The translations under genes and the position numbers were made by a program. A model generated the notes under the pieces. It saw only the letters and a list, made by a program, of their open reading frames with translations. It was not told where the DNA came from and ran no database searches. Below are positions 1 through 64,000 of a stretch of DNA of 64,000 bases, in pieces; within the stretch, counting starts at the first letter, position 1, and every line of letters starts with the position of its first letter. The DNA comes from Hydrogenophilales bacterium (GTDB lineage Bacteria > Pseudomonadota > Gammaproteobacteria > Burkholderiales > Thiobacillaceae): contig JACPYT010000011.1 of assembly GCA_016195805.1 (NCBI GenBank), positions 1 through 64,000 of the forward strand, written 5' to 3'.

Positions 1-901
<901 letters not shown>

Positions 902-1375
902 AATCTCTGCAATTACTTCAAATACTTCGTCGCTCAACTCAAATGAATTACTTCATTAAAGTGTGAGCATTTATGCTAGTTGTCAGACCCAGAAAACCAG
1001 GCCCAACTACCGCAACAACACCCACACCTATCGGCTGTAAATTGTTAAAGATCAATCATGAGCCCGACGAGCTGCCAGACTGCTCCACCCCGCGCCTGTC
1101 GCAAATGAAACCGCGTCAATCGAGAAGCGGAACTATAGCAAAGCGCGCTCCACCCCGTCAACACTTACCGACCTTTTCGAACAGGCCAACTGGCCACCTT
1201 TACAATATCCCCAATGTTTTCAAACGGCTGGGAAAACCCAGCCAGGCATGCACATGGTGGCCAAAGCCGTGAGCGGTGAAGACCCAGCCGGAAAACATGC
1301 ACAGTTTTTGTGCAAACAGCGGCCTGTTGGCAAACTCGCTACCATTAGAACATCACTCTTGATTGGAAGCCCTCT

Positions 1376-2563
1376 GTGCGCATCACCGACTTTTCCCTTT
1401 CGCGCTTGCCGCGCATCGAGTTCGGTGCTGGCGCGCTTGCCAAATTGCCAGCCATCGCCCGCAGCTACGGTACCCATGCCTTGCTGGTTACCGGTGCGGG
1501 TTCGCTGAAAGATTCGCCGTTCTGGCCAGCCGTGACAGACGGTCTGAAAACGCAGGGCCTGTCGTGGCTGCACCTCGCCATCCCGGGAGAACCGTCACCT
1601 CAAATGGTGGATGAAGCCGTGCGTGCCCTGCACGCGGAACCGATCGATGTGGTGATTGGTATTGGCGGCGGCAGCGCGCTGGATGCCGCCAAGGCGATTG
1701 CCGGTCTGCTCAGGCCGGGCAATTCGGTGATGGATCATCTGGAAGGTGTGGGGCCCGAGTTGCCATACACCGGCCCGGCCACGCCGTTCATCGCCGTGCC
1801 GACCACGGCGGGCACCGGCTCGGAAGCGACCAAGAACGCCGTCTTGAGCGTTCAAGGCCCGGGCGGCTTCAAGAAATCCTTCCGCGATGAAAAGCTGGTG
1901 GCCGAATATGCGCTGATTGACCCTGACCTGCTGGCCACCTGTCCAGCCGCCGTAATTGCGGCGAACGGCATGGATGCCTTCACCCAGTTGCTGGAGTCTT
2001 ATGTCTCCAGCCGCGCCGCGCCGCTGACCGACTCACTCGCCTGGGGCGGCATGAAAGCCGCGCGCGACGGCCTGCCGGCCCTGTACACGGAGGCCGGCGA
2101 CGCGCCCGCGCGCGAACGGATGGCCTACGCGGCGCTGGTGTCGGGCATCACGCTGGCGCAGGTCGGGCTCGGCTCGGTGCACGGACTGGCCGCGCCGCTG
2201 GGTGCGTTCTTCCCGATCCCCCACGGCGTCGCATGCGGCACCCTGGTGGCGACGGCCACGCGCATCAACATCGAAGCGATGCGGGCACGCGCAGCGAATC
2301 ACCCGGCGCTGGAAAAATATGCCCAAGTCGGTCGCCTGCTGAGCAGGCAGGGCCAGCTGGGGCAGGAAGCTGCGCACGCTGCCCTGATCGACACGCTGGA
2401 GGCCTGGACACGCACACTCCAGCTTCCGACGCTGGCGCACCATGGCGTGACGCACGCCGACATTCCGCGCATCGTCGCCAACAGCCGTGGCAGCAGCATG
2501 AAGACCAACCCGGTGCACCTCGAAGACGGCGAAATCGCAGCCATTGTCTCTGCGCGAATCTGA
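1376..2563 (+). CDS. Iron-containing alcohol dehydrogenase
   Basis: 395 aa; GGGSALDAAKAIA nucleotide-binding motif, PTTAGTGSEATKNAV, and His ligands in HGLAAPLGAFFPIPHGVACG. Confidence 0.93.
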   Translation: MRITDFSLSRLPRIEFGAGALAKLPAIARSYGTHALLVTGAGSLKDSPFWPAVTDGLKTQGLSWLHLAIPGEPSPQMVDEAVRALHAEPIDVVIGIGGGSALDAAKAIAGLLRPGNSVMDHLEGVGPELPYTGPATPFIAVPTTAGTGSEATKNAVLSVQGPGGFKKSFRDEKLVAEYALIDPDLLATCPAAVIAANGMDAFTQLLESYVSSRAAPLTDSLAWGGMKAARDGLPALYTEAGDAPARERMAYAALVSGITLAQVGLGSVHGLAAPLGAFFPIPHGVACGTLVATATRINIEAMRARAANHPALEKYAQVGRLLSRQGQLGQEAAHAALIDTLEAWTRTLQLPTLAHHGVTHADIPRIVANSRGSSMKTNPVHLEDGEIAAIVSARI

Positions 2564-2631
2564 TGACGGAACGCTCAAGTTAAGCCACCGTCATCCGCTA
2601 TTCCTGCGACTTCATTATCTGGAACGCAATC

Positions 2632-3204
2632 ATGTCCGGCCTCCTGGGTTTTTTCATCCTGCTTGCGCTTCCGGCCGTCTATGGCGTGTTCATCTTCAAC
2701 CAGTTGGTGACGCTGAAACACAACGTCGGCAAGGCCTGGTCGAATATCGACATCCTGCTCAAGCAGCGCCACGACGAGTTGCCCAAGCTGGTCGAGACCT
2801 GCAAGCAGTACATGCAGTTCGAACAGGCGACGCTGGAAAAAGTGATGCAGGCGCGCAGCCAGGTCGCTACCGCGCGTGCGACGCAGAACATCGACGCGCT
2901 GGGGCAGGCCGAAGGCGCACTGCGGGTCGGGCTCGGCAATCTGTTCGCGGTGGCCGAGGCCTATCCCGAGCTGAAGACCAACGAAACCTTCCAGCATCTG
3001 CAGGCACGCATCACCGGGCTGGAAAACGCGATTGCCGACCGCCGCGAGTTCTATAACGACTCGGTCAACGTCAACAACGTGCGCGTCGAGCAGTTCCCCG
3101 ACACCGTCGTGGCGCGCCTGTTCGCATTCCGCCAGTTTCCGCTGCTGCAATTCACTGCCGAAGAGAAGAAAGACGTCGACCTGAAGCAGCTATTCAATCG
3201 TTGA
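2632..3204 (+). CDS. LemA family protein
   Basis: N-terminal TM followed by FNQLVTLKHNVGKAWSNIDILLKQRHDELPKLVETCKQY...ANVNNVRVEQFPD-like LemA signature. Confidence 0.93.
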   Translation: MSGLLGFFILLALPAVYGVFIFNQLVTLKHNVGKAWSNIDILLKQRHDELPKLVETCKQYMQFEQATLEKVMQARSQVATARATQNIDALGQAEGALRVGLGNLFAVAEAYPELKTNETFQHLQARITGLENAIADRREFYNDSVNVNNVRVEQFPDTVVARLFAFRQFPLLQFTAEEKKDVDLKQLFNR

Positions 3205-4112
3205 TGCTCCCCGCGCGCTGGACCGATGAATGGCGGCACGACTACGCCAACCTCGCGCTGGGTGGCGGCAACCTGCTCATCCTGCTGCTCGGCTTCAAGC
3301 TGCAATCGGGCATCGGCTGGCAGATCAGCTTTGCGCTGATCGGCCTGACCAGCTTCTGGGCGTGGTTTGCCAATCTCAAACGCTATCGCACCGTGGCGGA
3401 TACGCCGACCTCGCGCATCGCCTCGGCGCCGCAAGGCTACATCGAGCTCGTCGGACGCGGCTGCCAGCCGCCCGGCGACGGCCTGGTGAGCCCGGTCAGC
3501 GGCCTGCCCTGCCTGTGGTACCGCTACCGCATCGAACGCAAGAATGGCGACCGCTGGGAATACGTCGAATCCGGCACATCGCATGACACCTTTGGCGTCA
3601 GCGACGGCAGCGGCCAGGTACTGGTCGATCCCGAAGGCGCGGAAATCCTCACCTCGCACAAGCAGGTGTCAAACGCAGGGGGCTACCGCAAGACCGAGTG
3701 GACGCTGATCGAAAGCGAACCGATTTACGTCATCGGCGAGCACGTCACCCTGGGCGGCCCCAACGCCGTGCTCGACAAGAAGGCCGACCTCGCCACGCTG
3801 CTGGCCGAATGGAAGCAGGACAAGACCGCCCTGCTGGCGCGCTTCGACGCCGACCGCGACGGCGAGATCAGCCTCGATGAATGGGAGCGCGCGCGCCAGG
3901 CCGCATCCGACGAAGTCGACCGCACCCACCTCGATATCCGCATGAAAGACGGCATCCACCTCGTACGCAAGCCGGCGCATGGCCGTCCGTACCTGATTGC
4001 CAACCGCGAGGTCACCGCGCTGGTGCGGCATTTTCGTCTGTGGAGCTGGGCGCATCTGGTGCTGATGATGGGCGCGCTGCTGGGATTGGTGCTGGTCGGA
4101 TCCACGGCCTGA
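3201..4112 (+). CDS. GIDE-domain (E3 ligase-like) membrane protein with embedded EF-hand-like loop
   Basis: Overlaps lemA by 4 nt; TM helices at both ends; GIDE-like core (SPVSGLPCLWYRYRIERK...GGYRKTEWTLIESEPIYVIGEH); DADRDGEISLDEW. Confidence 0.75.
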   Translation: MMLPARWTDEWRHDYANLALGGGNLLILLLGFKLQSGIGWQISFALIGLTSFWAWFANLKRYRTVADTPTSRIASAPQGYIELVGRGCQPPGDGLVSPVSGLPCLWYRYRIERKNGDRWEYVESGTSHDTFGVSDGSGQVLVDPEGAEILTSHKQVSNAGGYRKTEWTLIESEPIYVIGEHVTLGGPNAVLDKKADLATLLAEWKQDKTALLARFDADRDGEISLDEWERARQAASDEVDRTHLDIRMKDGIHLVRKPAHGRPYLIANREVTALVRHFRLWSWAHLVLMMGALLGLVLVGSTA

Positions 4113-4168
4113 GCACCGCTTGCCCTGCACAGCTTCCCGCCCTATAGTCAAGGCACGGAGGATGCATC

Positions 4169-4444
4169 ATGAAACACCCCATACCCGAAACCCCGCCTGA
4201 CTACGATCACACTCGCATCATCGAGCGGCCCGATGGTTTCTACTGGACCGATGCCGAGAGCGGCGAGGAGTACGGGCCCTTCCCAAGCCTGCTGGACGCC
4301 GTACAGGACATGGAATACAACGCCGACAGCGACTACGAACCCGGCGAGACCGTGGCAGAAGCCGAGGATGAAATAGGCATTTCCGATTGGATCGACCCCG
4401 ACACCGGCGACCCCGGTGAAGAGTCTCACCGCCCGGGAGAGTGA
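4169..4444 (+). CDS. Small acidic hypothetical protein
   Basis: 91 aa ORF with upstream ggagg; acidic composition; same strand as the LemA/GIDE pair. Confidence 0.6.
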   Translation: MKHPIPETPPDYDHTRIIERPDGFYWTDAESGEEYGPFPSLLDAVQDMEYNADSDYEPGETVAEAEDEIGISDWIDPDTGDPGEESHRPGE

Positions 4445-4452
4445 GTTCCGGC

Positions 4453-4860
4453 TTAGCTTAGCCGGGCAGCAGATTCCACAGCTCGCGCCTCACGCTCGAA
4501 AAAGTTATCGCGATAGGGATTGCCGCCGCGCACCCACGCAAGCAGTCCGGCGAGCGGATACAGCACCAGCAGCAACACCCCCCAACGTTCGAACTGCCTG
4601 ACATGCGCACGCTCATGGGCGCGCGTCGCCGTCAGGGCATTCAATGACACGCCCACCACGACGTGTCCCAGCGTGAGCGCCGCGACCGCCCCGCTGAAGG
4701 GAAAACCGCGCCGCAGCACCCACGCCGGCCAGCCTCCCGCGACTTCCAGCACGCCCTCCACCCGCTGCAGCGTGCCGCCGCTCCCCCGCGACACGAGCGC
4801 GACCAGCACACCGATCAGCGTGACCGGCAACGCCCACAGATAGCGCAGGCCCCGCAGCAT
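4453..4860 (-). CDS. Membrane protein with HERAH (HExxH-type) motif
   Basis: 135 aa; several hydrophobic segments; TRAHERAHVRQFERWG. Confidence 0.7.
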   Translation of the reverse strand: MLRGLRYLWALPVTLIGVLVALVSRGSGGTLQRVEGVLEVAGGWPAWVLRRGFPFSGAVAALTLGHVVVGVSLNALTATRAHERAHVRQFERWGVLLLVLYPLAGLLAWVRGGNPYRDNFFEREARAVESAARLS

Positions 4861-6321
4861 TCAGTCATCCACCGCACCCGCGAACCAGCGCGCCCCGTGC
4901 AGGCCCTCGCCTACAAAATACTGGCGTGCCCGCTCAAGCTGCGCGGCACTCCCCGCCGCGTACACGTCGAAGCGGTGCAGATCCGGATAATCCACCACGA
5001 TGCGTTTCAGCAGGGCATCCAGGTCATCGGTCGGCGCATGCGGCAGGTAGTTGAAATTGTCCAGCGCATCGGCCCAGGCGCGGCACAGGTTGTCCTGGTA
5101 ATGCCCGGCTGCGTCGGCCAGCCAGTGCAAGTCCATCGACTCGGCCAGTTCCAGCGACATGGCGTGCTGGATCAGGCTCTTGATCGGCGCGAAGCCCGCG
5201 CCAAAGGCGAGGAAGATCACCGGGCGCGGCGAATCCTCGTCCAGCACGAATTCACCGTAGGGCCCGACCACCTCCACCGTGTCATTGGCTTTCAGAGTGG
5301 CGAACACGGTCTCGGCCAGCGCATCGCCTGCACGGCGCGGAATCTGCACCTCAATGTGGCGGTCCTCGCAGGGACAGCTGGCAATCGCATAGCGCCCCCT
5401 CATCCCATCGATCGACACGTCGACGCTCTGTCCGCCAAGATACCGCAAACGCTGGCTGCGCGGCGCAAGGATGTGCAGCGCAGCCATGTGCGGATTGAAC
5501 ACCTCGACCGACTTCACCTTGGCGGTCATCCGTTGCACCGGAATATCGCGCGCGCCCGCCACGTTGGCCTCGATCACCACCTCGTTCACTGGCGCATACG
5601 CGCACAGCAGGATCACCCCGGCGTCTTTCTCCGACTGCTTCAGCACATAGTCGTGCGCGTGGACCTTCTTCACCTCGCCCGACAGCACGCGCGCCTTGCA
5701 CTCGCCGCAGTTGCCGTTGCTGCATCCGTAATTGAGCGACACGCCGTTGCGCAGCGCGGCTTCCAGCAGGGTATCGTTGCCATCCACATAGAACGCGTGG
5801 CCGCTGGGCTGGATGGTCACATGGGCTGACATGATCTTGAATATCCTTTCCTGTGCGATCGCCGCCTGCGCCAGCACGGCATCCGGCGGAACTTCCGCCA
5901 GATTGCGCAGCAGAAATGCGCGCACGGTGTGCAAGGCATGGCGCGTCTCGGCGCTCGTGTCTTCTTCGATTTCGTCGATCTTCTCGTCGAGCCAGGTCAT
6001 CACGTTGCCGTAATGCAGCAGCAAGGCCTTGGCGGCCGCGTAGTCGTCGCCCAGTTCGTTCAGGCGCGCCACCAGCACGTCCTTGTCGGGCAAGGCGCGC
6101 TCCAGCACCCGCTTGGCGAACGCCTTGTCCTTGATTTCCTGGACCCGGCGGAACTCCGCATCATCGTCCCACTTGACCTCGGGAAACACGCGCAGCAACT
6201 CGTCGAGCTCGACCAGGCCGTCGAAGGTCGCCAGCGTGCCGCCGCGGATCATTTCCTGCAGCGCGTGACGCGGCTGGCCGACCAGCTTGGCCACGCGGGA
6301 AAGCGGAAGCAAATGGCTCAT
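4861..6321 (-). CDS. 2Fe-2S ferredoxin / FAD-NAD(P) oxidoreductase with N-terminal helical, HTH-like extension
   Basis: Plant-type ferredoxin CSNGNCGEC...LLCAY; oxidoreductase FAD/NAD modules (RYAIASCPCEDRHIEVQI, VVGPYGEF, IFLAFGAGFAPIKS). Start chosen at MSHLLPLSRVAKLVGQ rather than the longer ORF-track start. Confidence 0.8.
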   Translation of the reverse strand: MSHLLPLSRVAKLVGQPRHALQEMIRGGTLATFDGLVELDELLRVFPEVKWDDDAEFRRVQEIKDKAFAKRVLERALPDKDVLVARLNELGDDYAAAKALLLHYGNVMTWLDEKIDEIEEDTSAETRHALHTVRAFLLRNLAEVPPDAVLAQAAIAQERIFKIMSAHVTIQPSGHAFYVDGNDTLLEAALRNGVSLNYGCSNGNCGECKARVLSGEVKKVHAHDYVLKQSEKDAGVILLCAYAPVNEVVIEANVAGARDIPVQRMTAKVKSVEVFNPHMAALHILAPRSQRLRYLGGQSVDVSIDGMRGRYAIASCPCEDRHIEVQIPRRAGDALAETVFATLKANDTVEVVGPYGEFVLDEDSPRPVIFLAFGAGFAPIKSLIQHAMSLELAESMDLHWLADAAGHYQDNLCRAWADALDNFNYLPHAPTDDLDALLKRIVVDYPDLHRFDVYAAGSAAQLERARQYFVGEGLHGARWFAGAVDD

Positions 6322-6424
6322 GGCACGATGGTACTCCGTGTCCGTGACGGACAGAATCGGCACTTCACCAGATTCTGAATCCCTGATTTGCTCACTCAGC
6401 CCGGTCCGGCAATACAATCCCGTC

Positions 6425-8119
6425 ATGCCTTCCATCGCCACCCGCCCTTGCCCTGCCGACGCCCGCGCTGCCCTCGAGCAGGCCGGCCTCGCCCCCGCCT
6501 GGGCACGGCTGTATGCCGCGCGCGGCGTCAGCCATCCCGACGAAGTCGCCCACCGTCTGCCGCAGCTGCTGCCGCCCGCCGGGCTGCTGCATGCCGAGCG
6601 TGCCGCCGCGCTGCTGGCCGACGCCATTCGCGACCACAAGCGGCTGCTCATCGTCGCCGACTACGACGCCGACGGCGCCACCGCCTGCGCGGTCGGTGTG
6701 CGCGGCCTGCGCCTGCTCGGCGCGCGCGTCGACTATCTGGTGCCCAACCGGCTCGAGCACGGCTACGGCCTCACCCCCGACATCGTGAAGCTCGCCGCCG
6801 CGCGCCAGCCCGACCTGCTGGTCACGGTCGACAACGGCATTGCCGCGGTCGACGGCGTGGCGGAGGCAAACGCACTCGGCATCCCGGTGCTGGTCACCGA
6901 CCATCACCTGCCCGGCGATGCCTTGCCGGACGCCGCCTGCATCGTCAATCCCAACCAGCCGGGCTGCGGTTTCGGCTCGAAGAATCTGGCGGGAGTGGGC
7001 GTGATGTTCTACGTCCTGCTGGCGCTGCGCGCCGAGCTGCGCCAGCGCGGCGCCTATGCCGACACGCTCGAACCGGACCTGCGCCCCCTGCTCGACCTGG
7101 TCGCACTCGGCACGGTTGCCGACGTGGTGAAGCTCGACGCCAACAACCGCACCCTGGTCGCCCAGGGGCTCGCGCGCATGCGGTCGGGCAAGGCGAGCGC
7201 CGGCGTCAACGCGCTGTTCCGTGCTGCCGGGCGCGACCCTGCGCGCGCCACCGTGTTCGACCTCGGCTTCATGCTCGGCCCGCGCCTCAACGCCGCCGGC
7301 CGTCTCGACGACATGGCGCTCGGCATCGAGTGCCTGCTGGCCGACGATCCCGCCGTCGCGCAGCAACTGGCGCAACAGCTCGACACGCTCAACCGGGCCC
7401 GGCGCGACGTCGAAGCCGACATGCTGGAAGAGGCGCTCGCCATCCTCGCCAGCTTCAATCCCGATGACAGGCACAGCCTCACCGCGTATCAGCCCGATTG
7501 GCATGTCGGCGTGATCGGCATCCTGGCGTCGCGGCTGAAGGACAAATTCCACCGCCCCACCCTCGTCTTCGCCCGCAGCGACGGTGGTGTACTCAAAGGC
7601 TCCGGCCGCTCCATTCCCGGTCTGCACCTGCGCGATGCGCTCGACCTGATCGACAAGCGCCATCCTGGCCTGATCGTCAAATTCGGCGGCCACGCCATGG
7701 CGGCCGGACTCAGCATTCCCTCCGGACGCCACACGGAATTCGGCGAGGCGTTCGAGGCCGTGGTACGCGAACTGATCGACCCGGCGGATCTGGACGGGTT
7801 GATCGAAACCGACGGCGAACTGGACCTTGCCGAGCATCGCTACGAACTCGCCGAACAGTTCGACCATGCGGTCTGGGGGCAGGGCTTCCCTGCGCCGCTG
7901 TTCACCGCCACCTTCGATGTCGTGGCGCAGCGCGTCGTCGGCGAAAAGCACCTGAAGCTCAAACTGGCGCGCGGAGGGATGTCGTTCGATGCCATGCGGT
8001 TTTTTCACGCCGACCCGCTGCCCGAGCGCATCCGCGCCGTCTACGCGCTGATGCCGAACGAATTCAATGGCCAGCAGTCCCTGCAGCTGAAGCTGCAACA
8101 CTGGGAACCCGCCGGCTGA
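6425..8119 (+). CDS. recJ: Single-stranded-DNA-specific exonuclease RecJ
   Basis: DHH motifs: VADYDADGATACAVG, TVDNGIA, VTDHHLPGD, ALGTVADVV, GRLDDM; DHHA1 KFGGHAMAAG. Confidence 0.97.
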   Translation: MPSIATRPCPADARAALEQAGLAPAWARLYAARGVSHPDEVAHRLPQLLPPAGLLHAERAAALLADAIRDHKRLLIVADYDADGATACAVGVRGLRLLGARVDYLVPNRLEHGYGLTPDIVKLAAARQPDLLVTVDNGIAAVDGVAEANALGIPVLVTDHHLPGDALPDAACIVNPNQPGCGFGSKNLAGVGVMFYVLLALRAELRQRGAYADTLEPDLRPLLDLVALGTVADVVKLDANNRTLVAQGLARMRSGKASAGVNALFRAAGRDPARATVFDLGFMLGPRLNAAGRLDDMALGIECLLADDPAVAQQLAQQLDTLNRARRDVEADMLEEALAILASFNPDDRHSLTAYQPDWHVGVIGILASRLKDKFHRPTLVFARSDGGVLKGSGRSIPGLHLRDALDLIDKRHPGLIVKFGGHAMAAGLSIPSGRHTEFGEAFEAVVRELIDPADLDGLIETDGELDLAEHRYELAEQFDHAVWGQGFPAPLFTATFDVVAQRVVGEKHLKLKLARGGMSFDAMRFFHADPLPERIRAVYALMPNEFNGQQSLQLKLQHWEPAG

Positions 8120-8160
8120 TTTTTCCTTGCAACCCGAACCCGAATCCTGAAACTGCCTGC

Positions 8161-8754
8161 ATGCCGCCGATCACACTCGCTCTCATCCTGCTGAATGTTC
8201 TCGTCTATGCACTCGAGCTGTTCACCGGCCCCGAGATCATCCGTATCTTCGGCCTGTGGCCGCCGGGCTCGGGCGGCGCGTTCCATCTGTGGCAGCTGGT
8301 CACCTACAGCTTCCTGCACGGCTCGCTTACGCACCTGGGCTTCAACATGTTCGCCGTGTGGATGTTCGGCGCCGAACTGGAAAGGCGCTGGAACGACCTG
8401 CGCTATCTGCTGACCTACCTGCTCAGCGTCGTCGTGGCCGCGATGACGCAGATCGCCGTCTCCGGCTATTTCCTGCACAGCAGCAGCCCCGTCATCGGCG
8501 CCTCGGGCGGCGTGTTCGGCCTGCTGCTGGCCTATGCGCTGTATTTCCCCCGCAACGTCATCAGCATCATCTTCCTGCCTTTCATCCGCATCCCCGCGCG
8601 CACCTTCGTGCTCGGCTACGGCGTCGTCGAACTCATCCTCGGCCTCACCAGCACCGATGCGGGCGTCGCCCACTTCGCCCACCTCGGCGGATTGTTCGGC
8701 GGCTGGCTGGGAGTGCAATATTTCCGCGGGCGCGGGGTGTTTGGCAAACGCTGA
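8161..8754 (+). CDS. Rhomboid family intramembrane serine protease
   Basis: Catalytic GASGGVFG and HFAHLGGLFGGWLG; six-TM pattern; internal ATG of longer ORF 7498..8754. Confidence 0.93.
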   Translation: MPPITLALILLNVLVYALELFTGPEIIRIFGLWPPGSGGAFHLWQLVTYSFLHGSLTHLGFNMFAVWMFGAELERRWNDLRYLLTYLLSVVVAAMTQIAVSGYFLHSSSPVIGASGGVFGLLLAYALYFPRNVISIIFLPFIRIPARTFVLGYGVVELILGLTSTDAGVAHFAHLGGLFGGWLGVQYFRGRGVFGKR

Positions 8755-8828
8755 AGCGCGTCGGCTGCGCCCACCCTGCCAGCTTTGGCGAGTTCGTCGA
8801 TGCACCCGGGACTTGCTACCGATCTTCG

Positions 8829-9045
8829 CCCGTTCGTGGTGAGCCCTTCGACTAACACAAAACAGGTCTGTCGAATCACATTCTGGTCATGGCAGGGGCC
8901 AGCGCAGGCAGACCTTCGACAAGCTCAGGGCGAACGGATGGAGGATGGAGGCTTGGCATACACCCGACTCAACCACCGTTCGGGCTGAGCCTGTCGAAGC
9001 CCTGTTTCCATCGTGATCGGCCTTTGACAAGCTCAGAGCGAACGC
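8829..9045. repeat. Cluster of four REP-like palindromic elements (CCGTTCG..GAGC..GTCGAAGG family) in alternating orientation
   Basis: 8829-8852 cccgttcgtggtgagcccttcgac; 8913-8937 ccttcgacaagctcagggcgaacgg; 8976-9002 ccgttcgggctgagcctgtcgaagcc; 9021-9045 cctttgacaagctcagagcgaacgc. Confidence 0.85.
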
Positions 9046-9060
9046 ACTCTCCCTCAGCCA

Positions 9061-10071
9061 TCAGGCATATCCCTCCGGGTTCTCCGCCTGCCAGCGCCAT
9101 GCGTCGGCGCACATGCGCGGCAGATCGTATTCCGCGCGCCAGCCCAGTTCGTTCGCCGCGCGTGCCGGATCGGCCCAGCATTGCGCCACGTCGCCGGCAC
9201 GGCGCGCCACGATCCGGTACGGAACCGGTTTGCCGCTGGCCGCTTCGAACGCACGCACCATGTCGAGCACGCTTACCCCGCGCCCGGTGCCCAGGTTCCA
9301 GGTCTGCACGCCGCCCAGTTGCAGAAGTTTGTTCAGCGCCGCCACATGGCCGCGCGCCAGGTCGACCACATGGATGTAGTCGCGCACGCCGGTGCCGTCG
9401 GGCGTCGGATAGTCGCCGCCGAATACGTTGAGATGCGGGCGGCGCCCCACGGCCACCTGCGCCACGTAGGGCATCAGGTTGTTGGGAATACCGCGCGGGT
9501 CCTCACCGATCAGTCCCGACTCGTGCGCGCCCACCGGGTTGAAATAACGCAGCAGCGCGACGTTCCAGCCCGGATCCGCCAGCGCGATATCGCGCAGCAT
9601 CTCCTCGATGACCAGCTTGGAGCGGCCGTAAGGGTTGGTCGCCGACAGCGGAAAATCCTCGGTAATCGGCACCGTCGTCGGATCGCCGTACACCGTGGCG
9701 GACGACGAGAACACCACCGCCTTCACCCTGGCCACCGCCATTTCCTCGAACAGCGCAATGCTGCCGGCGATGTTGTTGTCGTAATACAGCAGCGGCTTTT
9801 CCACCGACTCGCCCACCGCCTTCAACCCGGCGAAATGCACCACCGCGTCAATCGCATGGTCGGCAAACAGCGCGCGCAGCGCAGCGCGGTCGCGGATGTC
9901 GCCCTGTACGAAAGCCACCGGCCTGCCGGCGATCTGCGCCACCCGCTCCAGCGATTCCGGGCTGCTGTTCGACAGGTTGTCGAACACCACCACCTCGTGC
10001 CCCGCCGCCAGGCACTCCACTGCGGTGTGCGAACCGATATAGCCGGCGCCGCCGGTCAATAGCACTTTCAC
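9061..10071 (-). CDS. galE: UDP-glucose 4-epimerase
   Basis: [15 protein letters not shown], YxxxK ([13 protein letters not shown]), [33 protein letters not shown] start at VKVLLTGG. Confidence 0.96.
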
Positions 10072-10093
10072 TTGTCTCTCCCGTTCAGCAGAA

Positions 10094-11017
10094 TTACTTG
10101 TTACTCGCTTCCAGACACAGCGCCAGCGCCGCACGCCAATCCTGCAGCCGCAGGCCGAAAGCATGTTCCAGCCTGTCGCAGCTCAGCCGCGAATTGAGCG
10201 GGCGCTTTGCCGGGGTCGGATAGTCGCCGCTGGGGATGGGGCGCAGGTGGGCTGGCGCACAGGTTTCATCGAACTCGTCGAGCGCCTGAATCGCTTCGGC
10301 GAAACCGTGCCACGAGGTCTCGCCGGCATTGGTCATGTGATAGATGCCCCAGGGCTCGGTTTTATTTGCAGCAGACAGCGGCGAGGCGATCTGGCTCAGC
10401 ACTTGCGCCGTGGCCTCGGCCAGATCGCGGCACCAGGTCGGCGCGCCGACCTGATCGGCGACGATCTTCAGTTCCGGTCGCTCACGCATCAGACGGCGCA
10501 TGGTCAGCAGGAAATTGCTGCCGCGCGCGCCGTATACCCAAGAGGTGCGGAAGATGAGATGGCGGCAACCCGTGGCCTGGATGGCGCGCTCGCCCGCCAG
10601 CTTGGTCGCGCCATACACGTTGAGCGGGTCGCAGGCATCGTCTTCGCGCCAGGGCGTGGCCCCGCTACCGTTGAACACATAGTCGGTGGAGTAATGCACC
10701 AGCAGCGCATCCAGCCGGCTCGCCTCCTCGGCAAGGATGCCGGGTGCCACGGCGTTCACCGCGCGCGCCAGCTCAGGTTCGCCCTCCGCCTTGTCCACCG
10801 CGGTGTAGGCGGCCGGGTTGACGATGATGTTCGGCGCGATATCGCGCACCATCCGGCGCACTGCATCGGCATCCGCCAGGTTCATGGCTTTTGAATCCAG
10901 CGCGACCACTTCGCCCAGGCAGTCCAGCGTGCGTCGCAGTTCCCAACCGACCTGCCCGTTTGCGCCGGTGAGCAGGATACGGCGCGCGGTGAGCGGTGAG
11001 CGGTGAGCAGTCGTCAC
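10094..11017 (-). CDS. rfbD: dTDP-4-dehydrorhamnose reductase
   Basis: [46 protein letters not shown] start, overlaps rfbC end. Confidence 0.95.
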
Positions 11018-11556
11018 GCGTAGACCTCCGCGTCCTTGAGCAGGGGCTGCACCTGGTCCTTGGCGGACAGAACGGGCGCGCCGTCGAGCGGCCACTCCAC
11101 CCCGATCTGCGGATCGTCCCAGCGGATGCCGCGGTCCCATTGCGGCGCGTAGTAGGCTGTGGTCTTGTAGAGAAAATCGGCGCTGCCGGACAGCACCAGG
11201 AAGCCGTGGGCGAAACCGGGCGGAATCCACATCATGCGCTGGTTGTCGGCCGACAGTTCATAGCCCACCCACTTGCCGAAGTGCGGCGACGACTTGCGCA
11301 CATCCACCGCCACGTCGAACACTGCCCCGCTCACCACGCGCACCAGCTTGCCCTGCGGTTCGTTGAGCTGGTAATGCAGGCCGCGCAGCACCCCCTTCGC
11401 CGAGCGCGAATGGTTGTCCTGCACGAAATCCAGATCGAGCCCCAGTCCGGCGAAGGTCTGGCGGTTCCAGCTTTCGAGGAAGAAGCCGCGCGCGTCGCCG
11501 AACACCTTGGGCTCGAGAAGGAGGACGCCGGGGAGGGAGGTTTCGATTGCGTTCAT
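11014..11556 (-). CDS. rfbC: dTDP-4-dehydrorhamnose 3,5-epimerase
   Basis: VLLLEPKVFGDARGFFLESWN, VQDNHSRSAKGVLRGLHYQ, IPPGFAHGFLVLS. Confidence 0.97.
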   Translation of the reverse strand: MNAIETSLPGVLLLEPKVFGDARGFFLESWNRQTFAGLGLDLDFVQDNHSRSAKGVLRGLHYQLNEPQGKLVRVVSGAVFDVAVDVRKSSPHFGKWVGYELSADNQRMMWIPPGFAHGFLVLSGSADFLYKTTAYYAPQWDRGIRWDDPQIGVEWPLDGAPVLSAKDQVQPLLKDAEVYA

Positions 11557-11601
11557 TTTTGGGTGAGCGGTGAGCGATAAGTTGAAACCGCTCACCATTT
11601 T

Positions 11602-12483
11602 TCAAAAGATCCGTTCGTTCAACATGTTCAGCAGGTACTGCCCGTACGCGTTCTTCTTCAGCGGCTCGGCCAGCTTCGCCACCTGCTCGGCCGTGATGTA
11701 GCCCTGGCGATAGGCGATCTCTTCCGGGCAAGCGATCTTCAGTCCCTGCCGCTTTTCGATCGTCTCGATGAACAGTGACGCTTCCAGCATCGATTCGTGC
11801 GTGCCGGTGTCCAGCCAGGCGTGGCCGCGGCCCATGATCGAGACCTTGAGCTCACCAGCCTCGAGATAATGCCGGTTGACGTCGGTGATCTCCAGTTCGC
11901 CGCGCGGCGACGGCTTCAGGTTGCGGGCGATGTCCACCACCTGACTGTCGTAGAAGTAGAGACCGGTGACCGCATAGTGGGACTTGGGTTGCGCCGGCTT
12001 TTCCTCGAGACTGACGGCCTTGCCGGTCGCATCGAACTCCACCACCCCGTAGCGTTCCGGGTCGTGCACCCGGTAGGCAAACACCGTGGCGCCGGTTTCC
12101 TGCTCACTGGCGGCACGCAGGTCCTCGGTCATCTCGTGGCCATAGAAAATGTTGTCGCCCAGCACCAGCGCGCTGGGGCCGTCGCCAACGAAGTCCGCAC
12201 CGATGATGAACGCCTGCGCCAACCCTTCGGGGTTCGGCTGCACCGCGTATTGCAGATTGAGCCCCCACTGGCTGCCGTTGCCCAGCAACTGCTCGAAGCG
12301 CGGCGTGTCCTGCGGCGTCGAGATGATCAGGATGTCACGGATCCCCGCCAGCATCAGCGTGGTGAGCGGATGGTAGATCATCGGTTTGTCGTAGATCGGC
12401 AGCAGCTGCTTGGAAACCGCCAGCGTCGCCGGGTACAGACGGGTGCCGGAGCCGCCGGCCAGGATGATTCCCTTGCGGTTCAT
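11602..12483 (-). CDS. rfbA: Glucose-1-phosphate thymidylyltransferase
   Basis: [37 protein letters not shown] signature. Confidence 0.98.
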
Positions 12484-13547
12484 GGTGCGTCTCTTTCTGT
12501 GTAGTTGGTATCGAGCCATGTGCGATATTCGCCGCTAGCGACATGTTCGACCCATGCCATGTTGTCCAGATACCAGCGCACCGTCTTGCGGATGCCCGTC
12601 TCGAAGGTTTCGGCCGGCTTCCAGCCCAGTTCGCGGTGGATCTTGCTGGCGTCGATCGCGTAGCGGCGGTCGTGGCCGGGGCGGTCCTTCACATAGGTGA
12701 GCAGGCACGCATACGGCCCGGCGGGGTTGGGGCGCATTTCGTCGAGCAGCGCGCACACCGTCTTCACGATCTCGATGTTCGGCATCTCGTTCCAGCCGCC
12801 GACGTTGTAGGTCTCGCCTGCCTGTCCTTTCTCCAGCACCGTGCGGATCGCCGCGCAGTGGTCGGCGACGTACAGCCAGTCGCGCACGTTCATGCCGTCG
12901 CCGTAGATCGGCAGCGGCTGGCCGCGGGTGGCGTTGAGGATCATCAGCGGAATCAGTTTTTCCGGGAACTGGCAGGGGCCGTAGTTGTTCGAGCAGTTGG
13001 TCGTCAGCACCGGCAGGCCGTAGGTGTGGTGATACGCGCGCACCAGATGGTCGGACGACGCCTTGCTGGCCGAATACGGACTGTTGGGCGCGAACGGCGT
13101 GGTCTCGGTGAACGGCGCATCGTCCGGCCCCAGCGAGCCGTAGACCTCGTCGGTCGACACGTGCAGGAAACGGAATGCTGCCTTCTCCGTTTCCGACAGG
13201 CCCACCCAGTAGCCGCGCGCCTCCTCCAGCAGATGGAAGGTACCGACCACATTGGTCTGGATGAAGTCCTCCGGCCCGTGGATCGAACGGTCGACATGCG
13301 ACTCGGCGGCGAAGTTGACGATCGCGCGCGGGCGATGCTGGCTCAGCAGCCTGCCGACCAGCGCACGGTCGCCGATGTCGCCCTGCACGAAGAGTTGGCG
13401 CGGGTCGCCCTTCAGGCTGGCCAGATTCTCCAGGTTGCCTGCATAGGTCAGCTTGTCGAGATTGACTACCGGCTCGTCGTTCAGCCGCAGCCAGTCCAGA
13501 ATGAAATTCGCGCCGATGAAGCCCGCGCCGCCTGTAACCAATATCAC
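12480..13547 (-). CDS. rfbB: dTDP-glucose 4,6-dehydratase
   Basis: [63 protein letters not shown]. Confidence 0.98.
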
Positions 13548-13714
13548 AATGACTTTCCCTAATTAACAAATCAACCTGACCAGGGCATTACGCCTAATCC
13601 AGCAACAAATTCTCGATCTTCCAACACCTTTTGTCAGGCGAACCCGACGTATGATGTGCCGTATTGGCAACCATGGGCGTGCCTGACAATCAAGGTGAGT
13701 ATCTTGAAAAACAG

Positions 13715-14842
13715 TCACCCGCCATGCTTGGCGCCATAAACCACCGTCTGATAAACCTCCAGTGTCCGTCGCGCAATATCTTTCCAGTCAAAGCGTCCGG
13801 ACACCCAGGCACGGCGAGATTCGCGTTCCCCCACGGTCAAAGTCTGTGCAGCGAAATCTTTCAGATGCGCAGCCAATGCCGCCACATCACCCAGCGGAAA
13901 ATAGTGTTCAGCCGACAAGCCAACTTCCAGGTTCGCGGGAATGTCGCTGGCCACCACGGGCAGGCCGTAAGACAGTGCCTCCAGCATGGCAATGGGCAAG
14001 CCCTCATGGGATGAGGGCAAGACAAAGATACCCGCATGGGTATAGAGCTCGCGTAGCACCAAACCGGTCTGCAAACCGGTGCACACAACGCCAGGCGTCG
14101 ACGCCGCCGCATCCAGCACTTTCCGCACATAGGCATCGGGATGATCCGAAGCCCCAACAATAGCCAGTTTCCAGCCTGGGAGCGCCGCATGCTGAAACGC
14201 CTCAATCAGATCGAGATGCCGTTTTTCTGGCACAAGGCGGCTCACCAGCAGCACATATTTTCCCGGCTCGAGTCCAAACGCCACGAGAGCGCCCATCGTA
14301 TCCGGCATCTCCGGCAAGACCACCCCGTTCGGAATCAGCGTGGAATCCCGGCCATGCTTACGCTTCACCAAGCTTCGTATCACCTCGGAAATCACGATGC
14401 GATCGTTCGACCACCGCATGCCGAAACGCTCACCCAGCTGCAATGCCAGTTTGGCGAAATATCCCCACTTCTGACGATCGTAATCGGGGCCGTGGTGGGT
14501 GACCACCACACGAAGCCCCAGCAATCTTGCCAGCGGCACCATCAGCGCCGGGCCAATCGCCTGGACATGCAGCACATCCGGCCGCCGCACGAAACCCGCA
14601 TACAGGACGCCCAACCCGGTATGGAGGATTGCTTCCAGACCTTTTGATCTGGGCGCCCAGAGACGGTGGAAGCGAATGCCCTTCCACACGTCGCCAACCG
14701 ATTCAGATTGATAAGGCGCACGGACGATGACGTCCACCTCGCAACCCAACTCCACCAACAGCGGACAGAGGTGCTCGGCGTGGGTTTCCACGCCGCCCTG
14801 CACATCAGGGAATCCGCGCAGGCCTAGGAAAGCGACACGCAT
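13715..14842 (-). CDS. Glycosyltransferase family 4
   Basis: FLGLRGFPDVQGGVETHAEHL; C-terminal LPSSHEGLPIAMLEALSYGLPVVASDIP. Confidence 0.92.
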   Translation of the reverse strand: MRVAFLGLRGFPDVQGGVETHAEHLCPLLVELGCEVDVIVRAPYQSESVGDVWKGIRFHRLWAPRSKGLEAILHTGLGVLYAGFVRRPDVLHVQAIGPALMVPLARLLGLRVVVTHHGPDYDRQKWGYFAKLALQLGERFGMRWSNDRIVISEVIRSLVKRKHGRDSTLIPNGVVLPEMPDTMGALVAFGLEPGKYVLLVSRLVPEKRHLDLIEAFQHAALPGWKLAIVGASDHPDAYVRKVLDAAASTPGVVCTGLQTGLVLRELYTHAGIFVLPSSHEGLPIAMLEALSYGLPVVASDIPANLEVGLSAEHYFPLGDVAALAAHLKDFAAQTLTVGERESRRAWVSGRFDWKDIARRTLEVYQTVVYGAKHGG

Positions 14843-14877
14843 GGAAAGACCCGCGAAAAAACGTTACAGACTCCCAA

Positions 14878-16026
14878 TCAGACGTTCTCGAACTGCTTCA
14901 GCGGATAGCGCGCATCCACCGTATCCCTGCCCTTGACCAGCTTGACCTTCTCCTTGTTCTCCAGGTAATTGATGCGCTGAATATGAGGCGTGGGCTTTAC
15001 GTGAGAATAGTCGATGTAATCATCGAAGCAGATCGACTTGCCCAGACTGAGCTTAAGTTTGTTCTTGAGAACCCAGAACATCGGCCCCATTTTCGGCGCC
15101 TGGGGAATGATGTTGGAACGCATGGCGGTGCGGGCCGTGGTCACCATCCAGCAGTTCTGCTCGCACGCGGCCACCTTGCCGATCGAATCCCTGGTCGTGC
15201 CGCTGGCCATGATCTCCTCCCAGGACTGCTTGGCCAGATTCCCCATGGGCAGATCCGAACGCACGTTGCACGCCCAGACATCCGACCAGGGATCGATAAA
15301 CGCAAAGTCCGTCCCCGCCGTGCAGGGGATCAAACGCGGATGGCCCAGAATTTTCTCGATCAGCCCCAGGTTCAGATACGCCCTGAACCAGTTCTTAACC
15401 TTGCCGCTCTTCAGCAATGCGGTAACCAGCCCTTCCACCTGCCGCGCCACGTTAACCCGGTCGTAGAAATAGTTGTCGTTCTTGTAGAACTGCCAGGCAT
15501 TGTGCAGGGTGGACGTTGCAAGCTCGAAGCCCATGGATTTGGCCAGCTCATAGGTCTGCACCAGCTGGTCCACGTTTTCGTCCTGAATCACAAAGGCGAA
15601 TCCCAGATCGGTTCCCCCCGCCTCCTGCAACATCCTCAGCCCGGCAACCTTGGTGGCATAGCCATCCTTCTCGCCCCGAATCCGGTTGCTGGTCAGTTCA
15701 TCGCCTTCCAGGCTGAAGCGCACCTTGATATCGGGATACTTCTTGATGATGGGCACCAGCCTTTCCGGGTGCAGGCCATTGGAACTGATCTCCATGACCC
15801 GCGCCTTGGGGTGCAACAGATCTGCCAGTTCTGCCAGGTCCTTGCGCAGCGTGGGTTCGCCGCCCGAAACATTCAGGTTGTCGAACCCGCCAGGCAGTTT
15901 GGACAACGTCTCCAGGGAGACCTCTTCCTTCGGCTCGGTCGGGTTTTTCCAGATGTAGCACATCTGGCATTTCGAGTTGCACCGAAAGGTTGAAACAACG
16001 GTCAAGTCCATCTCGCGTTCCTCCAA
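14878..16026 (-). CDS. Radical SAM protein (EPS-locus associated)
   Basis: STFRCNSKCQMCYIWKNP (CxxxCxxC), NVSGGEPTLRKDL, EISSNGLHPE; additional C-terminal Cys (PCTAG..WACNVR..CEQNCW). Confidence 0.88.
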   Translation of the reverse strand: MEEREMDLTVVSTFRCNSKCQMCYIWKNPTEPKEEVSLETLSKLPGGFDNLNVSGGEPTLRKDLAELADLLHPKARVMEISSNGLHPERLVPIIKKYPDIKVRFSLEGDELTSNRIRGEKDGYATKVAGLRMLQEAGGTDLGFAFVIQDENVDQLVQTYELAKSMGFELATSTLHNAWQFYKNDNYFYDRVNVARQVEGLVTALLKSGKVKNWFRAYLNLGLIEKILGHPRLIPCTAGTDFAFIDPWSDVWACNVRSDLPMGNLAKQSWEEIMASGTTRDSIGKVAACEQNCWMVTTARTAMRSNIIPQAPKMGPMFWVLKNKLKLSLGKSICFDDYIDYSHVKPTPHIQRINYLENKEKVKLVKGRDTVDARYPLKQFENV

Positions 16027-16035
16027 ATTGCGGAC

Positions 16036-17241
16036 TCAGTCCGCTTTTAGTATTGACTTGTAGATATCCAACAAGCAGGTATTGTGCCTGTCAAGGGAAA
16101 AGTCTGTTTCCACACGATGCCGCGCGTTATCGCCCAGGCGCCGGCGCAGGTCGCCATCCCCCATCAACTGATCCAGGCGTGTCCGGAGATCGTCGACGTT
16201 GCCCGCCTCGAACAGGAATCCCGTCTCTCCATCCACCACGAGCTCGGGAATTCCGCCCATACGACTGCCCACCACCGGCTTGCCGTAGGCCATCGCCTCC
16301 AGCACCGACATCGGGCAGTTCTCATAGCACTCCGAAGGCACCACCACCGCCGCAGCCCGATCGATGACCTCGCGCAAACGGTCTCCCGTCACGTGGCCGA
16401 CAAAACTAGCATGTTTGTATTTCGATTTGAATTCGGCTTCCAGCGGGCCGGTGCCGGCCACCATCAGATTCCACCCGTTCCGGGACGACGCATGGGCTTC
16501 CAGCAAAGTGCCCACCCCCTTCTCGGCGGACAAGCGGCCAAGATAGAGGACATAACCGTCGTCTGTCCCGGATCCGCGCACCCCTTCGGTATCCATGCCG
16601 TTGTACAACAACCTTATCTTCTCGGCCGGAATCCGGTGGCTGACTGATTCCTGCATGAAACGGCTCGGCGCGATGAAGGCATCCACCTGCTCGTAATTCC
16701 CCAGCCGGCGCTGCACCACTGCCTCGGCATACAACAGGGCACTCTTGCCGAGGGAGCCCTCCGCGCAACGGCGCTTCATGACCTGGGCGAAATCCCCATC
16801 CAGACAGGCCGAACACGGCTTGCCGTGGCTCAGCCGGTTGTAAACCGGGCACACCGGTTTGGAATCGTGCAAGGTCAGCACCACCGGCACCCCCAGGCGC
16901 TTGGCGGCACCGATAATGGACGGCGTAAGCTGGTGATAGATGTTATGGCAATGGACCAGGTCCGGGCGGGTGGCCTTGATCAGTTCGGAGACCCGACGCA
17001 CCGCCTCGGACGAATGAATCATGCTCGCGGCCGACTTCAGCTTCGCCCACTTTCCGCCCCCCCGGTAATCCTGGCGTTCGACAAACCGGTCAGCGTAGTC
17101 GCTCGGGAGATTGCGCTCATCCTGCATGGAAAAATCCACCACCGAATGACCCTGGCGGAGCAGGAAATCGCGCTCCTGGAACATCACCACTTCCGAACCG
17201 CCGTTGCGGAAAAAGAACTTGTTGGCAATGAGGATCTTCAT
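16036..17241 (-). CDS. Glycosyltransferase family 4
   Basis: MKILIANKFFFRNGGSEVVMF; YLGRLSAEKGVGTLLEA; PSECYENCPMSVLEAMAYGKPVVGSRMGGIPEL. Confidence 0.93.
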   Translation of the reverse strand: MKILIANKFFFRNGGSEVVMFQERDFLLRQGHSVVDFSMQDERNLPSDYADRFVERQDYRGGGKWAKLKSAASMIHSSEAVRRVSELIKATRPDLVHCHNIYHQLTPSIIGAAKRLGVPVVLTLHDSKPVCPVYNRLSHGKPCSACLDGDFAQVMKRRCAEGSLGKSALLYAEAVVQRRLGNYEQVDAFIAPSRFMQESVSHRIPAEKIRLLYNGMDTEGVRGSGTDDGYVLYLGRLSAEKGVGTLLEAHASSRNGWNLMVAGTGPLEAEFKSKYKHASFVGHVTGDRLREVIDRAAAVVVPSECYENCPMSVLEAMAYGKPVVGSRMGGIPELVVDGETGFLFEAGNVDDLRTRLDQLMGDGDLRRRLGDNARHRVETDFSLDRHNTCLLDIYKSILKAD

Positions 17242-17249
17242 GCGCGTGC

Positions 17250-18245
17250 TCAGGCGAGGATGCGGTGCAGGTCGTCGGCGAAGACCCGGAAGACCGCACG
17301 CGGGTCGTGATGGGTCAGATAGAACTCACGTGCAGCGTTGCCACGCGTTGTCAGGAACGGCTCCGTGTGACTGCGCAGCTGTTCCAGAAGGTCCTCTACG
17401 CGATCAAAGAAAGCGAGAAAGTGGCCCGTCCTGTCCGGTGATATCCATTCGGCAATGAAGTTATTGCGGGTCATGTAGATGGGTTTCCCTGCCTGCATCG
17501 CCGCCAGACAGACCAGTTGCCCGGAAACGACGCCGGGATTGGCAAGCGGCAGGATAACGGCCTTGGAGTGTAGCACCATGTCCTCGAACGCCTGCGGGCT
17601 CACATCCGTGCGCACCTCCAGATTCGTCAACGGCGCAATACCCTCGGCCTGGCTGGACAGGCAGGCCACCATGAATCGTGCCTCGGGCATCTGCTCAGCC
17701 AGCGCACGGATCACCGAGTAGTCGCGATTGCTCGCACCGCCGGAGAAGAAATAATCCGCGCCAGACGTGCCGATAAGCGCCTCGATGTGTGGCGAATGGA
17801 ACGGGTGGTCGGCGATCAGGCGGCGCTTCCCCACGGGGGTGGCGGCATAGAGCCGGTCTTCCTGCGACATGAAATAGACGACCGCGCAGTGGCGGGCGTT
17901 GGTCATCGCACGCATGGCGCGGAATTTGATCCCGTCCAGCAGCGGGTTTCCGGCGGGTTTGTAGATCACGTAGTAGAGCAGCAGGGGCCTGGCCCGCCAG
18001 GGCATGAACGTATAGAACAGCAACAGATACAGACCGACGAACTGCTGCCAGACCAGAACGCCATCCACCTGACGCCAGACGGCATGCCAGGCCAGGGCGA
18101 GATAGCCGAGATGGCGGCGCAGGCCGCCCATTCGGAACGGCAGGTTCCGGATCTGCGCGACGACCTCGAAGCGCCCACCGACCTCGCGTGCCAGCGCATC
18201 GGCATCGCCCCCGTCCCCCACCAATAAAACCTTTTTCGCAGGCAT
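17250..18245 (-). CDS. Glycosyltransferase-like protein (GT-B type)
   Basis: GT-B-like C-terminal half (SKAVILPLANPGVVSGQLVCLAAMQAGKPIYMTRN); within EPS operon; start at MPAKKVLLVGDGG. Confidence 0.6.
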   Translation of the reverse strand: MPAKKVLLVGDGGDADALAREVGGRFEVVAQIRNLPFRMGGLRRHLGYLALAWHAVWRQVDGVLVWQQFVGLYLLLFYTFMPWRARPLLLYYVIYKPAGNPLLDGIKFRAMRAMTNARHCAVVYFMSQEDRLYAATPVGKRRLIADHPFHSPHIEALIGTSGADYFFSGGASNRDYSVIRALAEQMPEARFMVACLSSQAEGIAPLTNLEVRTDVSPQAFEDMVLHSKAVILPLANPGVVSGQLVCLAAMQAGKPIYMTRNNFIAEWISPDRTGHFLAFFDRVEDLLEQLRSHTEPFLTTRGNAAREFYLTHHDPRAVFRVFADDLHRILA

Positions 18246-18252
18246 CTCCACC

Positions 18253-19329
18253 TCAGCCGAGATAGCCTTGATAGGCTTTGCCGATGACATGCCAGGAATA
18301 CTTGGCACTCGCCCCGGCGGCGCCTGCGCGCAGCGCAGAATAGCCGGCCCGCATGTCGAGGATCTCGCGCACCAGTCCGTCACCCAGTTCATGCGTCGCC
18401 ACCAGTCGGCCCGGCCAGTCCCGCAGGGTCTCGCGCAGGTCGCCCACATCGCTGGCGATGACCGGTTTGGCGAAGGCCATGGCCAGCTTCATCACCCCGC
18501 TGGTGGTGCCTTCCCGGTATGGCAAGGCGACGACATCGGCCAGGACGAAATAGCGCTGCACCGCTTCGAACGGGATCAGGCGGTCGTGCAGGATCAGGTT
18601 TGGCCGGCCGCGGGCGCGTTCCAGTTCCTGCGCCGCCTCGCCGGCAAGGTCATTCTTGCCGGCCACCACGAACTTGATGCCGGTCTCGCCTGCCAGGCGC
18701 TCGCTGGCCCGAAGGAATTCGAGGATGCCCTTGCGGGTCTCGACATGGCCGAAATACAGCACGACGAAATCGTCCGGGCCCAAGCCGGGGAAATGCGCCA
18801 GCACATCCTTGCGGGAGAGATCGGCAAGCCGGAAGATGTCGTACACCCCGTGCGGGACAACCAGCGGCTCGGTCGGCACCCCCATCTCGCGCAATGCGGC
18901 GGCGGTGGATTCCGAATGCACGATCAGCCGGTCGAAGCGGCGGTAGAACCAGGCATGCAGGCGCCGGCTCCAGGGTTTGGGATAGTGCGGCAACAGGTCA
19001 TGGATCGTCATGGCCGTGCGGATGCCGGCCAGACCGAACAGGGCTGCGATGAAACCTTCCAGCAACGGATATTTGAGCCAGGATTCGAATAGCACCCAAT
19101 CCGGCCGCGTGCGCAGGATGTGCAGCACGAAGCGCACGATATCGAGCGGATAGTGGCGCGTGCGCCGGAACAGGGTATTGACACTGAAGCCCAGCGTCAC
19201 GGCATGGAGGTCAAAGTTGCTTGCCGTGATGAACTCCACCTCGCCGTAACGGGCCAGCTCACGTGCCAGCGAAACGGAGTAATGGGTCAAGCCCGAACCG
19301 CCGGTGAAACAGACCACGGCCGTCTTCAT
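18253..19329 (-). CDS. Glycosyltransferase family 4
   Basis: KTAVVCFTGGSGLTHYSVSLAREL; VVLYFGHVETRKGILEFLRA; ALPYREGTTSGVMKLAMAFAKPVIASDVGDL. Confidence 0.88.
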   Translation of the reverse strand: MKTAVVCFTGGSGLTHYSVSLARELARYGEVEFITASNFDLHAVTLGFSVNTLFRRTRHYPLDIVRFVLHILRTRPDWVLFESWLKYPLLEGFIAALFGLAGIRTAMTIHDLLPHYPKPWSRRLHAWFYRRFDRLIVHSESTAAALREMGVPTEPLVVPHGVYDIFRLADLSRKDVLAHFPGLGPDDFVVLYFGHVETRKGILEFLRASERLAGETGIKFVVAGKNDLAGEAAQELERARGRPNLILHDRLIPFEAVQRYFVLADVVALPYREGTTSGVMKLAMAFAKPVIASDVGDLRETLRDWPGRLVATHELGDGLVREILDMRAGYSALRAGAAGASAKYSWHVIGKAYQGYLG

Positions 19330-19330
19330 G

Positions 19331-21568
19331 TCATTCGCACGCCACGCTGGTTTGGGCGACCCACACGCTGCGCGCCTGGCTGACCTTGAGTTCGATCTGC
19401 GCCTGACTTCCAGCCAGGGCATTGGTCCGGAAAGGCAACACCGTTTCCGTCCAGGCCGGTCCGCTCAGCACCTGGGTGGTCAAGCCCACTGCAGCGAAAG
19501 GGGGCACGCCACGTCGCACACGAACCTGCACAGGCGTATCCGGGTCATCGGAACGGGTACGCAGGCGCAGCTCGCAATTGCGCCCTGGGACCAGGGGCAT
19601 CGATCGGCTGATTGCCAGGACCACCGTGCGACCGCCGCCAAGTTCGATGCAGCCATCCACGCCGCCGCCGCAGGCACCGCGATTGATCAGGTTGCCGCTG
19701 CCGTCGGGCGACCAGGCGTTCCAGTCATCGGCACGGAAGCGCGTCTTGAAGCGCTGCGCGACAATCGCCGGTCGTGGTGTTGCGGTGGAGACCATCTCGC
19801 CATGGGGTTCCTGACCGCGCTCCGAACGCCAGCGCTCAAGCGTGAACATGGCCGGCGAGCGGGTCTCGGTGCCCGGCCGTTCGGTCTCGTACGCCACCGC
19901 TTGCGTGCCGTGCGCCCGGTAATGGTTACGGTCGAAATCACCATGGCGCACCCCCGGATATTGGGAGACGATTTCCACGCCCAGGCTGCCGGGGCCATAA
20001 CTCAATGTGTTGTCGATCACACGATTGCCAGTCAACTCGGCACCCGGGCGCCGATGCCCAAAACTGAAATAGATCTGGTTACGGCGGTTGTCCGTCAGCG
20101 TGTTGCCTTCCACACGCAGGTTAAAACCATTATGGATATGCACGCCGCTGTCGGTGGCCGTCACCGTGTTGTCCTTGACCCTTACGCCGTTGGAAAGATC
20201 ATCGAGATAGATCCCCGAGTTGAACGGCCGGTAGGCGTTATCGGCCTCGCTGGCGCGCGTGCCGCGCACCGTGTTGCCGCTGACTTCGCTATCCAGCGGT
20301 GCGGAATCGTTGTCGGCCCATGAGTAGATCGCCCCGCAATCGTCGAGAACCTGGCAACTGTCCTCGACCGTGTTGTCCAGAATACGTGCCCGACGATGAA
20401 AACGAATGCCGATGTAGCCGGAGTCCGCCACGCGGTTGCCCTGCACGAGCACGTCCCTCGCCTGCTCCAGATTGATCGCCGCCAGGCTGTCGACCGGCGG
20501 ACCGATCACGCCGCTATGTTCGACACGGTTGTCGCGTACGACCAGAGCGCTCGAAGCAATCGCAACGAGTCCGTCGTGGCGGCTGCGCGCGATCACCGAA
20601 TGCAGAACGCGTATGTCCTTGCCCTGTTCGATCGCGATGCCGTCACGTCCGGAGTCGGCCACGTCCAGCCCGTCCAGTTCGACATACCGGCTGTTGACGA
20701 CCCGCACCCCGTCCAGCTGGCTGTGCGCAATACGCAGCCCCTCGATGCGAAGATGGTTCGCGCGAACAATTTGCAGACCGTAATCGAAGCGCGCCACCGC
20801 CACCGAGGGCATGGTCTGGCCAGCGGGCAGACGCAGCAGCAGTTCGCCCGACTGGGTGTCGAAGGCCCAGGCGCCCGGGTAGCTCAGCATCCACGGCTTG
20901 CCGCTCAAGTAGTAGCGCGTGCCCTTGCCAGGTGGATACACGGTGGGTTGATCCAGTGTCAGCCGGCCTTGCCTCCCCTCGTCCAGACGACGCTCCTCGA
21001 TCTTCCACTCCTGCGTGCGCAGACGCACCGTGGCACCTGCCAGATCCTTTCCGGCCAAAGCCGACGGCAGTCCGGAAAAGGCCATGCCAGTCTGGCTGCC
21101 GTCCGCAACCAGGTCGCCATCGCGTGGATAGCGTGCCGGCGCCAGATAGGCGCCATTCAGAAACACGTCTGCAGGCGTGAATTCCAGCGCCGCGGCCAGG
21201 ATGCCATCCGGACGCGCATGCCATCCCGTCACCGGCAAGGCGGCGTCGATCAGCGGCACAGCGTCGCAGGGCTCGCCATAGCTGCGCACCGTGATGGGCT
21301 GATCCGCGGTGCCGCTGCGGGTCAGCGTCAGCGCCTCGTGCCATACGCCGCCGCAGCGCAGCGCCAGCGTGTCGCCGGGCTGCAGCCTGGCCAGGCCGCC
21401 CTTGCGCAGGCTTTTCCAGGGGCCATCGCCATCCGATCCGGGCTGGGCCACCTTGCCGTCCCAGGCGTCGTTACCGGCCTGGTCGTCGATGAAATAGGTT
21501 TGTGCCGAAGCCGCCTGCATGGCCAGGCCAAGCCAGGCAGCCAGCACGGGGGCAATCAATGCGCGCAT
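19331..21568 (-). CDS. Secreted right-handed parallel beta-helix repeat protein
   Basis: Signal peptide MRALIAPVLAAWLGLAMQAASA; repeated NTVxD/NRVxDSGxxG units typical of beta-helix folds; located in EPS cluster. Confidence 0.85.
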   Translation of the reverse strand: MRALIAPVLAAWLGLAMQAASAQTYFIDDQAGNDAWDGKVAQPGSDGDGPWKSLRKGGLARLQPGDTLALRCGGVWHEALTLTRSGTADQPITVRSYGEPCDAVPLIDAALPVTGWHARPDGILAAALEFTPADVFLNGAYLAPARYPRDGDLVADGSQTGMAFSGLPSALAGKDLAGATVRLRTQEWKIEERRLDEGRQGRLTLDQPTVYPPGKGTRYYLSGKPWMLSYPGAWAFDTQSGELLLRLPAGQTMPSVAVARFDYGLQIVRANHLRIEGLRIAHSQLDGVRVVNSRYVELDGLDVADSGRDGIAIEQGKDIRVLHSVIARSRHDGLVAIASSALVVRDNRVEHSGVIGPPVDSLAAINLEQARDVLVQGNRVADSGYIGIRFHRRARILDNTVEDSCQVLDDCGAIYSWADNDSAPLDSEVSGNTVRGTRASEADNAYRPFNSGIYLDDLSNGVRVKDNTVTATDSGVHIHNGFNLRVEGNTLTDNRRNQIYFSFGHRRPGAELTGNRVIDNTLSYGPGSLGVEIVSQYPGVRHGDFDRNHYRAHGTQAVAYETERPGTETRSPAMFTLERWRSERGQEPHGEMVSTATPRPAIVAQRFKTRFRADDWNAWSPDGSGNLINRGACGGGVDGCIELGGGRTVVLAISRSMPLVPGRNCELRLRTRSDDPDTPVQVRVRRGVPPFAAVGLTTQVLSGPAWTETVLPFRTNALAGSQAQIELKVSQARSVWVAQTSVACE

Positions 21569-21578
21569 GGTCAGACCG

Positions 21579-22556
21579 TCAAGTGCGCGCTGCATCGGAC
21601 ACACAACAAGCCGTGATGCGGATGCGCTTACGGGCAGAAATCCCGGGCACCAGCGCCAGCAGGGACGAGGCTGCGAACAGCAGGCCACGCAGCCGCGTGC
21701 GCACGGACTGCCCCTCCATGCGAACCAGGTTGCGCACGTTGTGGCGGATATAGCCCGGCTTGAGCGTGCCCAGGGGCGAGGCGTAGCGCACCTCCTCGAT
21801 GCGGAAGCCGGCCTGGCGCAGCAGCGGCCGCAGGCTCTCGAGGCGATAGTGGAACAGGTGGGTGGGCGCCTGGAAAGACGACCAGCTATCGAGCAACAGA
21901 TCGTAATCGAGGCAATCCCGGTTCGGCACCGACACGATCAACTGGCCGCCCGGTGCCAGGCGCTCGCGCAGAAAGCGCAACACCTCGATGGGCCGGTGCA
22001 GATGCTCCAGCACCTGATTGAGGATGATGACGTCGTACTGCCTGGCCGGCAGCGCGCGCCAGTCGCCCGAATAGACCGCAAAGCCCCGATCGCGGATGTT
22101 CGCCACCGCATTCTCGTCCACGTCGAAGCCCTCGCACTCGAAGCCGTAGGCCGCATAGCGTTGCATCAGGGCGCCATTGCCACAGCCGAAGTCCAGCAAT
22201 CGCGTCGTCCCTTGTGACCGGGCACGCGGGAACATGTTGACGAAGCGTCCCAGCAGCGCATGCAGCAGCGCCGCGCCGAAGTCGCGGCGTCGACCATAGT
22301 GATAGGCGTAGATGGCCGCCATCACGCGGTTGTCGGGGCGTGGGGCAGCGTGGGTGTAGTAGGCCGAAGCCGGATAATAGGCGCCGATGTGATCCTCGTC
22401 CGGGGCATCCGCCAGGAAGCCGGCCTTGCAGGCACCGCAATGGAATAGCCGCCAGGTGCCGGGCAGATAGTGATACGAGTCGCGCACGTCGGCAATCTCG
22501 CGGGTCTGTGCTGAGGCGCAGAGCGGGCAGACAACCGGATTCGAAAGCGCACGCAT
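21579..22556 (-). CDS. Class I SAM-dependent methyltransferase with N-terminal zinc-ribbon
   Basis: CPLCASAQ...FHCGACKAGFL; LDFGCGNGALMQRYAAYGFECEGFDVDENAV; LNQVLEHLHRPIEVLRFLRERLAPGGQLIVSVPN. Confidence 0.92.
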   Translation of the reverse strand: MRALSNPVVCPLCASAQTREIADVRDSYHYLPGTWRLFHCGACKAGFLADAPDEDHIGAYYPASAYYTHAAPRPDNRVMAAIYAYHYGRRRDFGAALLHALLGRFVNMFPRARSQGTTRLLDFGCGNGALMQRYAAYGFECEGFDVDENAVANIRDRGFAVYSGDWRALPARQYDVIILNQVLEHLHRPIEVLRFLRERLAPGGQLIVSVPNRDCLDYDLLLDSWSSFQAPTHLFHYRLESLRPLLRQAGFRIEEVRYASPLGTLKPGYIRHNVRNLVRMEGQSVRTRLRGLLFAASSLLALVPGISARKRIRITACCVSDAART

Positions 22557-22569
22557 GGCAGATCTCCGT

Positions 22570-23340
22570 TCAGCGGTCCAGGGGAGAAAGTTCGGGCGAC
22601 CCGGCCAGCGTGCGCAGCTTGCGTTGCAGGCGGTAGAGCTTCATGCCGGCTGCCAGGCGCAGCGGCGCGACGTGGGTCTGGCGCACCCTGTCGCGCTCGG
22701 CGAAGGTCTGCGCCTGGTTCCGGGCGCTTTGCCCGCCCGTGTCGTAGCGCACGATGGGGCGCGGCAGATAGCGCACCCGGGCGCCGCCGCGAAACACGCG
22801 CAGCATCCAGTCGTAGTCGGCGTTGATGCGGTAATCCAGGTTGAAGCCGCCGAAGCGCTCGAACAGCCGCCTGTGGGCGAATACCGCCTGATGGCAAAGA
22901 TCGCCATAGATCAGATTGCTTGCGGTCACCCGGCCATAGCTGCGCAGAAACGGACCGTCCGGCGTCAGATAGATGGCGTCGCCAAACACCAGATCCAGAT
23001 CGGGGTCGGCGGCAAATTCCCGCAGGGCTGCCTCGACCACCCCCGCATCGGCAAAGCAGTCCGCGGCGTTGAGAAAATGCAGGACATCGCCGCGTGCCAG
23101 GGCGATGCCCTTGTTCATGGCATCGTAGATGCCGCTGTCCTTCTCCGACACCACGGTGCCGGTAATGTCTGCATAGCGCGCCACGATGTCCTGCGTGCCG
23201 TCCCTGGAGGCGCCGTCCACCACCACGCTCTCCAGCGGCCGCCAGCTCTGGGCGCGCACCGAATCCAGCGTCTGGCCGATGCTGGCAGCCGCATTGAAGC
23301 AGACGGTGATGATGCTTGCCAGCGGCTTCTGGGCGCTCAT
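22570..23340 (-). CDS. Glycosyltransferase family 2
   Basis: ASIITVCFNAAASIGQTLDSVRAQSWRPLESVVVDGASRDGTQDIV. Confidence 0.95.
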   Translation of the reverse strand: MSAQKPLASIITVCFNAAASIGQTLDSVRAQSWRPLESVVVDGASRDGTQDIVARYADITGTVVSEKDSGIYDAMNKGIALARGDVLHFLNAADCFADAGVVEAALREFAADPDLDLVFGDAIYLTPDGPFLRSYGRVTASNLIYGDLCHQAVFAHRRLFERFGGFNLDYRINADYDWMLRVFRGGARVRYLPRPIVRYDTGGQSARNQAQTFAERDRVRQTHVAPLRLAAGMKLYRLQRKLRTLAGSPELSPLDR

Positions 23341-24551
23341 GCCTGATACACCTGTTCGATCAAGGGCACCGCCTTGCGGACATCGGCTGCCTGACTCAGC
23401 ATCGGAACGCTTGCCGGTTCGGAAGCAGCGGGCAAACTGCCCAGGGCCGCCACCAGGCTGGCCATGTCCTCGAACAGGCTCAATTGGCCCGGGTGGGTTT
23501 CGTAGGCTTTCAGTTCCGGCGTAGCACCCCGGTTGAGCGCCAATACCGGACGGCCAAGCGACAGCGCCTCAACGGTTGTGCCACCGAACGCTTCCTCACA
23601 TAGTGAAGTCACAATGACCTGGCGGGCCCGGGCGGTCAGCTGAATCACCTCCTGATAAGGCGTCCAGCCCAGGAAGCGAAGCCATGCGTGCGGGTATTGG
23701 CCCTGCAGCCTCGCGAGTTCGGGTCCATCCCCGGCAACGGTCACATGGCGGCCAGCAGGCAAACTGGCCGAATAAGCGTCAAGAAATGCGCCAACCCCTT
23801 TAGTCGTATCGATCCGGCCGACGATAAGGATATCCGGCGCTGACGTGGATGGCTGAGCGACGGACAGCACATTCGATATGGCCGAGACATCCAGGAAGTG
23901 CGGTACGACGTACACAGTCCGGCTATCCAGCGGCCCAAGGGTTCTGATGGCGTTGTCGCGCAAGAACTTCGACACGAAGATCACCTTATGGCGGCGGAAA
24001 GCGCGCGCCACGGCCTTGCGCCAAAGGCGCACGCTGAGCGCAGACAGTGCGCGCTGCACGGCACTGGGCTGAGCGGCCGCACAGCCGGCGCAGGCCCGGG
24101 GATCGGTCTCGCGGCAGACGCTGCCGTTGCGGAAGCGGGTAAAGGTCAGGCAGTCGCTGCCCTGGTCGTGGCGGGTCTGCACGAAGTTGAGGTGCGACGG
24201 AATCAGGTTGGCCAGGATGGGCAGGTGACCGTGGTAGTGAATGACATCGTATTGATCGGCCACGGCCAGGATGGCTCGGGCGAAGCGCCGCGTCAGATAG
24301 ACATGCCGCCAGTAAATGAAAAACCCCAGCCGGTGTTCCTTCCAGTTGGCGCCCCGCGTGTCGAGCGCAGCCAGAAAACGCCCGCGGAACGCCACATCGC
24401 CCGGTTGGTTCTCATGGGGGTGAAAGGTGTTGCCCATCAGGTCCACCGTGTGGCCGGCCTCGATCAGCGCGTTGCCCAAGGTGATGACATGTTTGCCCAG
24501 TCCGCCCAGGGTTGGGCTGGGAATATCCTCGCTGACCAGCAGGATGCGCAT
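23337..24551 (-). CDS. Glycosyltransferase family 4
   Basis: MRILLVSEDIPSPTLGGLGKHVITLGNAL; DILIVGRIDTTKGVGAFLDAY; C-terminal EAFGGTTVEALSLGRPVLALN. Confidence 0.93.
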   Translation of the reverse strand: MRILLVSEDIPSPTLGGLGKHVITLGNALIEAGHTVDLMGNTFHPHENQPGDVAFRGRFLAALDTRGANWKEHRLGFFIYWRHVYLTRRFARAILAVADQYDVIHYHGHLPILANLIPSHLNFVQTRHDQGSDCLTFTRFRNGSVCRETDPRACAGCAAAQPSAVQRALSALSVRLWRKAVARAFRRHKVIFVSKFLRDNAIRTLGPLDSRTVYVVPHFLDVSAISNVLSVAQPSTSAPDILIVGRIDTTKGVGAFLDAYSASLPAGRHVTVAGDGPELARLQGQYPHAWLRFLGWTPYQEVIQLTARARQVIVTSLCEEAFGGTTVEALSLGRPVLALNRGATPELKAYETHPGQLSLFEDMASLVAALGSLPAASEPASVPMLSQAADVRKAVPLIEQVYQA

Positions 24552-24553
24552 GC

Positions 24554-26050
24554 TCAGCGCCACCCCAGCTTCGTGAAGACGGCCGTGCGCTCCTGCGGGC
24601 GCAGAATGAAGCGGACGCCCACCCCCAGCATGAGTGCCGCCATGGCCAGGCCGGCCAGGACGCCGCCGATCACGCTCGGGAACAGCGCATATTGAACCCC
24701 CCAGCCCACGGCACCGATCCAGGACAGATGGAACAGGGTGGGAACAATGCTCTTGGCGACTACGGTCAGCAGGGGAACTGAAATCGTCTTGCGATGGACA
24801 TGGAGCAGGAACGCCGTGGTCATGGTCACGGACAGGATGAAATGCGCCAGGGCTGCGCCGAATATCCCCATTTTCGAGACAAAAACGAAACTGAGCAGGG
24901 CGCCGAGCAAGCCCCGCGTCACCGCGTATCCGCCTGTGATGTGCGGATGCCCCAGGCCATCGGTAATCTGGGTCGGCAGATTCGTCAGCGAATCGAGGAA
25001 CAGGGAGGCGGCCAGCAATGCAAGAATGGCTGCGCTCTGGTTGGCAATGGCCTCGCCCACCCAGAGTTGCAAGGCCGTATGCCCGGTCACGATCAGCAAG
25101 ACGGACAGGGCGCCGTTCAGGTAGATCGTGTAGCGGGTGGCCACCAGGTAGATTTCATTGAGCTTGTCCACCTCCCCGCGCGCGGCGAGCGCGCTGGCCA
25201 TGGGAAACATCACGGCGCCAAGCCGGTTGATCAGAGAAAAAACGCGTCCGGTAAGCGTGTACGGAATGGTGTAATACGTCAGCGCCCGCATGTTCACCAG
25301 GGCGCCGATGATGAGCTTGTCGGCCTGTTCGCCGGAAATACTGGCAATGCGCTTCAGGTAGGCAAAACCACTGAATCCGAAAACGGCGCGGGCGAGTGCG
25401 CGTTCGGGAAACTGCCAGGCAAAGGTCGGCATCAGCTTGCGGACCATGCGCCAAAGCATGTAGACATTGACCATGCTCGCGAGGGTGCGAAACAGGACCA
25501 CTGCAACCAAATGGCCTCCGGCCAGCAATACGGCCACGGTGAGCAGGGGCACGATTGTGCCGAACATCACCTCATAGCGGCCGGAAATGTCGTAGCGGCC
25601 CAGGCCTTGCGGAATGCTTTGCAGATAGGACTGGAGCTGGCTGAAGAAAAACGCGACGGCAGCAATGCGCAGGGAAGTCAACGCTTCGGGCTCGCGAAAA
25701 TCCGCGATGTTAAAAACGTCGTGCACCAGCCAGGGTGCGGCCAATGCGATGCCGATGCAGCCTAGCAAACCTATCCCCGCGTAAAGATAGAGCCCAAGCG
25801 TCACGACCTGGCAGGATTTTTCATGCTGGTCGTCGGCGTGGTATTCGGCGAGAAATTTGACCGAGCCTGCGGTCACATTGACGTCGAGCAGGGCGAAATA
25901 GCCGACGATGGCCATGATCAGCGTGAAGATTCCGTAATACGGCGTGCCCAGGTAGCTGAGGGTGATGGGGAGCGTGACGATCGTGACCAGCGCCGGCAGC
26001 GCGCCGCCGGCGAAGTTGCTTGCGGCGTTTCGCAGGATGTCAGCACGCAT
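24554..26050 (-). CDS. Polysaccharide flippase (Wzx/MATE-like)
   Basis: ~499 aa, 12+ hydrophobic segments; ILRNAASNFAGGALPALVTIVTLPITLSYLGTPYYGIF. Confidence 0.88.
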   Translation of the reverse strand: MRADILRNAASNFAGGALPALVTIVTLPITLSYLGTPYYGIFTLIMAIVGYFALLDVNVTAGSVKFLAEYHADDQHEKSCQVVTLGLYLYAGIGLLGCIGIALAAPWLVHDVFNIADFREPEALTSLRIAAVAFFFSQLQSYLQSIPQGLGRYDISGRYEVMFGTIVPLLTVAVLLAGGHLVAVVLFRTLASMVNVYMLWRMVRKLMPTFAWQFPERALARAVFGFSGFAYLKRIASISGEQADKLIIGALVNMRALTYYTIPYTLTGRVFSLINRLGAVMFPMASALAARGEVDKLNEIYLVATRYTIYLNGALSVLLIVTGHTALQLWVGEAIANQSAAILALLAASLFLDSLTNLPTQITDGLGHPHITGGYAVTRGLLGALLSFVFVSKMGIFGAALAHFILSVTMTTAFLLHVHRKTISVPLLTVVAKSIVPTLFHLSWIGAVGWGVQYALFPSVIGGVLAGLAMAALMLGVGVRFILRPQERTAVFTKLGWR

Positions 26051-27473
26051 GGTTGTTCTTGCCGGTTGAAGGATTGAGCCCGGCGGCGCGGGCCAGGTAA
26101 GGCAGGGCAAGCATCAGGCCGAGGACCTGCATGGTGCGGTATTCGATGATGGGGGTGCCGCCCAGCATATTGGGCATGGAGACCAGGATGCCCGCCAGCC
26201 CCGTGGCGGCGAGGGCCTGCCAGACCGGCGATTCGAGCGTGGCATTCAGGCGCACCGCATCGCGCGAGCTAACCCAGAGCGCGCCGATGAACGGGATCAG
26301 CCCGACCAGGCCGGTCTTCAGCCAGACGTGCAGGAACCCGCTGTGCATGAAGAAGAAGCGGCCGCGGTGAAACGCCACCTGCTTGCTGCTGGAGGCTTCG
26401 TATTCGCCCCAGTTGCCGACCCCGAGCAGGAAATGCTGCCGGATAGTGTCCATCGCCAGCCGCAACTCGAACAAACGCCCCGAATCCTCCGTCAGTTTGC
26501 CGCCGCTGGCCATGTCCGGGAACAGCGTGCCGATCAATCCGCCCTGGCTCGACTCGGCGAACCGGTAGGTCCACAGCGAAAACACGCCGAACAGGGCCAC
26601 GCTGCCCACCGTTGCCACCAGCGGCCAGCTGACCTTTTTCCGGTATAGCCAGAGGAATGCCAGGCCGGCCAGCATATAGCCGGTCCAGGCGGTGCGCCGG
26701 TAGGAGAGGATGACCACCAGCGTGGCCGTAATGAGGAGCGTCAACAGGAACAGCTTTTTCCAGGGATGCTGGCGCAGGCCGTCGCGGTCGGTCAGCCTGG
26801 CCGCAGCCAGGAAGGCCCCCATGGTGGCGAGGATGGAGTCGTTGATATCGAAGAACGTCAGCTTGATATTGAGGTGCTCGTAATTGGCGTAATAGTTCGC
26901 GTCGTCGCCGCCTAACAACGCGAACCGGATCAGGCCCCAGCACACACGAAGAAACACGCACAGCATGAAGAAGCTCAACAACTCGTTGACCGCCTGCTCA
27001 TCCCTGAATGCCCGCAACAGGACGAAGACGAGAATGATCGCGTTCATCAGGTACATGGTTCCCGATTTGTACAGGATGAAGAAAATGCTCTTGTCCAGGA
27101 TAAGTCCGACGAAAATCTGGGCGACAAACACCAGGCCGAAGAACAGCAGGTATTTGCGCACCTCGGCTTTGGGCGCCGGGAGGCGATTCCAGATGGCGTG
27201 AAAGCCCACGATTCCGGCCAGCCAGAACAGGTACAGGTTGACGAAGGGGAAATAAAGAACCCCTGAGCCGCGGCTGTATATGCGGCGCGACGCATCGTCA
27301 TCGAGCAGGCCGTATTCCGACCCCGAGAAGAAAATCAATATGCCCAGATAGGGATAAATGAGGTAGCGCGCCCAGCGGCCAGCCAGCGCACCGCTGGTGA
27401 TGGCACCCAAGGCAAGAATGAGAGGGGTGCCTATCAGCATCCCCCAGTAAATCACGGTCTGGAGCGTAAACAT
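26040..27473 (-). CDS. O-antigen ligase / Wzy-like membrane protein
   Basis: Polytopic; ligase-type loop GNWGEYEASSSKQVAFHRGRFFFMHSGFLHVWLKTGLVGLIPFI. Confidence 0.85.
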   Translation of the reverse strand: MFTLQTVIYWGMLIGTPLILALGAITSGALAGRWARYLIYPYLGILIFFSGSEYGLLDDDASRRIYSRGSGVLYFPFVNLYLFWLAGIVGFHAIWNRLPAPKAEVRKYLLFFGLVFVAQIFVGLILDKSIFFILYKSGTMYLMNAIILVFVLLRAFRDEQAVNELLSFFMLCVFLRVCWGLIRFALLGGDDANYYANYEHLNIKLTFFDINDSILATMGAFLAAARLTDRDGLRQHPWKKLFLLTLLITATLVVILSYRRTAWTGYMLAGLAFLWLYRKKVSWPLVATVGSVALFGVFSLWTYRFAESSQGGLIGTLFPDMASGGKLTEDSGRLFELRLAMDTIRQHFLLGVGNWGEYEASSSKQVAFHRGRFFFMHSGFLHVWLKTGLVGLIPFIGALWVSSRDAVRLNATLESPVWQALAATGLAGILVSMPNMLGGTPIIEYRTMQVLGLMLALPYLARAAGLNPSTGKNNHAC

Positions 27474-27475
27474 AC

Positions 27476-28315
27476 TTACTTGAAGCGGGGGTGTGGCAGC
27501 TTGCTGCTGACGGATTGCTGGAAGTAATCCAGGACTTTGCCGATCGGACGGTAGACCCGGTTTGCGCGCCGCAAGCGATCCATCCGACGCGCGATCTCAT
27601 CCTGGTGAGCGGCGATCTCTTCTTCAAAACGGGTGCGTGCCCATTCATACAGCTCAAGATCAAGCGCGTTTTCCTGCCTGATTTTCTCCAGGACCAAGGG
27701 GGCGATCTGTTTGCTCTTGTTCTGGGTGACATTCTGGTCCAGGTAATAGGGCGCCCATTCCCAGCCCAGCTTGATCGCCATCAAGGCCAGCGATTCATCG
27801 AAGCGTTCCGAAATTCCAGCCACCGAGAAATGCGTCTCGACGTTGCGCTTGGCGATCTCCAGGTGCTCCCGCCCGCAAGCTCCGTAAGGTAGATCTCTGT
27901 CAACGCCACACAGGAGCCTGACCTGGCCGTTGTCAATTTCTTCGGTGATATGAGAAGAAATAAACTCTGCAAGGCCGATATGGTTGCGCGTCACTTCCTG
28001 ATGGAGGTAATGGCGCCGCGTCCGCTTGACATAGAAGTAATGCGAGACAACCCGGTCGACCGGGTTGCGCAGCAAGGTGATATAGGTGCTATCCCCCTCC
28101 AAGTACCGGTGTACCCCAAAAGCGAAGTGCCCCTTTAGCAAGCGTACTTTCTTTCGGTCTTTTTCCGGATACGCGCAGAACTCCGAAAAGTGGCGTTGAG
28201 CCTCTTCATAAACCGAGAAATACGATGAACGGGGATAGTGTCTTTCGAGTATCGAATGCAATGTCGTTCCGGCCGCCTTGGGAATGTGCAGAAATACAAG
28301 GTTCCGGGCACGCAT
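27476..28315 (-). CDS. Sulfotransferase family 2 domain protein
   Basis: PAPS 5' loop FLHIPKAAGTTLHSIL and 3' loop ITLLRNPVDRVVSHYFYV. Confidence 0.9.
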   Translation of the reverse strand: MRARNLVFLHIPKAAGTTLHSILERHYPRSSYFSVYEEAQRHFSEFCAYPEKDRKKVRLLKGHFAFGVHRYLEGDSTYITLLRNPVDRVVSHYFYVKRTRRHYLHQEVTRNHIGLAEFISSHITEEIDNGQVRLLCGVDRDLPYGACGREHLEIAKRNVETHFSVAGISERFDESLALMAIKLGWEWAPYYLDQNVTQNKSKQIAPLVLEKIRQENALDLELYEWARTRFEEEIAAHQDEIARRMDRLRRANRVYRPIGKVLDYFQQSVSSKLPHPRFK

Positions 28316-28317
28316 CC

Positions 28318-29286
28318 TTATCCCCTTGCCACAAACTCTGAGTAGGCCGATGCAAGGCCTTTATGCAGGGGCATGGAAGGCATCCATCCCATTGCCTTCA
28401 ACCGCGTGACATCCAGGAGTTTTCTTGGCGTGCCATCGGGCTTGGTTGGGTCGAAAATGATCTGGCCGTTGTAAGCCGTTACGGATTTTACGATCTCCGC
28501 CAGTTCCCGAATGGCCAGGTCTTCTCCCACCCCGATGTTGACCAGGGGCGGCAGGCCGTCATTGCGATCCTGCCCCAGCAAGGGGAGGAAGCGTTCATCC
28601 GGCAGGTCCATCAGGTACACACAGGCATCCGCCATGTCCTCGCTGTACATGAATTCCCGCTTCGGGGTGCCCGTGCCCCAGACCGTCACGGTCGGGCTGT
28701 TGTTTAGCTTGGCCTCATGGAATTTTCGAAGCAGCGCCGGAATGACATGCGAGTTCTCCGGGTGGTAGTTGTCCCCGGGCCCATACAGGTTGGTCGGCAT
28801 CACCGCCAGATACTGGGTTTTGTATTGGCGGTTGTAGCTCCAGCACATTTCGATGCCGGCGATCTTGGCCAGGGCATAGGGGCGGTTGGTCGGCTCCAGT
28901 AGTCCGGTCAGCAGATGTTCCTCCTTCATCGGCTGAGGCGCGAGCTTGGGGTAGATGCAGCTGGAACCGAGGAACAGCAGGCGCTTGACGTTGTTCTTAT
29001 AGGCAGCGTGGAGGATGTTGGTCTGGATTGCGAGGTTGTCGCGGATGAACTCTGCCGGATATTCGTTGTTGGCGTGGATGCCGCCGACCCGGGCCGCGGC
29101 GAGGAAGACGTAGTCGGGCTTCTCGGCGGCGAAGAAGGCTTCGACTTCAGCCTGGCTGGTGAGGTCGAGTTCGGCGTGGGTGCGCGTCAGGAAGTTCGTG
29201 TAGCCCTTGTCGCGCAAATTGCGCATCAGGGCGGAGCCGACCAGGCCGCGATGGCCTGCGATATAGATTTTTGCGTCGCGATCCAT
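28318..29286 (-). CDS. fcl: GDP-L-fucose synthase
   Basis: [74 protein letters not shown]. Confidence 0.97.
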
Positions 29287-29290
29287 CACG

Positions 29291-30376
29291 TCACTCGTGA
29301 TAATCCATGGCCTTGTAGCCATGCTTCTTCACCAGTTCGTCGCGCTCTGCGGCCTTGAGGTCTTCGCGCACCATCTCTGACACCAGTTCGTCGAAGCTGA
29401 TCTTCGGGGTCCAGCCAAGCTTCTGCTTGGCCTTGGCGGGGTCGCCCAGCAGGGTCTCGACTTCGGTGGGGCGGAAGTAGCGCGGGTCGACGGCGACGAT
29501 GCATTTGCCGTGGGCGTCATAGCCCTTCTCGTCGACGCCCTGCCCTTCCCAGCGGATGTCCAGGCCGAGCTCTTTGGCGGCGGCGTTGACGAAGTCCCGC
29601 ACCGAGTACTGGACGCCGGTGGCGATGACGAAGTCTTCGGCGTGGTCCTGCTGCAGCATGAGCCACTGCATTTCGACGTAGTCTTTCGCATGCCCCCAGT
29701 CGCGCTTGGCGTCCATGTTGCCGAGGAACAGGCAATCCTGCAGGCCGAGCTTGATCCGTGCCAGGGCGCGGGTGATCTTGCGAGTGACGAAGGTTTCGCC
29801 GCGGATGGGGCTTTCGTGGTTGAACAGGATGCCGTTGCAGGCATACATGCCGTAGGCCTCGCGGTAGTTGACGGTGATCCAGTAGGCGTAGAGCTTGGCG
29901 CAGGCGTAGGGACTCCTCGGGTAGAAGGGGGTGGTTTCCTTCTGGGGGATTTCCTGGACGAGGCCGAAGAGTTCGGAGGTAGAGGCCTGGTAGAAGCGGG
30001 TTGTTTTTTCGAGGCCGAGGATGCGGATGGCCTCGAGGATGCGCAGGGCGCCGAGGGCGTCGGAGTTGGCGGTGTATTCGGGCTCTTCGAAGCTGACGGC
30101 GACGTGGCTTTGCGCGGCGAGGTTGTAGATTTCGTCGGGCTTGACCTGCTGGATGATGCGGATGAGGCTGCTTGAATCAGTGAGGTCGCCGTGGTGCAGG
30201 ATGAATTTACGGCCGGTCTCGTGCGGGTCCTGATAGAGGTGGTCGATGCGGTCGGTGTTGAACAGCGAGGTGCGGCGCTTGATGCCGTGCACTTCGTAGC
30301 CCTTGCCCAGCAGGAATTCAGCGAGGTAGGCGCCGTCCTGGCCAGTAACGCCGGTGATGAGGGCTTTTTTGGTCAT
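29291..30376 (-). CDS. gmd: GDP-mannose 4,6-dehydratase
   Basis: [83 protein letters not shown]. Confidence 0.99.
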
Positions 30377-30399
30377 GGTGTTCAGAATTGCCAATTTGT

Positions 30400-31092
30400 T
30401 CAGATGGATGGGTCGGGATGGCCGATAAGGCGATCCTTGCCTTGTGGTGTCAGGGCTCTCAGCAAGGCACGTGCGAAATCGTCCTGCATGCGGAAGGCGG
30501 CCGCGTCGTCCGCCTCGATGCTGGAAATACGGAATAGCAGGCCGTCTGGGATCTTTCCGGTGAGGCCATATTTAAGCTGGTCAAGTTTCCATTTCAATCC
30601 ATTGACGGCTACAGAATCGCCAACCGTCGTCCAGTAGGTGATCGGCTCAATGCGCTCTCCCTGCGTGGCGACCAAGCGCCTGACAGGAATGTCACCCGAA
30701 CCAGTGGAAAACGTGCCCGTTACATTTTTCAGGATCTGAAATCCCTGGGATGGATAGCACACCTCCGGCTTGTGCACAGCCATTCCGTCGCTCTGTTCGC
30801 CACCATAAGCAATCGACAACATGATGCGCTCGTTGCGGGAGTTCACATAAGTACGCGCGAGTGTCTGGTTGTAAATCTTGTTAAGCAGCGCCTGCTGCTG
30901 AGGATCGGGGATCAGCGGCTTGATGGTCTGGTCGATCTTCCAGTCCCCAAACTGCTTGGGAATGAGCGTTTCGAGATCGATCTTGGGCTCGCTGTCCGAC
31001 AACTTTACAGTTGGTTTGAGCGCCACTGCCATGCCTGCGGCTATAAACATACAAAGGCCGATGATGAGGTGCCTGAAGCTGATGTGTTTCAT
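30400..31092 (-). CDS. epsI: Exosortase-associated protein EpsI
   Basis: 230 aa, N-terminal [14 protein letters not shown]...[39 protein letters not shown]; directly downstream of exosortase. Confidence 0.92.
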
Positions 31093-31107
31093 CCTCGTCT
31101 CCTTGAA

Positions 31108-32031
31108 TCAGCCTGGCGCCCGGATACGCGGACGATCGGGGAAGATGAATCCCAGTACCCAGTCCAGCACAAACAGAAACAGCAGGGCGATAATGAACAG
31201 CATGATGCCGGCAAAACCGTGCAGGAATCCCTGTCCGGCCTCGTCACCCAGATGGTAGGTCACCAGCACCAGCACCATGACGCGAACGACGTTGGCGGCA
31301 AAGGCAATCGGCAGGATCGCTGCCATGATGATGAGGTTGCGCGCAACGCTGGTGCGCTGCATCAGATACAAATACAGCAGGCCCATGGCCGACAGGCTGA
31401 ACATAGAGTGCAGACCAGAACAGGCGTCGGCCACCAGTAGCTGGTAGGGCCCAACTGTGAGCGTGACTCCGCTGCGCGCAATGGGATAGCCCGCCGCATA
31501 GAGCACCTGTTCGGCGATGATCGAAATATATTGCTTGAGCGGACCAGTAGCGGCATCGACGACAAAGCCCGGCAATGGAACCATGAACACCAGGAAGAAC
31601 AGCGCAAACCACAAGGCACGTGCAGCCCGGGTACCCAGCGTAATGAGTAGCACCCCCAGGATGACCGGAATCTGCGAGCCGATCTCGAATATCAGAATGT
31701 CCTGCGAGCGACCCAGTGCATAGATCAGCAAACCAATGACGAGCAGTGCCCAGCCGATTGCCACCTGTCCGCGCGTTGGCGGAACCTTGACATCGGCCAG
31801 GAAGATGGCCCGCTGCTGCCAGATCAGAAACAGGGAAACGACCAGCACGATGGGGCCGTGCGCCTGCTCTTCCGTGTTCCAGATTCCGTGCGCCAGCAAC
31901 CAGTAGGTAGGCACATACAGCACCAGCAGGCCGATCACCACCGGCCACCAGGTTTTGAGCGGGGCAAGCGCGTCGAGCACAGACGCGCGCGGGGCAAGCG
32001 TATTCATTACGTCAGTCCAGGACGACAGCAC
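31108..32031 (-). CDS. xrtB: Exosortase B (PEP-CTERM protein sorting enzyme)
   Basis: Catalytic Cys in VADACSGLHSMFSL, Arg in NVVRVMVLVL, His in GFLHGFAGIMLF; polytopic; EpsI/EpsG/EpsF/EpsE neighbours. Start may be the internal ATG near 32007. Confidence 0.95.
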   Translation of the reverse strand: MLSSWTDVMNTLAPRASVLDALAPLKTWWPVVIGLLVLYVPTYWLLAHGIWNTEEQAHGPIVLVVSLFLIWQQRAIFLADVKVPPTRGQVAIGWALLVIGLLIYALGRSQDILIFEIGSQIPVILGVLLITLGTRAARALWFALFFLVFMVPLPGFVVDAATGPLKQYISIIAEQVLYAAGYPIARSGVTLTVGPYQLLVADACSGLHSMFSLSAMGLLYLYLMQRTSVARNLIIMAAILPIAFAANVVRVMVLVLVTYHLGDEAGQGFLHGFAGIMLFIIALLFLFVLDWVLGFIFPDRPRIRAPG

Positions 32032-32902
32032 CGACCACTTGTGCGCCCGTGAAGAGGACTTTTTCCTTCAACTCGGCCAGCGGCGCCAGACGGCTGACGT
32101 TACGGCGGGTAGCGATCAGCATGCCACCGGCGCGCGCAGCAACCAGCTGGAAATCCGAAGTGAGTTGCGATGGCGCTGTATCCAGCAGGATGATGTCGTA
32201 GCTGGTTTCCAGGCCTGACAAGAGCGCGCCGAAAGTGGGGCGTGCCAGCAGCTCGGCGGGATTGGGCGGCGGCGATCCGGCGGGCAGCACGGCCAGCGTA
32301 TGGAACGGCTTGACCGAGTGCACCTGCAGCGAGGGCACGCGCTCGGCCAGAAGGTCAGACAGGCCCATGCCGTTGCCCAGGTGGAAGATCTCCTGCTGGC
32401 GTGGCTGCCGCATGTTGGCGTCGATCAGCAGCACCTTGCGCCCCATCTGCGCAAACAGAACAGCCAGGTTGGCGGCCAGGTAGCTTGCACCTTCATCGGC
32501 GCACGCACTGCCGATCGCCAGGGTTTTGCGTCCCTCGTTGAACCAACGCAGCAATAGTTCGGAACGTACCGTACGTAGCGCTTCGGCCTCCTTGCTGTAG
32601 GGTGCGGTGGCGGCGGTGAGTTCAGGGTTGAGGCTGGCCTCAGCGGCGGGAATATAGGGGTACTCGAACTGCTGCGACAGGGCTTGCTGAATGTCAGCCT
32701 CGGTCACAAGGCCGAGCTTTTGCGCGGCCTCGCCAAAGCGAAGATTCTGTTCCTGCTGCAGTTTGAGCACGCGCTCCATGTCCTGGGGCTTAAGCTTGCC
32801 GGCATCCTGCAGAAGCTTGCCGATGTTGGCTTCGGCTCGGATGCTGGTGACTGCAGCTTCGACGATGCTGACTTGTTCGCTGGCGTTGGTGAGTGAATTC
32901 AT
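32012..32902 (-). CDS. epsG: EpsG-type BY-kinase-like chain length determinant partner (degenerate Walker A)
   Basis: N-terminal MshEN/GSPII_E-like domain, then VLLIDANMRQPRQQEIF and DIILLDTAPSQLTSDFQLVAARAGGML; P-loop position reads SACADEGASYLAANLA. Confidence 0.85.
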   Translation of the reverse strand: MNSLTNASEQVSIVEAAVTSIRAEANIGKLLQDAGKLKPQDMERVLKLQQEQNLRFGEAAQKLGLVTEADIQQALSQQFEYPYIPAAEASLNPELTAATAPYSKEAEALRTVRSELLLRWFNEGRKTLAIGSACADEGASYLAANLAVLFAQMGRKVLLIDANMRQPRQQEIFHLGNGMGLSDLLAERVPSLQVHSVKPFHTLAVLPAGSPPPNPAELLARPTFGALLSGLETSYDIILLDTAPSQLTSDFQLVAARAGGMLIATRRNVSRLAPLAELKEKVLFTGAQVVGAVVLD

Positions 32903-32940
32903 GTGAACCTCGGCTTATGCGGTATGAGGATGACGGTACG

Positions 32941-34329
32941 TCAGGCCATTGCCGGACGATCGCGGCGGAAAAAACGGCGCATGGCCTCCAAGCGGCGCCC
33001 TTTTTTCGTGACCTCGGCCAGCACCGGGATATCCAGTCCGGTGGCGATGTCCAGCCCTGAACGCACCCGCCGATCCAGTAGTTCAACCAGGATGCCAGAA
33101 CCGACGCCTAACAACGTGCCCGCAAACAGCGAGAGCAACACGTTCAGGATTACACGTGGCTTGGAGGGCTCGGTAGGCGCAACAGCTGGACTCAGCACGG
33201 CAACATCGGTTTGCGTGGACTGGGCTTCCATGCGGCTCTGACCATAGCGCTGCAGGGCGGAATCATAGATCTTCTGAGCGTTATCCAGATCGCGCGCCAG
33301 CAGGCTGACTTCCTCGCGTTGCTGCTTGAGTGCCAGAACGCTGGCCTTTTGCTTGGCGAATGCCGTACTCAATTCGTCGTAACGCTGGCGTGCCGCCCCA
33401 GCTGTTGCTCCCACGCCGCGCGTCGCCAGGTTGAGTTCGTTGGCGAGCCGGGCCTTGTAGCTATTCACTTCGGCCAAGGTGCGCTGGTAATCGGGATGAT
33501 TCACGCCCACGCGCTTGGCCAGGTCGGCCAGCTTGCCTTCGCCCTGCGACACCTGGGCCTTCAGATTTTGCACCACGGGATTGCTGATCACTTCTGGCAT
33601 GCTGCTGCTGTCTCGGGTGCGGGAACCGGCATCAAAAGCCGCCGACTGCGCGGCCACCATCTGGCTGGCCAGATCAGCCATGCGACGGGTCTCAACATCC
33701 AGACGTTCATCAGATTCGACTATGCCTTTTTCACGCTGGTACGCAGTGAGCTTTTGTTGCGCATCATCGACATTCTGACGCAGTTGGATGATCTGTTGAT
33801 CAAACCAGGCAGCAGTCTGCCTGGCTGACGCCAGGTGCAGATCGACACTGGTTTCTATGTAGTACTTCGCAAAGGCGTTGGCCATCGCCGCCGAGAATTG
33901 CGGATTGGCTCCGGTGAATGCGACGGTGATCACGCTGGATTCGCGTGAAGGCTCCACGTCGAGTTTCTTCAGCAACAAGTTGCCCAACCACTGGTCGATC
34001 GTCCCCTTGCCTTTGGTCGCTGACATGAACTGCTCGCGCGTTTCCGGGCTATCCGCCAGTTTCAGTTCTCTCACCACCTTTTGCGCGACATTCGCGCTTT
34101 TGATGACATCAACCTGGGTCGCCATGTAGTCAGGGAACATCTGTGACGGCAACAGTTGGCCGGTAAACGGATCCTTGCTCTTGGAGTCAATGACCAGCGT
34201 GGCTGCCGCCGTGTATTCCTTCGGAAGCAGCAGGCTCACCACTGCAGTGACGATTACGGTAAACAGCAGCACGCCGAAGATAATTCTCTTGCGAGCATTC
34301 AGAATCAGCAGAAGTTGGGTGAAGTTCAT
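32941..34329 (-). CDS. epsF: EpsF-type chain length determinant (Wzz/PCP family)
   Basis: N-terminal FTQLLLILNARKRIIFGVLLFTVIVTAVVSLLLPKEYTAAATLVID; coiled-coil; C-terminal PxxPxxPRVxLNVLLSLFAGTLLGVG. Confidence 0.92.
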   Translation of the reverse strand: MNFTQLLLILNARKRIIFGVLLFTVIVTAVVSLLLPKEYTAAATLVIDSKSKDPFTGQLLPSQMFPDYMATQVDVIKSANVAQKVVRELKLADSPETREQFMSATKGKGTIDQWLGNLLLKKLDVEPSRESSVITVAFTGANPQFSAAMANAFAKYYIETSVDLHLASARQTAAWFDQQIIQLRQNVDDAQQKLTAYQREKGIVESDERLDVETRRMADLASQMVAAQSAAFDAGSRTRDSSSMPEVISNPVVQNLKAQVSQGEGKLADLAKRVGVNHPDYQRTLAEVNSYKARLANELNLATRGVGATAGAARQRYDELSTAFAKQKASVLALKQQREEVSLLARDLDNAQKIYDSALQRYGQSRMEAQSTQTDVAVLSPAVAPTEPSKPRVILNVLLSLFAGTLLGVGSGILVELLDRRVRSGLDIATGLDIPVLAEVTKKGRRLEAMRRFFRRDRPAMA

Positions 34330-34339
34330 TGTGGATCCC

Positions 34340-35134
34340 TTAGAACAGGCTTTCCTTGACGTAGATCACGTCGTCCTTTTGGACCGGATCGCCCAGCTGC
34401 GCGGGCAATTCCTGCATCGTTCCCTTGGCATCGCGGCGCAGAATCTTGATGCCGCGCTGAGTACCGCGCGTGGTGAGCCCGCCGCCCAGCGACAGCGCCT
34501 GGACCACGCTCATGTTCTGCTCCAACCGGAACGCGCCGGGACGTTGCACTTCGCCATAGATGTAGAACATCGGTTGGCGCGCCACATTGATGATGTCACC
34601 GTCCCGGATTAGTTCGTTGCTGGCTTCACCGCCCGGCTTGAATAGCGCAACCAGGTCGATGTCGCGGTATTCGGTCTTGCCATCGTGCGTGCGCACCAAC
34701 GTAACGGTGTCGGCACCGTCAATGATGACGCCACCTGCCAACGCCAATGCGTCGGTCACACGGCCCATTTTTTCCAACGCGTATTTGCCGGGGCGATTGA
34801 CCCGGCCCAGCACCGAAACCTCCTGGCCACGGTATTGCATCACGTTGAGCGTAACGAATGGATTAACGATGAACCCCCCTTTGCTCAGGCGCTGCGCAAT
34901 TTCCGACTCGCCCTGTGCCGGGGAGCTCCCAGCCAATTTGACATCACCGATCAGGGGAAAGTTGATGGTGCCATTTTCGCTCACGCGTACATCGGTGGTG
35001 AGGTCGGGCTGCCCATACACGGTGATGCGCACCACGTCACCGGTGCCTAGTTGGTAATCGTTATCCGCACTCCATGCGGGCGCCGCAAGCAGCAAGACGC
35101 ACACCATCCATATACTTTGCCACAACCTGATCAT
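34340..35134 (-). CDS. epsE: EpsE-type polysaccharide export outer membrane protein (Wza-like)
   Basis: YQLGTGDVVRITVYGQPDLTTDVRVSENGTINFPLIGDVKLAG; SLBB-like repeats. Confidence 0.93.
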   Translation of the reverse strand: MIRLWQSIWMVCVLLLAAPAWSADNDYQLGTGDVVRITVYGQPDLTTDVRVSENGTINFPLIGDVKLAGSSPAQGESEIAQRLSKGGFIVNPFVTLNVMQYRGQEVSVLGRVNRPGKYALEKMGRVTDALALAGGVIIDGADTVTLVRTHDGKTEYRDIDLVALFKPGGEASNELIRDGDIINVARQPMFYIYGEVQRPGAFRLEQNMSVVQALSLGGGLTTRGTQRGIKILRRDAKGTMQELPAQLGDPVQKDDVIYVKESLF

Positions 35135-35394
35135 TGCTCTCTCCTATTGGCAGCAGCCAGAATTGCCACTGCCCTCCTGCTTGAATTATTTTCCTTGCCT
35201 ACACTCAGTGCCACGCGATTGCCACGTAGGTCACGCCCAGCTTGCCTGGTATTCACCGCACGCCCTGCAGTCCGTCTGGCCAGCGAATCGGCTGGCGGCC
35301 ATTCTAACCTTGTCCATGGTTGAAATCGCCCACGCGACCCCAGGCCTGTCTGGAATGCAAAACGCGTACCCGCATCCTCCACGACCCAGGAGCA

Positions 35395-36699
35395 CTAGAA
35401 ATCGGCCCTGACGTTGGCATACACCATGTGAAACCTGTAGTCCTCGACAGCTATGTTGGAATCCCGACGGCCTGCGCTTACGCCGACATCCACCGTTACC
35501 GCCCGAATCGGCAGATAGCTGACCGACAGCGTGGTGCTCAAGGTATCGTCATTACGTTGCAATTGTGTTGTCCCGGGATCGCCTTTGAAAAAACGATTTT
35601 CGAAAGTCGCCCCGGCATTCAGGCGCCATTTCTCGCGCATCAGCCACACGCCGTTTACGCTCACGCCTTTTTTCAGCACCGAACTGGCATTGATATCCTG
35701 CGCGCCGCCTAGTTCCTGATAGGCCAACACGTTCAGCAGCGTTTTGCCAGTGGGGAACCAATCCGCCGAAATCCGCCCCGCAAAGCCGCTTGAATTAGGG
35801 CGATCCTTGAGTTGGGGAGGAAAAAACGGATTGAAATTACCTTGCAGAACGTTCTCGTATTGACGGTCCACCCAACCGGCCTGCCCGTGCAGCGTCAGCT
35901 TGCCCGACACGAGCCAGTCGCCCAGCAGGTTGTATTCGGTTTGCTTGTAGCTGTTGTCCACCACCTCGGATGGAACAACGGGAAAAGGCGGGCAAAAAAC
36001 AAAAAAAGAGCAAGTCGAAGCCAGAACTTGCGGGTTGGGATAGTTGGCATCGGTCCTGCGTACCTGCGCACGCAGGCTGCTGCCCTTGGGCAGGTAATAG
36101 CCGAAGACGACATCTTTCACCAGTTGCTGGACATCCTGCGAAATGAGCGATGATGCGCCGTTGGAATAGTCTGACGCCTCGACGCCCCCGCCTATCCGCC
36201 AGCGCGGATGAAACTCCCATTCGGCCCGGCCAAAGCGGCGTTTCTGCGTCACAAGGTTATTGAGCTGCCCGACGGCAGCAAAATTGCTCTGGCTGAGTGT
36301 TTCGGTCGCCCCTAGATTGCCGCTCAGCCTGTTGCCCAAACGCCAGTTCCAGATGGCTTGATAATCGCTTCCATCGGAATCGAAGCGTATGTTGCGGTCA
36401 TAGCGAACCTGGGTTTTAACCACCTTTACGACGATTTCCTGGCGTCCCGGTTTCCAGTCCACGTTCAGCCCTGCGCTCAGAATGCTGTAGCGGTCGTCGC
36501 GCTGGGTGCCCGGGCTTGCGTTGTCGGCCAGACGGAACAGGTTACTGTCGAAATAGGTCCCGTAGGACACGAACGGGCGGAAGGTATCGCCTTCATGTGC
36601 CCAAGCTGGCAAGGCGAGCACGGCTCCCAACAGGGCTACAAATCCAGCGTGTATTGTTTTGATGCCCACTCGTGCGAAACCGACCAATCCAAAACCCAT
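35395..36699 (-). CDS. epsL: EpsL-type EPS biosynthesis outer membrane beta-barrel protein
   Basis: Signal peptide; FRPFVSYGTYFDSNLFRLADNA...RYSILSAGLNVDWKPGRQEIVV; position in xrtB/eps cluster. Start set at MGFGLVGF (ORF track extends through REP repeats). Confidence 0.85.
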   Translation of the reverse strand: MGFGLVGFARVGIKTIHAGFVALLGAVLALPAWAHEGDTFRPFVSYGTYFDSNLFRLADNASPGTQRDDRYSILSAGLNVDWKPGRQEIVVKVVKTQVRYDRNIRFDSDGSDYQAIWNWRLGNRLSGNLGATETLSQSNFAAVGQLNNLVTQKRRFGRAEWEFHPRWRIGGGVEASDYSNGASSLISQDVQQLVKDVVFGYYLPKGSSLRAQVRRTDANYPNPQVLASTCSFFVFCPPFPVVPSEVVDNSYKQTEYNLLGDWLVSGKLTLHGQAGWVDRQYENVLQGNFNPFFPPQLKDRPNSSGFAGRISADWFPTGKTLLNVLAYQELGGAQDINASSVLKKGVSVNGVWLMREKWRLNAGATFENRFFKGDPGTTQLQRNDDTLSTTLSVSYLPIRAVTVDVGVSAGRRDSNIAVEDYRFHMVYANVRADF

Positions 36700-36724
36700 T
36701 CGCCCTGCGCCGCCCTGTCCCAAT

Positions 36725-36806
36725 CCCGTTCGCCCTGAGCTTGTCGAAGGGCAAATAGTCAGGGACGTAACATGCTCATGGCCTTCGAAAGGCTCAGGCC
36801 GAACGG
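36725..36806. repeat. Inverted pair of REP-like elements
   Basis: 36725-36752 cccgttcgccctgagcttgtcgaagggc and 36781-36806 gccttcgaaaggctcaggccgaacggc; same family as 8829-9045. Confidence 0.85.
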
Positions 36807-36860
36807 CAGTGGACTTGCCACACTGCCCGCCCGCCAGGCCTTTATACATCGCAGCCCGCC

Positions 36861-37520
36861 TCACCAGAAACTCCAGTGGCCCGTGGTTACCACATACGCA
36901 CCCAGCGCACCGTTGGTGACGCCATGCGCAATGACCGGCGCCCACAGGTTGCGCGTGCGGATATACAGCCAACCATACGCCAGACCTGCAACCAGCCCGG
37001 CCAGCCACTGCAGGTGCTCGACGGCAAACAGCGCGCTGGCGATGAGCAACGCCCTGAAGCCGATCTGTGCCGGATCCAGCGCCAGGAAATCGGTCTGCTG
37101 CACCCAGCGCTGCAGGAACGAGCGCCAGAACAGTTCCTCCATTACCGGCACCACCAGCGCCGCACCGGCGATGCGGAACGCCACCAGCACCCAGTCGATG
37201 CGGCCGGTTTCATCGGTGGGGTTGTAACCCTTGCCCGCTTCGCCCACCAGCATCCAGGCGGCGTCGAGGTTGACCCACAGCGCCAGCACAATCAAGCCGA
37301 CCGCCAGCGCCAGCAGCAGATGCTTCAGCGGCAGGCCATACGATTTGAGCTCGGTGTAATGGCGCCACAGCACCGCCAGCGCCAGCGCGACCAGACCGGC
37401 CTTCACCGGGTACAGCCAGCGCACGTCGAAGCCGGGCGCCCAGCCGGGCAGCAGGCCTTCCAGCGCAAGCAGGGCGATATACAGCCCGAACGGCAGGCTG
37501 CGAACGAATATGGGAGACAT
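36861..37520 (-). CDS. CAAX prenyl protease-related (CPBP family) membrane protein of PEP-CTERM loci
   Basis: VMEELFWRSFLQRWVQ (EExxxR), ALFAVEHLQWLAGLVAGLAYGWLYIRTRNLWAPVIAHGVTN. Confidence 0.88.
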   Translation of the reverse strand: MSPIFVRSLPFGLYIALLALEGLLPGWAPGFDVRWLYPVKAGLVALALAVLWRHYTELKSYGLPLKHLLLALAVGLIVLALWVNLDAAWMLVGEAGKGYNPTDETGRIDWVLVAFRIAGAALVVPVMEELFWRSFLQRWVQQTDFLALDPAQIGFRALLIASALFAVEHLQWLAGLVAGLAYGWLYIRTRNLWAPVIAHGVTNGALGAYVVTTGHWSFW

Positions 37521-37560
37521 ATCGAAACCGGCGCGGCTTGTCGCCGCGCCGGTCAGACCA

Positions 37561-38526
37561 TCACTTCAGACCGGAAACGCCCTTGCTGATCGCATCGGCG
37601 TCAGCAGCGGGGGCAGCAGGCGCGGCGGCGGCGGGTTGCTCGACGGGGGCTGCCGCTTCCTTGCCGGCATCGGCAAACTCGCCCACGTATTCGATCTTGG
37701 CTGCAGCCTTCAGCTTATCGAGTTCGGCCTTGGCTGCTTTCTGCCGCGCCTCGTTTTGCAACAGGCGCGCGATCGCCGGCTTGGCCTGCTCCAGCGTCAC
37801 CGGCTGCACCTGGGAATCAGCCAGCACAATCACCAACAGCCCTTCAGGCGTATTCACGATCATCGCCTGGCCATCGGGCATTTCAGCCAGCTTGGGCAGG
37901 ATCGCTTGCGGCAGCTGCTCGGCGGGCTTCACGCCCTGCGAGGCCTGGACCGGGTATTTCTCGGCTTTCAGCCACACCCCAAAGTCGTTCAGCGTTTTTG
38001 AGTCGGCCAGCTGTTTGCGGATCGCCTCCTGTTTCTCCTTGGGCGCCTTGATCGCGATTTCCTGCAGGCGATAGATCTTGCGCTTGGTGAACAACTCGGG
38101 GTGTTTGTTGAAGTAATCCGTCACCTCGGCATCGGTCGGCTCCGCCGAGGTACCCAGCTTGCGGCTCATGTAGGCCTCGGCCATGATCTGGCGACGTGCC
38201 GCATCCAGGGCCTGCACCACCGCGGGGTCGCGATCCAGCTTCTCGGACTGCGCCTTCTGCGCCAGTACTTCCTGGTCCACCAGATTGCGCACCACCTGCA
38301 GCGACGCCGCCTTGGACTGATCCTTGTCGAGATTGGGAATGCGCTGCAGCGCGAAGTTCACCTGCGACACCGTCAGTTCGGTGCCATTGACCTTGGCTGC
38401 CACCTGGGTGGGCTTTTTCTCTTCTGCGCTCCCGTCTTTCTTATCGCCGCAACCCGCAACAAGCGCAACAATCAACAATGGCAGGTACAGCTTTCTCAAA
38501 CCTTGCATGTCTGTCTTCCTCTTCAT
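37561..38526 (-). CDS. epsD: EpsD family peptidyl-prolyl cis-trans isomerase (lipoprotein)
   Basis: Lipobox LIVALVAGCGDKK; SurA/parvulin-like NFALQRIPNLDKDQSKAASLQVVRNLVDQEVLAQKA; ELFTKRKIYRLQEIAI. Confidence 0.88.
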   Translation of the reverse strand: MKRKTDMQGLRKLYLPLLIVALVAGCGDKKDGSAEEKKPTQVAAKVNGTELTVSQVNFALQRIPNLDKDQSKAASLQVVRNLVDQEVLAQKAQSEKLDRDPAVVQALDAARRQIMAEAYMSRKLGTSAEPTDAEVTDYFNKHPELFTKRKIYRLQEIAIKAPKEKQEAIRKQLADSKTLNDFGVWLKAEKYPVQASQGVKPAEQLPQAILPKLAEMPDGQAMIVNTPEGLLVIVLADSQVQPVTLEQAKPAIARLLQNEARQKAAKAELDKLKAAAKIEYVGEFADAGKEAAAPVEQPAAAAPAAPAADADAISKGVSGLK

Positions 38527-38687
38527 CCGGATTATTGGAAATTATATGGTATGAATGTTACACCAAGCGTACCGCCGCTGATGAACACCGATGGCGTAAC
38601 GGATGGCAAATGCGTGAAAAAATTTGAATCCACTTCGCATCCCCTTTTATGGAGTTCAGTTGATACGCTGCACCTTATCCATGGGCA

Positions 38688-38716
38688 CAAAAAAAGCCGG
38701 GAACTCCCGGCTTTCA
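38688..38716. terminator. Rho-independent terminator (minus-strand gene 38736; possibly bidirectional)
   Basis: aaaaaaagccgggaactcccggctttc: GCCGGGA/TCCCGGC stem plus A/T tracts. Confidence 0.8.
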
Positions 38717-38735
38717 ATGCAGCGAAGAATGTTGA

Positions 38736-40742
38736 TCAGAACTTCACCACCACCCCTGCCGTAAGCAGATCGATATTGGTATAGGTGTCGTACCGCTCCC
38801 ATTCGGCACGCAAATTCACGTTACTCAGCATCGCGTAGCTGACCCCCACGCCATAGTAGGGATCGACCTGATTGGCGCCCACATGGATGATGGCCGCAGC
38901 TGCCGTACCTGAACCGGAGCCCTGCGTAGCGACATGGCTGTTCACGCTGGCTGCACCCGCTTTTGCCAGCAGCGAGAACTTGTCTGTCAGCGGCAGGGTA
39001 CCCACAGCGGCCAGCGTCCAGGCTTGTGTTGCGGGATTTGCACGAACCGTTCCAGCACTCGGCGCAGTAATCTCAGCATGCGCCGTCGCATCATTCAAGT
39101 TGGTGTAGCCGCCTTCAACGCCGAGATACTTGTTGAACTGATAGCCCGCATACACCTTCCAGCCCTCGCTGCGACTGCTCGATTTGGTCGTAGACGTGCC
39201 CCCCGTTGATGCAATCGTGGAATTCACATAAGAAGGATAGTCAACATAATTGGACTGCCCCACCCCCAAGCCTACATACCAGTTCGAGAAGTTGATGCCG
39301 GCCCAATCCGACTCGCCATATTCTTCCTCGGTATGGGGCCCCGGATCCAGCATCCAGCCCAGACTCAGCGCAAACATGTTTTGATGCATGTTGACACAAG
39401 CCGAACCAATGATGTTCTGGCGCGGCGGTGAGCACTGTGAATGGGACGCCGCGTAGAGATAAGCACCGGTGATCTCCAATTGATCACTATGGCGATAGGT
39501 GAAACCGGCCGTGTAGTGACGCTCCACCACAGCAGGTGCCAGCGTATTGAAAGTCAACTGATCATTCGGAATCGGGCTCGCCCCGTAGTTGTAACCCGCT
39601 CGCACCTGCAGTTTGTTGTTCACGCCATACTGCACGCCAAGTTTGTATACGGTCTGGTTTTTCCAGCCAAATCCCATGCCCTGGTCGTTCCCCAGTTCGT
39701 AGGTGGCGTTCGGGATGGAAATCACTCCGGCTAACTGATTGGCCAGGGCCCCTGCGCTAGCGCCATTATAAAGGGCGGGCGCGGCCGCGGAACTACCCGG
39801 CCCTCGATTGCCGATCGAGGCGATGTCAGCATAATTGATGCGCATCACGTCAGTCGATATGACCAAGTTTTTCTTCGGCTTGAAGGTAATGCCCACGCCA
39901 TAGTTCTCTGGAATGTCGAAGCCCCCTTGCTCGGCGAACAGACCTCGGTACTTGTCGAGCTTGGTCATATAGGTCCTGGACGTGTAGGCTAGGCCAAGCG
40001 TCAATCTGTCGTCGAGGAAGCTCCCCAACCAGCCCACCTTGACACCCGCCCCATAGCTATAGTCGAAGCCCTGCCCCGTCAGGTGATTGGGGTCTGCCGA
40101 GATCGTGAAGCCCGCCGTATCAAACCCCTGGAACGCTTCCAGCCCATAGGCGCGAAAGCGGGTTTCCGCCAGCTGCAGCGCCGCACCAAATGAATGCTGC
40201 TCGTTGACCTTGTAGCCCACGGTGATCGGCACCAACAATTGCATCATGTCCACACCAAGCTTGCTGTCCTTCGCGGGCTGACCCTGATAAGAAAAGAAGT
40301 TAACCGGGTAGGTCGTGTTCATCCCACCGTTGCCGACGAAGGCGATGCCTACATGCAGGTTTTCAGTAAGCGGCATTGTCATGCCCATTTCGGGCATGAT
40401 GAAGTACTTTGCGTCGCTTTCTGAAGCGCTGTTAAAAGTGAAGGCGGCCTGCGCGAGCGTTCCATTTGGATTTCTCACCCCGGAAGACGATCCAACAGCA
40501 GCATAGCGCTCTGGATTGAACACCCCAAAACCGAGATCGCCACGCATGCCGGTTTGCGTGACATTGGCTGGGTTGGAGGCGATAGACAGCGAATCGCGTC
40601 CATACGCGATACCTACGCCGCCCATGCCTTGCGAACGAAACCCATATCCCGGCAAAAAATAGCCGTTGGTGGCGTGAGCTGGCACATGCGCCAGAACCAA
40701 GGACGCAGCTAGCGCCTTTAAAGCAAATTTATTACACTTCAT
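38736..40742 (-). CDS. OmpP1/FadL-type outer membrane transporter fused to a C-terminal OmpA-like beta-barrel
   Basis: N-terminal THATNGYFLPGYGFRSQGMGGVGIAYGRDSLSIASNPA (FadL/OmpP1); first barrel appears to end QNMFALSLGWML; second unit NWYVGLGVGQSNY...GWKVYAGYQFNKYLGVEGGYTNL...LRAEWERYDTYTNIDLLTAGVVVKF. Confidence 0.85.
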   Translation of the reverse strand: MKCNKFALKALAASLVLAHVPAHATNGYFLPGYGFRSQGMGGVGIAYGRDSLSIASNPANVTQTGMRGDLGFGVFNPERYAAVGSSSGVRNPNGTLAQAAFTFNSASESDAKYFIMPEMGMTMPLTENLHVGIAFVGNGGMNTTYPVNFFSYQGQPAKDSKLGVDMMQLLVPITVGYKVNEQHSFGAALQLAETRFRAYGLEAFQGFDTAGFTISADPNHLTGQGFDYSYGAGVKVGWLGSFLDDRLTLGLAYTSRTYMTKLDKYRGLFAEQGGFDIPENYGVGITFKPKKNLVISTDVMRINYADIASIGNRGPGSSAAAPALYNGASAGALANQLAGVISIPNATYELGNDQGMGFGWKNQTVYKLGVQYGVNNKLQVRAGYNYGASPIPNDQLTFNTLAPAVVERHYTAGFTYRHSDQLEITGAYLYAASHSQCSPPRQNIIGSACVNMHQNMFALSLGWMLDPGPHTEEEYGESDWAGINFSNWYVGLGVGQSNYVDYPSYVNSTIASTGGTSTTKSSSRSEGWKVYAGYQFNKYLGVEGGYTNLNDATAHAEITAPSAGTVRANPATQAWTLAAVGTLPLTDKFSLLAKAGAASVNSHVATQGSGSGTAAAAIIHVGANQVDPYYGVGVSYAMLSNVNLRAEWERYDTYTNIDLLTAGVVVKF

Positions 40743-40884
40743 CAACCGCTCCTCCAGGATATTTATAGTATTAAGTGCGTTTCGAAGCCACACTTTGTAA
40801 AAAATAAGGTTTAACTCAGCCAAATTGTACTACTAGCCAAAAAGTCTGGATTATCAATTTTTCCACAAGAATCATTAGTTGATC

Positions 40885-41655
40885 TTATTTACATTTCGCA
40901 GGCTGTAGCGAAAGCGGTGGACGTTTAAGTTGCGGTATTGGCGGTAGTACCCTGCCTGCAATTTTCAGGTAACTTATGTCCCCAATGGTGGCTGCGTACT
41001 GCAACCAATATTGTAGAGCGAAAATTTCGGAAAGGGGATATTTTGCCTTGGTTTCCGGATTCGCATTCGAACTGTTCGCAGCGACATTATGCTCAAGTGC
41101 GTAATTTTTATCCACGAAATCTTCATGCCCCTTCCAGGACGGGGGAAATGGCATGATTGGCTTACCTGGCTTTATTTGTGCATACCGCGGATGCGTGCGC
41201 GCAAACTCGGAACAGCCTCGTTTCAGCAAAACAGGAACATCGGGCGAAATTTCAACCGCTACGATCTCCTGCAGAATCCTGCGCACCTCTTTCCCTTCCT
41301 CGATGCTTCTGCAGTAAATAAAACCCTTGTAGGAACCCTCACTATCAGCCCGCCCCTCCACCATACACTTTCGGGTGTTGTTACCTGACAGTTCGAGCCC
41401 ATCAAACACCATCAAAAGCTTGAATAGTTCCATTACCGTGCGGGGCGTGATTAATACCTTGTAACAATCGAAACAAAATTCCGGTATGACGTTGAACTTG
41501 TTGAACACCACTTTGTGACGCTGGCAGCCTCCAGGTGGTGCGCCCTTCAAGAGAAGCGGTCCTCTGCCTATCTGCAGCGAACCCGCTCCCCCATACACAC
41601 CGGGCACATTCATTTTATTCTTGAAGTATTGTCTAACATCCTCGTCCGATATCAT
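40885..41655 (-). CDS. Uncharacterised Cys-rich protein
   Basis: 256 aa; cysteines in CQRHKVV, EFCFDCYKV, RKCMVE, IYCRS, KRGCSEFA; immediately downstream of the TPR-sulfotransferase. Confidence 0.75.
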   Translation of the reverse strand: MISDEDVRQYFKNKMNVPGVYGGAGSLQIGRGPLLLKGAPPGGCQRHKVVFNKFNVIPEFCFDCYKVLITPRTVMELFKLLMVFDGLELSGNNTRKCMVEGRADSEGSYKGFIYCRSIEEGKEVRRILQEIVAVEISPDVPVLLKRGCSEFARTHPRYAQIKPGKPIMPFPPSWKGHEDFVDKNYALEHNVAANSSNANPETKAKYPLSEIFALQYWLQYAATIGDISYLKIAGRVLPPIPQLKRPPLSLQPAKCK

Positions 41656-41694
41656 TTATCTCTTTCCCGCCATCCAGAAACCGGGCCATATTGC

Positions 41695-43548
41695 TCATAA
41701 AGCATGCGCTTTACTGTTGGCTACGCATTGAGCGCCATAATTGAAGTATTCGACAAAGGGTTGAAGCACCGGCATGAGTGGAGCGAACTTGTCGGCATAG
41801 CGTTCCCATCGGTATTTGGCGTGCTGATAGAGAGGCTGCACTACTTGTTGATAACTTGCTGTCCCGATCCGCCCACGCTTGATCGCATGCTCTGTGTGGT
41901 TCCGTACGTTTTCGTGCCATCCCACCCCGATATATTCGAGTAACGCGCGAGTTTCCGCTTCAAAATCACTCACCAAATCCTCATAACGAATTCTGTGATG
42001 ATCCAGTCGCAAAACCTGGTCATATTGTTGCCACAGCAGCATGACCTTCGCATAGATCTCAACCGTGCTTTCCAGCGTATGGAAATTCACCGTCGCCGTA
42101 TTGGCTGCGAAAGCCTGCATGAAGCAGCTCAGGCAAACGTCACAGGGATGGCGTATGGCCAGAACCAGCTTAGCGCTGGGGAACACCTGCCGGATCAGAG
42201 GTGCGTAAATTGTATTGAGCGGCATCCTGTCCACCAGGATGCCACCGGGTTTGAGTTTGACGTGACACGCCACTTCAGCGAAATAGGCCGCTCTGAGCCG
42301 GGTAATTTCATCCGGGTTCAGGCTTGCCAAAGCATCCACGCGGCCTTGTGTCAGCTTTTCGAATGCTTCAAACATGGCTTTGACTGCCGGTTTTTCCTCC
42401 ATCGCCTGCAACGCCGGGTGGCTATCCAGAATCTGCTCGAGCAGGGTGGTGCCCGAACGCGGAAATCCAAATACAAAAACCGGTGCCTGCCCCTCGTCGT
42501 CCGCTATTGAGGAAACATTAATGTGTCCCTGTCCCGGCACCAGATAGCGGCCCACATTCGCAAGCGTTTCGGAGTAGTTTGCGATTTCGGCAACATTTTC
42601 ATTTTTTTTCGCCGCCAGTGCGTTCCCCTGGGTGAGCAACTCGAATGCGCGCTCGGCCTCGCCAAGACGATCGTAAATCTGGCCTGATGCAATCAAAATT
42701 TCAATTTGCGCCTGAGCGTCCTGGTTTTGCCGGGCCGCCTTTTCGTACAGGGATAGTGCCTCCGTAAATTTCCCTTCGCGCCTTGCCAACCGCGCTGCAA
42801 CGAGAAGAAAACCGTAGTAGTCCGGTGCCTGCGGGAAATATTCATCGAGCAGCGCTTGCGCTTCATCCGGCCGTCCGGACCTTTCCAGCGGTTCGACCAG
42901 TTCACTGGCTGTGTCCGCACAAGGGTGCAGTTGCATGGACATCTGGTACCGTGCAATCGCCTGCTCGATCTTTCCATCCCGCAGCAGCACCCTGCCGAGC
43001 GCACTGTGTAGTTGAGGGGCATCAGGCTTTAGAACGATCGCCCGGTTCAACACCTCAACGGCTTCCGGGATGTTCTCCATGAGGGTGAGCAAGATGCCCA
43101 GATTTCCCAGCGCCGCGACAAAATCCGACTTGAGCGCGATTGCGCTGCGGTAGCTTGCCACGGCCTCATCCAGCGCATGCGTTTCCTTCAATGCATTGGC
43201 CAGGAAATAATGGGCCTCGGCAAAATCGGGCTGCAATTGAAGCGCACGGCGATAACACGCGAGGGCTTCCTCCACACGCCCCAGACACTGCACGGCAGCG
43301 CCCAGCGCATGGTGCGCAACGGCCAGACGCGGCGCCAGCACCATTGCACGACGGCAATACATCTCCGCCTCATTAAATCGCCCGAGCTTGCGGTTGATGA
43401 TGCCGCGCATCACCCAGGAATCCGCATCCGCCCCATTGACCTGGCACATCCCCGCATAGAGCGCATCCGCTTCCTGCAGACGATTCGCCTTGAACAGTTC
43501 CGCCGCCTTGCTTTTCTTCGAGCGGGTCAAAATATTGCTCTGCGCCAC
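41695..43548 (-). CDS. TPR-repeat sulfotransferase
   Basis: ~8 TPR units followed by PVFVFGFPRSGTTLLEQILDSHPAL (5'-PSB) and LAIRHPCDVCLSCFMQAF (3'-PB). Confidence 0.92.
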   Translation of the reverse strand: MAQSNILTRSKKSKAAELFKANRLQEADALYAGMCQVNGADADSWVMRGIINRKLGRFNEAEMYCRRAMVLAPRLAVAHHALGAAVQCLGRVEEALACYRRALQLQPDFAEAHYFLANALKETHALDEAVASYRSAIALKSDFVAALGNLGILLTLMENIPEAVEVLNRAIVLKPDAPQLHSALGRVLLRDGKIEQAIARYQMSMQLHPCADTASELVEPLERSGRPDEAQALLDEYFPQAPDYYGFLLVAARLARREGKFTEALSLYEKAARQNQDAQAQIEILIASGQIYDRLGEAERAFELLTQGNALAAKKNENVAEIANYSETLANVGRYLVPGQGHINVSSIADDEGQAPVFVFGFPRSGTTLLEQILDSHPALQAMEEKPAVKAMFEAFEKLTQGRVDALASLNPDEITRLRAAYFAEVACHVKLKPGGILVDRMPLNTIYAPLIRQVFPSAKLVLAIRHPCDVCLSCFMQAFAANTATVNFHTLESTVEIYAKVMLLWQQYDQVLRLDHHRIRYEDLVSDFEAETRALLEYIGVGWHENVRNHTEHAIKRGRIGTASYQQVVQPLYQHAKYRWERYADKFAPLMPVLQPFVEYFNYGAQCVANSKAHAL

Positions 43549-43636
43549 CAGATTCTCCTGCCAGTTTTCTCGGATTACAGTCTAAAAGCCATTCTGGCAC
43601 AAGCGATTCGCGCGTCTCAGCGAGCCATACTACTAA

Positions 43637-43665
43637 TCAAAAAAACAGGGGCTTTCGCCCCTGTC
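43637..43665 (-). terminator. Rho-independent terminator for PEP-CTERM gene 43704
   Basis: Reverse strand: ACAGGGGCGAAAGCCCCTGTTTTTTTGA. Confidence 0.88.
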
Positions 43666-43703
43666 CATAACCAGCCTCAGCAACAAGGCCCATTCAATAC
43701 CAC

Positions 43704-44453
43704 TTAGATTGCATTCTTGCGGCGGCGGACAGCAAAGCCCACCAGACCCAAGCCAGCCAGCATCATGCCGTAGGTCGACGCTTCCGGTACAGGCGCCGCA
43801 GCATTCACGACACCTTCCAAGTGCAGCGCGTACTTCACGTTGGGGAAAGCAGGCGAGGTGGACGGCACCGCTGCATGGTAGTCCAATTTGTAGGTGTGGC
43901 CGTACACGCCATCCCAAACCAGATTGGCCACACCGCTCGTATAACCGGTGCCCCAAGCGTTGCCGCCCATGTCGATGCTGGAAACGTTGTTCCATGCCAC
44001 ATGCCAGCCGCTGAGGTTGATCGTGGTGTTGGTGCCGGTAATTGCAACCGTGCTGAAGTTGGTGCCGGTGTTGCTGAAGAAGCCCCATGAGTCAACGATG
44101 GGGCCACCTGCGCCAACCGAGCCCAAGCCAGCGCCCCAAGGGCCAGGGGTGGACGTGTTCGCACCAATCACGATGCCCGGGGAATTCACTGCGGACAAAG
44201 CGGTCTTTTCCGTTCCTTGAATCGCATTGTCACCATTAGTATCCATGCCGAACCAGGAACCCGGATTGACGTTGGTCTGGGTGGTCACAGACGGGCTCGA
44301 TGGCGTGCCCGCACCAGTGGTCGAAAAGACCGGCACGCCGGTGTTGATGGTCAGCGTATCGCCGCTGTTCAGGCTGAAAGCGTGAGCGCTCATCGCGCCC
44401 ATGATGCCGACGCTGCCGATGGCCAGGGCAAACATTGTTTTTGTGAAGTTCAT
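43704..44453 (-). CDS. PEP-CTERM sorting domain-containing protein
   Basis: Signal peptide MNFTKTMFALAIGSVGIMGAMSAHA; C-terminus APVPEASTYGMMLAGLGLVGFAVRRRKNAI. Confidence 0.95.
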   Translation of the reverse strand: MNFTKTMFALAIGSVGIMGAMSAHAFSLNSGDTLTINTGVPVFSTTGAGTPSSPSVTTQTNVNPGSWFGMDTNGDNAIQGTEKTALSAVNSPGIVIGANTSTPGPWGAGLGSVGAGGPIVDSWGFFSNTGTNFSTVAITGTNTTINLSGWHVAWNNVSSIDMGGNAWGTGYTSGVANLVWDGVYGHTYKLDYHAAVPSTSPAFPNVKYALHLEGVVNAAAPVPEASTYGMMLAGLGLVGFAVRRRKNAI

Positions 44454-44564
44454 CTTGTATATCTCCTCATGTAGAAAGTATCGATCGATCAAACAGCTAC
44501 ATCCTCCTGCCACACGGTGCACTACTCTTGCACCGAATAAACCCTTTCGCGGCGTCTCTTACTT

Positions 44565-44580
44565 AGCAATGCCCGTTCCA
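44565..44580 (-). promoter_or_regulatory. Candidate sigma-54 (-24/-12) promoter of PEP-CTERM gene 43704
   Basis: Reverse strand TGGAACGGGCATTGCT: GG-N10-GC; one mismatch to TGGCACG-N4-TTGCW; ~112 nt upstream of the start codon. Confidence 0.6.
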
Positions 44581-44676
44581 GCTTTTTGGCGTTTTTACTT
44601 ATGGGCTTAACAATCAAGCATTTAAGAATTGAATTTGGTTTCTTTTGACAAGTCGACTGGTAGGTTCGAACCATTT

Positions 44677-44694
44677 GTGTAAAAAAATCCGACA
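44677..44694 (-). promoter_or_regulatory. Candidate upstream activator site, copy 1
   Basis: Reverse strand TGTCGGATTTTTTTACAC; near-identical to 47848-47865, at comparable distance from a sigma-54 element. Confidence 0.5.
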
Positions 44695-45138
44695 GACCCT
44701 GCTCGGCAAACCGTTCCCATGAAGCCATATTCACTCCTCACAGGCAGGTCAACTTTAGCAACCTCTTTTTAGAAACATGACGTTAACTGAACTGTGCCTG
44801 AATCAATGGATGTGTAAAATTTATCGACAAATTTAATTTTATTAACATCTTTAATGTATCGATAAATCTTGTTTAAGCCTTGAGCGGGCCCGGCAGTCCC
44901 GCGGTTTGCGTGTTTCATCACCCAAGCAGGCTTTCCATCTCACGGCCGCAGGCAACCACACCCTCACGCGCCCCAAGCCCGCCAGCAACTTAGGGGCGGT
45001 AATAATGACCGGAACAGGGATTACGCCGATAGGACGCCCCGACCCGTCTCCGACGACCAAGATTCCCACTCCACGACGTAGCGATAGTGGGTTCAAGCAG
45101 CGTTCATGACATGCACAAGAAGAGGCGCGAGGCAAGGC

Positions 45139-45163
45139 AAAAAAAGGGGCCGAAGTCGCCCCG
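45139..45163 (-). terminator. Rho-independent terminator downstream of the sugar transferase
   Basis: aaaaaaaggggccgaagtcgcccc; GC stem followed by U-run on minus strand. Confidence 0.75.
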
Positions 45164-45210
45164 TGCGAATCGGTGCCCCATCAGGCACTTCTGTAACTTT
45201 GAGTTGTGCC

Positions 45211-46596
45211 TTAGTAGGCGTTCTGGTCGCGCCAGACGACGGCGAGGGTCTTGCCGATGATCATGAGGTCGAACACCAGCGACCAGTTGCGCATGTAGTC
45301 GATGTCGTACTGGACGCGGGCGCGCATCTTGTCGAGGGTTTCGGTTTCGCCACGCAGGCCGTTGACCTGCGCCCAGCCGGTGATGCCGGGCTTGACCTTG
45401 TGGCGCAGCATGTAGCCCTTGATGAGCTTGCGGTACTGCTCGTTGTGGGCGACTGCATGGGGGCGCGGGCCGACGACGCTCATGCGGCCCTGCAGGACGT
45501 TGATGAACTGCGGCAGTTCATCCAGAGACGTCCGGCGGATGAAGGCGCCGAAGCGGGTGATGCGGGGGTCGCTACGGCCGGCCTGCTTGATGGTATCGCC
45601 ATCATCACAGACCTTCATGGAGCGGAATTTGTAGACGAGGATTTCCTGGCCGTCAAGGCCGTAGCGACGCTGCTTGAAGATGATGGGGCCGGGCGAGGAC
45701 AGTTTGACCCCGACAGCCAGGATCAGCAGCACGGGCCAGATCAGCAGCAGAATAAAACCGGCGATGACGACGTCGCTGATGCGCTTGCCGATGCCGCTGA
45801 CGCCGAGGGTGGGCGATTCGGTCAGCGCCACCACTGGCATGCCATGGATGTGGTCGACCCGCGCCTGGATGAGGTCGGAGACGAAGATGTCAGGGACGAA
45901 ATAGACTGAGGTGGTGGTATCGCGCAGGGCATCGAGCAGGTTGAGGGTGCGCGGCTGCGAGGCCATCGGCAGGGTGATGTAGACGAGGTCGATGCCGTTG
46001 CGGTTGACGTATTCGGGGATGTCGGCCAGCCGTCCGAGCAGCTTTTTCGGGTCGGTGAGTTCGGTGCGTTCGAGCGCGCGGTCGTCGAAAAAGCCGACCA
46101 CATCCACGCCCAGTGCGCTGTCACCGGTGAAGCGCCCGCGCAATTCGGTGCCCAGATGGCCGGCACCGACGATGAGGGCGCGCCGGCGTCCGCCTTCCAG
46201 CAGGAGCAGGCGCGGCAGGATCTTGCGCACGACGCGGTGCGCCCCCCACATGGCGACGGGGGTGGCGAGCATCCACGCCATCACCAGCTTGGGCGGAAAC
46301 CAGTCGAGATAGCCGGTGGAATAGCCGAACAGCAGGATCAGACCGGACAAAAAGAACCACGGCATGACGACTTCGTTCCAGAAGGCGCGCAGGGTGACTT
46401 CGGGCCATTTGCCGGGAAAGGTCAGGGTGAATACGATCAGGGCCAGGATGGGGTACGGCCCGTTGAAAGTTTCGCCGAAATAGAGCGTGCAGCCGATCAG
46501 CACCAGCACGGCCACGAACGGGTCGAGCAGGATCTTGGTCAGCGATACGACGGAAAGCTGCTGCCGGAACAGCCACTGGTTATGGTTAGTCATCAC
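45211..46596 (-). CDS. Undecaprenyl-phosphate glucose phosphotransferase (EPS-initiating polyprenyl glycosylphosphotransferase)
   Basis: Four N-terminal TMs, Rossmann-like [18 protein letters not shown]-terminal [27 protein letters not shown]...[39 protein letters not shown]...[18 protein letters not shown]. Confidence 0.96.
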
Positions 46597-46797
46597 TCCA
46601 AATGCATCGCGTCGATGCGTTTTCCTGGCGGCCTGTGGGCAGGCGCTTGTTATCGATAGACCTACTGCCTGAATGCGGCAGCAGGTACAAACGTATTATC
46701 CATCAAATGTAACGGGCCAAGGTTGCCGGAACTTGAAGCCGGCCCGGCAATCGACGCGCCATGCGCCCCAAATGCCGCACGCACGAAGGATCCCCCA

Positions 46798-46828
46798 ATA
46801 AAAAACGGCTTCCTTGCGGAAGCCGCCA
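46798..46828 (-). terminator. Rho-independent terminator downstream of split PEP-CTERM gene
   Basis: aaaaaacggcttccttgcggaagccg; stem CGGCTTCC/GGAAGCCG with U-run on minus strand. Confidence 0.82.
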
Positions 46829-46846
46829 TGTCAAATCGATCTGGTG

Positions 46847-47652
46847 TCAAACAGTGGAACGTGCGTTGCGCCGCGCCATGAAACCGACGAGCGTAAGACC
46901 GGCCAGCATCATGGCGTAGGTTTGGGCTTCGGGGACCGCCAGCGCAATGTATCCATCGGCCGCATATTTGAGATCGCCCGGCGCCACAGTGTTACCCATC
47001 ACGCTGGTGATCGGGCCCAGCAAACTTGCGTCTAAAGGATTGTTCATGCGCAACGTGAATATTCCCCCCCCCCGCCCACGATCGTAGCAGGATTGTATAC
47101 GGCGGCATTGAAGCTTGTGACTTGAATCGTGATATCGGTTGCGCCAAAAGAGAAACTGGGGGAGGCCACCCCGCTTCCGGAAATGATATTGCCGCTCAGA
47201 ATCGAAACCCCATCGGTAAATCCGCTGTCCGCCCCAAAGTTGTGGTTGGTAGTGTTATCCACATAAATCGAGAAATTGCCGCCCGTGACACTGATTGCGC
47301 CTGCAGCAGTCACGCTCTCGGCAAAGCTGGCTACCGCGGTCAACTCATAGGTCGAATTGAGGCCGAGCGACGGAACCACGTTGCCCGCGAGTAGATGATT
47401 CGTGACGTAAGACTGATAAAAGCCGTTAAAGGTTGAAACCTGTGACGACCCCGATCCTGTCGTTCCTGTTGACTGCAGCAGCACGACCCCGGGGGCCGCA
47501 TCATAGGTATCGAACGTGCCAACGGTCCCAGTACCGGCCAAGGCCTGCGTATAATCCGCCGTTCCCGTCCAACCGGATGTCGCATGGGCCGCTTGCGCAG
47601 CAAAACCGGACGCGACCAATAGCGAGGCCAGCAAAACTTTCGTGTGCTTCAT
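46847..47652 (-). pseudogene. PEP-CTERM protein gene, frameshifted at a G10 tract (candidate phase-variable locus)
   Basis: N-terminal part (MKHTKVLLASLLVASGFAAQAAHA...IVGGGGEYSRCA*) and C-terminal part (...GYIALAVPEAQTYAMMLAGLTLVGFMARRNARSTV) are in different frames, joined at 47064-47073 (10 C on +). Confidence 0.88.
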
Positions 47653-47748
47653 AAATCTCTCCTCCATCAACATCATAAAGATCATTCCGGATTTCGAAAT
47701 GGATGCTGGCGAGTGAAACCACAACTTGTTATGTGCCGGCCCAGGTCA

Positions 47749-47764
47749 TGCAAGATACGTGCCT
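47749..47764 (-). promoter_or_regulatory. Candidate sigma-54 (-24/-12) promoter of split PEP-CTERM gene
   Basis: Reverse strand AGGCACGTATCTTGCA; GG-N10-GC; ~97 nt upstream of the start codon at 47652. Confidence 0.7.
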
Positions 47765-47847
47765 GTTAAAAGGCGGCGGCGAGCCAGGTTGATTTCACAA
47801 TATTTTCTATCGATCCAATCCGCATTAATAAATCAGATAAATTCATG

Positions 47848-47883
47848 GTGTAAAAGAATCCGACATTCACTATGGATCCGACA
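47848..47883 (-). promoter_or_regulatory. Candidate upstream activator site, copy 2 (two TGTCGGAT repeats 18 bp apart)
   Basis: Reverse strand TGTCGGATCCATAGTGAATGTCGGATTCTTTTACAC. Confidence 0.5.
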
Positions 47884-47990
47884 CACGCCAGGAAAATGGG
47901 GCGGTCTGAGCCGTCTGATTGACCGCATGTAAAAGAACAACCCCAACGACCGAGATTGGTATACCTGCGAACCTCTCGTTGGCAGCTTAG

Positions 47991-48047
47991 AAATTCGCCA
48001 CGCAGATCTCATAGTCGAGTGGAAGGGACGCTTTGATTTTTGCTGAT
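47991..48047 (-). pseudogene. Short fossil duplicate of an internal segment of the PEP-CTERM gene 48230..48946
   Basis: aaattcgccacgcagatctcatagtcgagtggaagggacgctttgatttttgctgat aligns to 48498-48553 aaattcgccatgctggtcacatcggtgagtggcagggtcgccttgattttgctgat; encodes ISAKIKASLPLDYEICVANF vs AISKIKATLPLTDVTSMANF. Confidence 0.75.
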
Positions 48048-48069
48048 ATCAACAACATCGACATCGCAC

Positions 48070-48096
48070 AAAAAAAGACTCGCCAAAGGGCGAGCC
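48070..48096 (-). terminator. Rho-independent terminator
   Basis: aaaaaaagactcgccaaagggcgagc; stem CTCGCC/GGCGAG with U-run on minus strand. Confidence 0.78.
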
Positions 48097-48125
48097 AAAA
48101 TTGCGCGTGAACGCAACCGGTCTGC

Positions 48126-48157
48126 GTGCTCCCGACGACGCGTGCCGTCGGGAGCAC
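48126..48157. other. Perfect 12-bp stem-loop
   Basis: gtgctcccgacg-acgcgtgc-cgtcgggagcac. Confidence 0.8.
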
Positions 48158-48229
48158 ACGTGATGCACACAACTAATCACTCATTATTGAGTTGATTTTT
48201 TTGTTTATTATAAATTGCATTGCTGTCCA

Positions 48230-48946
48230 TTACATCTTGGCACGACGGCGCACGGCGACCCCCACCAGCCCCAGACCCGCCAACATCATGGCGTAGGTCG
48301 AGGGCTCAGGCACGGGCGCCATAACCACGTTCAAGCCAACGAATTTTTTCTCGATGAAGGCGGCACTGCCGGACGTCAGACTGCTGGCCAACAGGATGTT
48401 TTCGATGGTGACGTTGACGCCGCCAACGATGCCATCCGCCCCACCCCAGCCGGCCGGGATCGCGACGCCGGCAAGGGATGTCCAGTCGGTGGTCTCAAAA
48501 TTCGCCATGCTGGTCACATCGGTGAGTGGCAGGGTCGCCTTGATTTTGCTGATGGCAGCTGGCGCTAGCGGCGATTCGAGGTCACGCACGTAGAGTTTCC
48601 CGCCCACCGCCACACTGGCGCCGGCACCCATGTTGTAGTAATCGCCATTTTCGGTCAGGTTGACAGCCGACACCAGGTAGCCGGGATTGGCATTGACCAT
48701 GATGTTGAAGGTCTGGCTGGCCGACGCGAGTCCCGACCCATTGAAGGACTGCGCCTTGTAAGTGGTGGGCGTAAAATACAACGTGTCACCTATCACAGTG
48801 GGTGCGCCGAACAGCCCGCTGAGGGCGCTGTCGAACGTGAAGCTGGCCGTTGTGCCCGCCAAAGTGACGGTCGCCGCGAAAGCAGCTCCGGAAATGGTTT
48901 GGCCCAGCAAGAGAATGCCGACAGCCAGTTTGTTCATGCGTTTCAT
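48230..48946 (-). CDS. PEP-CTERM sorting domain-containing protein
   Basis: Signal peptide MKRMNKLAVGILLLGQTISGAAFA; C-terminus APVPEPSTYAMMLAGLGLVGVAVRRRAKM. Confidence 0.95.
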   Translation of the reverse strand: MKRMNKLAVGILLLGQTISGAAFAATVTLAGTTASFTFDSALSGLFGAPTVIGDTLYFTPTTYKAQSFNGSGLASASQTFNIMVNANPGYLVSAVNLTENGDYYNMGAGASVAVGGKLYVRDLESPLAPAAISKIKATLPLTDVTSMANFETTDWTSLAGVAIPAGWGGADGIVGGVNVTIENILLASSLTSGSAAFIEKKFVGLNVVMAPVPEPSTYAMMLAGLGLVGVAVRRRAKM

Positions 48947-49157
48947 GGATTGCTCCTTAAATCGTAGTTGGGGCCGAGGGAAACCCCCAGGCAATTCATC
49001 CAGGCTGTTATTTGCAAATGCGCCAGCCGTCATTAATCTAAGTAGTTCAGCCTTGCGGCTGCATCCTGTGTTCCCAATGACCAGGCGCAAACACGCCCGA
49101 TCCAACACGACTCAGCGCACGCCAGAGAGTTCTGCAAAAAACACGCAGCGCCAAACT

Positions 49158-49600
49158 GGCGTGCGCATGAGACATCGCGGGGCAAACGCCCAGCGAAACA
49201 GGATTAGAAGAGGTAGAGACCCCCTCTGGCGCCAAACCCTCAACGCCTACTGCTATTCACGCGCACTGCTTATTACTTTATTTTTCGCTAGTCAGTGATG
49301 TGGCGCGCCTGCTTGTGCGCTACACCCCGATGCTGTTTTCAAATGCTTTTTTGACCACTTGTTTTTCGCCTTGCGGCTCGTCTACTCCTGTCCGCCTCCC
49401 CCAACAAACCAAAAAGGGGAATCGACCCAAGCACACGACGATACGTAATCTGCAAACCGGAATGCGGCGCAGCACCGTTTCGGCGTGCGCATGAGATATC
49501 GTTGAACGCAAATTCAACAATCGCAGGATGGTGCAGGCCCCTGGATCGAGCTTGCCCGGGCATCAAAACCACCGATGCCCCACTGCTATTCACGCGCACT
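49158..49600. repeat. Two copies of a composite intergenic repeat (outer motifs GGCGTGCGCATGAGAyATCG and ACTGCTATTCACGCGCACT)
   Basis: Copy A 49158-49267, copy B 49482-49600; both end motifs present in the same order and spacing (~91 and 100 bp). Confidence 0.7.
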
Positions 49601-50018
49601 AATTGTTGCGTTGTTTTTAACTGCTTGTTTTTATGTTGCAAGCCTTCGAATCTGTCGTCCAAATGGCCCGCATCAAAATAAGCAGAAGTTATGCCGAATC
49701 ACTCACTGAATAAATAAGCGACTGTATTGTCTGGTGTTTTTTATGTCGAGCCCCCACAACTCGAAACGCATTCGCACGTGATGTAAAAAATCTCGACAAT
49801 TGATCGAGGCCTACGCTTTAAGAAGTTGCAAAGAATCAATGTGTCATGCCGGGAATGCTTCAAGAAAAAATCCGACACCACGCAAGCCCCGCGATAGTTG
49901 CAATAGATAAGGGCGGTACCTCCCTTCTTCTCGTTACGCCGGCGGCCACGGAAAGCCGACGCACCAAGCCTGCCGGGGCTCTGCCATGCTATGCTGAGCG
50001 CCATTTGGAGGAGACAGC

Positions 50019-50243
50019 GTGTTCAAGCTTCTGCTGCTGATTGCGATAGGTTTTGTGGTGCTGGCGCTGTTCCGCGCCTATCAGCGCTCGCTCGGCCAAC
50101 CGCCCTCATCCGCACGCGAAAATACCGTCGAGGACATGGTGAAATGTGCGCATTGCGGCGTGAACCTGCCGCGCAGCGAGGCCATTTATTCCGGCGGCGA
50201 CTTCTTCTGCACCCCCGAGCACCGGCAACTCGGCAGGAAATGA
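50019..50243 (+). CDS. PP0621-like small protein (TM plus CxxC motif)
   Basis: 74 aa; N-terminal TM, VKCAHCGVNLPRSEAIYSGGDFFCTPEHR; overlaps pilS start. Confidence 0.82.
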   Translation: MFKLLLLIAIGFVVLALFRAYQRSLGQPPSSARENTVEDMVKCAHCGVNLPRSEAIYSGGDFFCTPEHRQLGRK

Positions 50244-51820
50244 ACGCAGCGGCGACGCCGACGCTGCGCCCGATCTCGCCGGGCTATTTCGCGTCCCATT
50301 GGCGCAGCCTCGACTACTTCAATCTGTATCGCCTGACGCTGGCGGTGGCGCTGGTGTTCACCGGCATCCTGTTCAGCACGTCGGATCTGTTCCGGGAAGG
50401 CGCGAGCGAGCGCTTCCAGGGGTATGCCTATGCCTATCTGGTGATCGCGGCGCTGTTCGTGCTGGGCATCCGCGCGCGCTGGCCGGGATTCCAGATCCAG
50501 CTCACCACGCACATCACCGCCGACATCGTGCTGATCATGCTGATGATGTCGACCAGCACGCAACTGGCAGGCGGCATGGGCCTGTTGCTGGCGATTTCCA
50601 TCGCTTCGGGCGGCCTGGTCGGCAGCGGCCGGCTGACGCTGCTGTATGCCGCCATGGCATCGATCGCCGTGTTGCTGCAGCATGGCTTCAGCATCCTGGG
50701 TGGCAGCGAAGTCACTGACAGTTTTTTCCAGGTCGGCCTGCTGTGCGCGGGCTATTTCGCCATCGGCTTGCTGGCGCACGCCTTGACGCTGCGCGCACTG
50801 CGCTCCGAAAGACTGGCGCAGCAGCAGGCAGACGAGCTGGCGCTGTTGAACCGCATCAACACCCTGGCCATCGAGAATTCGCCCGACGGGCTGCTGGCGG
50901 TTCGCGGAGACAGCGTCGTGCGGCATGCCAGCCCGCGCGCCGTGACGCTGCTCGGCATCACAACAGAGGTGACGCCGGGCAGCACTCGTCTGGAGGATCT
51001 CTCACCGGAGCTGGCGCGCCGGTCTCAGCAGATGCGTCCCGGAGCAACGCTCACCCTGAACACCGCGGCCGCGCAATTGCGGGTGCGCTGCATCCCGCTG
51101 GAGACGCCGGACAACAGCCGCGTGCTGGTGCTGGAAGACCAGAGCCAGGCGGCGCAGGCGGCGCAGCGGCTGAAGCTGGCGGCGCTGGGACGGCTTACCG
51201 CCAACATCGCGCACGAAATCCGCAACCCGCTGTCGGCGATCAGCCATGCCGCGCAGCTGCTGGGCGAGGAGTCGCACGACGCCACACAGACCCGGTTGAC
51301 CGGGATCATCGAAAACAACGCCCGCCGGCTCGACCGCCTGGTGGAAGAGGTGCTGACGCTCAACCGTCGCGACCGTCTCAACCCAGTCAGCTTCGATGCC
51401 GCGACGCTCCACATGCTGATCGACGAACTGCGCCAGACTGAAGAAATCCCGGCGGACGCCGTCATAGTCAGCATGCCCGACACCCTGCACTTCCAGTTCG
51501 ATCCAGATCATCTGCGCCAGATCGTGTGGAATCTCCTGCGCAACGCCTGGCGTTACAGTCGCAAACAGGCGGGCAGCCTCCGTTTCAGCGCACAGACACC
51601 GGGCGACAGCGTTCAACTCGATATCGAGGACGATGGTCCCGGGCTGCCGCCGGAACATCAGGGCAAGCTGTTCGAGCCCTTCTTCACCACCGATGCGCAG
51701 GGAACCGGGCTGGGGCTGTTCCTGGCGCGCGAACTGGCCGAAGCCAACCATGCGACGCTGGCCTATGTCCCCGGCGCGAGCGGTGCGCGCTTCCGGCTGA
51801 GCCTGCGCGGGAGCGAATGA
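50240..51820 (+). CDS. pilS: Sensor histidine kinase PilS
   Basis: Six TM segments, PAS-like linker, H-box NIAHEIRNPLSAISHAAQLL, N-box LRNAWRYS, G-boxes DIEDDGPGLPPEHQGKLFEPFFTTDAQGTGLGL. Confidence 0.93.
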   Translation: MNAAATPTLRPISPGYFASHWRSLDYFNLYRLTLAVALVFTGILFSTSDLFREGASERFQGYAYAYLVIAALFVLGIRARWPGFQIQLTTHITADIVLIMLMMSTSTQLAGGMGLLLAISIASGGLVGSGRLTLLYAAMASIAVLLQHGFSILGGSEVTDSFFQVGLLCAGYFAIGLLAHALTLRALRSERLAQQQADELALLNRINTLAIENSPDGLLAVRGDSVVRHASPRAVTLLGITTEVTPGSTRLEDLSPELARRSQQMRPGATLTLNTAAAQLRVRCIPLETPDNSRVLVLEDQSQAAQAAQRLKLAALGRLTANIAHEIRNPLSAISHAAQLLGEESHDATQTRLTGIIENNARRLDRLVEEVLTLNRRDRLNPVSFDAATLHMLIDELRQTEEIPADAVIVSMPDTLHFQFDPDHLRQIVWNLLRNAWRYSRKQAGSLRFSAQTPGDSVQLDIEDDGPGLPPEHQGKLFEPFFTTDAQGTGLGLFLARELAEANHATLAYVPGASGARFRLSLRGSE

Positions 51821-53139
51821 GGATGGCGACGAGCCCGCGCATTCTGCTGGTGGACGACGAGCCCGACCTGCTCGACCTGATGGAGCTCACCCTGGTCAAG
51901 ATGGGGCTAGAGACCGACCGCGCCGCGAGCGTAGCGGAGGCGCAGACCCGGCTGGCCAAGACGCGTTATGACCTGTGCCTGACCGACATGCGGCTGGGCG
52001 ATGGCGAGGGACTGGAGGTGATTGCCTGTGCCAGCGCGCTGGCCTTGCCGGTGCCCGTGGCGGTCATCACCGCCTACGGCAATGCCGGCAATGCAGTGGC
52101 AGCACTGAAAGCGGGGGCCTTCGATTACCTGGCCAAACCGGTGGCGCTCGACCAGTTGCGCGCGCTGGTCAAATCCGCGCTGAAAATACCCGAATCCGTC
52201 CAGGCGGACGATCCGGCGCGCGATCTGATCGGCCGATCCACCGTCATGCAGGACATCCGCGCACGCATCGCCAAACTCGCACGCACCCAGGCGCCGGTGC
52301 ACATCGCCGGCGAATCGGGCAGCGGCAAGGAACTCGCAGCACGGCTGATCCACCGTCTCGGCAATCGTTCGGACAAACCCTTCGTCGCGGTCAACTGCGG
52401 CGCGATTCCCGAAACCCTGATGGAAAGCGAGTTTTTCGGCTATCGCAAGGGTGCCTTCACCGGCGCCGATGCCGATCGTGGCGGCTTCTTCCAGGCGGCC
52501 GACGGCGGCACCCTGTTTCTCGACGAGGTGGCCGATCTGCCGCTGTCGATGCAGGTGAAGCTGTTGCGCGTGCTGCAGGAAAAGAGGGTACGCAAGGTCG
52601 GCGCCACCGCCGAAGAACCGGTCGACGTGCGCATCATCAGCGCCACGCATCAGAACCTGTCGGCGCTGGTGGAGGCCGGCCGCTTCCGCCAGGACCTGTA
52701 TTACCGGCTGAACGTGATCGATCTCGTCATGCCCAGCCTGCGCGACCGCGCCGAGGACATCCCGGAGATGGCGCGTTTCCTGCTCGACAAGCTGGGTGGT
52801 ACCGACGTCAAACTGGATCGCGACGCGGAGAAGGCGCTCTGCGCCTATGCCTTCCCCGGCAACGTGCGCGAACTGGAAAACACGCTGGAGCGTGCGCTGG
52901 CGCTGTGCGAAGACCAGCACATCAGTGCTGCCGACCTCAATCTGGCGCCAGCCCTGCCCGCTGCCGGCGCCCCGCCCGGCAGCAAATACCCGCTGCAGGA
53001 CTATCTCGACCAGATGGAGCGCGCCGCCATTCTCGAAGCGCTCGAGCAGACGCGCTACAACAAGACCGCCGCCGCCCGCGTGCTCGGCGTCACCTTCCGC
53101 AGCCTGCGCTACCGGCTCGAACGGCTGGGGATCGAATAG
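51817..53139 (+). CDS. pilR: Sigma-54-dependent response regulator PilR
   Basis: REC domain (LLVDDEPDLL, LTDMRLGDG, KPVAL), AAA+ GESGSGKELAARLIH, GAFTGA, C-terminal Fis HTH KTAAARVLGVTFRSLRYRLERLGIE; ATGA overlap with pilS. Confidence 0.95.
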   Translation: MRMATSPRILLVDDEPDLLDLMELTLVKMGLETDRAASVAEAQTRLAKTRYDLCLTDMRLGDGEGLEVIACASALALPVPVAVITAYGNAGNAVAALKAGAFDYLAKPVALDQLRALVKSALKIPESVQADDPARDLIGRSTVMQDIRARIAKLARTQAPVHIAGESGSGKELAARLIHRLGNRSDKPFVAVNCGAIPETLMESEFFGYRKGAFTGADADRGGFFQAADGGTLFLDEVADLPLSMQVKLLRVLQEKRVRKVGATAEEPVDVRIISATHQNLSALVEAGRFRQDLYYRLNVIDLVMPSLRDRAEDIPEMARFLLDKLGGTDVKLDRDAEKALCAYAFPGNVRELENTLERALALCEDQHISAADLNLAPALPAAGAPPGSKYPLQDYLDQMERAAILEALEQTRYNKTAAARVLGVTFRSLRYRLERLGIE

Positions 53140-53175
53140 GGCCGCGCGTCCGTAGTGTTGTCCCCACCCTGCACA

Positions 53176-53207
53176 TTAAAAAACCCGCCAAGTGCGGGTT
53201 TTTTAAT
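53176..53207 (+). terminator. Rho-independent terminator after pilR
   Basis: attaaaaaacccgccaagtgcgggttttttaat. Confidence 0.9.
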
Positions 53208-53214
53208 GTGTTCG

Positions 53215-53290
53215 TGGTGCCGCTTGTCGGAATCGAACTGACGACCTACCGCTTACAAGGCGGTTGCTCTACCAACTGAGCTAAAGCGGC
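53215..53290 (-). tRNA. tRNA-Thr (anticodon TGT), CCA encoded
   Basis: Reverse strand GCCGCTTTAGCTCAGTTGGTAGAGCAACCGCCTTGTAAGCGGTAGGTCGTCAGTTCGATTCCGACAAGCGGCACCA; anticodon loop CTTGTAA. Confidence 0.97.
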
Positions 53291-53332
53291 GACGGGCGAC
53301 ATTATAGCGATGCCGCGCGAAGGATTGGGCGA

Positions 53333-53749
53333 TTACTTGACGACCTTGAGCGAGGGTTTGCCTCGGGGGGGTATGGGCGCATCGCCTGGCGGGGGCGGGG
53401 GCGCCTGCTCAGGTGACCCGGGTGGCTCGGGGACATCGACCGGTTCGAAATGCAGGCCCTGGCCATTCTCGCGCGCGAAGATTGCGGCCACCCGGTCAAC
53501 CGGAATGGCTATCTCGTGCGAGACCCCGCCGAAGCGCGCGGAAAACTGGATCCAGTCGTTGTCCAGCGTGAGATTGCGGGTGGCGCCGGCACTGACGTTC
53601 AGCACGATCTGGCCGTCCTTGACGAAACCGGGCGGCACCCGCGTGCGGCCATCGACCGCAACGAGCAGCTGCGGGGTATAGCCCGAGTCCGCGCACCATT
53701 CGTACAGGGCGCGGATCAGGTACGGCTTGGTTGAAATCTCGGCCACCAC
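53333..53749 (-). CDS. sspB: ClpXP protease specificity-enhancing factor SspB
   Basis: KPYLIRALYEWCADSGYTPQLLVAV...IVLNVSAGATRNLTLDNDWIQFSARFGGVSHEIAIPVDRVAAIFARENGQGL; C-terminal LKVVK tail. Confidence 0.95.
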   Translation of the reverse strand: MVAEISTKPYLIRALYEWCADSGYTPQLLVAVDGRTRVPPGFVKDGQIVLNVSAGATRNLTLDNDWIQFSARFGGVSHEIAIPVDRVAAIFARENGQGLHFEPVDVPEPPGSPEQAPPPPPGDAPIPPRGKPSLKVVK

Positions 53750-53758
53750 CCTGCCCGT

Positions 53759-54358
53759 TTACTTGCGCAACGCCTTTTCGGTGGGCGTCAGCGCATTGAT
53801 GAAGGCCGGACGGCTGAACAGGCGCTCGCGGTACTTCAGCACCGGTGCGGCCACTTTGGGCAGCTCGATGCCGTAATGCTCGAGGCGCCAGAGCAGCGGG
53901 GCGATCGCCACATCCAGCATGGAGAACTCGTCGTTCATCAGGTACTTCTGCTTGGTGAGGATGGGCGTGAGCTGCGAGAGACTGTCGCGGATTTCCTGGC
54001 GCGCCTTGTCCGAGGCCTTGCCGAGGCTGTGCTCGAGCGTGTTGACGTGCGTGAACAGGTCGTGCTCGAAATTGAACAGCACCAGGCGGGCGCGGGCGCG
54101 CATGACCGGATCCGGCGGCATCAGCTGCGGATGCGGGAAGCGCTCGTCGATGTATTCGTTGATGATGTTGGATTCGGTCAGAACCAGGTCGCGTTCGACC
54201 AGCACCGGCATCTTGCCGCTGGGGCTGATGCTGGCGATTTCTTCCGGCTTGTTGTGCATGTCCACATCGATGACTTCAAAGTCCATGTCCTTTTCGAACA
54301 GGACGATGCGGCAGCGATGGCTGTACGGATCGGTACTTCCGGAATACAGGGTCATCAT
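53759..54358 (-). CDS. sspA: Stringent starvation protein A (GST-like)
   Basis: LYSGSTDPYSHRCRIVLFEKDMDFEVIDVDMHNKPEEIASISPSGKMPVLVERDLVLTESNIINEYIDERFPHP. Confidence 0.96.
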   Translation of the reverse strand: MMTLYSGSTDPYSHRCRIVLFEKDMDFEVIDVDMHNKPEEIASISPSGKMPVLVERDLVLTESNIINEYIDERFPHPQLMPPDPVMRARARLVLFNFEHDLFTHVNTLEHSLGKASDKARQEIRDSLSQLTPILTKQKYLMNDEFSMLDVAIAPLLWRLEHYGIELPKVAAPVLKYRERLFSRPAFINALTPTEKALRK

Positions 54359-54459
54359 GGCGGGGGCTCCCTCTCGTGTTGCAAGTATTGCGTGTGTTTA
54401 AAGCTTAAAACGCCAACAGCCGGACACAGTCCGGCTGTTGGCGAACGGCAAGGCCGGGA

Positions 54460-55185
54460 TCAGTGAACGTCTTTCCAGAACTCTTTCTTCAGGTAATAGG
54501 CCACCACGAAGAAGAACGCCAGGAATGCCAGGACGACCAAGCCGAGCTTCTGGCGCTCGAGCTGGGCGGGTTCGCCCATCCACGTCAGGTAGTTGACCAG
54601 GTCGCCGACCATGGCGTCGTATTCGGCCAGAGTCACGCTGCCGGGCTTGGCCAGTTCGAGGTGATCGATGACCTCATGCTCGCCCTCCTTCTTCTTGACC
54701 GGAACCATTTCGCCCTGCAGGCTCCACAGCACGTGCGGCATCGCGACCTTGTCGAACACGACGTTATTCCAGCCGGTAGGACGCGAATCGTCACGATAGA
54801 AGCTGCGCAGATAGGTATACAGCCAATCGGAGCCGCGTGCACGCGCGATCACGCTGAGATCGGGCGGAGCGGAGCCGAACCAGCCCTTGGCCTCTTTCTT
54901 GTCCATGCCGACGGTCATGGTTTCGCCCGGCTTTTCAGCCGCGAACATCAGATTCTCCTTGATCTGATCTTCGGTCAGCCCCAGATCCTCCATGCGCGAG
55001 TAACGCATGGCGGCCGCGCTGTGGCAGTTGAGACAGTAGTTCACAAAAATACGTGCACCACGCTGCAGGGATGCCTGGTCGGACAGGTTGACGGGCGCCT
55101 TGTCCAGACGCGGGCCTTCCTCGGAGGCGAAAGCGATGACGGGCACCGCCATCAGCAGCAAAAGAAAATTTTTCAAGCGTTTCAT
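54460..55185 (-). CDS. petC: Ubiquinol-cytochrome c reductase, cytochrome c1
   Basis: Heme motif CLNCH; C-terminal TM anchor; adjacent to petB/petA. Confidence 0.96.
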   Translation of the reverse strand: MKRLKNFLLLLMAVPVIAFASEEGPRLDKAPVNLSDQASLQRGARIFVNYCLNCHSAAAMRYSRMEDLGLTEDQIKENLMFAAEKPGETMTVGMDKKEAKGWFGSAPPDLSVIARARGSDWLYTYLRSFYRDDSRPTGWNNVVFDKVAMPHVLWSLQGEMVPVKKKEGEHEVIDHLELAKPGSVTLAEYDAMVGDLVNYLTWMGEPAQLERQKLGLVVLAFLAFFFVVAYYLKKEFWKDVH

Positions 55186-56421
55186 TTAGCCAGTCACCCT
55201 TTCCGGTTCCGGTTTGGTTTTGTCAATCGAGGTATACCAGGGCATCAACAGGAAAAACAGGAAGTAAATCACCGAGAATGTCTGGGCAAGAATCGTCGCC
55301 ACCGGGGAGGGCGGCAACAGGCCAAGGTAGCCAAGGCCGACGAAGGACACGACGAACAACGCCAGCATGAGCTTGTAGATCGGGCCGCGATAGCGGATCG
55401 ACTTGACTTTGCCGCGATCCAGCCAGGGCAGGAAGAAGATCAGCACGATCGACATGCCCATCGCCACCACGCCCGGGAACTGCGAGCCGAACATCGGCGG
55501 CACTGCACGCAGAATCGCGTAGAACGGGGTGAAGTACCACAGCGGGGCGATATGCGGCGGGGTCTTCAGCGGGTCGGCCGGGATGAAGTTGTTGCCTTCG
55601 AGGAAATAGCCGCCCATGGTCGGACCGAAGAACACGATCGCCGAGAAGACCATCAGGAAGACGATTACACCGACGATGTCCTTCACCGTGTAGTACGGAT
55701 GGAAGGGAATGCCGTCGAGCGGAATGTGCGTAACCGGGTCTTTCTTCTTCTTGATCTCGATGCCGTCTGGGTTGTTTGAACCGACTTCGTGCAGCGCGAC
55801 CAGGTGCACCGCAACCAGCGCAATCAGCACCAGCGGCAATGCGATGACGTGGAAGGCGAAGAAGCGGTTCAAGGTGGCGTCGGAGATCACGTAGTCGCCG
55901 CGAATCCAGATCGACAGGTCGTCGCCGACGAAGGGCACGGCAGCGAACAGGTTGACGATCACCTGGGCGCCCCAGTAGGACATCTGCCCCCACGGCAACA
56001 GGTAGCCGAGGAAGGCTTCGGCCATCAGCGCCAGATAGATCAGCACGCCGAAGATCCAGATCAGCTCGCGCGGCTTGCGGTAGGAACCGTACATCAGGCC
56101 GCGGAACATGTGCAGGTAGACGACGACGAAGAACATCGAGGCGCCGGTGGAGTGCATGTAGCGGATCAGCCAGCCCCAGTCGACGTCGCGCATGATGTAC
56201 TCGACGGAGAGGAAGGCGAGCCCCGAATCCGGCTTGTAGTTCATGGTGAGGAAGATGCCGGTGACGATCTGCATCACCAGCACGAGCAGCGCCAGCGATC
56301 CGAAGAAGTACCAGAAGTTGAAGTTCTTGGGCGCGTAGTACTCGGACAGGTGCGCCTTGTAGGTGGCGGTGAGGGGGAAGCGGTCATCGACCCAACCCAT
56401 CACTTTTTGCAGGGCAGACAT
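55186..56421 (-). CDS. petB: Ubiquinol-cytochrome c reductase, cytochrome b
   Basis: FGSLALLVLVMQIVTGIFLTMNY, RYMHSTGASMFFVVVYLHMFRG, GYLLPWGQMSYWGAQVI. Confidence 0.98.
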   Translation of the reverse strand: MSALQKVMGWVDDRFPLTATYKAHLSEYYAPKNFNFWYFFGSLALLVLVMQIVTGIFLTMNYKPDSGLAFLSVEYIMRDVDWGWLIRYMHSTGASMFFVVVYLHMFRGLMYGSYRKPRELIWIFGVLIYLALMAEAFLGYLLPWGQMSYWGAQVIVNLFAAVPFVGDDLSIWIRGDYVISDATLNRFFAFHVIALPLVLIALVAVHLVALHEVGSNNPDGIEIKKKKDPVTHIPLDGIPFHPYYTVKDIVGVIVFLMVFSAIVFFGPTMGGYFLEGNNFIPADPLKTPPHIAPLWYFTPFYAILRAVPPMFGSQFPGVVAMGMSIVLIFFLPWLDRGKVKSIRYRGPIYKLMLALFVVSFVGLGYLGLLPPSPVATILAQTFSVIYFLFFLLMPWYTSIDKTKPEPERVTG

Positions 56422-56425
56422 TTAT

Positions 56426-57031
56426 TTAGGCTCCTTTTGCGTCTACACCGATCAGCAGCTTGGTAGCGCTGAGGTATTGATGGGGCGGAATCACCAGATT
56501 GACCGGGGCCGGCACGTTCTTGAACACGCGCGCAGCCAGGTCGAAACGCGAACCGTGGCAGGGGCAGAGGAAGCCACCCGGCCAGTCCGCGCCCAGATCC
56601 TCTGCGCCGACTTCCTTGCGGTAGGTAGGCGAACAGCCGAGGTGGGTACAGATGCCGACCGCCACCAGAAATTCCGGCTTGATCGAGCGAGTGGCGTTCT
56701 TGCAATACGGGGGTTGCTGCGGCTGCTCGCTGTTCGGGTCGACCAGCCTGTTGTCGTGCTTGCCCAGCAGATCGAGCATTTCCTTCGTGCGGTTGACGAC
56801 CCACACCGGCTTGCCGCGCCATTCAGCCGTCAGCAACATGCCCGGCTCAACCTTGCTGATATCGATCTCTACTGGCGCACCCGCTGCCTTGGCGCGCGCG
56901 CTCGGCAGCATGCTCATCACCAGCGGCACGGCCACCCCCGCCACTGCAACCCCACCAACGGCGCTGGTCGCGGCAATCAGGAATTTTCGTTTACGTGTGT
57001 CCACTTTTTGCCCATCGGCTTCCTGGCTCAT
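56426..57031 (-). CDS. petA: Ubiquinol-cytochrome c reductase, Rieske iron-sulfur subunit
   Basis: CTHLGC...CPCHGSRFDLAARVFKNVPAPVNLVIPP; TAT-like/TM N-terminus. Confidence 0.98.
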   Translation of the reverse strand: MSQEADGQKVDTRKRKFLIAATSAVGGVAVAGVAVPLVMSMLPSARAKAAGAPVEIDISKVEPGMLLTAEWRGKPVWVVNRTKEMLDLLGKHDNRLVDPNSEQPQQPPYCKNATRSIKPEFLVAVGICTHLGCSPTYRKEVGAEDLGADWPGGFLCPCHGSRFDLAARVFKNVPAPVNLVIPPHQYLSATKLLIGVDAKGA

Positions 57032-57186
57032 GTTTCCCTAACCTGAACGTGTTGCGATAAAACCGGCATTCTAACCAAATTGCCGCCCTCACCGGAAGCC
57101 CGTCGCGGCAATGACGCAATCGCCATCGGCGCTGGGCTATAATCGCCAAGTCTCAAAATTACGCCAAGTCACTGAATTTAATCAAT

Positions 57187-58362
57187 ATGCATATGCGCAA
57201 ATACTGGTTGCTTTTCGCCCAATCCACCACAGTGGCGCTTGGCGTGTTGTTCATCATTGCCCTGTTCAAACCTGATCTCCTGCGCTGGCAGAGGCCGGCA
57301 CCGAGCCTCACCATCCGGCAGGCTGCGCAACCGGCAGGCCGTGCGATCACCCCCGTCGAATCGTTCGCCCCGGCGGCACAAAAGGTGATTCCGGCGGTGG
57401 TCAACGTCTTTACGCAGCAGAAAGTCAACAACCCGACCCACCCGGCCCTGCAGGATCCGATTTTCCGGTATTTTTTTGGCGACCGCCTGGATGCGCGCCC
57501 GCGCGAGGTGTCCAATCTGGGCTCGGGCGTGGTCGTCAGCCCGAACGGCTACATTCTCACCAATCAGCACGTAGTCGAAGCTGCCGATGAAATCCAGGTG
57601 GCGCTGGCAAACGGCAAGACGGTGCCCGCACGCGTGGTCGGTGCCGACCCGGATACCGATCTGGCGGTCCTGAAAATCGATGCCCACGACCTGCCTGCAA
57701 TTACGTTTGCCGAGCCGGACAGCCTCAAGGTGGGCGACTGGGTGCTGGCGGTCGGCAATCCGTTCGGCGTCGGCCAGACCGTCACCGCGGGCATCGTCAG
57801 CGCACTGGGCCGCACCCATCTGGGGATCAATACCTTCGAGAATTTCATCCAGACCGATGCCGCCATCAACCCCGGCAACTCGGGCGGCGCGCTGGTCGAT
57901 GCGGCCGGCAACCTGGTCGGGATCAACAGCGCGATCTATTCGCGCACCGGCGGTTCGCAAGGCATCGGCTTCGCCATTCCCGTCAGCATCGCGCGCAAGG
58001 TGATGGAGCAGATCATCAAGACCGGCAGCGTGACGCGCGGCTGGGTCGGGGTCGAAGTCCAGGATCTGAACCCCGAACTGGCGGAATCATTCAGCCTGAA
58101 GAGCGCGGAAGGCGCATTGATTGCCGGCGTGCTGAAGGGCGGGCCGGCCGACGTCGGCGGCATACGCCCGGGCGATATCCTGGTGGCCGTCAACGACCGC
58201 GCGGTGACCGATTCGGCGTCGCTGCTCAATCTGATTGCCGCCCTGAAACCGGGCGACGAGGCGCGCCTGAGGGTGGCGCGCAAGCAACAAACGATGGACC
58301 TGAAAATCCAGGTCGGGCGGCGCCCCCTGCAGCGCACGGTGGAGCCGGCGCAGGAGCCCTAA
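57187..58362 (+). CDS. Membrane-anchored HtrA/DegS-like serine protease with one PDZ domain
   Basis: N-terminal TM; catalytic ILTNQHVV, DTDLAVLKID, NPGNSGGALV; single PDZ (GALIAGVLKGGPADVGGIRPGDILVAVN). Confidence 0.94.
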   Translation: MHMRKYWLLFAQSTTVALGVLFIIALFKPDLLRWQRPAPSLTIRQAAQPAGRAITPVESFAPAAQKVIPAVVNVFTQQKVNNPTHPALQDPIFRYFFGDRLDARPREVSNLGSGVVVSPNGYILTNQHVVEAADEIQVALANGKTVPARVVGADPDTDLAVLKIDAHDLPAITFAEPDSLKVGDWVLAVGNPFGVGQTVTAGIVSALGRTHLGINTFENFIQTDAAINPGNSGGALVDAAGNLVGINSAIYSRTGGSQGIGFAIPVSIARKVMEQIIKTGSVTRGWVGVEVQDLNPELAESFSLKSAEGALIAGVLKGGPADVGGIRPGDILVAVNDRAVTDSASLLNLIAALKPGDEARLRVARKQQTMDLKIQVGRRPLQRTVEPAQEP

Positions 58363-60161
58363 TCCGGCCGTGCCTGCGCCAGCACGCGCACGCGCGTGGG
58401 ATAGGCGTAAGGGTCCTGTTCCATGGCCGGCAGGCGCCAGCGCGCCGCCTTGCGTGCCAGCCGGTGCAATGCGGGATCCGGTATGCGCAGGCTGGCCAGA
58501 ATCAGCACATCGGATGGCGAAACCAGCGAGCCATCCTCCAGCGCCGGCTCGGGCTGTAGCGTCGTCAGCAGCGGCTTGACCTCGCGTTTCCAACCCCGTT
58601 CACTCCAGAAAAGTTGCCACGCGGTATGGGCGAATTGCCGCGCACGCTCGCGCGACTGCGCATTGCCGGTGGCATCGGCATGGTCGAGCAGCCCCTGCAC
58701 CACGTAGGCGTAGTCCTCCAGTTCCGCATGCGGCAGGATCTGGCCATGTGCCATCGCCTTCATCAGACGACCGCCCTTCGCCAGCCGCGTCAGCAGAAAT
58801 CGCTGCAGCCGGTCGGCATCCTGGCGGTAGGCCGGGTCGAGTGCCATGGCTTGGCTGAAAGCCGACAGCGCGAGGCCATTGAGGCCGGCATTCAGCTTGT
58901 CGTCCCTGGGCAGGCTGCGCATCCGCCGCAAGGGATACAGCGTACGTGCCGCGTCGGCCAGCAGGCGGCGTTCATCGGCCGTCGGTGTAACGTATTCCGC
59001 AGGCAGATAGCCCGCGTCAAACCTGCGCGGCGCATCGAGCTGCCACACCCGGCGCACGGCCGCGAAAACCTCAGGCGACAGGCGCCGCTTCAGTTCGTCG
59101 GGTTCCCACAGATACGTGGCCCCTTCCCGTCCCGAGGCATCGACCGCCGACGTGCTGCTGTAGTAGCCGCCACTCGCATCCCGCAGCGCGTCCTGCATGA
59201 AGCCGAGCGTGCTGCGCGCAATCTCGCGGTAAGCGGGACGATCCAGGATCGTCGCGGCGCGCAGATAGAGCATCGCCAGCTGCGCATTGTCGTACAGCAT
59301 TTTCTCGAAATGCGGCGTGCTCCAGTCGGGATCGACGGTATAGCGGAAAAACCCGCCGCCCACCGCGTCCCGCATGCCGCGCGTCGCCATCTGATCGAAC
59401 GTCAGGCGCAAGAACTCGGCCAGCCGTGCATCGGGCTGCTGCGCCTGACGATCCAGCAGGGCGCTCAACTGCGGCGCCATGGGAAATTTGCTGACTTGGC
59501 CGAAACCACCGCGCAGGGTGTCGGCCTCCTGCCAGACGCCCGCCATAAACTGTTCCCAGGCCTTTGCGCTTCGCGCTGCCGTCAATGGCTCGCCCGCTGG
59601 TCGCGCACCTGGCGGCGGTGCGGCCAGCGTGGCCAAACGGCGAATACCGGCCTGATCCGACAACCAGCGTGAGGCGAGCTGGGACAACAGCGTGCGGAAC
59701 GCATCGGGGGGCTCATACAACACCGCATAGACGGGGTAGCCTTCCGGTGTCACGAAGGCATTCAGGGGCCAGCCTGCAGCGCCACGAAGGCGTGCGGAAA
59801 AACCCTGCAAGGCGTCGTCCAGCCCGGTGTTGAGCTCACGGTCGACTTTGACCGGTATGAAATCGCGGTTGAGCAGCGCAGCGATCTGGGGATTCTTGTA
59901 GCTTTCGCGCTGCATGACGTGACACCAGTGGCAGGCGAAGTAGCCGACCGAAACGAAGAGCAGCTTGTTTTCCCGCCGCGCACGCGCGATCGTGGCGGCG
60001 TTCCATTCCTGCCAGGCCACCGGGTCGTGGCCGTGCAAGGCCAGGTAGGGAGAGGGATGATCGACGAGTTGATTGCGCAGCGCGGCTGCGCCTGCCGCAA
60101 TGGGCAGCAGCAGAATCAGCAACAGGGCGGCTGAGCGTCGTCCCGCGTCAAACCCTGACAT
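58359..60161 (-). CDS. DUF255/YyaL-type thioredoxin-domain protein with signal sequence
   Basis: RNQLVDHPSPYLALHGHDPVAWQEWN...FVSVGYFACHWCHVMQRESY; N-terminal hydrophobic leader. Confidence 0.9.
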   Translation of the reverse strand: MSGFDAGRRSAALLLILLLPIAAGAAALRNQLVDHPSPYLALHGHDPVAWQEWNAATIARARRENKLLFVSVGYFACHWCHVMQRESYKNPQIAALLNRDFIPVKVDRELNTGLDDALQGFSARLRGAAGWPLNAFVTPEGYPVYAVLYEPPDAFRTLLSQLASRWLSDQAGIRRLATLAAPPPGARPAGEPLTAARSAKAWEQFMAGVWQEADTLRGGFGQVSKFPMAPQLSALLDRQAQQPDARLAEFLRLTFDQMATRGMRDAVGGGFFRYTVDPDWSTPHFEKMLYDNAQLAMLYLRAATILDRPAYREIARSTLGFMQDALRDASGGYYSSTSAVDASGREGATYLWEPDELKRRLSPEVFAAVRRVWQLDAPRRFDAGYLPAEYVTPTADERRLLADAARTLYPLRRMRSLPRDDKLNAGLNGLALSAFSQAMALDPAYRQDADRLQRFLLTRLAKGGRLMKAMAHGQILPHAELEDYAYVVQGLLDHADATGNAQSRERARQFAHTAWQLFWSERGWKREVKPLLTTLQPEPALEDGSLVSPSDVLILASLRIPDPALHRLARKAARWRLPAMEQDPYAYPTRVRVLAQARPD

Positions 60162-60885
60162 AGGTCCAGCCTTGCTGGAGCCGGGTGACGATTTCGCCGA
60201 TGGCGGTCGGTGCAGTCTGCGCGGCAGGCAACAGGGTGACCTCTTCGCCATTGCTGCGCAGGCGGGCGATGGACTGGCCACACGCAACCCATTGCAGGTT
60301 GGCGTGGCGCAGCTTCATCTGCGCAATGCGGTCGGCATAGGGACTATGCCCCGCACGCAGCAGGTCGACGCCGCGGCTGTTGGCGATGACCTCGAGCTGC
60401 ATCGCCCTGCCCTGCCGCTCCGCTTCGTCGAGCAGGTGCTCGGCCTGGTCCAGCACCGCCTGCATCTTGCCCGGCGCGGCGCTGTCGAGATGCAGCATGA
60501 TCCGGTTCGGATCCGCCTGACGTCTCAGGCTGACCACCTGAAAACTGCCAGGAACGAGCGCGGGTGCAGGCGCGACTGCCACCGTTTGCGCGTCCAGGCC
60601 GCGCAAGGCCCAGCCGCCGCTCAGGCCGGCCAGCAGGACCAGACAACCGAAAGCGCAGCGCTGCACGAAGTGCCGACGGGGCACGGCACGCGATCTCCGG
60701 CCAGCGGCCAGCGGGGGCTCGGCATACGCCAGACGCACCATGCTGCGCAGGCTGCGCAGCGCGCATACGCGCTGGGCCAGTTCCGCATCCTCGCGTATCC
60801 GGGCGATGAGCTTTTCGCTCTCTGCCACGTCGAGTTCGCCATCGATGAATGCATGCAGGATCTCATCCGAGACGACAGGGTTCAT
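60148..60885 (-). CDS. Anti-sigma factor with one TM and a periplasmic DsrE-like C-terminal domain
   Basis: N-terminal LHAFIDGELDVAESEKLIARIREDAELAQRV; TM CAFGCLVLLAGLSGGWAL; C-terminal region alignable to the DsrE-family protein at 61575; ATGA overlap with the ECF sigma gene. Confidence 0.82.
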   Translation of the reverse strand: MNPVVSDEILHAFIDGELDVAESEKLIARIREDAELAQRVCALRSLRSMVRLAYAEPPLAAGRRSRAVPRRHFVQRCAFGCLVLLAGLSGGWALRGLDAQTVAVAPAPALVPGSFQVVSLRRQADPNRIMLHLDSAAPGKMQAVLDQAEHLLDEAERQGRAMQLEVIANSRGVDLLRAGHSPYADRIAQMKLRHANLQWVACGQSIARLRSNGEEVTLLPAAQTAPTAIGEIVTRLQQGWTYVRV

Positions 60886-61463
60886 TTCACTCTCCTCAGC
60901 GCCGGCTGCGCCGCAGGCTGCTGCATTGCGATATTCAGCAAGTCCTTCAGGCGCGCGCGCGCGCGCGACAAACGGCTCATCACGGTTCCGACCGGAATGT
61001 CCAGAATCCCGGCCACTTCGGCATAGCCGAATTCTTCCAGATCGACCAGCGTCAGTACCTGGCGCTGCCCCAGCGGCAGGCGCGCCACCGCCGCGCGCAC
61101 GCAGGCGATCACCTGCTCGCGGTTGCAGCAGGCCTCGGGGGTCTCGGCGCCAGATTCAAGTTCATCCTGCCAGTCATCGACATCTTCGAAATCGCGGCGG
61201 CTGCGCAGATGATCGAGCCAGCAATGATTCATGATTGCAACCAGCCAGGCCTTCAGCGCCGCCTCCTCGCGCAACTGGGCACGCCGCATCCAGGCTTTGG
61301 ACAGGGTCTCCTGCACCAGATCGTCAGCCAACGCCGCGTCGTGACACCAGGCATAGGCGATGCGGTAGAGCACCGGGCGCAATGCCTCGATGCCGGGGCG
61401 GAACGGGCCAAACAGAAAACGGCTGATCATGAGCATGTGGGGAGGACGAGGAAAGTAGTTCAT
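60882..61463 (-). CDS. ECF (sigma-70 family) RNA polymerase sigma factor
   Basis: Region 2 (YRIAYAWCHDAALADDLVQETLSKAW...AIMNHCWLDHLRSRR) and region 4 (LPLGQRQVLTLVDLEEFGYAEVAGILDIPVGTVMSRLSRARARLKDLL). True start may be an internal ATG at 61437/61431. Confidence 0.93.
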   Translation of the reverse strand: MNYFPRPPHMLMISRFLFGPFRPGIEALRPVLYRIAYAWCHDAALADDLVQETLSKAWMRRAQLREEAALKAWLVAIMNHCWLDHLRSRRDFEDVDDWQDELESGAETPEACCNREQVIACVRAAVARLPLGQRQVLTLVDLEEFGYAEVAGILDIPVGTVMSRLSRARARLKDLLNIAMQQPAAQPALRRVK

Positions 61464-61470
61464 TTATTCC
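61443..61470 (-). promoter_or_regulatory. Candidate ECF-type promoter for the sigma/anti-sigma/Trx operon
   Basis: Reverse strand GGAATAA-N15-CGTCCT; same architecture as the divergent copy at 61493-61520. Confidence 0.5.
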
Positions 61471-61492
61471 AGAAAAAAACTTCTCCGGGAAT

Positions 61493-61520
61493 GGAATAAG
61501 CGTGCCAGCCTCCGCGTCTC
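61493..61520 (+). promoter_or_regulatory. Candidate ECF-type promoter for dsrE-like gene and porin
   Basis: GGAATAA-N15-CGTCTC. Confidence 0.5.
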
Positions 61521-61574
61521 CCATCAGGCAGGATAAAGCCAGCTTATTCACGTACACAAATATGGAGACTTACA

Positions 61575-62030
61575 ATGATACGCACCCTCACCCCGCTGCT
61601 CGCTGCCCTCATGCTGGCAGCCGTCCCCATGGCCCACGCCGCTCCGCTGGCCGAAGCCGCCGCGCCCGCCGCCGACTCCGCCCAGGTAAAAGTCGTCTAC
61701 CACGTCAACGATGCCTCCGTCGCCCGCGCCGCCATGAACAATATAAATAATGAGCTCAACGCCAGCCCGAACGACAAGATCGTCCTCGTGGCCCACGGCA
61801 AGGGCATCGATTTCCTGCTCAACGACGCCAAGGACGACAAGGGTCCCTTCGAGGCCCAGGTCGCCGGCCTGAAGGATAAAGGCGTCGACTTCCGCGTCTG
61901 CAACAACACCCTCAAGTCGCGCAATCTGACGCCTGACGCCGTCATCATGGAGGCCAAGGTGGTGCCGTCCGGCGTGGCTGAAATCGCCCGCCTGCAGGCC
62001 AAGGAGGGCTATGTCTACATAAAGCCCTGA
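61575..62030 (+). CDS. Secreted DsrE-family protein
   Basis: Signal peptide MIRTLTPLLAALMLAAVPMAHA; VKVVYHVND...KIVLVAHGKGIDFLLND...VDFRVCNNTLKSRNL...VVPSGVAEIARLQAKEGYVYIKP. Confidence 0.9.
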   Translation: MIRTLTPLLAALMLAAVPMAHAAPLAEAAAPAADSAQVKVVYHVNDASVARAAMNNINNELNASPNDKIVLVAHGKGIDFLLNDAKDDKGPFEAQVAGLKDKGVDFRVCNNTLKSRNLTPDAVIMEAKVVPSGVAEIARLQAKEGYVYIKP

Positions 62031-62071
62031 ATCGCGCGAAGACGAAGAAACGACAGCGACTACGCACCGCA

Positions 62072-62101
62072 ATGCCCTCAGGCCTGACGGCCTGAGGGCA
62101 T
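62072..62101. other. Perfect 13-bp stem-loop in the dsrE-porin intergenic region
   Basis: atgccctcaggcc-tgac-ggcctgagggcat. Confidence 0.85.
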
Positions 62102-62123
62102 GACACAACTAAGGAGGAGAACC

Positions 62124-63461
62124 ATGAGAATCAAACCCGTTGCGGCCATCCTGGCCGCGCTGCTGCCCCTGTCCGCTCACGCCGCCAACTGGGTGGACGT
62201 GATCGGAACCGAACCCGCCAACACGCCCAAGATCAAGCCGTTCGGTTTCATCCAGCCGACTTACACCTACTACGATGCCAGTCCGCTCTCCGGCATGGGT
62301 GGCGCCGCCGCAAGCGCAAACGGCCAGAACCAGATTCAGAACATGGTCCAACCGTCGTTCAACAATACCGAGCAGATACAGTTCCTGCGCGCGCAGTTCG
62401 GCCTGCGAGGCCGCATCAATGACAACATCAACTACTTCCTGCTGACCGACGTCGGCAGCAACCTCACCACCGTGCAGCACCCGCTGATGCTCACCGACGC
62501 CTCGGTGACGCTCAGCTACATCCCGGGCGCCAAGATCCGCGCCGGCCTGTTCAAGCTGCCCACCGGCGAGGAGGCGCTCGTCAGCAATCCGGTCGCGTTC
62601 TCGTACGTGTACTACAGCGCGGTCACCAGCGCGCTGGTCCAGGAGAGCTTTTACCACGACGTGACTGGCACGCCGGCGGGCTGTGCAGTGCTGGCCGGCG
62701 CGCACTCGCTCGACTGCGGCGCGGTCATCGCCGGCAACAACGCCTTCCGCGACTGGGGCATCCAGGTCTTCGACAGCTTCCGCAAGGACAAGTGGGAACT
62801 GGGGTACGCCGGCATGGTGTCGAACGGCAACGAGATCGAGAACTTTGGCGACAACAACAGCAGCAAGGACTTGACCGGCCGCCTGCAGCTCTCCTACGTG
62901 TTCGCCGGCCAGGGCCCGCTGCGCCAGGACGCCAACGTGTTCGCGTGGCACCAGTCCGGCAAGCGCACTTACGGCGGGACCGATTACGACCGCACCCGCG
63001 AGGGCGCCGGCTTCCGCGTGACCAAGGGCCCCTTCCGCACCTCGGGTGAATACATCCGCGGCGAAGGCATGATCGCGGCCGGACCCAACCCGCCGGTGCT
63101 TCCGGCCGCAGGCAATCTGGAACCGCCGTACAACCTCAACATCGCGCCGAAGGGCAAGGCCGACGGCTGGTACCTGGAAGGCGGCTGGCGCCTTCTCCCG
63201 AACTGGGAAATCGAGGCGCGCTACGACGAGTTCGACCGCAACTACGACGATGCGGCGGCCGAGCGCCTGTTCAAGACATGGACGCTGGGTGGGCAGTACT
63301 TCATCAACAAGAGCACCCGCGTGACCCTCAATTACGAATGGCGCACCGCGGAGGTACCCAACCCGCAAGCGATGACGAACACCGTCCAGCGCAGCAATGC
63401 CGAGGCAGTCGTGAACAACCTCGGCAACCGGCTCAGCATGCAGTTGACGTGGTTCTTCTGA
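62124..63461 (+). CDS. Outer membrane porin (OprO/OprP-like)
   Basis: Signal peptide MRIKPVAAILAALLPLSAHA; AQFGLRGRINDNINYFLLTDVGSN...AKIRAGLFKLPTGEEAL; C-terminal ..LSMQLTWFF; SD aaggagg upstream of 62124. Confidence 0.9.
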   Translation: MRIKPVAAILAALLPLSAHAANWVDVIGTEPANTPKIKPFGFIQPTYTYYDASPLSGMGGAAASANGQNQIQNMVQPSFNNTEQIQFLRAQFGLRGRINDNINYFLLTDVGSNLTTVQHPLMLTDASVTLSYIPGAKIRAGLFKLPTGEEALVSNPVAFSYVYYSAVTSALVQESFYHDVTGTPAGCAVLAGAHSLDCGAVIAGNNAFRDWGIQVFDSFRKDKWELGYAGMVSNGNEIENFGDNNSSKDLTGRLQLSYVFAGQGPLRQDANVFAWHQSGKRTYGGTDYDRTREGAGFRVTKGPFRTSGEYIRGEGMIAAGPNPPVLPAAGNLEPPYNLNIAPKGKADGWYLEGGWRLLPNWEIEARYDEFDRNYDDAAAERLFKTWTLGGQYFINKSTRVTLNYEWRTAEVPNPQAMTNTVQRSNAEAVVNNLGNRLSMQLTWFF

Positions 63462-63506
63462 GCCTTTCCGCCCCCTGCAAGACGGCGGCCCCGCGGCCGC
63501 CGTTTT

Positions 63507-64000
63507 TTATTCGCCGCGAATGAAATGCTCGCGGTAGTAGCGGAGCTCGTCGATGGATTCGTAGATGTCCGCCAGCGCCTCGTGTCGGTTCGATTTCTTG
63601 AACGCTTCCGACAGCCCCGGCCGCCAGCGCTTGGCCAGTTCCTTCAGCGTGCTGACGTCGAGGTTACGGTAGTGAAAGAAGGCTTCCAGTTGCGGCATGT
63701 AGCGCGCCAGGAAGCGGCGGTCCTGACAGATCGAATTGCCGCACATCGGCGAGGTACGGGCCGGGACATGCTGCTTCACGAACTCCAGCATCTGTGCCTC
63801 GGCCTCGGCTTCGTCGAGCTGCGAGGCCTTGACGCGGTCGATCAGGCCCGACTTTCCGTGGGTGCCCTTGTTCCAGTTGTCCATCGCATCCATCACCTCG
63901 TCGGGCTGATGCACCACCAGAACGGGGCCTTCGGCCACGGTATTGAGGTCGGCATCGGTGACGACGATGGCGAGTTCGATGATGCGATCGGTGTCGGGGG
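63507..64000 (-). CDS. orn: Oligoribonuclease (N-terminus beyond right edge)
   Basis: [39 protein letters not shown]...[42 protein letters not shown]; open to window end. Confidence 0.97.

Follow-up and report, generated by a model that had tools for sequence, protein, structure and literature searches.

Does a run of ten guanines that splits the frame of a secreted-protein gene mark a switch, a dying gene or an error in the data? This question is raised by a gene on the minus strand of contig JACPYT010000011.1 from a Hydrogenophilales bacterium (GCA_016195805.1), within the 64,000-nt stretch of DNA analysed here, referred to as the window. The strand reads GTG GGC GGG GGG GGG GAA TAT TCA CGT TGC GCA TGA, in which the run is exactly ten G long (G10, positions 47073–47064) and the stop codon lies at 47046–47044. 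The GTG near the run is an internal codon and not a start, as the gene begins with the ATG at 47652. The truncated frame (47044–47652) breaks after ~196 codons, 72% along the gene, and encodes a product of 202 amino acids that starts with a signal sequence and ends in GEYSRCA. The displaced 3' part (46847–47063, minus strand; IFTLRMNN...VPEAQTYAMMLAGLTLVGFMARRNARSTV) contains a PEP-CTERM sorting signal at 46868–46939 (Pfam PF07589, 30 bits, cut-off 20.7), out of frame with the rest of the gene. Tblastn searches with orthologues placed the switch between frames at the G10 run, and the gene contains no other stops or frameshifts. A preliminary description of this locus had proposed a secreted PEP-CTERM protein interrupted exactly at the homopolymer, and both parts of that proposal are borne out.

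The tract thus lies inside a gene and has lengths that shift the frame, as contingency genes do. The computed products of a G8 and a G11 allele are 267 and 268 amino acids long and both carry the PEP-CTERM tail, in agreement with the preliminary description. G9 and G12 lead into the third frame and give products of 219 and 220 amino acids with a nonsense tail. From G10, the ON state is restored by the gain of one G or the loss of two.

The truncated product matched the profile of the flocculation-associated PEP-CTERM protein PepA (NF033554) with 90.4 bits, above the curated cut-off of 80 bits, over residues 5–198 and profile positions 1–194 of 261, while the displaced part matched profile positions 202–260. 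As the product has neither a full-length domain nor an in-frame PEP-CTERM signal, the window gene is a broken member of the PepA family and not an intact one. Its syntenic orthologue in genome G005 scored 149.5 bits over the full length of the profile. The genome also encodes a second, intact PepA-family gene (contig 9, 82497–83294, 202 bits) that adjoins a TPR-repeat gene, which makes the window gene a paralogue rather than the sole PepA.

The window gene lies in an XrtB/PEP-CTERM exopolysaccharide locus, identified by exosortase B (XrtB, 31108–32031; TIGR03113, 422.8 bits, cut-off 275) and by EpsF, EpsE, EpsL and EpsD (32941–38526; TIGR03017, TIGR03028, TIGR03014 and TIGR02925), all on the minus strand and above the curated cut-offs. 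The next gene downstream encodes an intact WcaJ-type undecaprenyl-phosphate glucose phosphotransferase (45211–46596, minus strand; TIGR03023, 498.6 bits), and two neighbouring PEP-CTERM protein genes on the same strand (48230–49108 and 43704–44522) are intact as well. The window gene is likely a cargo of this locus. Gene order and neighbours are kept in G016, G005 and Thiobacillus thioparus DSM 505, and largely in G011. At 47991–48047, 57 nt with 81% identity to part of the neighbouring PEP-CTERM gene remain as a decayed copy, and no open gene surrounds them. Further along, a tRNA-Thr gene lies at 53215–53290, and at the matching place G016 carries an integrase gene whose start is closely preceded by a G10. 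Upstream of the window gene, a sigma54-like -24/-12 site, AGGCACGTATCTTGCA, is found at 47749–47764 on the minus strand, with one mismatch to TGGCACGNNNNTTGCW and its start 112 nt upstream of the ATG; three relatives have TGGTACGTATTTTGCG at -121. Sigma54 motifs occur at chance level across the whole window, without excess, and it is the conserved position in the relatives that points to a putative promoter.

Next, we focused on the site of the run in related genomes. Syntenic orthologues are full length and encode SGGG(I/V)FTL or TGGGIFTL at this site with mixed glycine codons, and more distant orthologues encode DAGGIFTL and similar motifs. No run of at least six was found at the site in syntenic or more distant orthologues apart from one relative, Sulfuriferula multivorans Bin2_2 (L053), which has an in-frame G8; the same motif is present in L162 from G066, the Sulfuriferula bin. 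This illustrates that the motif tends towards G-runs. As the syntenic orthologues lack a run, the tract does not qualify as a conserved contingency locus, nor is it retained in relatives beyond codon need, a feature that supports contingency genes rather than strictly defining them. A G8 in the window gene would be the exact ancestral length.

Sequence searches recovered the orthologue from only 7 of 60 relatives, the nearest with 68% protein identity. Among the 31 PepA-family members above the cut-off in 57 Thiobacillus-group genomes, the window gene is the only one that is cut short. The displaced 3' part is 83–87% identical to orthologues and under purifying selection: dN/dS against relatives is ~0.16 beyond the break and ~0.26–0.29 before it, figures that leave out the row of L051, where the start codon was mistaken. 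This suggests that translation of the tail continued until recently or goes on in some cells, so that the break is recent or reversible, or else that it is unreal and stems from the assembly.

The tract by itself is unremarkable. It is the sole G/C run of at least eight in the window, where a first-order model predicts ~0.19 runs of at least ten. The genome (2.96 Mb) contains three G10 runs, none longer, and some twenty runs of at least eight, numbers that are close to those predicted from the decay of run length and provide no evidence for a switch-rich genome. The unusual feature is the position of the run, which breaks a gene that is conserved in relatives. A codon test of each frame showed one and the same frame on both sides of the vast majority of G8–G10 runs in coding sequence, including those in a bamB-like gene (G10), hisB, pheS and a DegP-like gene. 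There were two clear exceptions, the PepA-family gene in the window and, on contig 14, a gene for a TonB-dependent receptor. The latter is shifted by one frame at a G8 close to its 3' end (40228–40235; L105 ~4229), where orthologues keep the canonical C-terminus (QNLGG..EFR..DW, last residue W). Another G10 is intergenic, between divergent genes for ferritin/Dps-like and sensor-like proteins (contig 3, 43569–43578). Separately, long poly-G matches run into the dozens or hundreds in several drafts (G005, G017, G068, G069 and others); these are probably sequencing artefacts.

We consider it about an even bet (probability roughly 0.5) that the window gene is a real, slippage-generated and potentially reversible OFF allele, a reading drawn from sequence comparison that we favour over a length error, a pseudogene and slippage during gene expression. 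At the conserved glycine-rich site, drift has left almost only GGG codons, creating a mononucleotide run. Slipped-strand mispairing may then have extended this run to ten, a length at which it would be hypermutable; homopolymers of at least eight in Neisseria are mostly variable within cultures (PMC5084427). The sequenced cells would hold a recent OFF allele, and further slippage by +1 or -2 G would turn the gene ON again. The exact break at G10, the full-length orthologues, the ancestral length of G8, the low dN/dS of the 3' part and the status of the gene as the sole truncated family member all fit this reading. Three observations count against it. Syntenic orthologues do not share the tract. 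It also lies late in the gene, while genic poly(A)/(T) tracts favour 5' ends (PMC2831843), a bias that was reported for A/T and not for G. Finally, the frame shift at the G8 of the TonB-dependent receptor gene would fit two slippage events or a tendency to homopolymer errors.

The preliminary description regarded an assembly error as the main alternative, and it still is, although we think it rather doubtful. The true gene would then be an intact G8 or G11, reported with the wrong length through a sequencing or assembly error or as the consensus of a mixed population. Several sequencing platforms are prone to errors at homopolymers of ten, and the 3' part is conserved. The TonB-dependent receptor adds a second conserved gene that is off by one, and as judged from the sequences, slippage in the cell and homopolymer bias in the data would explain two frame-broken surface-protein genes at G-runs equally well. 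However, the assembly is 99.85% complete in 18 contigs, and most genic runs of eight to ten G are single-framed. When orthologues from three relatives were translated for the stretch from 31 to 53 kb, about a dozen genes, the only true frame change was that in the G10 gene, other apparent changes being read as antisense shadows or as overlapping or adjacent genes. Together with the in-frame G10 of the bamB-like gene, these clean neighbours indicate that homopolymers are not a general weakness of the assembly. They argue against an indel-ridden assembly, but are compatible with an error at this single long run.

The intact PepA-family gene on contig 9 and the presence of an orthologue in so few relatives would also suit a plain pseudogene, in which a dispensable paralogue recently acquired a one-way frameshift and reversion is biologically irrelevant. 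The decayed fragment just upstream of the window gene illustrates that PEP-CTERM genes do decay at this locus. However, the 3' part is undecayed, with no stop or frameshift beyond G10, and the run stays mutable whatever its history, which leads us to regard a pseudogene as unlikely. Much less probable still is that ribosomal -1 or transcriptional slippage on the run yields some full-length protein from the G10 allele, so that both forms coexist. The C-terminal frame is indeed the one reached by a -1 slip, but the run is not conserved in orthologues and the folding energy of the downstream sequence equals that of shuffled sequences (z = -0.03). Lacking the signal of a stimulatory structure, programmed frameshifting was rejected.

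If the OFF allele is real, its effect would probably be the loss of one extracellular-matrix protein and not the release of a working soluble form. In an orthologue whose structure was modelled with a mean pLDDT of 80.7, the lost part comprises beta-strands at residues 196–204 and 230–241 and a C-terminal helix. The truncation would thus take away the final two beta-strands predicted for the conserved PepA domain along with the tail, which makes loss of function likelier than release, and a working soluble form is unlikely. Comparison with the PDB by fold (best E 0.056) and by sequence gave no significant matches. In Aquincola, the only case in which pepA has been shown to act in floc formation, overexpression of pepA rescued the flocs of an rpoN1 mutant through exopolysaccharide binding; pepA mutants were not recovered in the screen, and the authors suppose that the trait at least partly persists without pepA (PMC9850573). 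With an intact second copy in the genome, the phenotype of the OFF state may be mild. Of the toggling between sorted and released forms envisaged in the preliminary description, reversibility is plausible and the released form unlikely; likewise, an ON/OFF switch of surface sorting would have to be narrowed to one cargo at most, as it leaves the sorting machinery untouched and an intact PepA-family gene elsewhere.

Whether the tract has been selected as a switch is a further step. We think it improbable, though worth stating, that a free-living chemolithotroph here has a selected poly-G switch for the phase variation of a matrix protein sorted by an exosortase. The tract might then belong to a set of several mutable G tracts near exopolysaccharide loci in Thiobacillus. 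In G011, a single-contig genome, a phosphodiesterase-like gene changes frame at a G11 ~4.5 kb from xrtB (contig 1, 1888545; L121 ~1746). In G027, a gene for a LuxR-type (EpsA-like) regulator is preceded at ~90 nt by a G12 (contig 149, 5214–5225; L107 1215–1226) that lies 3 kb from the pepA orthologue. These two cases, noted post hoc, are suggestive of G tracts that touch exopolysaccharide genes. In a post hoc, genus-wide tally made by hand that excludes the genome of the window, five of some 50 tracts of at least ten G lay within ~25 kb of xrtA, xrtB or pepA, against ~1–2 expected. As the tally is post hoc and only one of the five tracts was seen to break a gene, we do not claim an enrichment. 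Should the window tract switch, a PEP-CTERM cargo would be a new target of poly-G switching. Our search of the open-access literature found no paper on phase variation together with floc formation, and by title and abstract, none on PEP-CTERM proteins with phase variation or homopolymers is presented as switching of this kind. If the tract switches, clonal populations of an environmental sulfur oxidiser would be mixed with respect to one matrix protein, which some cells have and others lack, and would offer an uncomplicated system in which to test bet-hedging in aggregation beyond pathogens.

That surface genes can switch by frameshifts at poly-G tracts is textbook knowledge. Like the contingency loci of Neisseria and Campylobacter, the window gene codes for a secreted surface protein and has a G10 within its frame, where a single slip would make it intact. 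Unlike those loci, its tract is not conserved and lies late in the gene, it is known from one assembled sequence, the genome is not rich in long G tracts and there is no known driving host. The locus around it resembles a methanolan-type Eps locus with exosortase B, as XrtB, EpsD, EpsE, EpsF and EpsL are all encoded in the window. These machinery genes showed neither a tract nor a frame break, and one putative cargo is the only gene affected. The closest known protein is PepA of Aquincola tertiaricarbonis RN12 (NF033554; PMC9850573). The window gene differs from PepA in that it scores below the contig 9 copy, sits in the XrtB locus and is frame-broken, and it is the contig 9 copy that adjoins a TPR-repeat gene as Aquincola pepA adjoins prsT. 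It shares with PepA a family score above the cut-off, a signal sequence and, in its displaced frame, the PEP-CTERM signal, and just as Aquincola pepA is RpoN-dependent, the window gene lies behind a sigma54-like promoter site.
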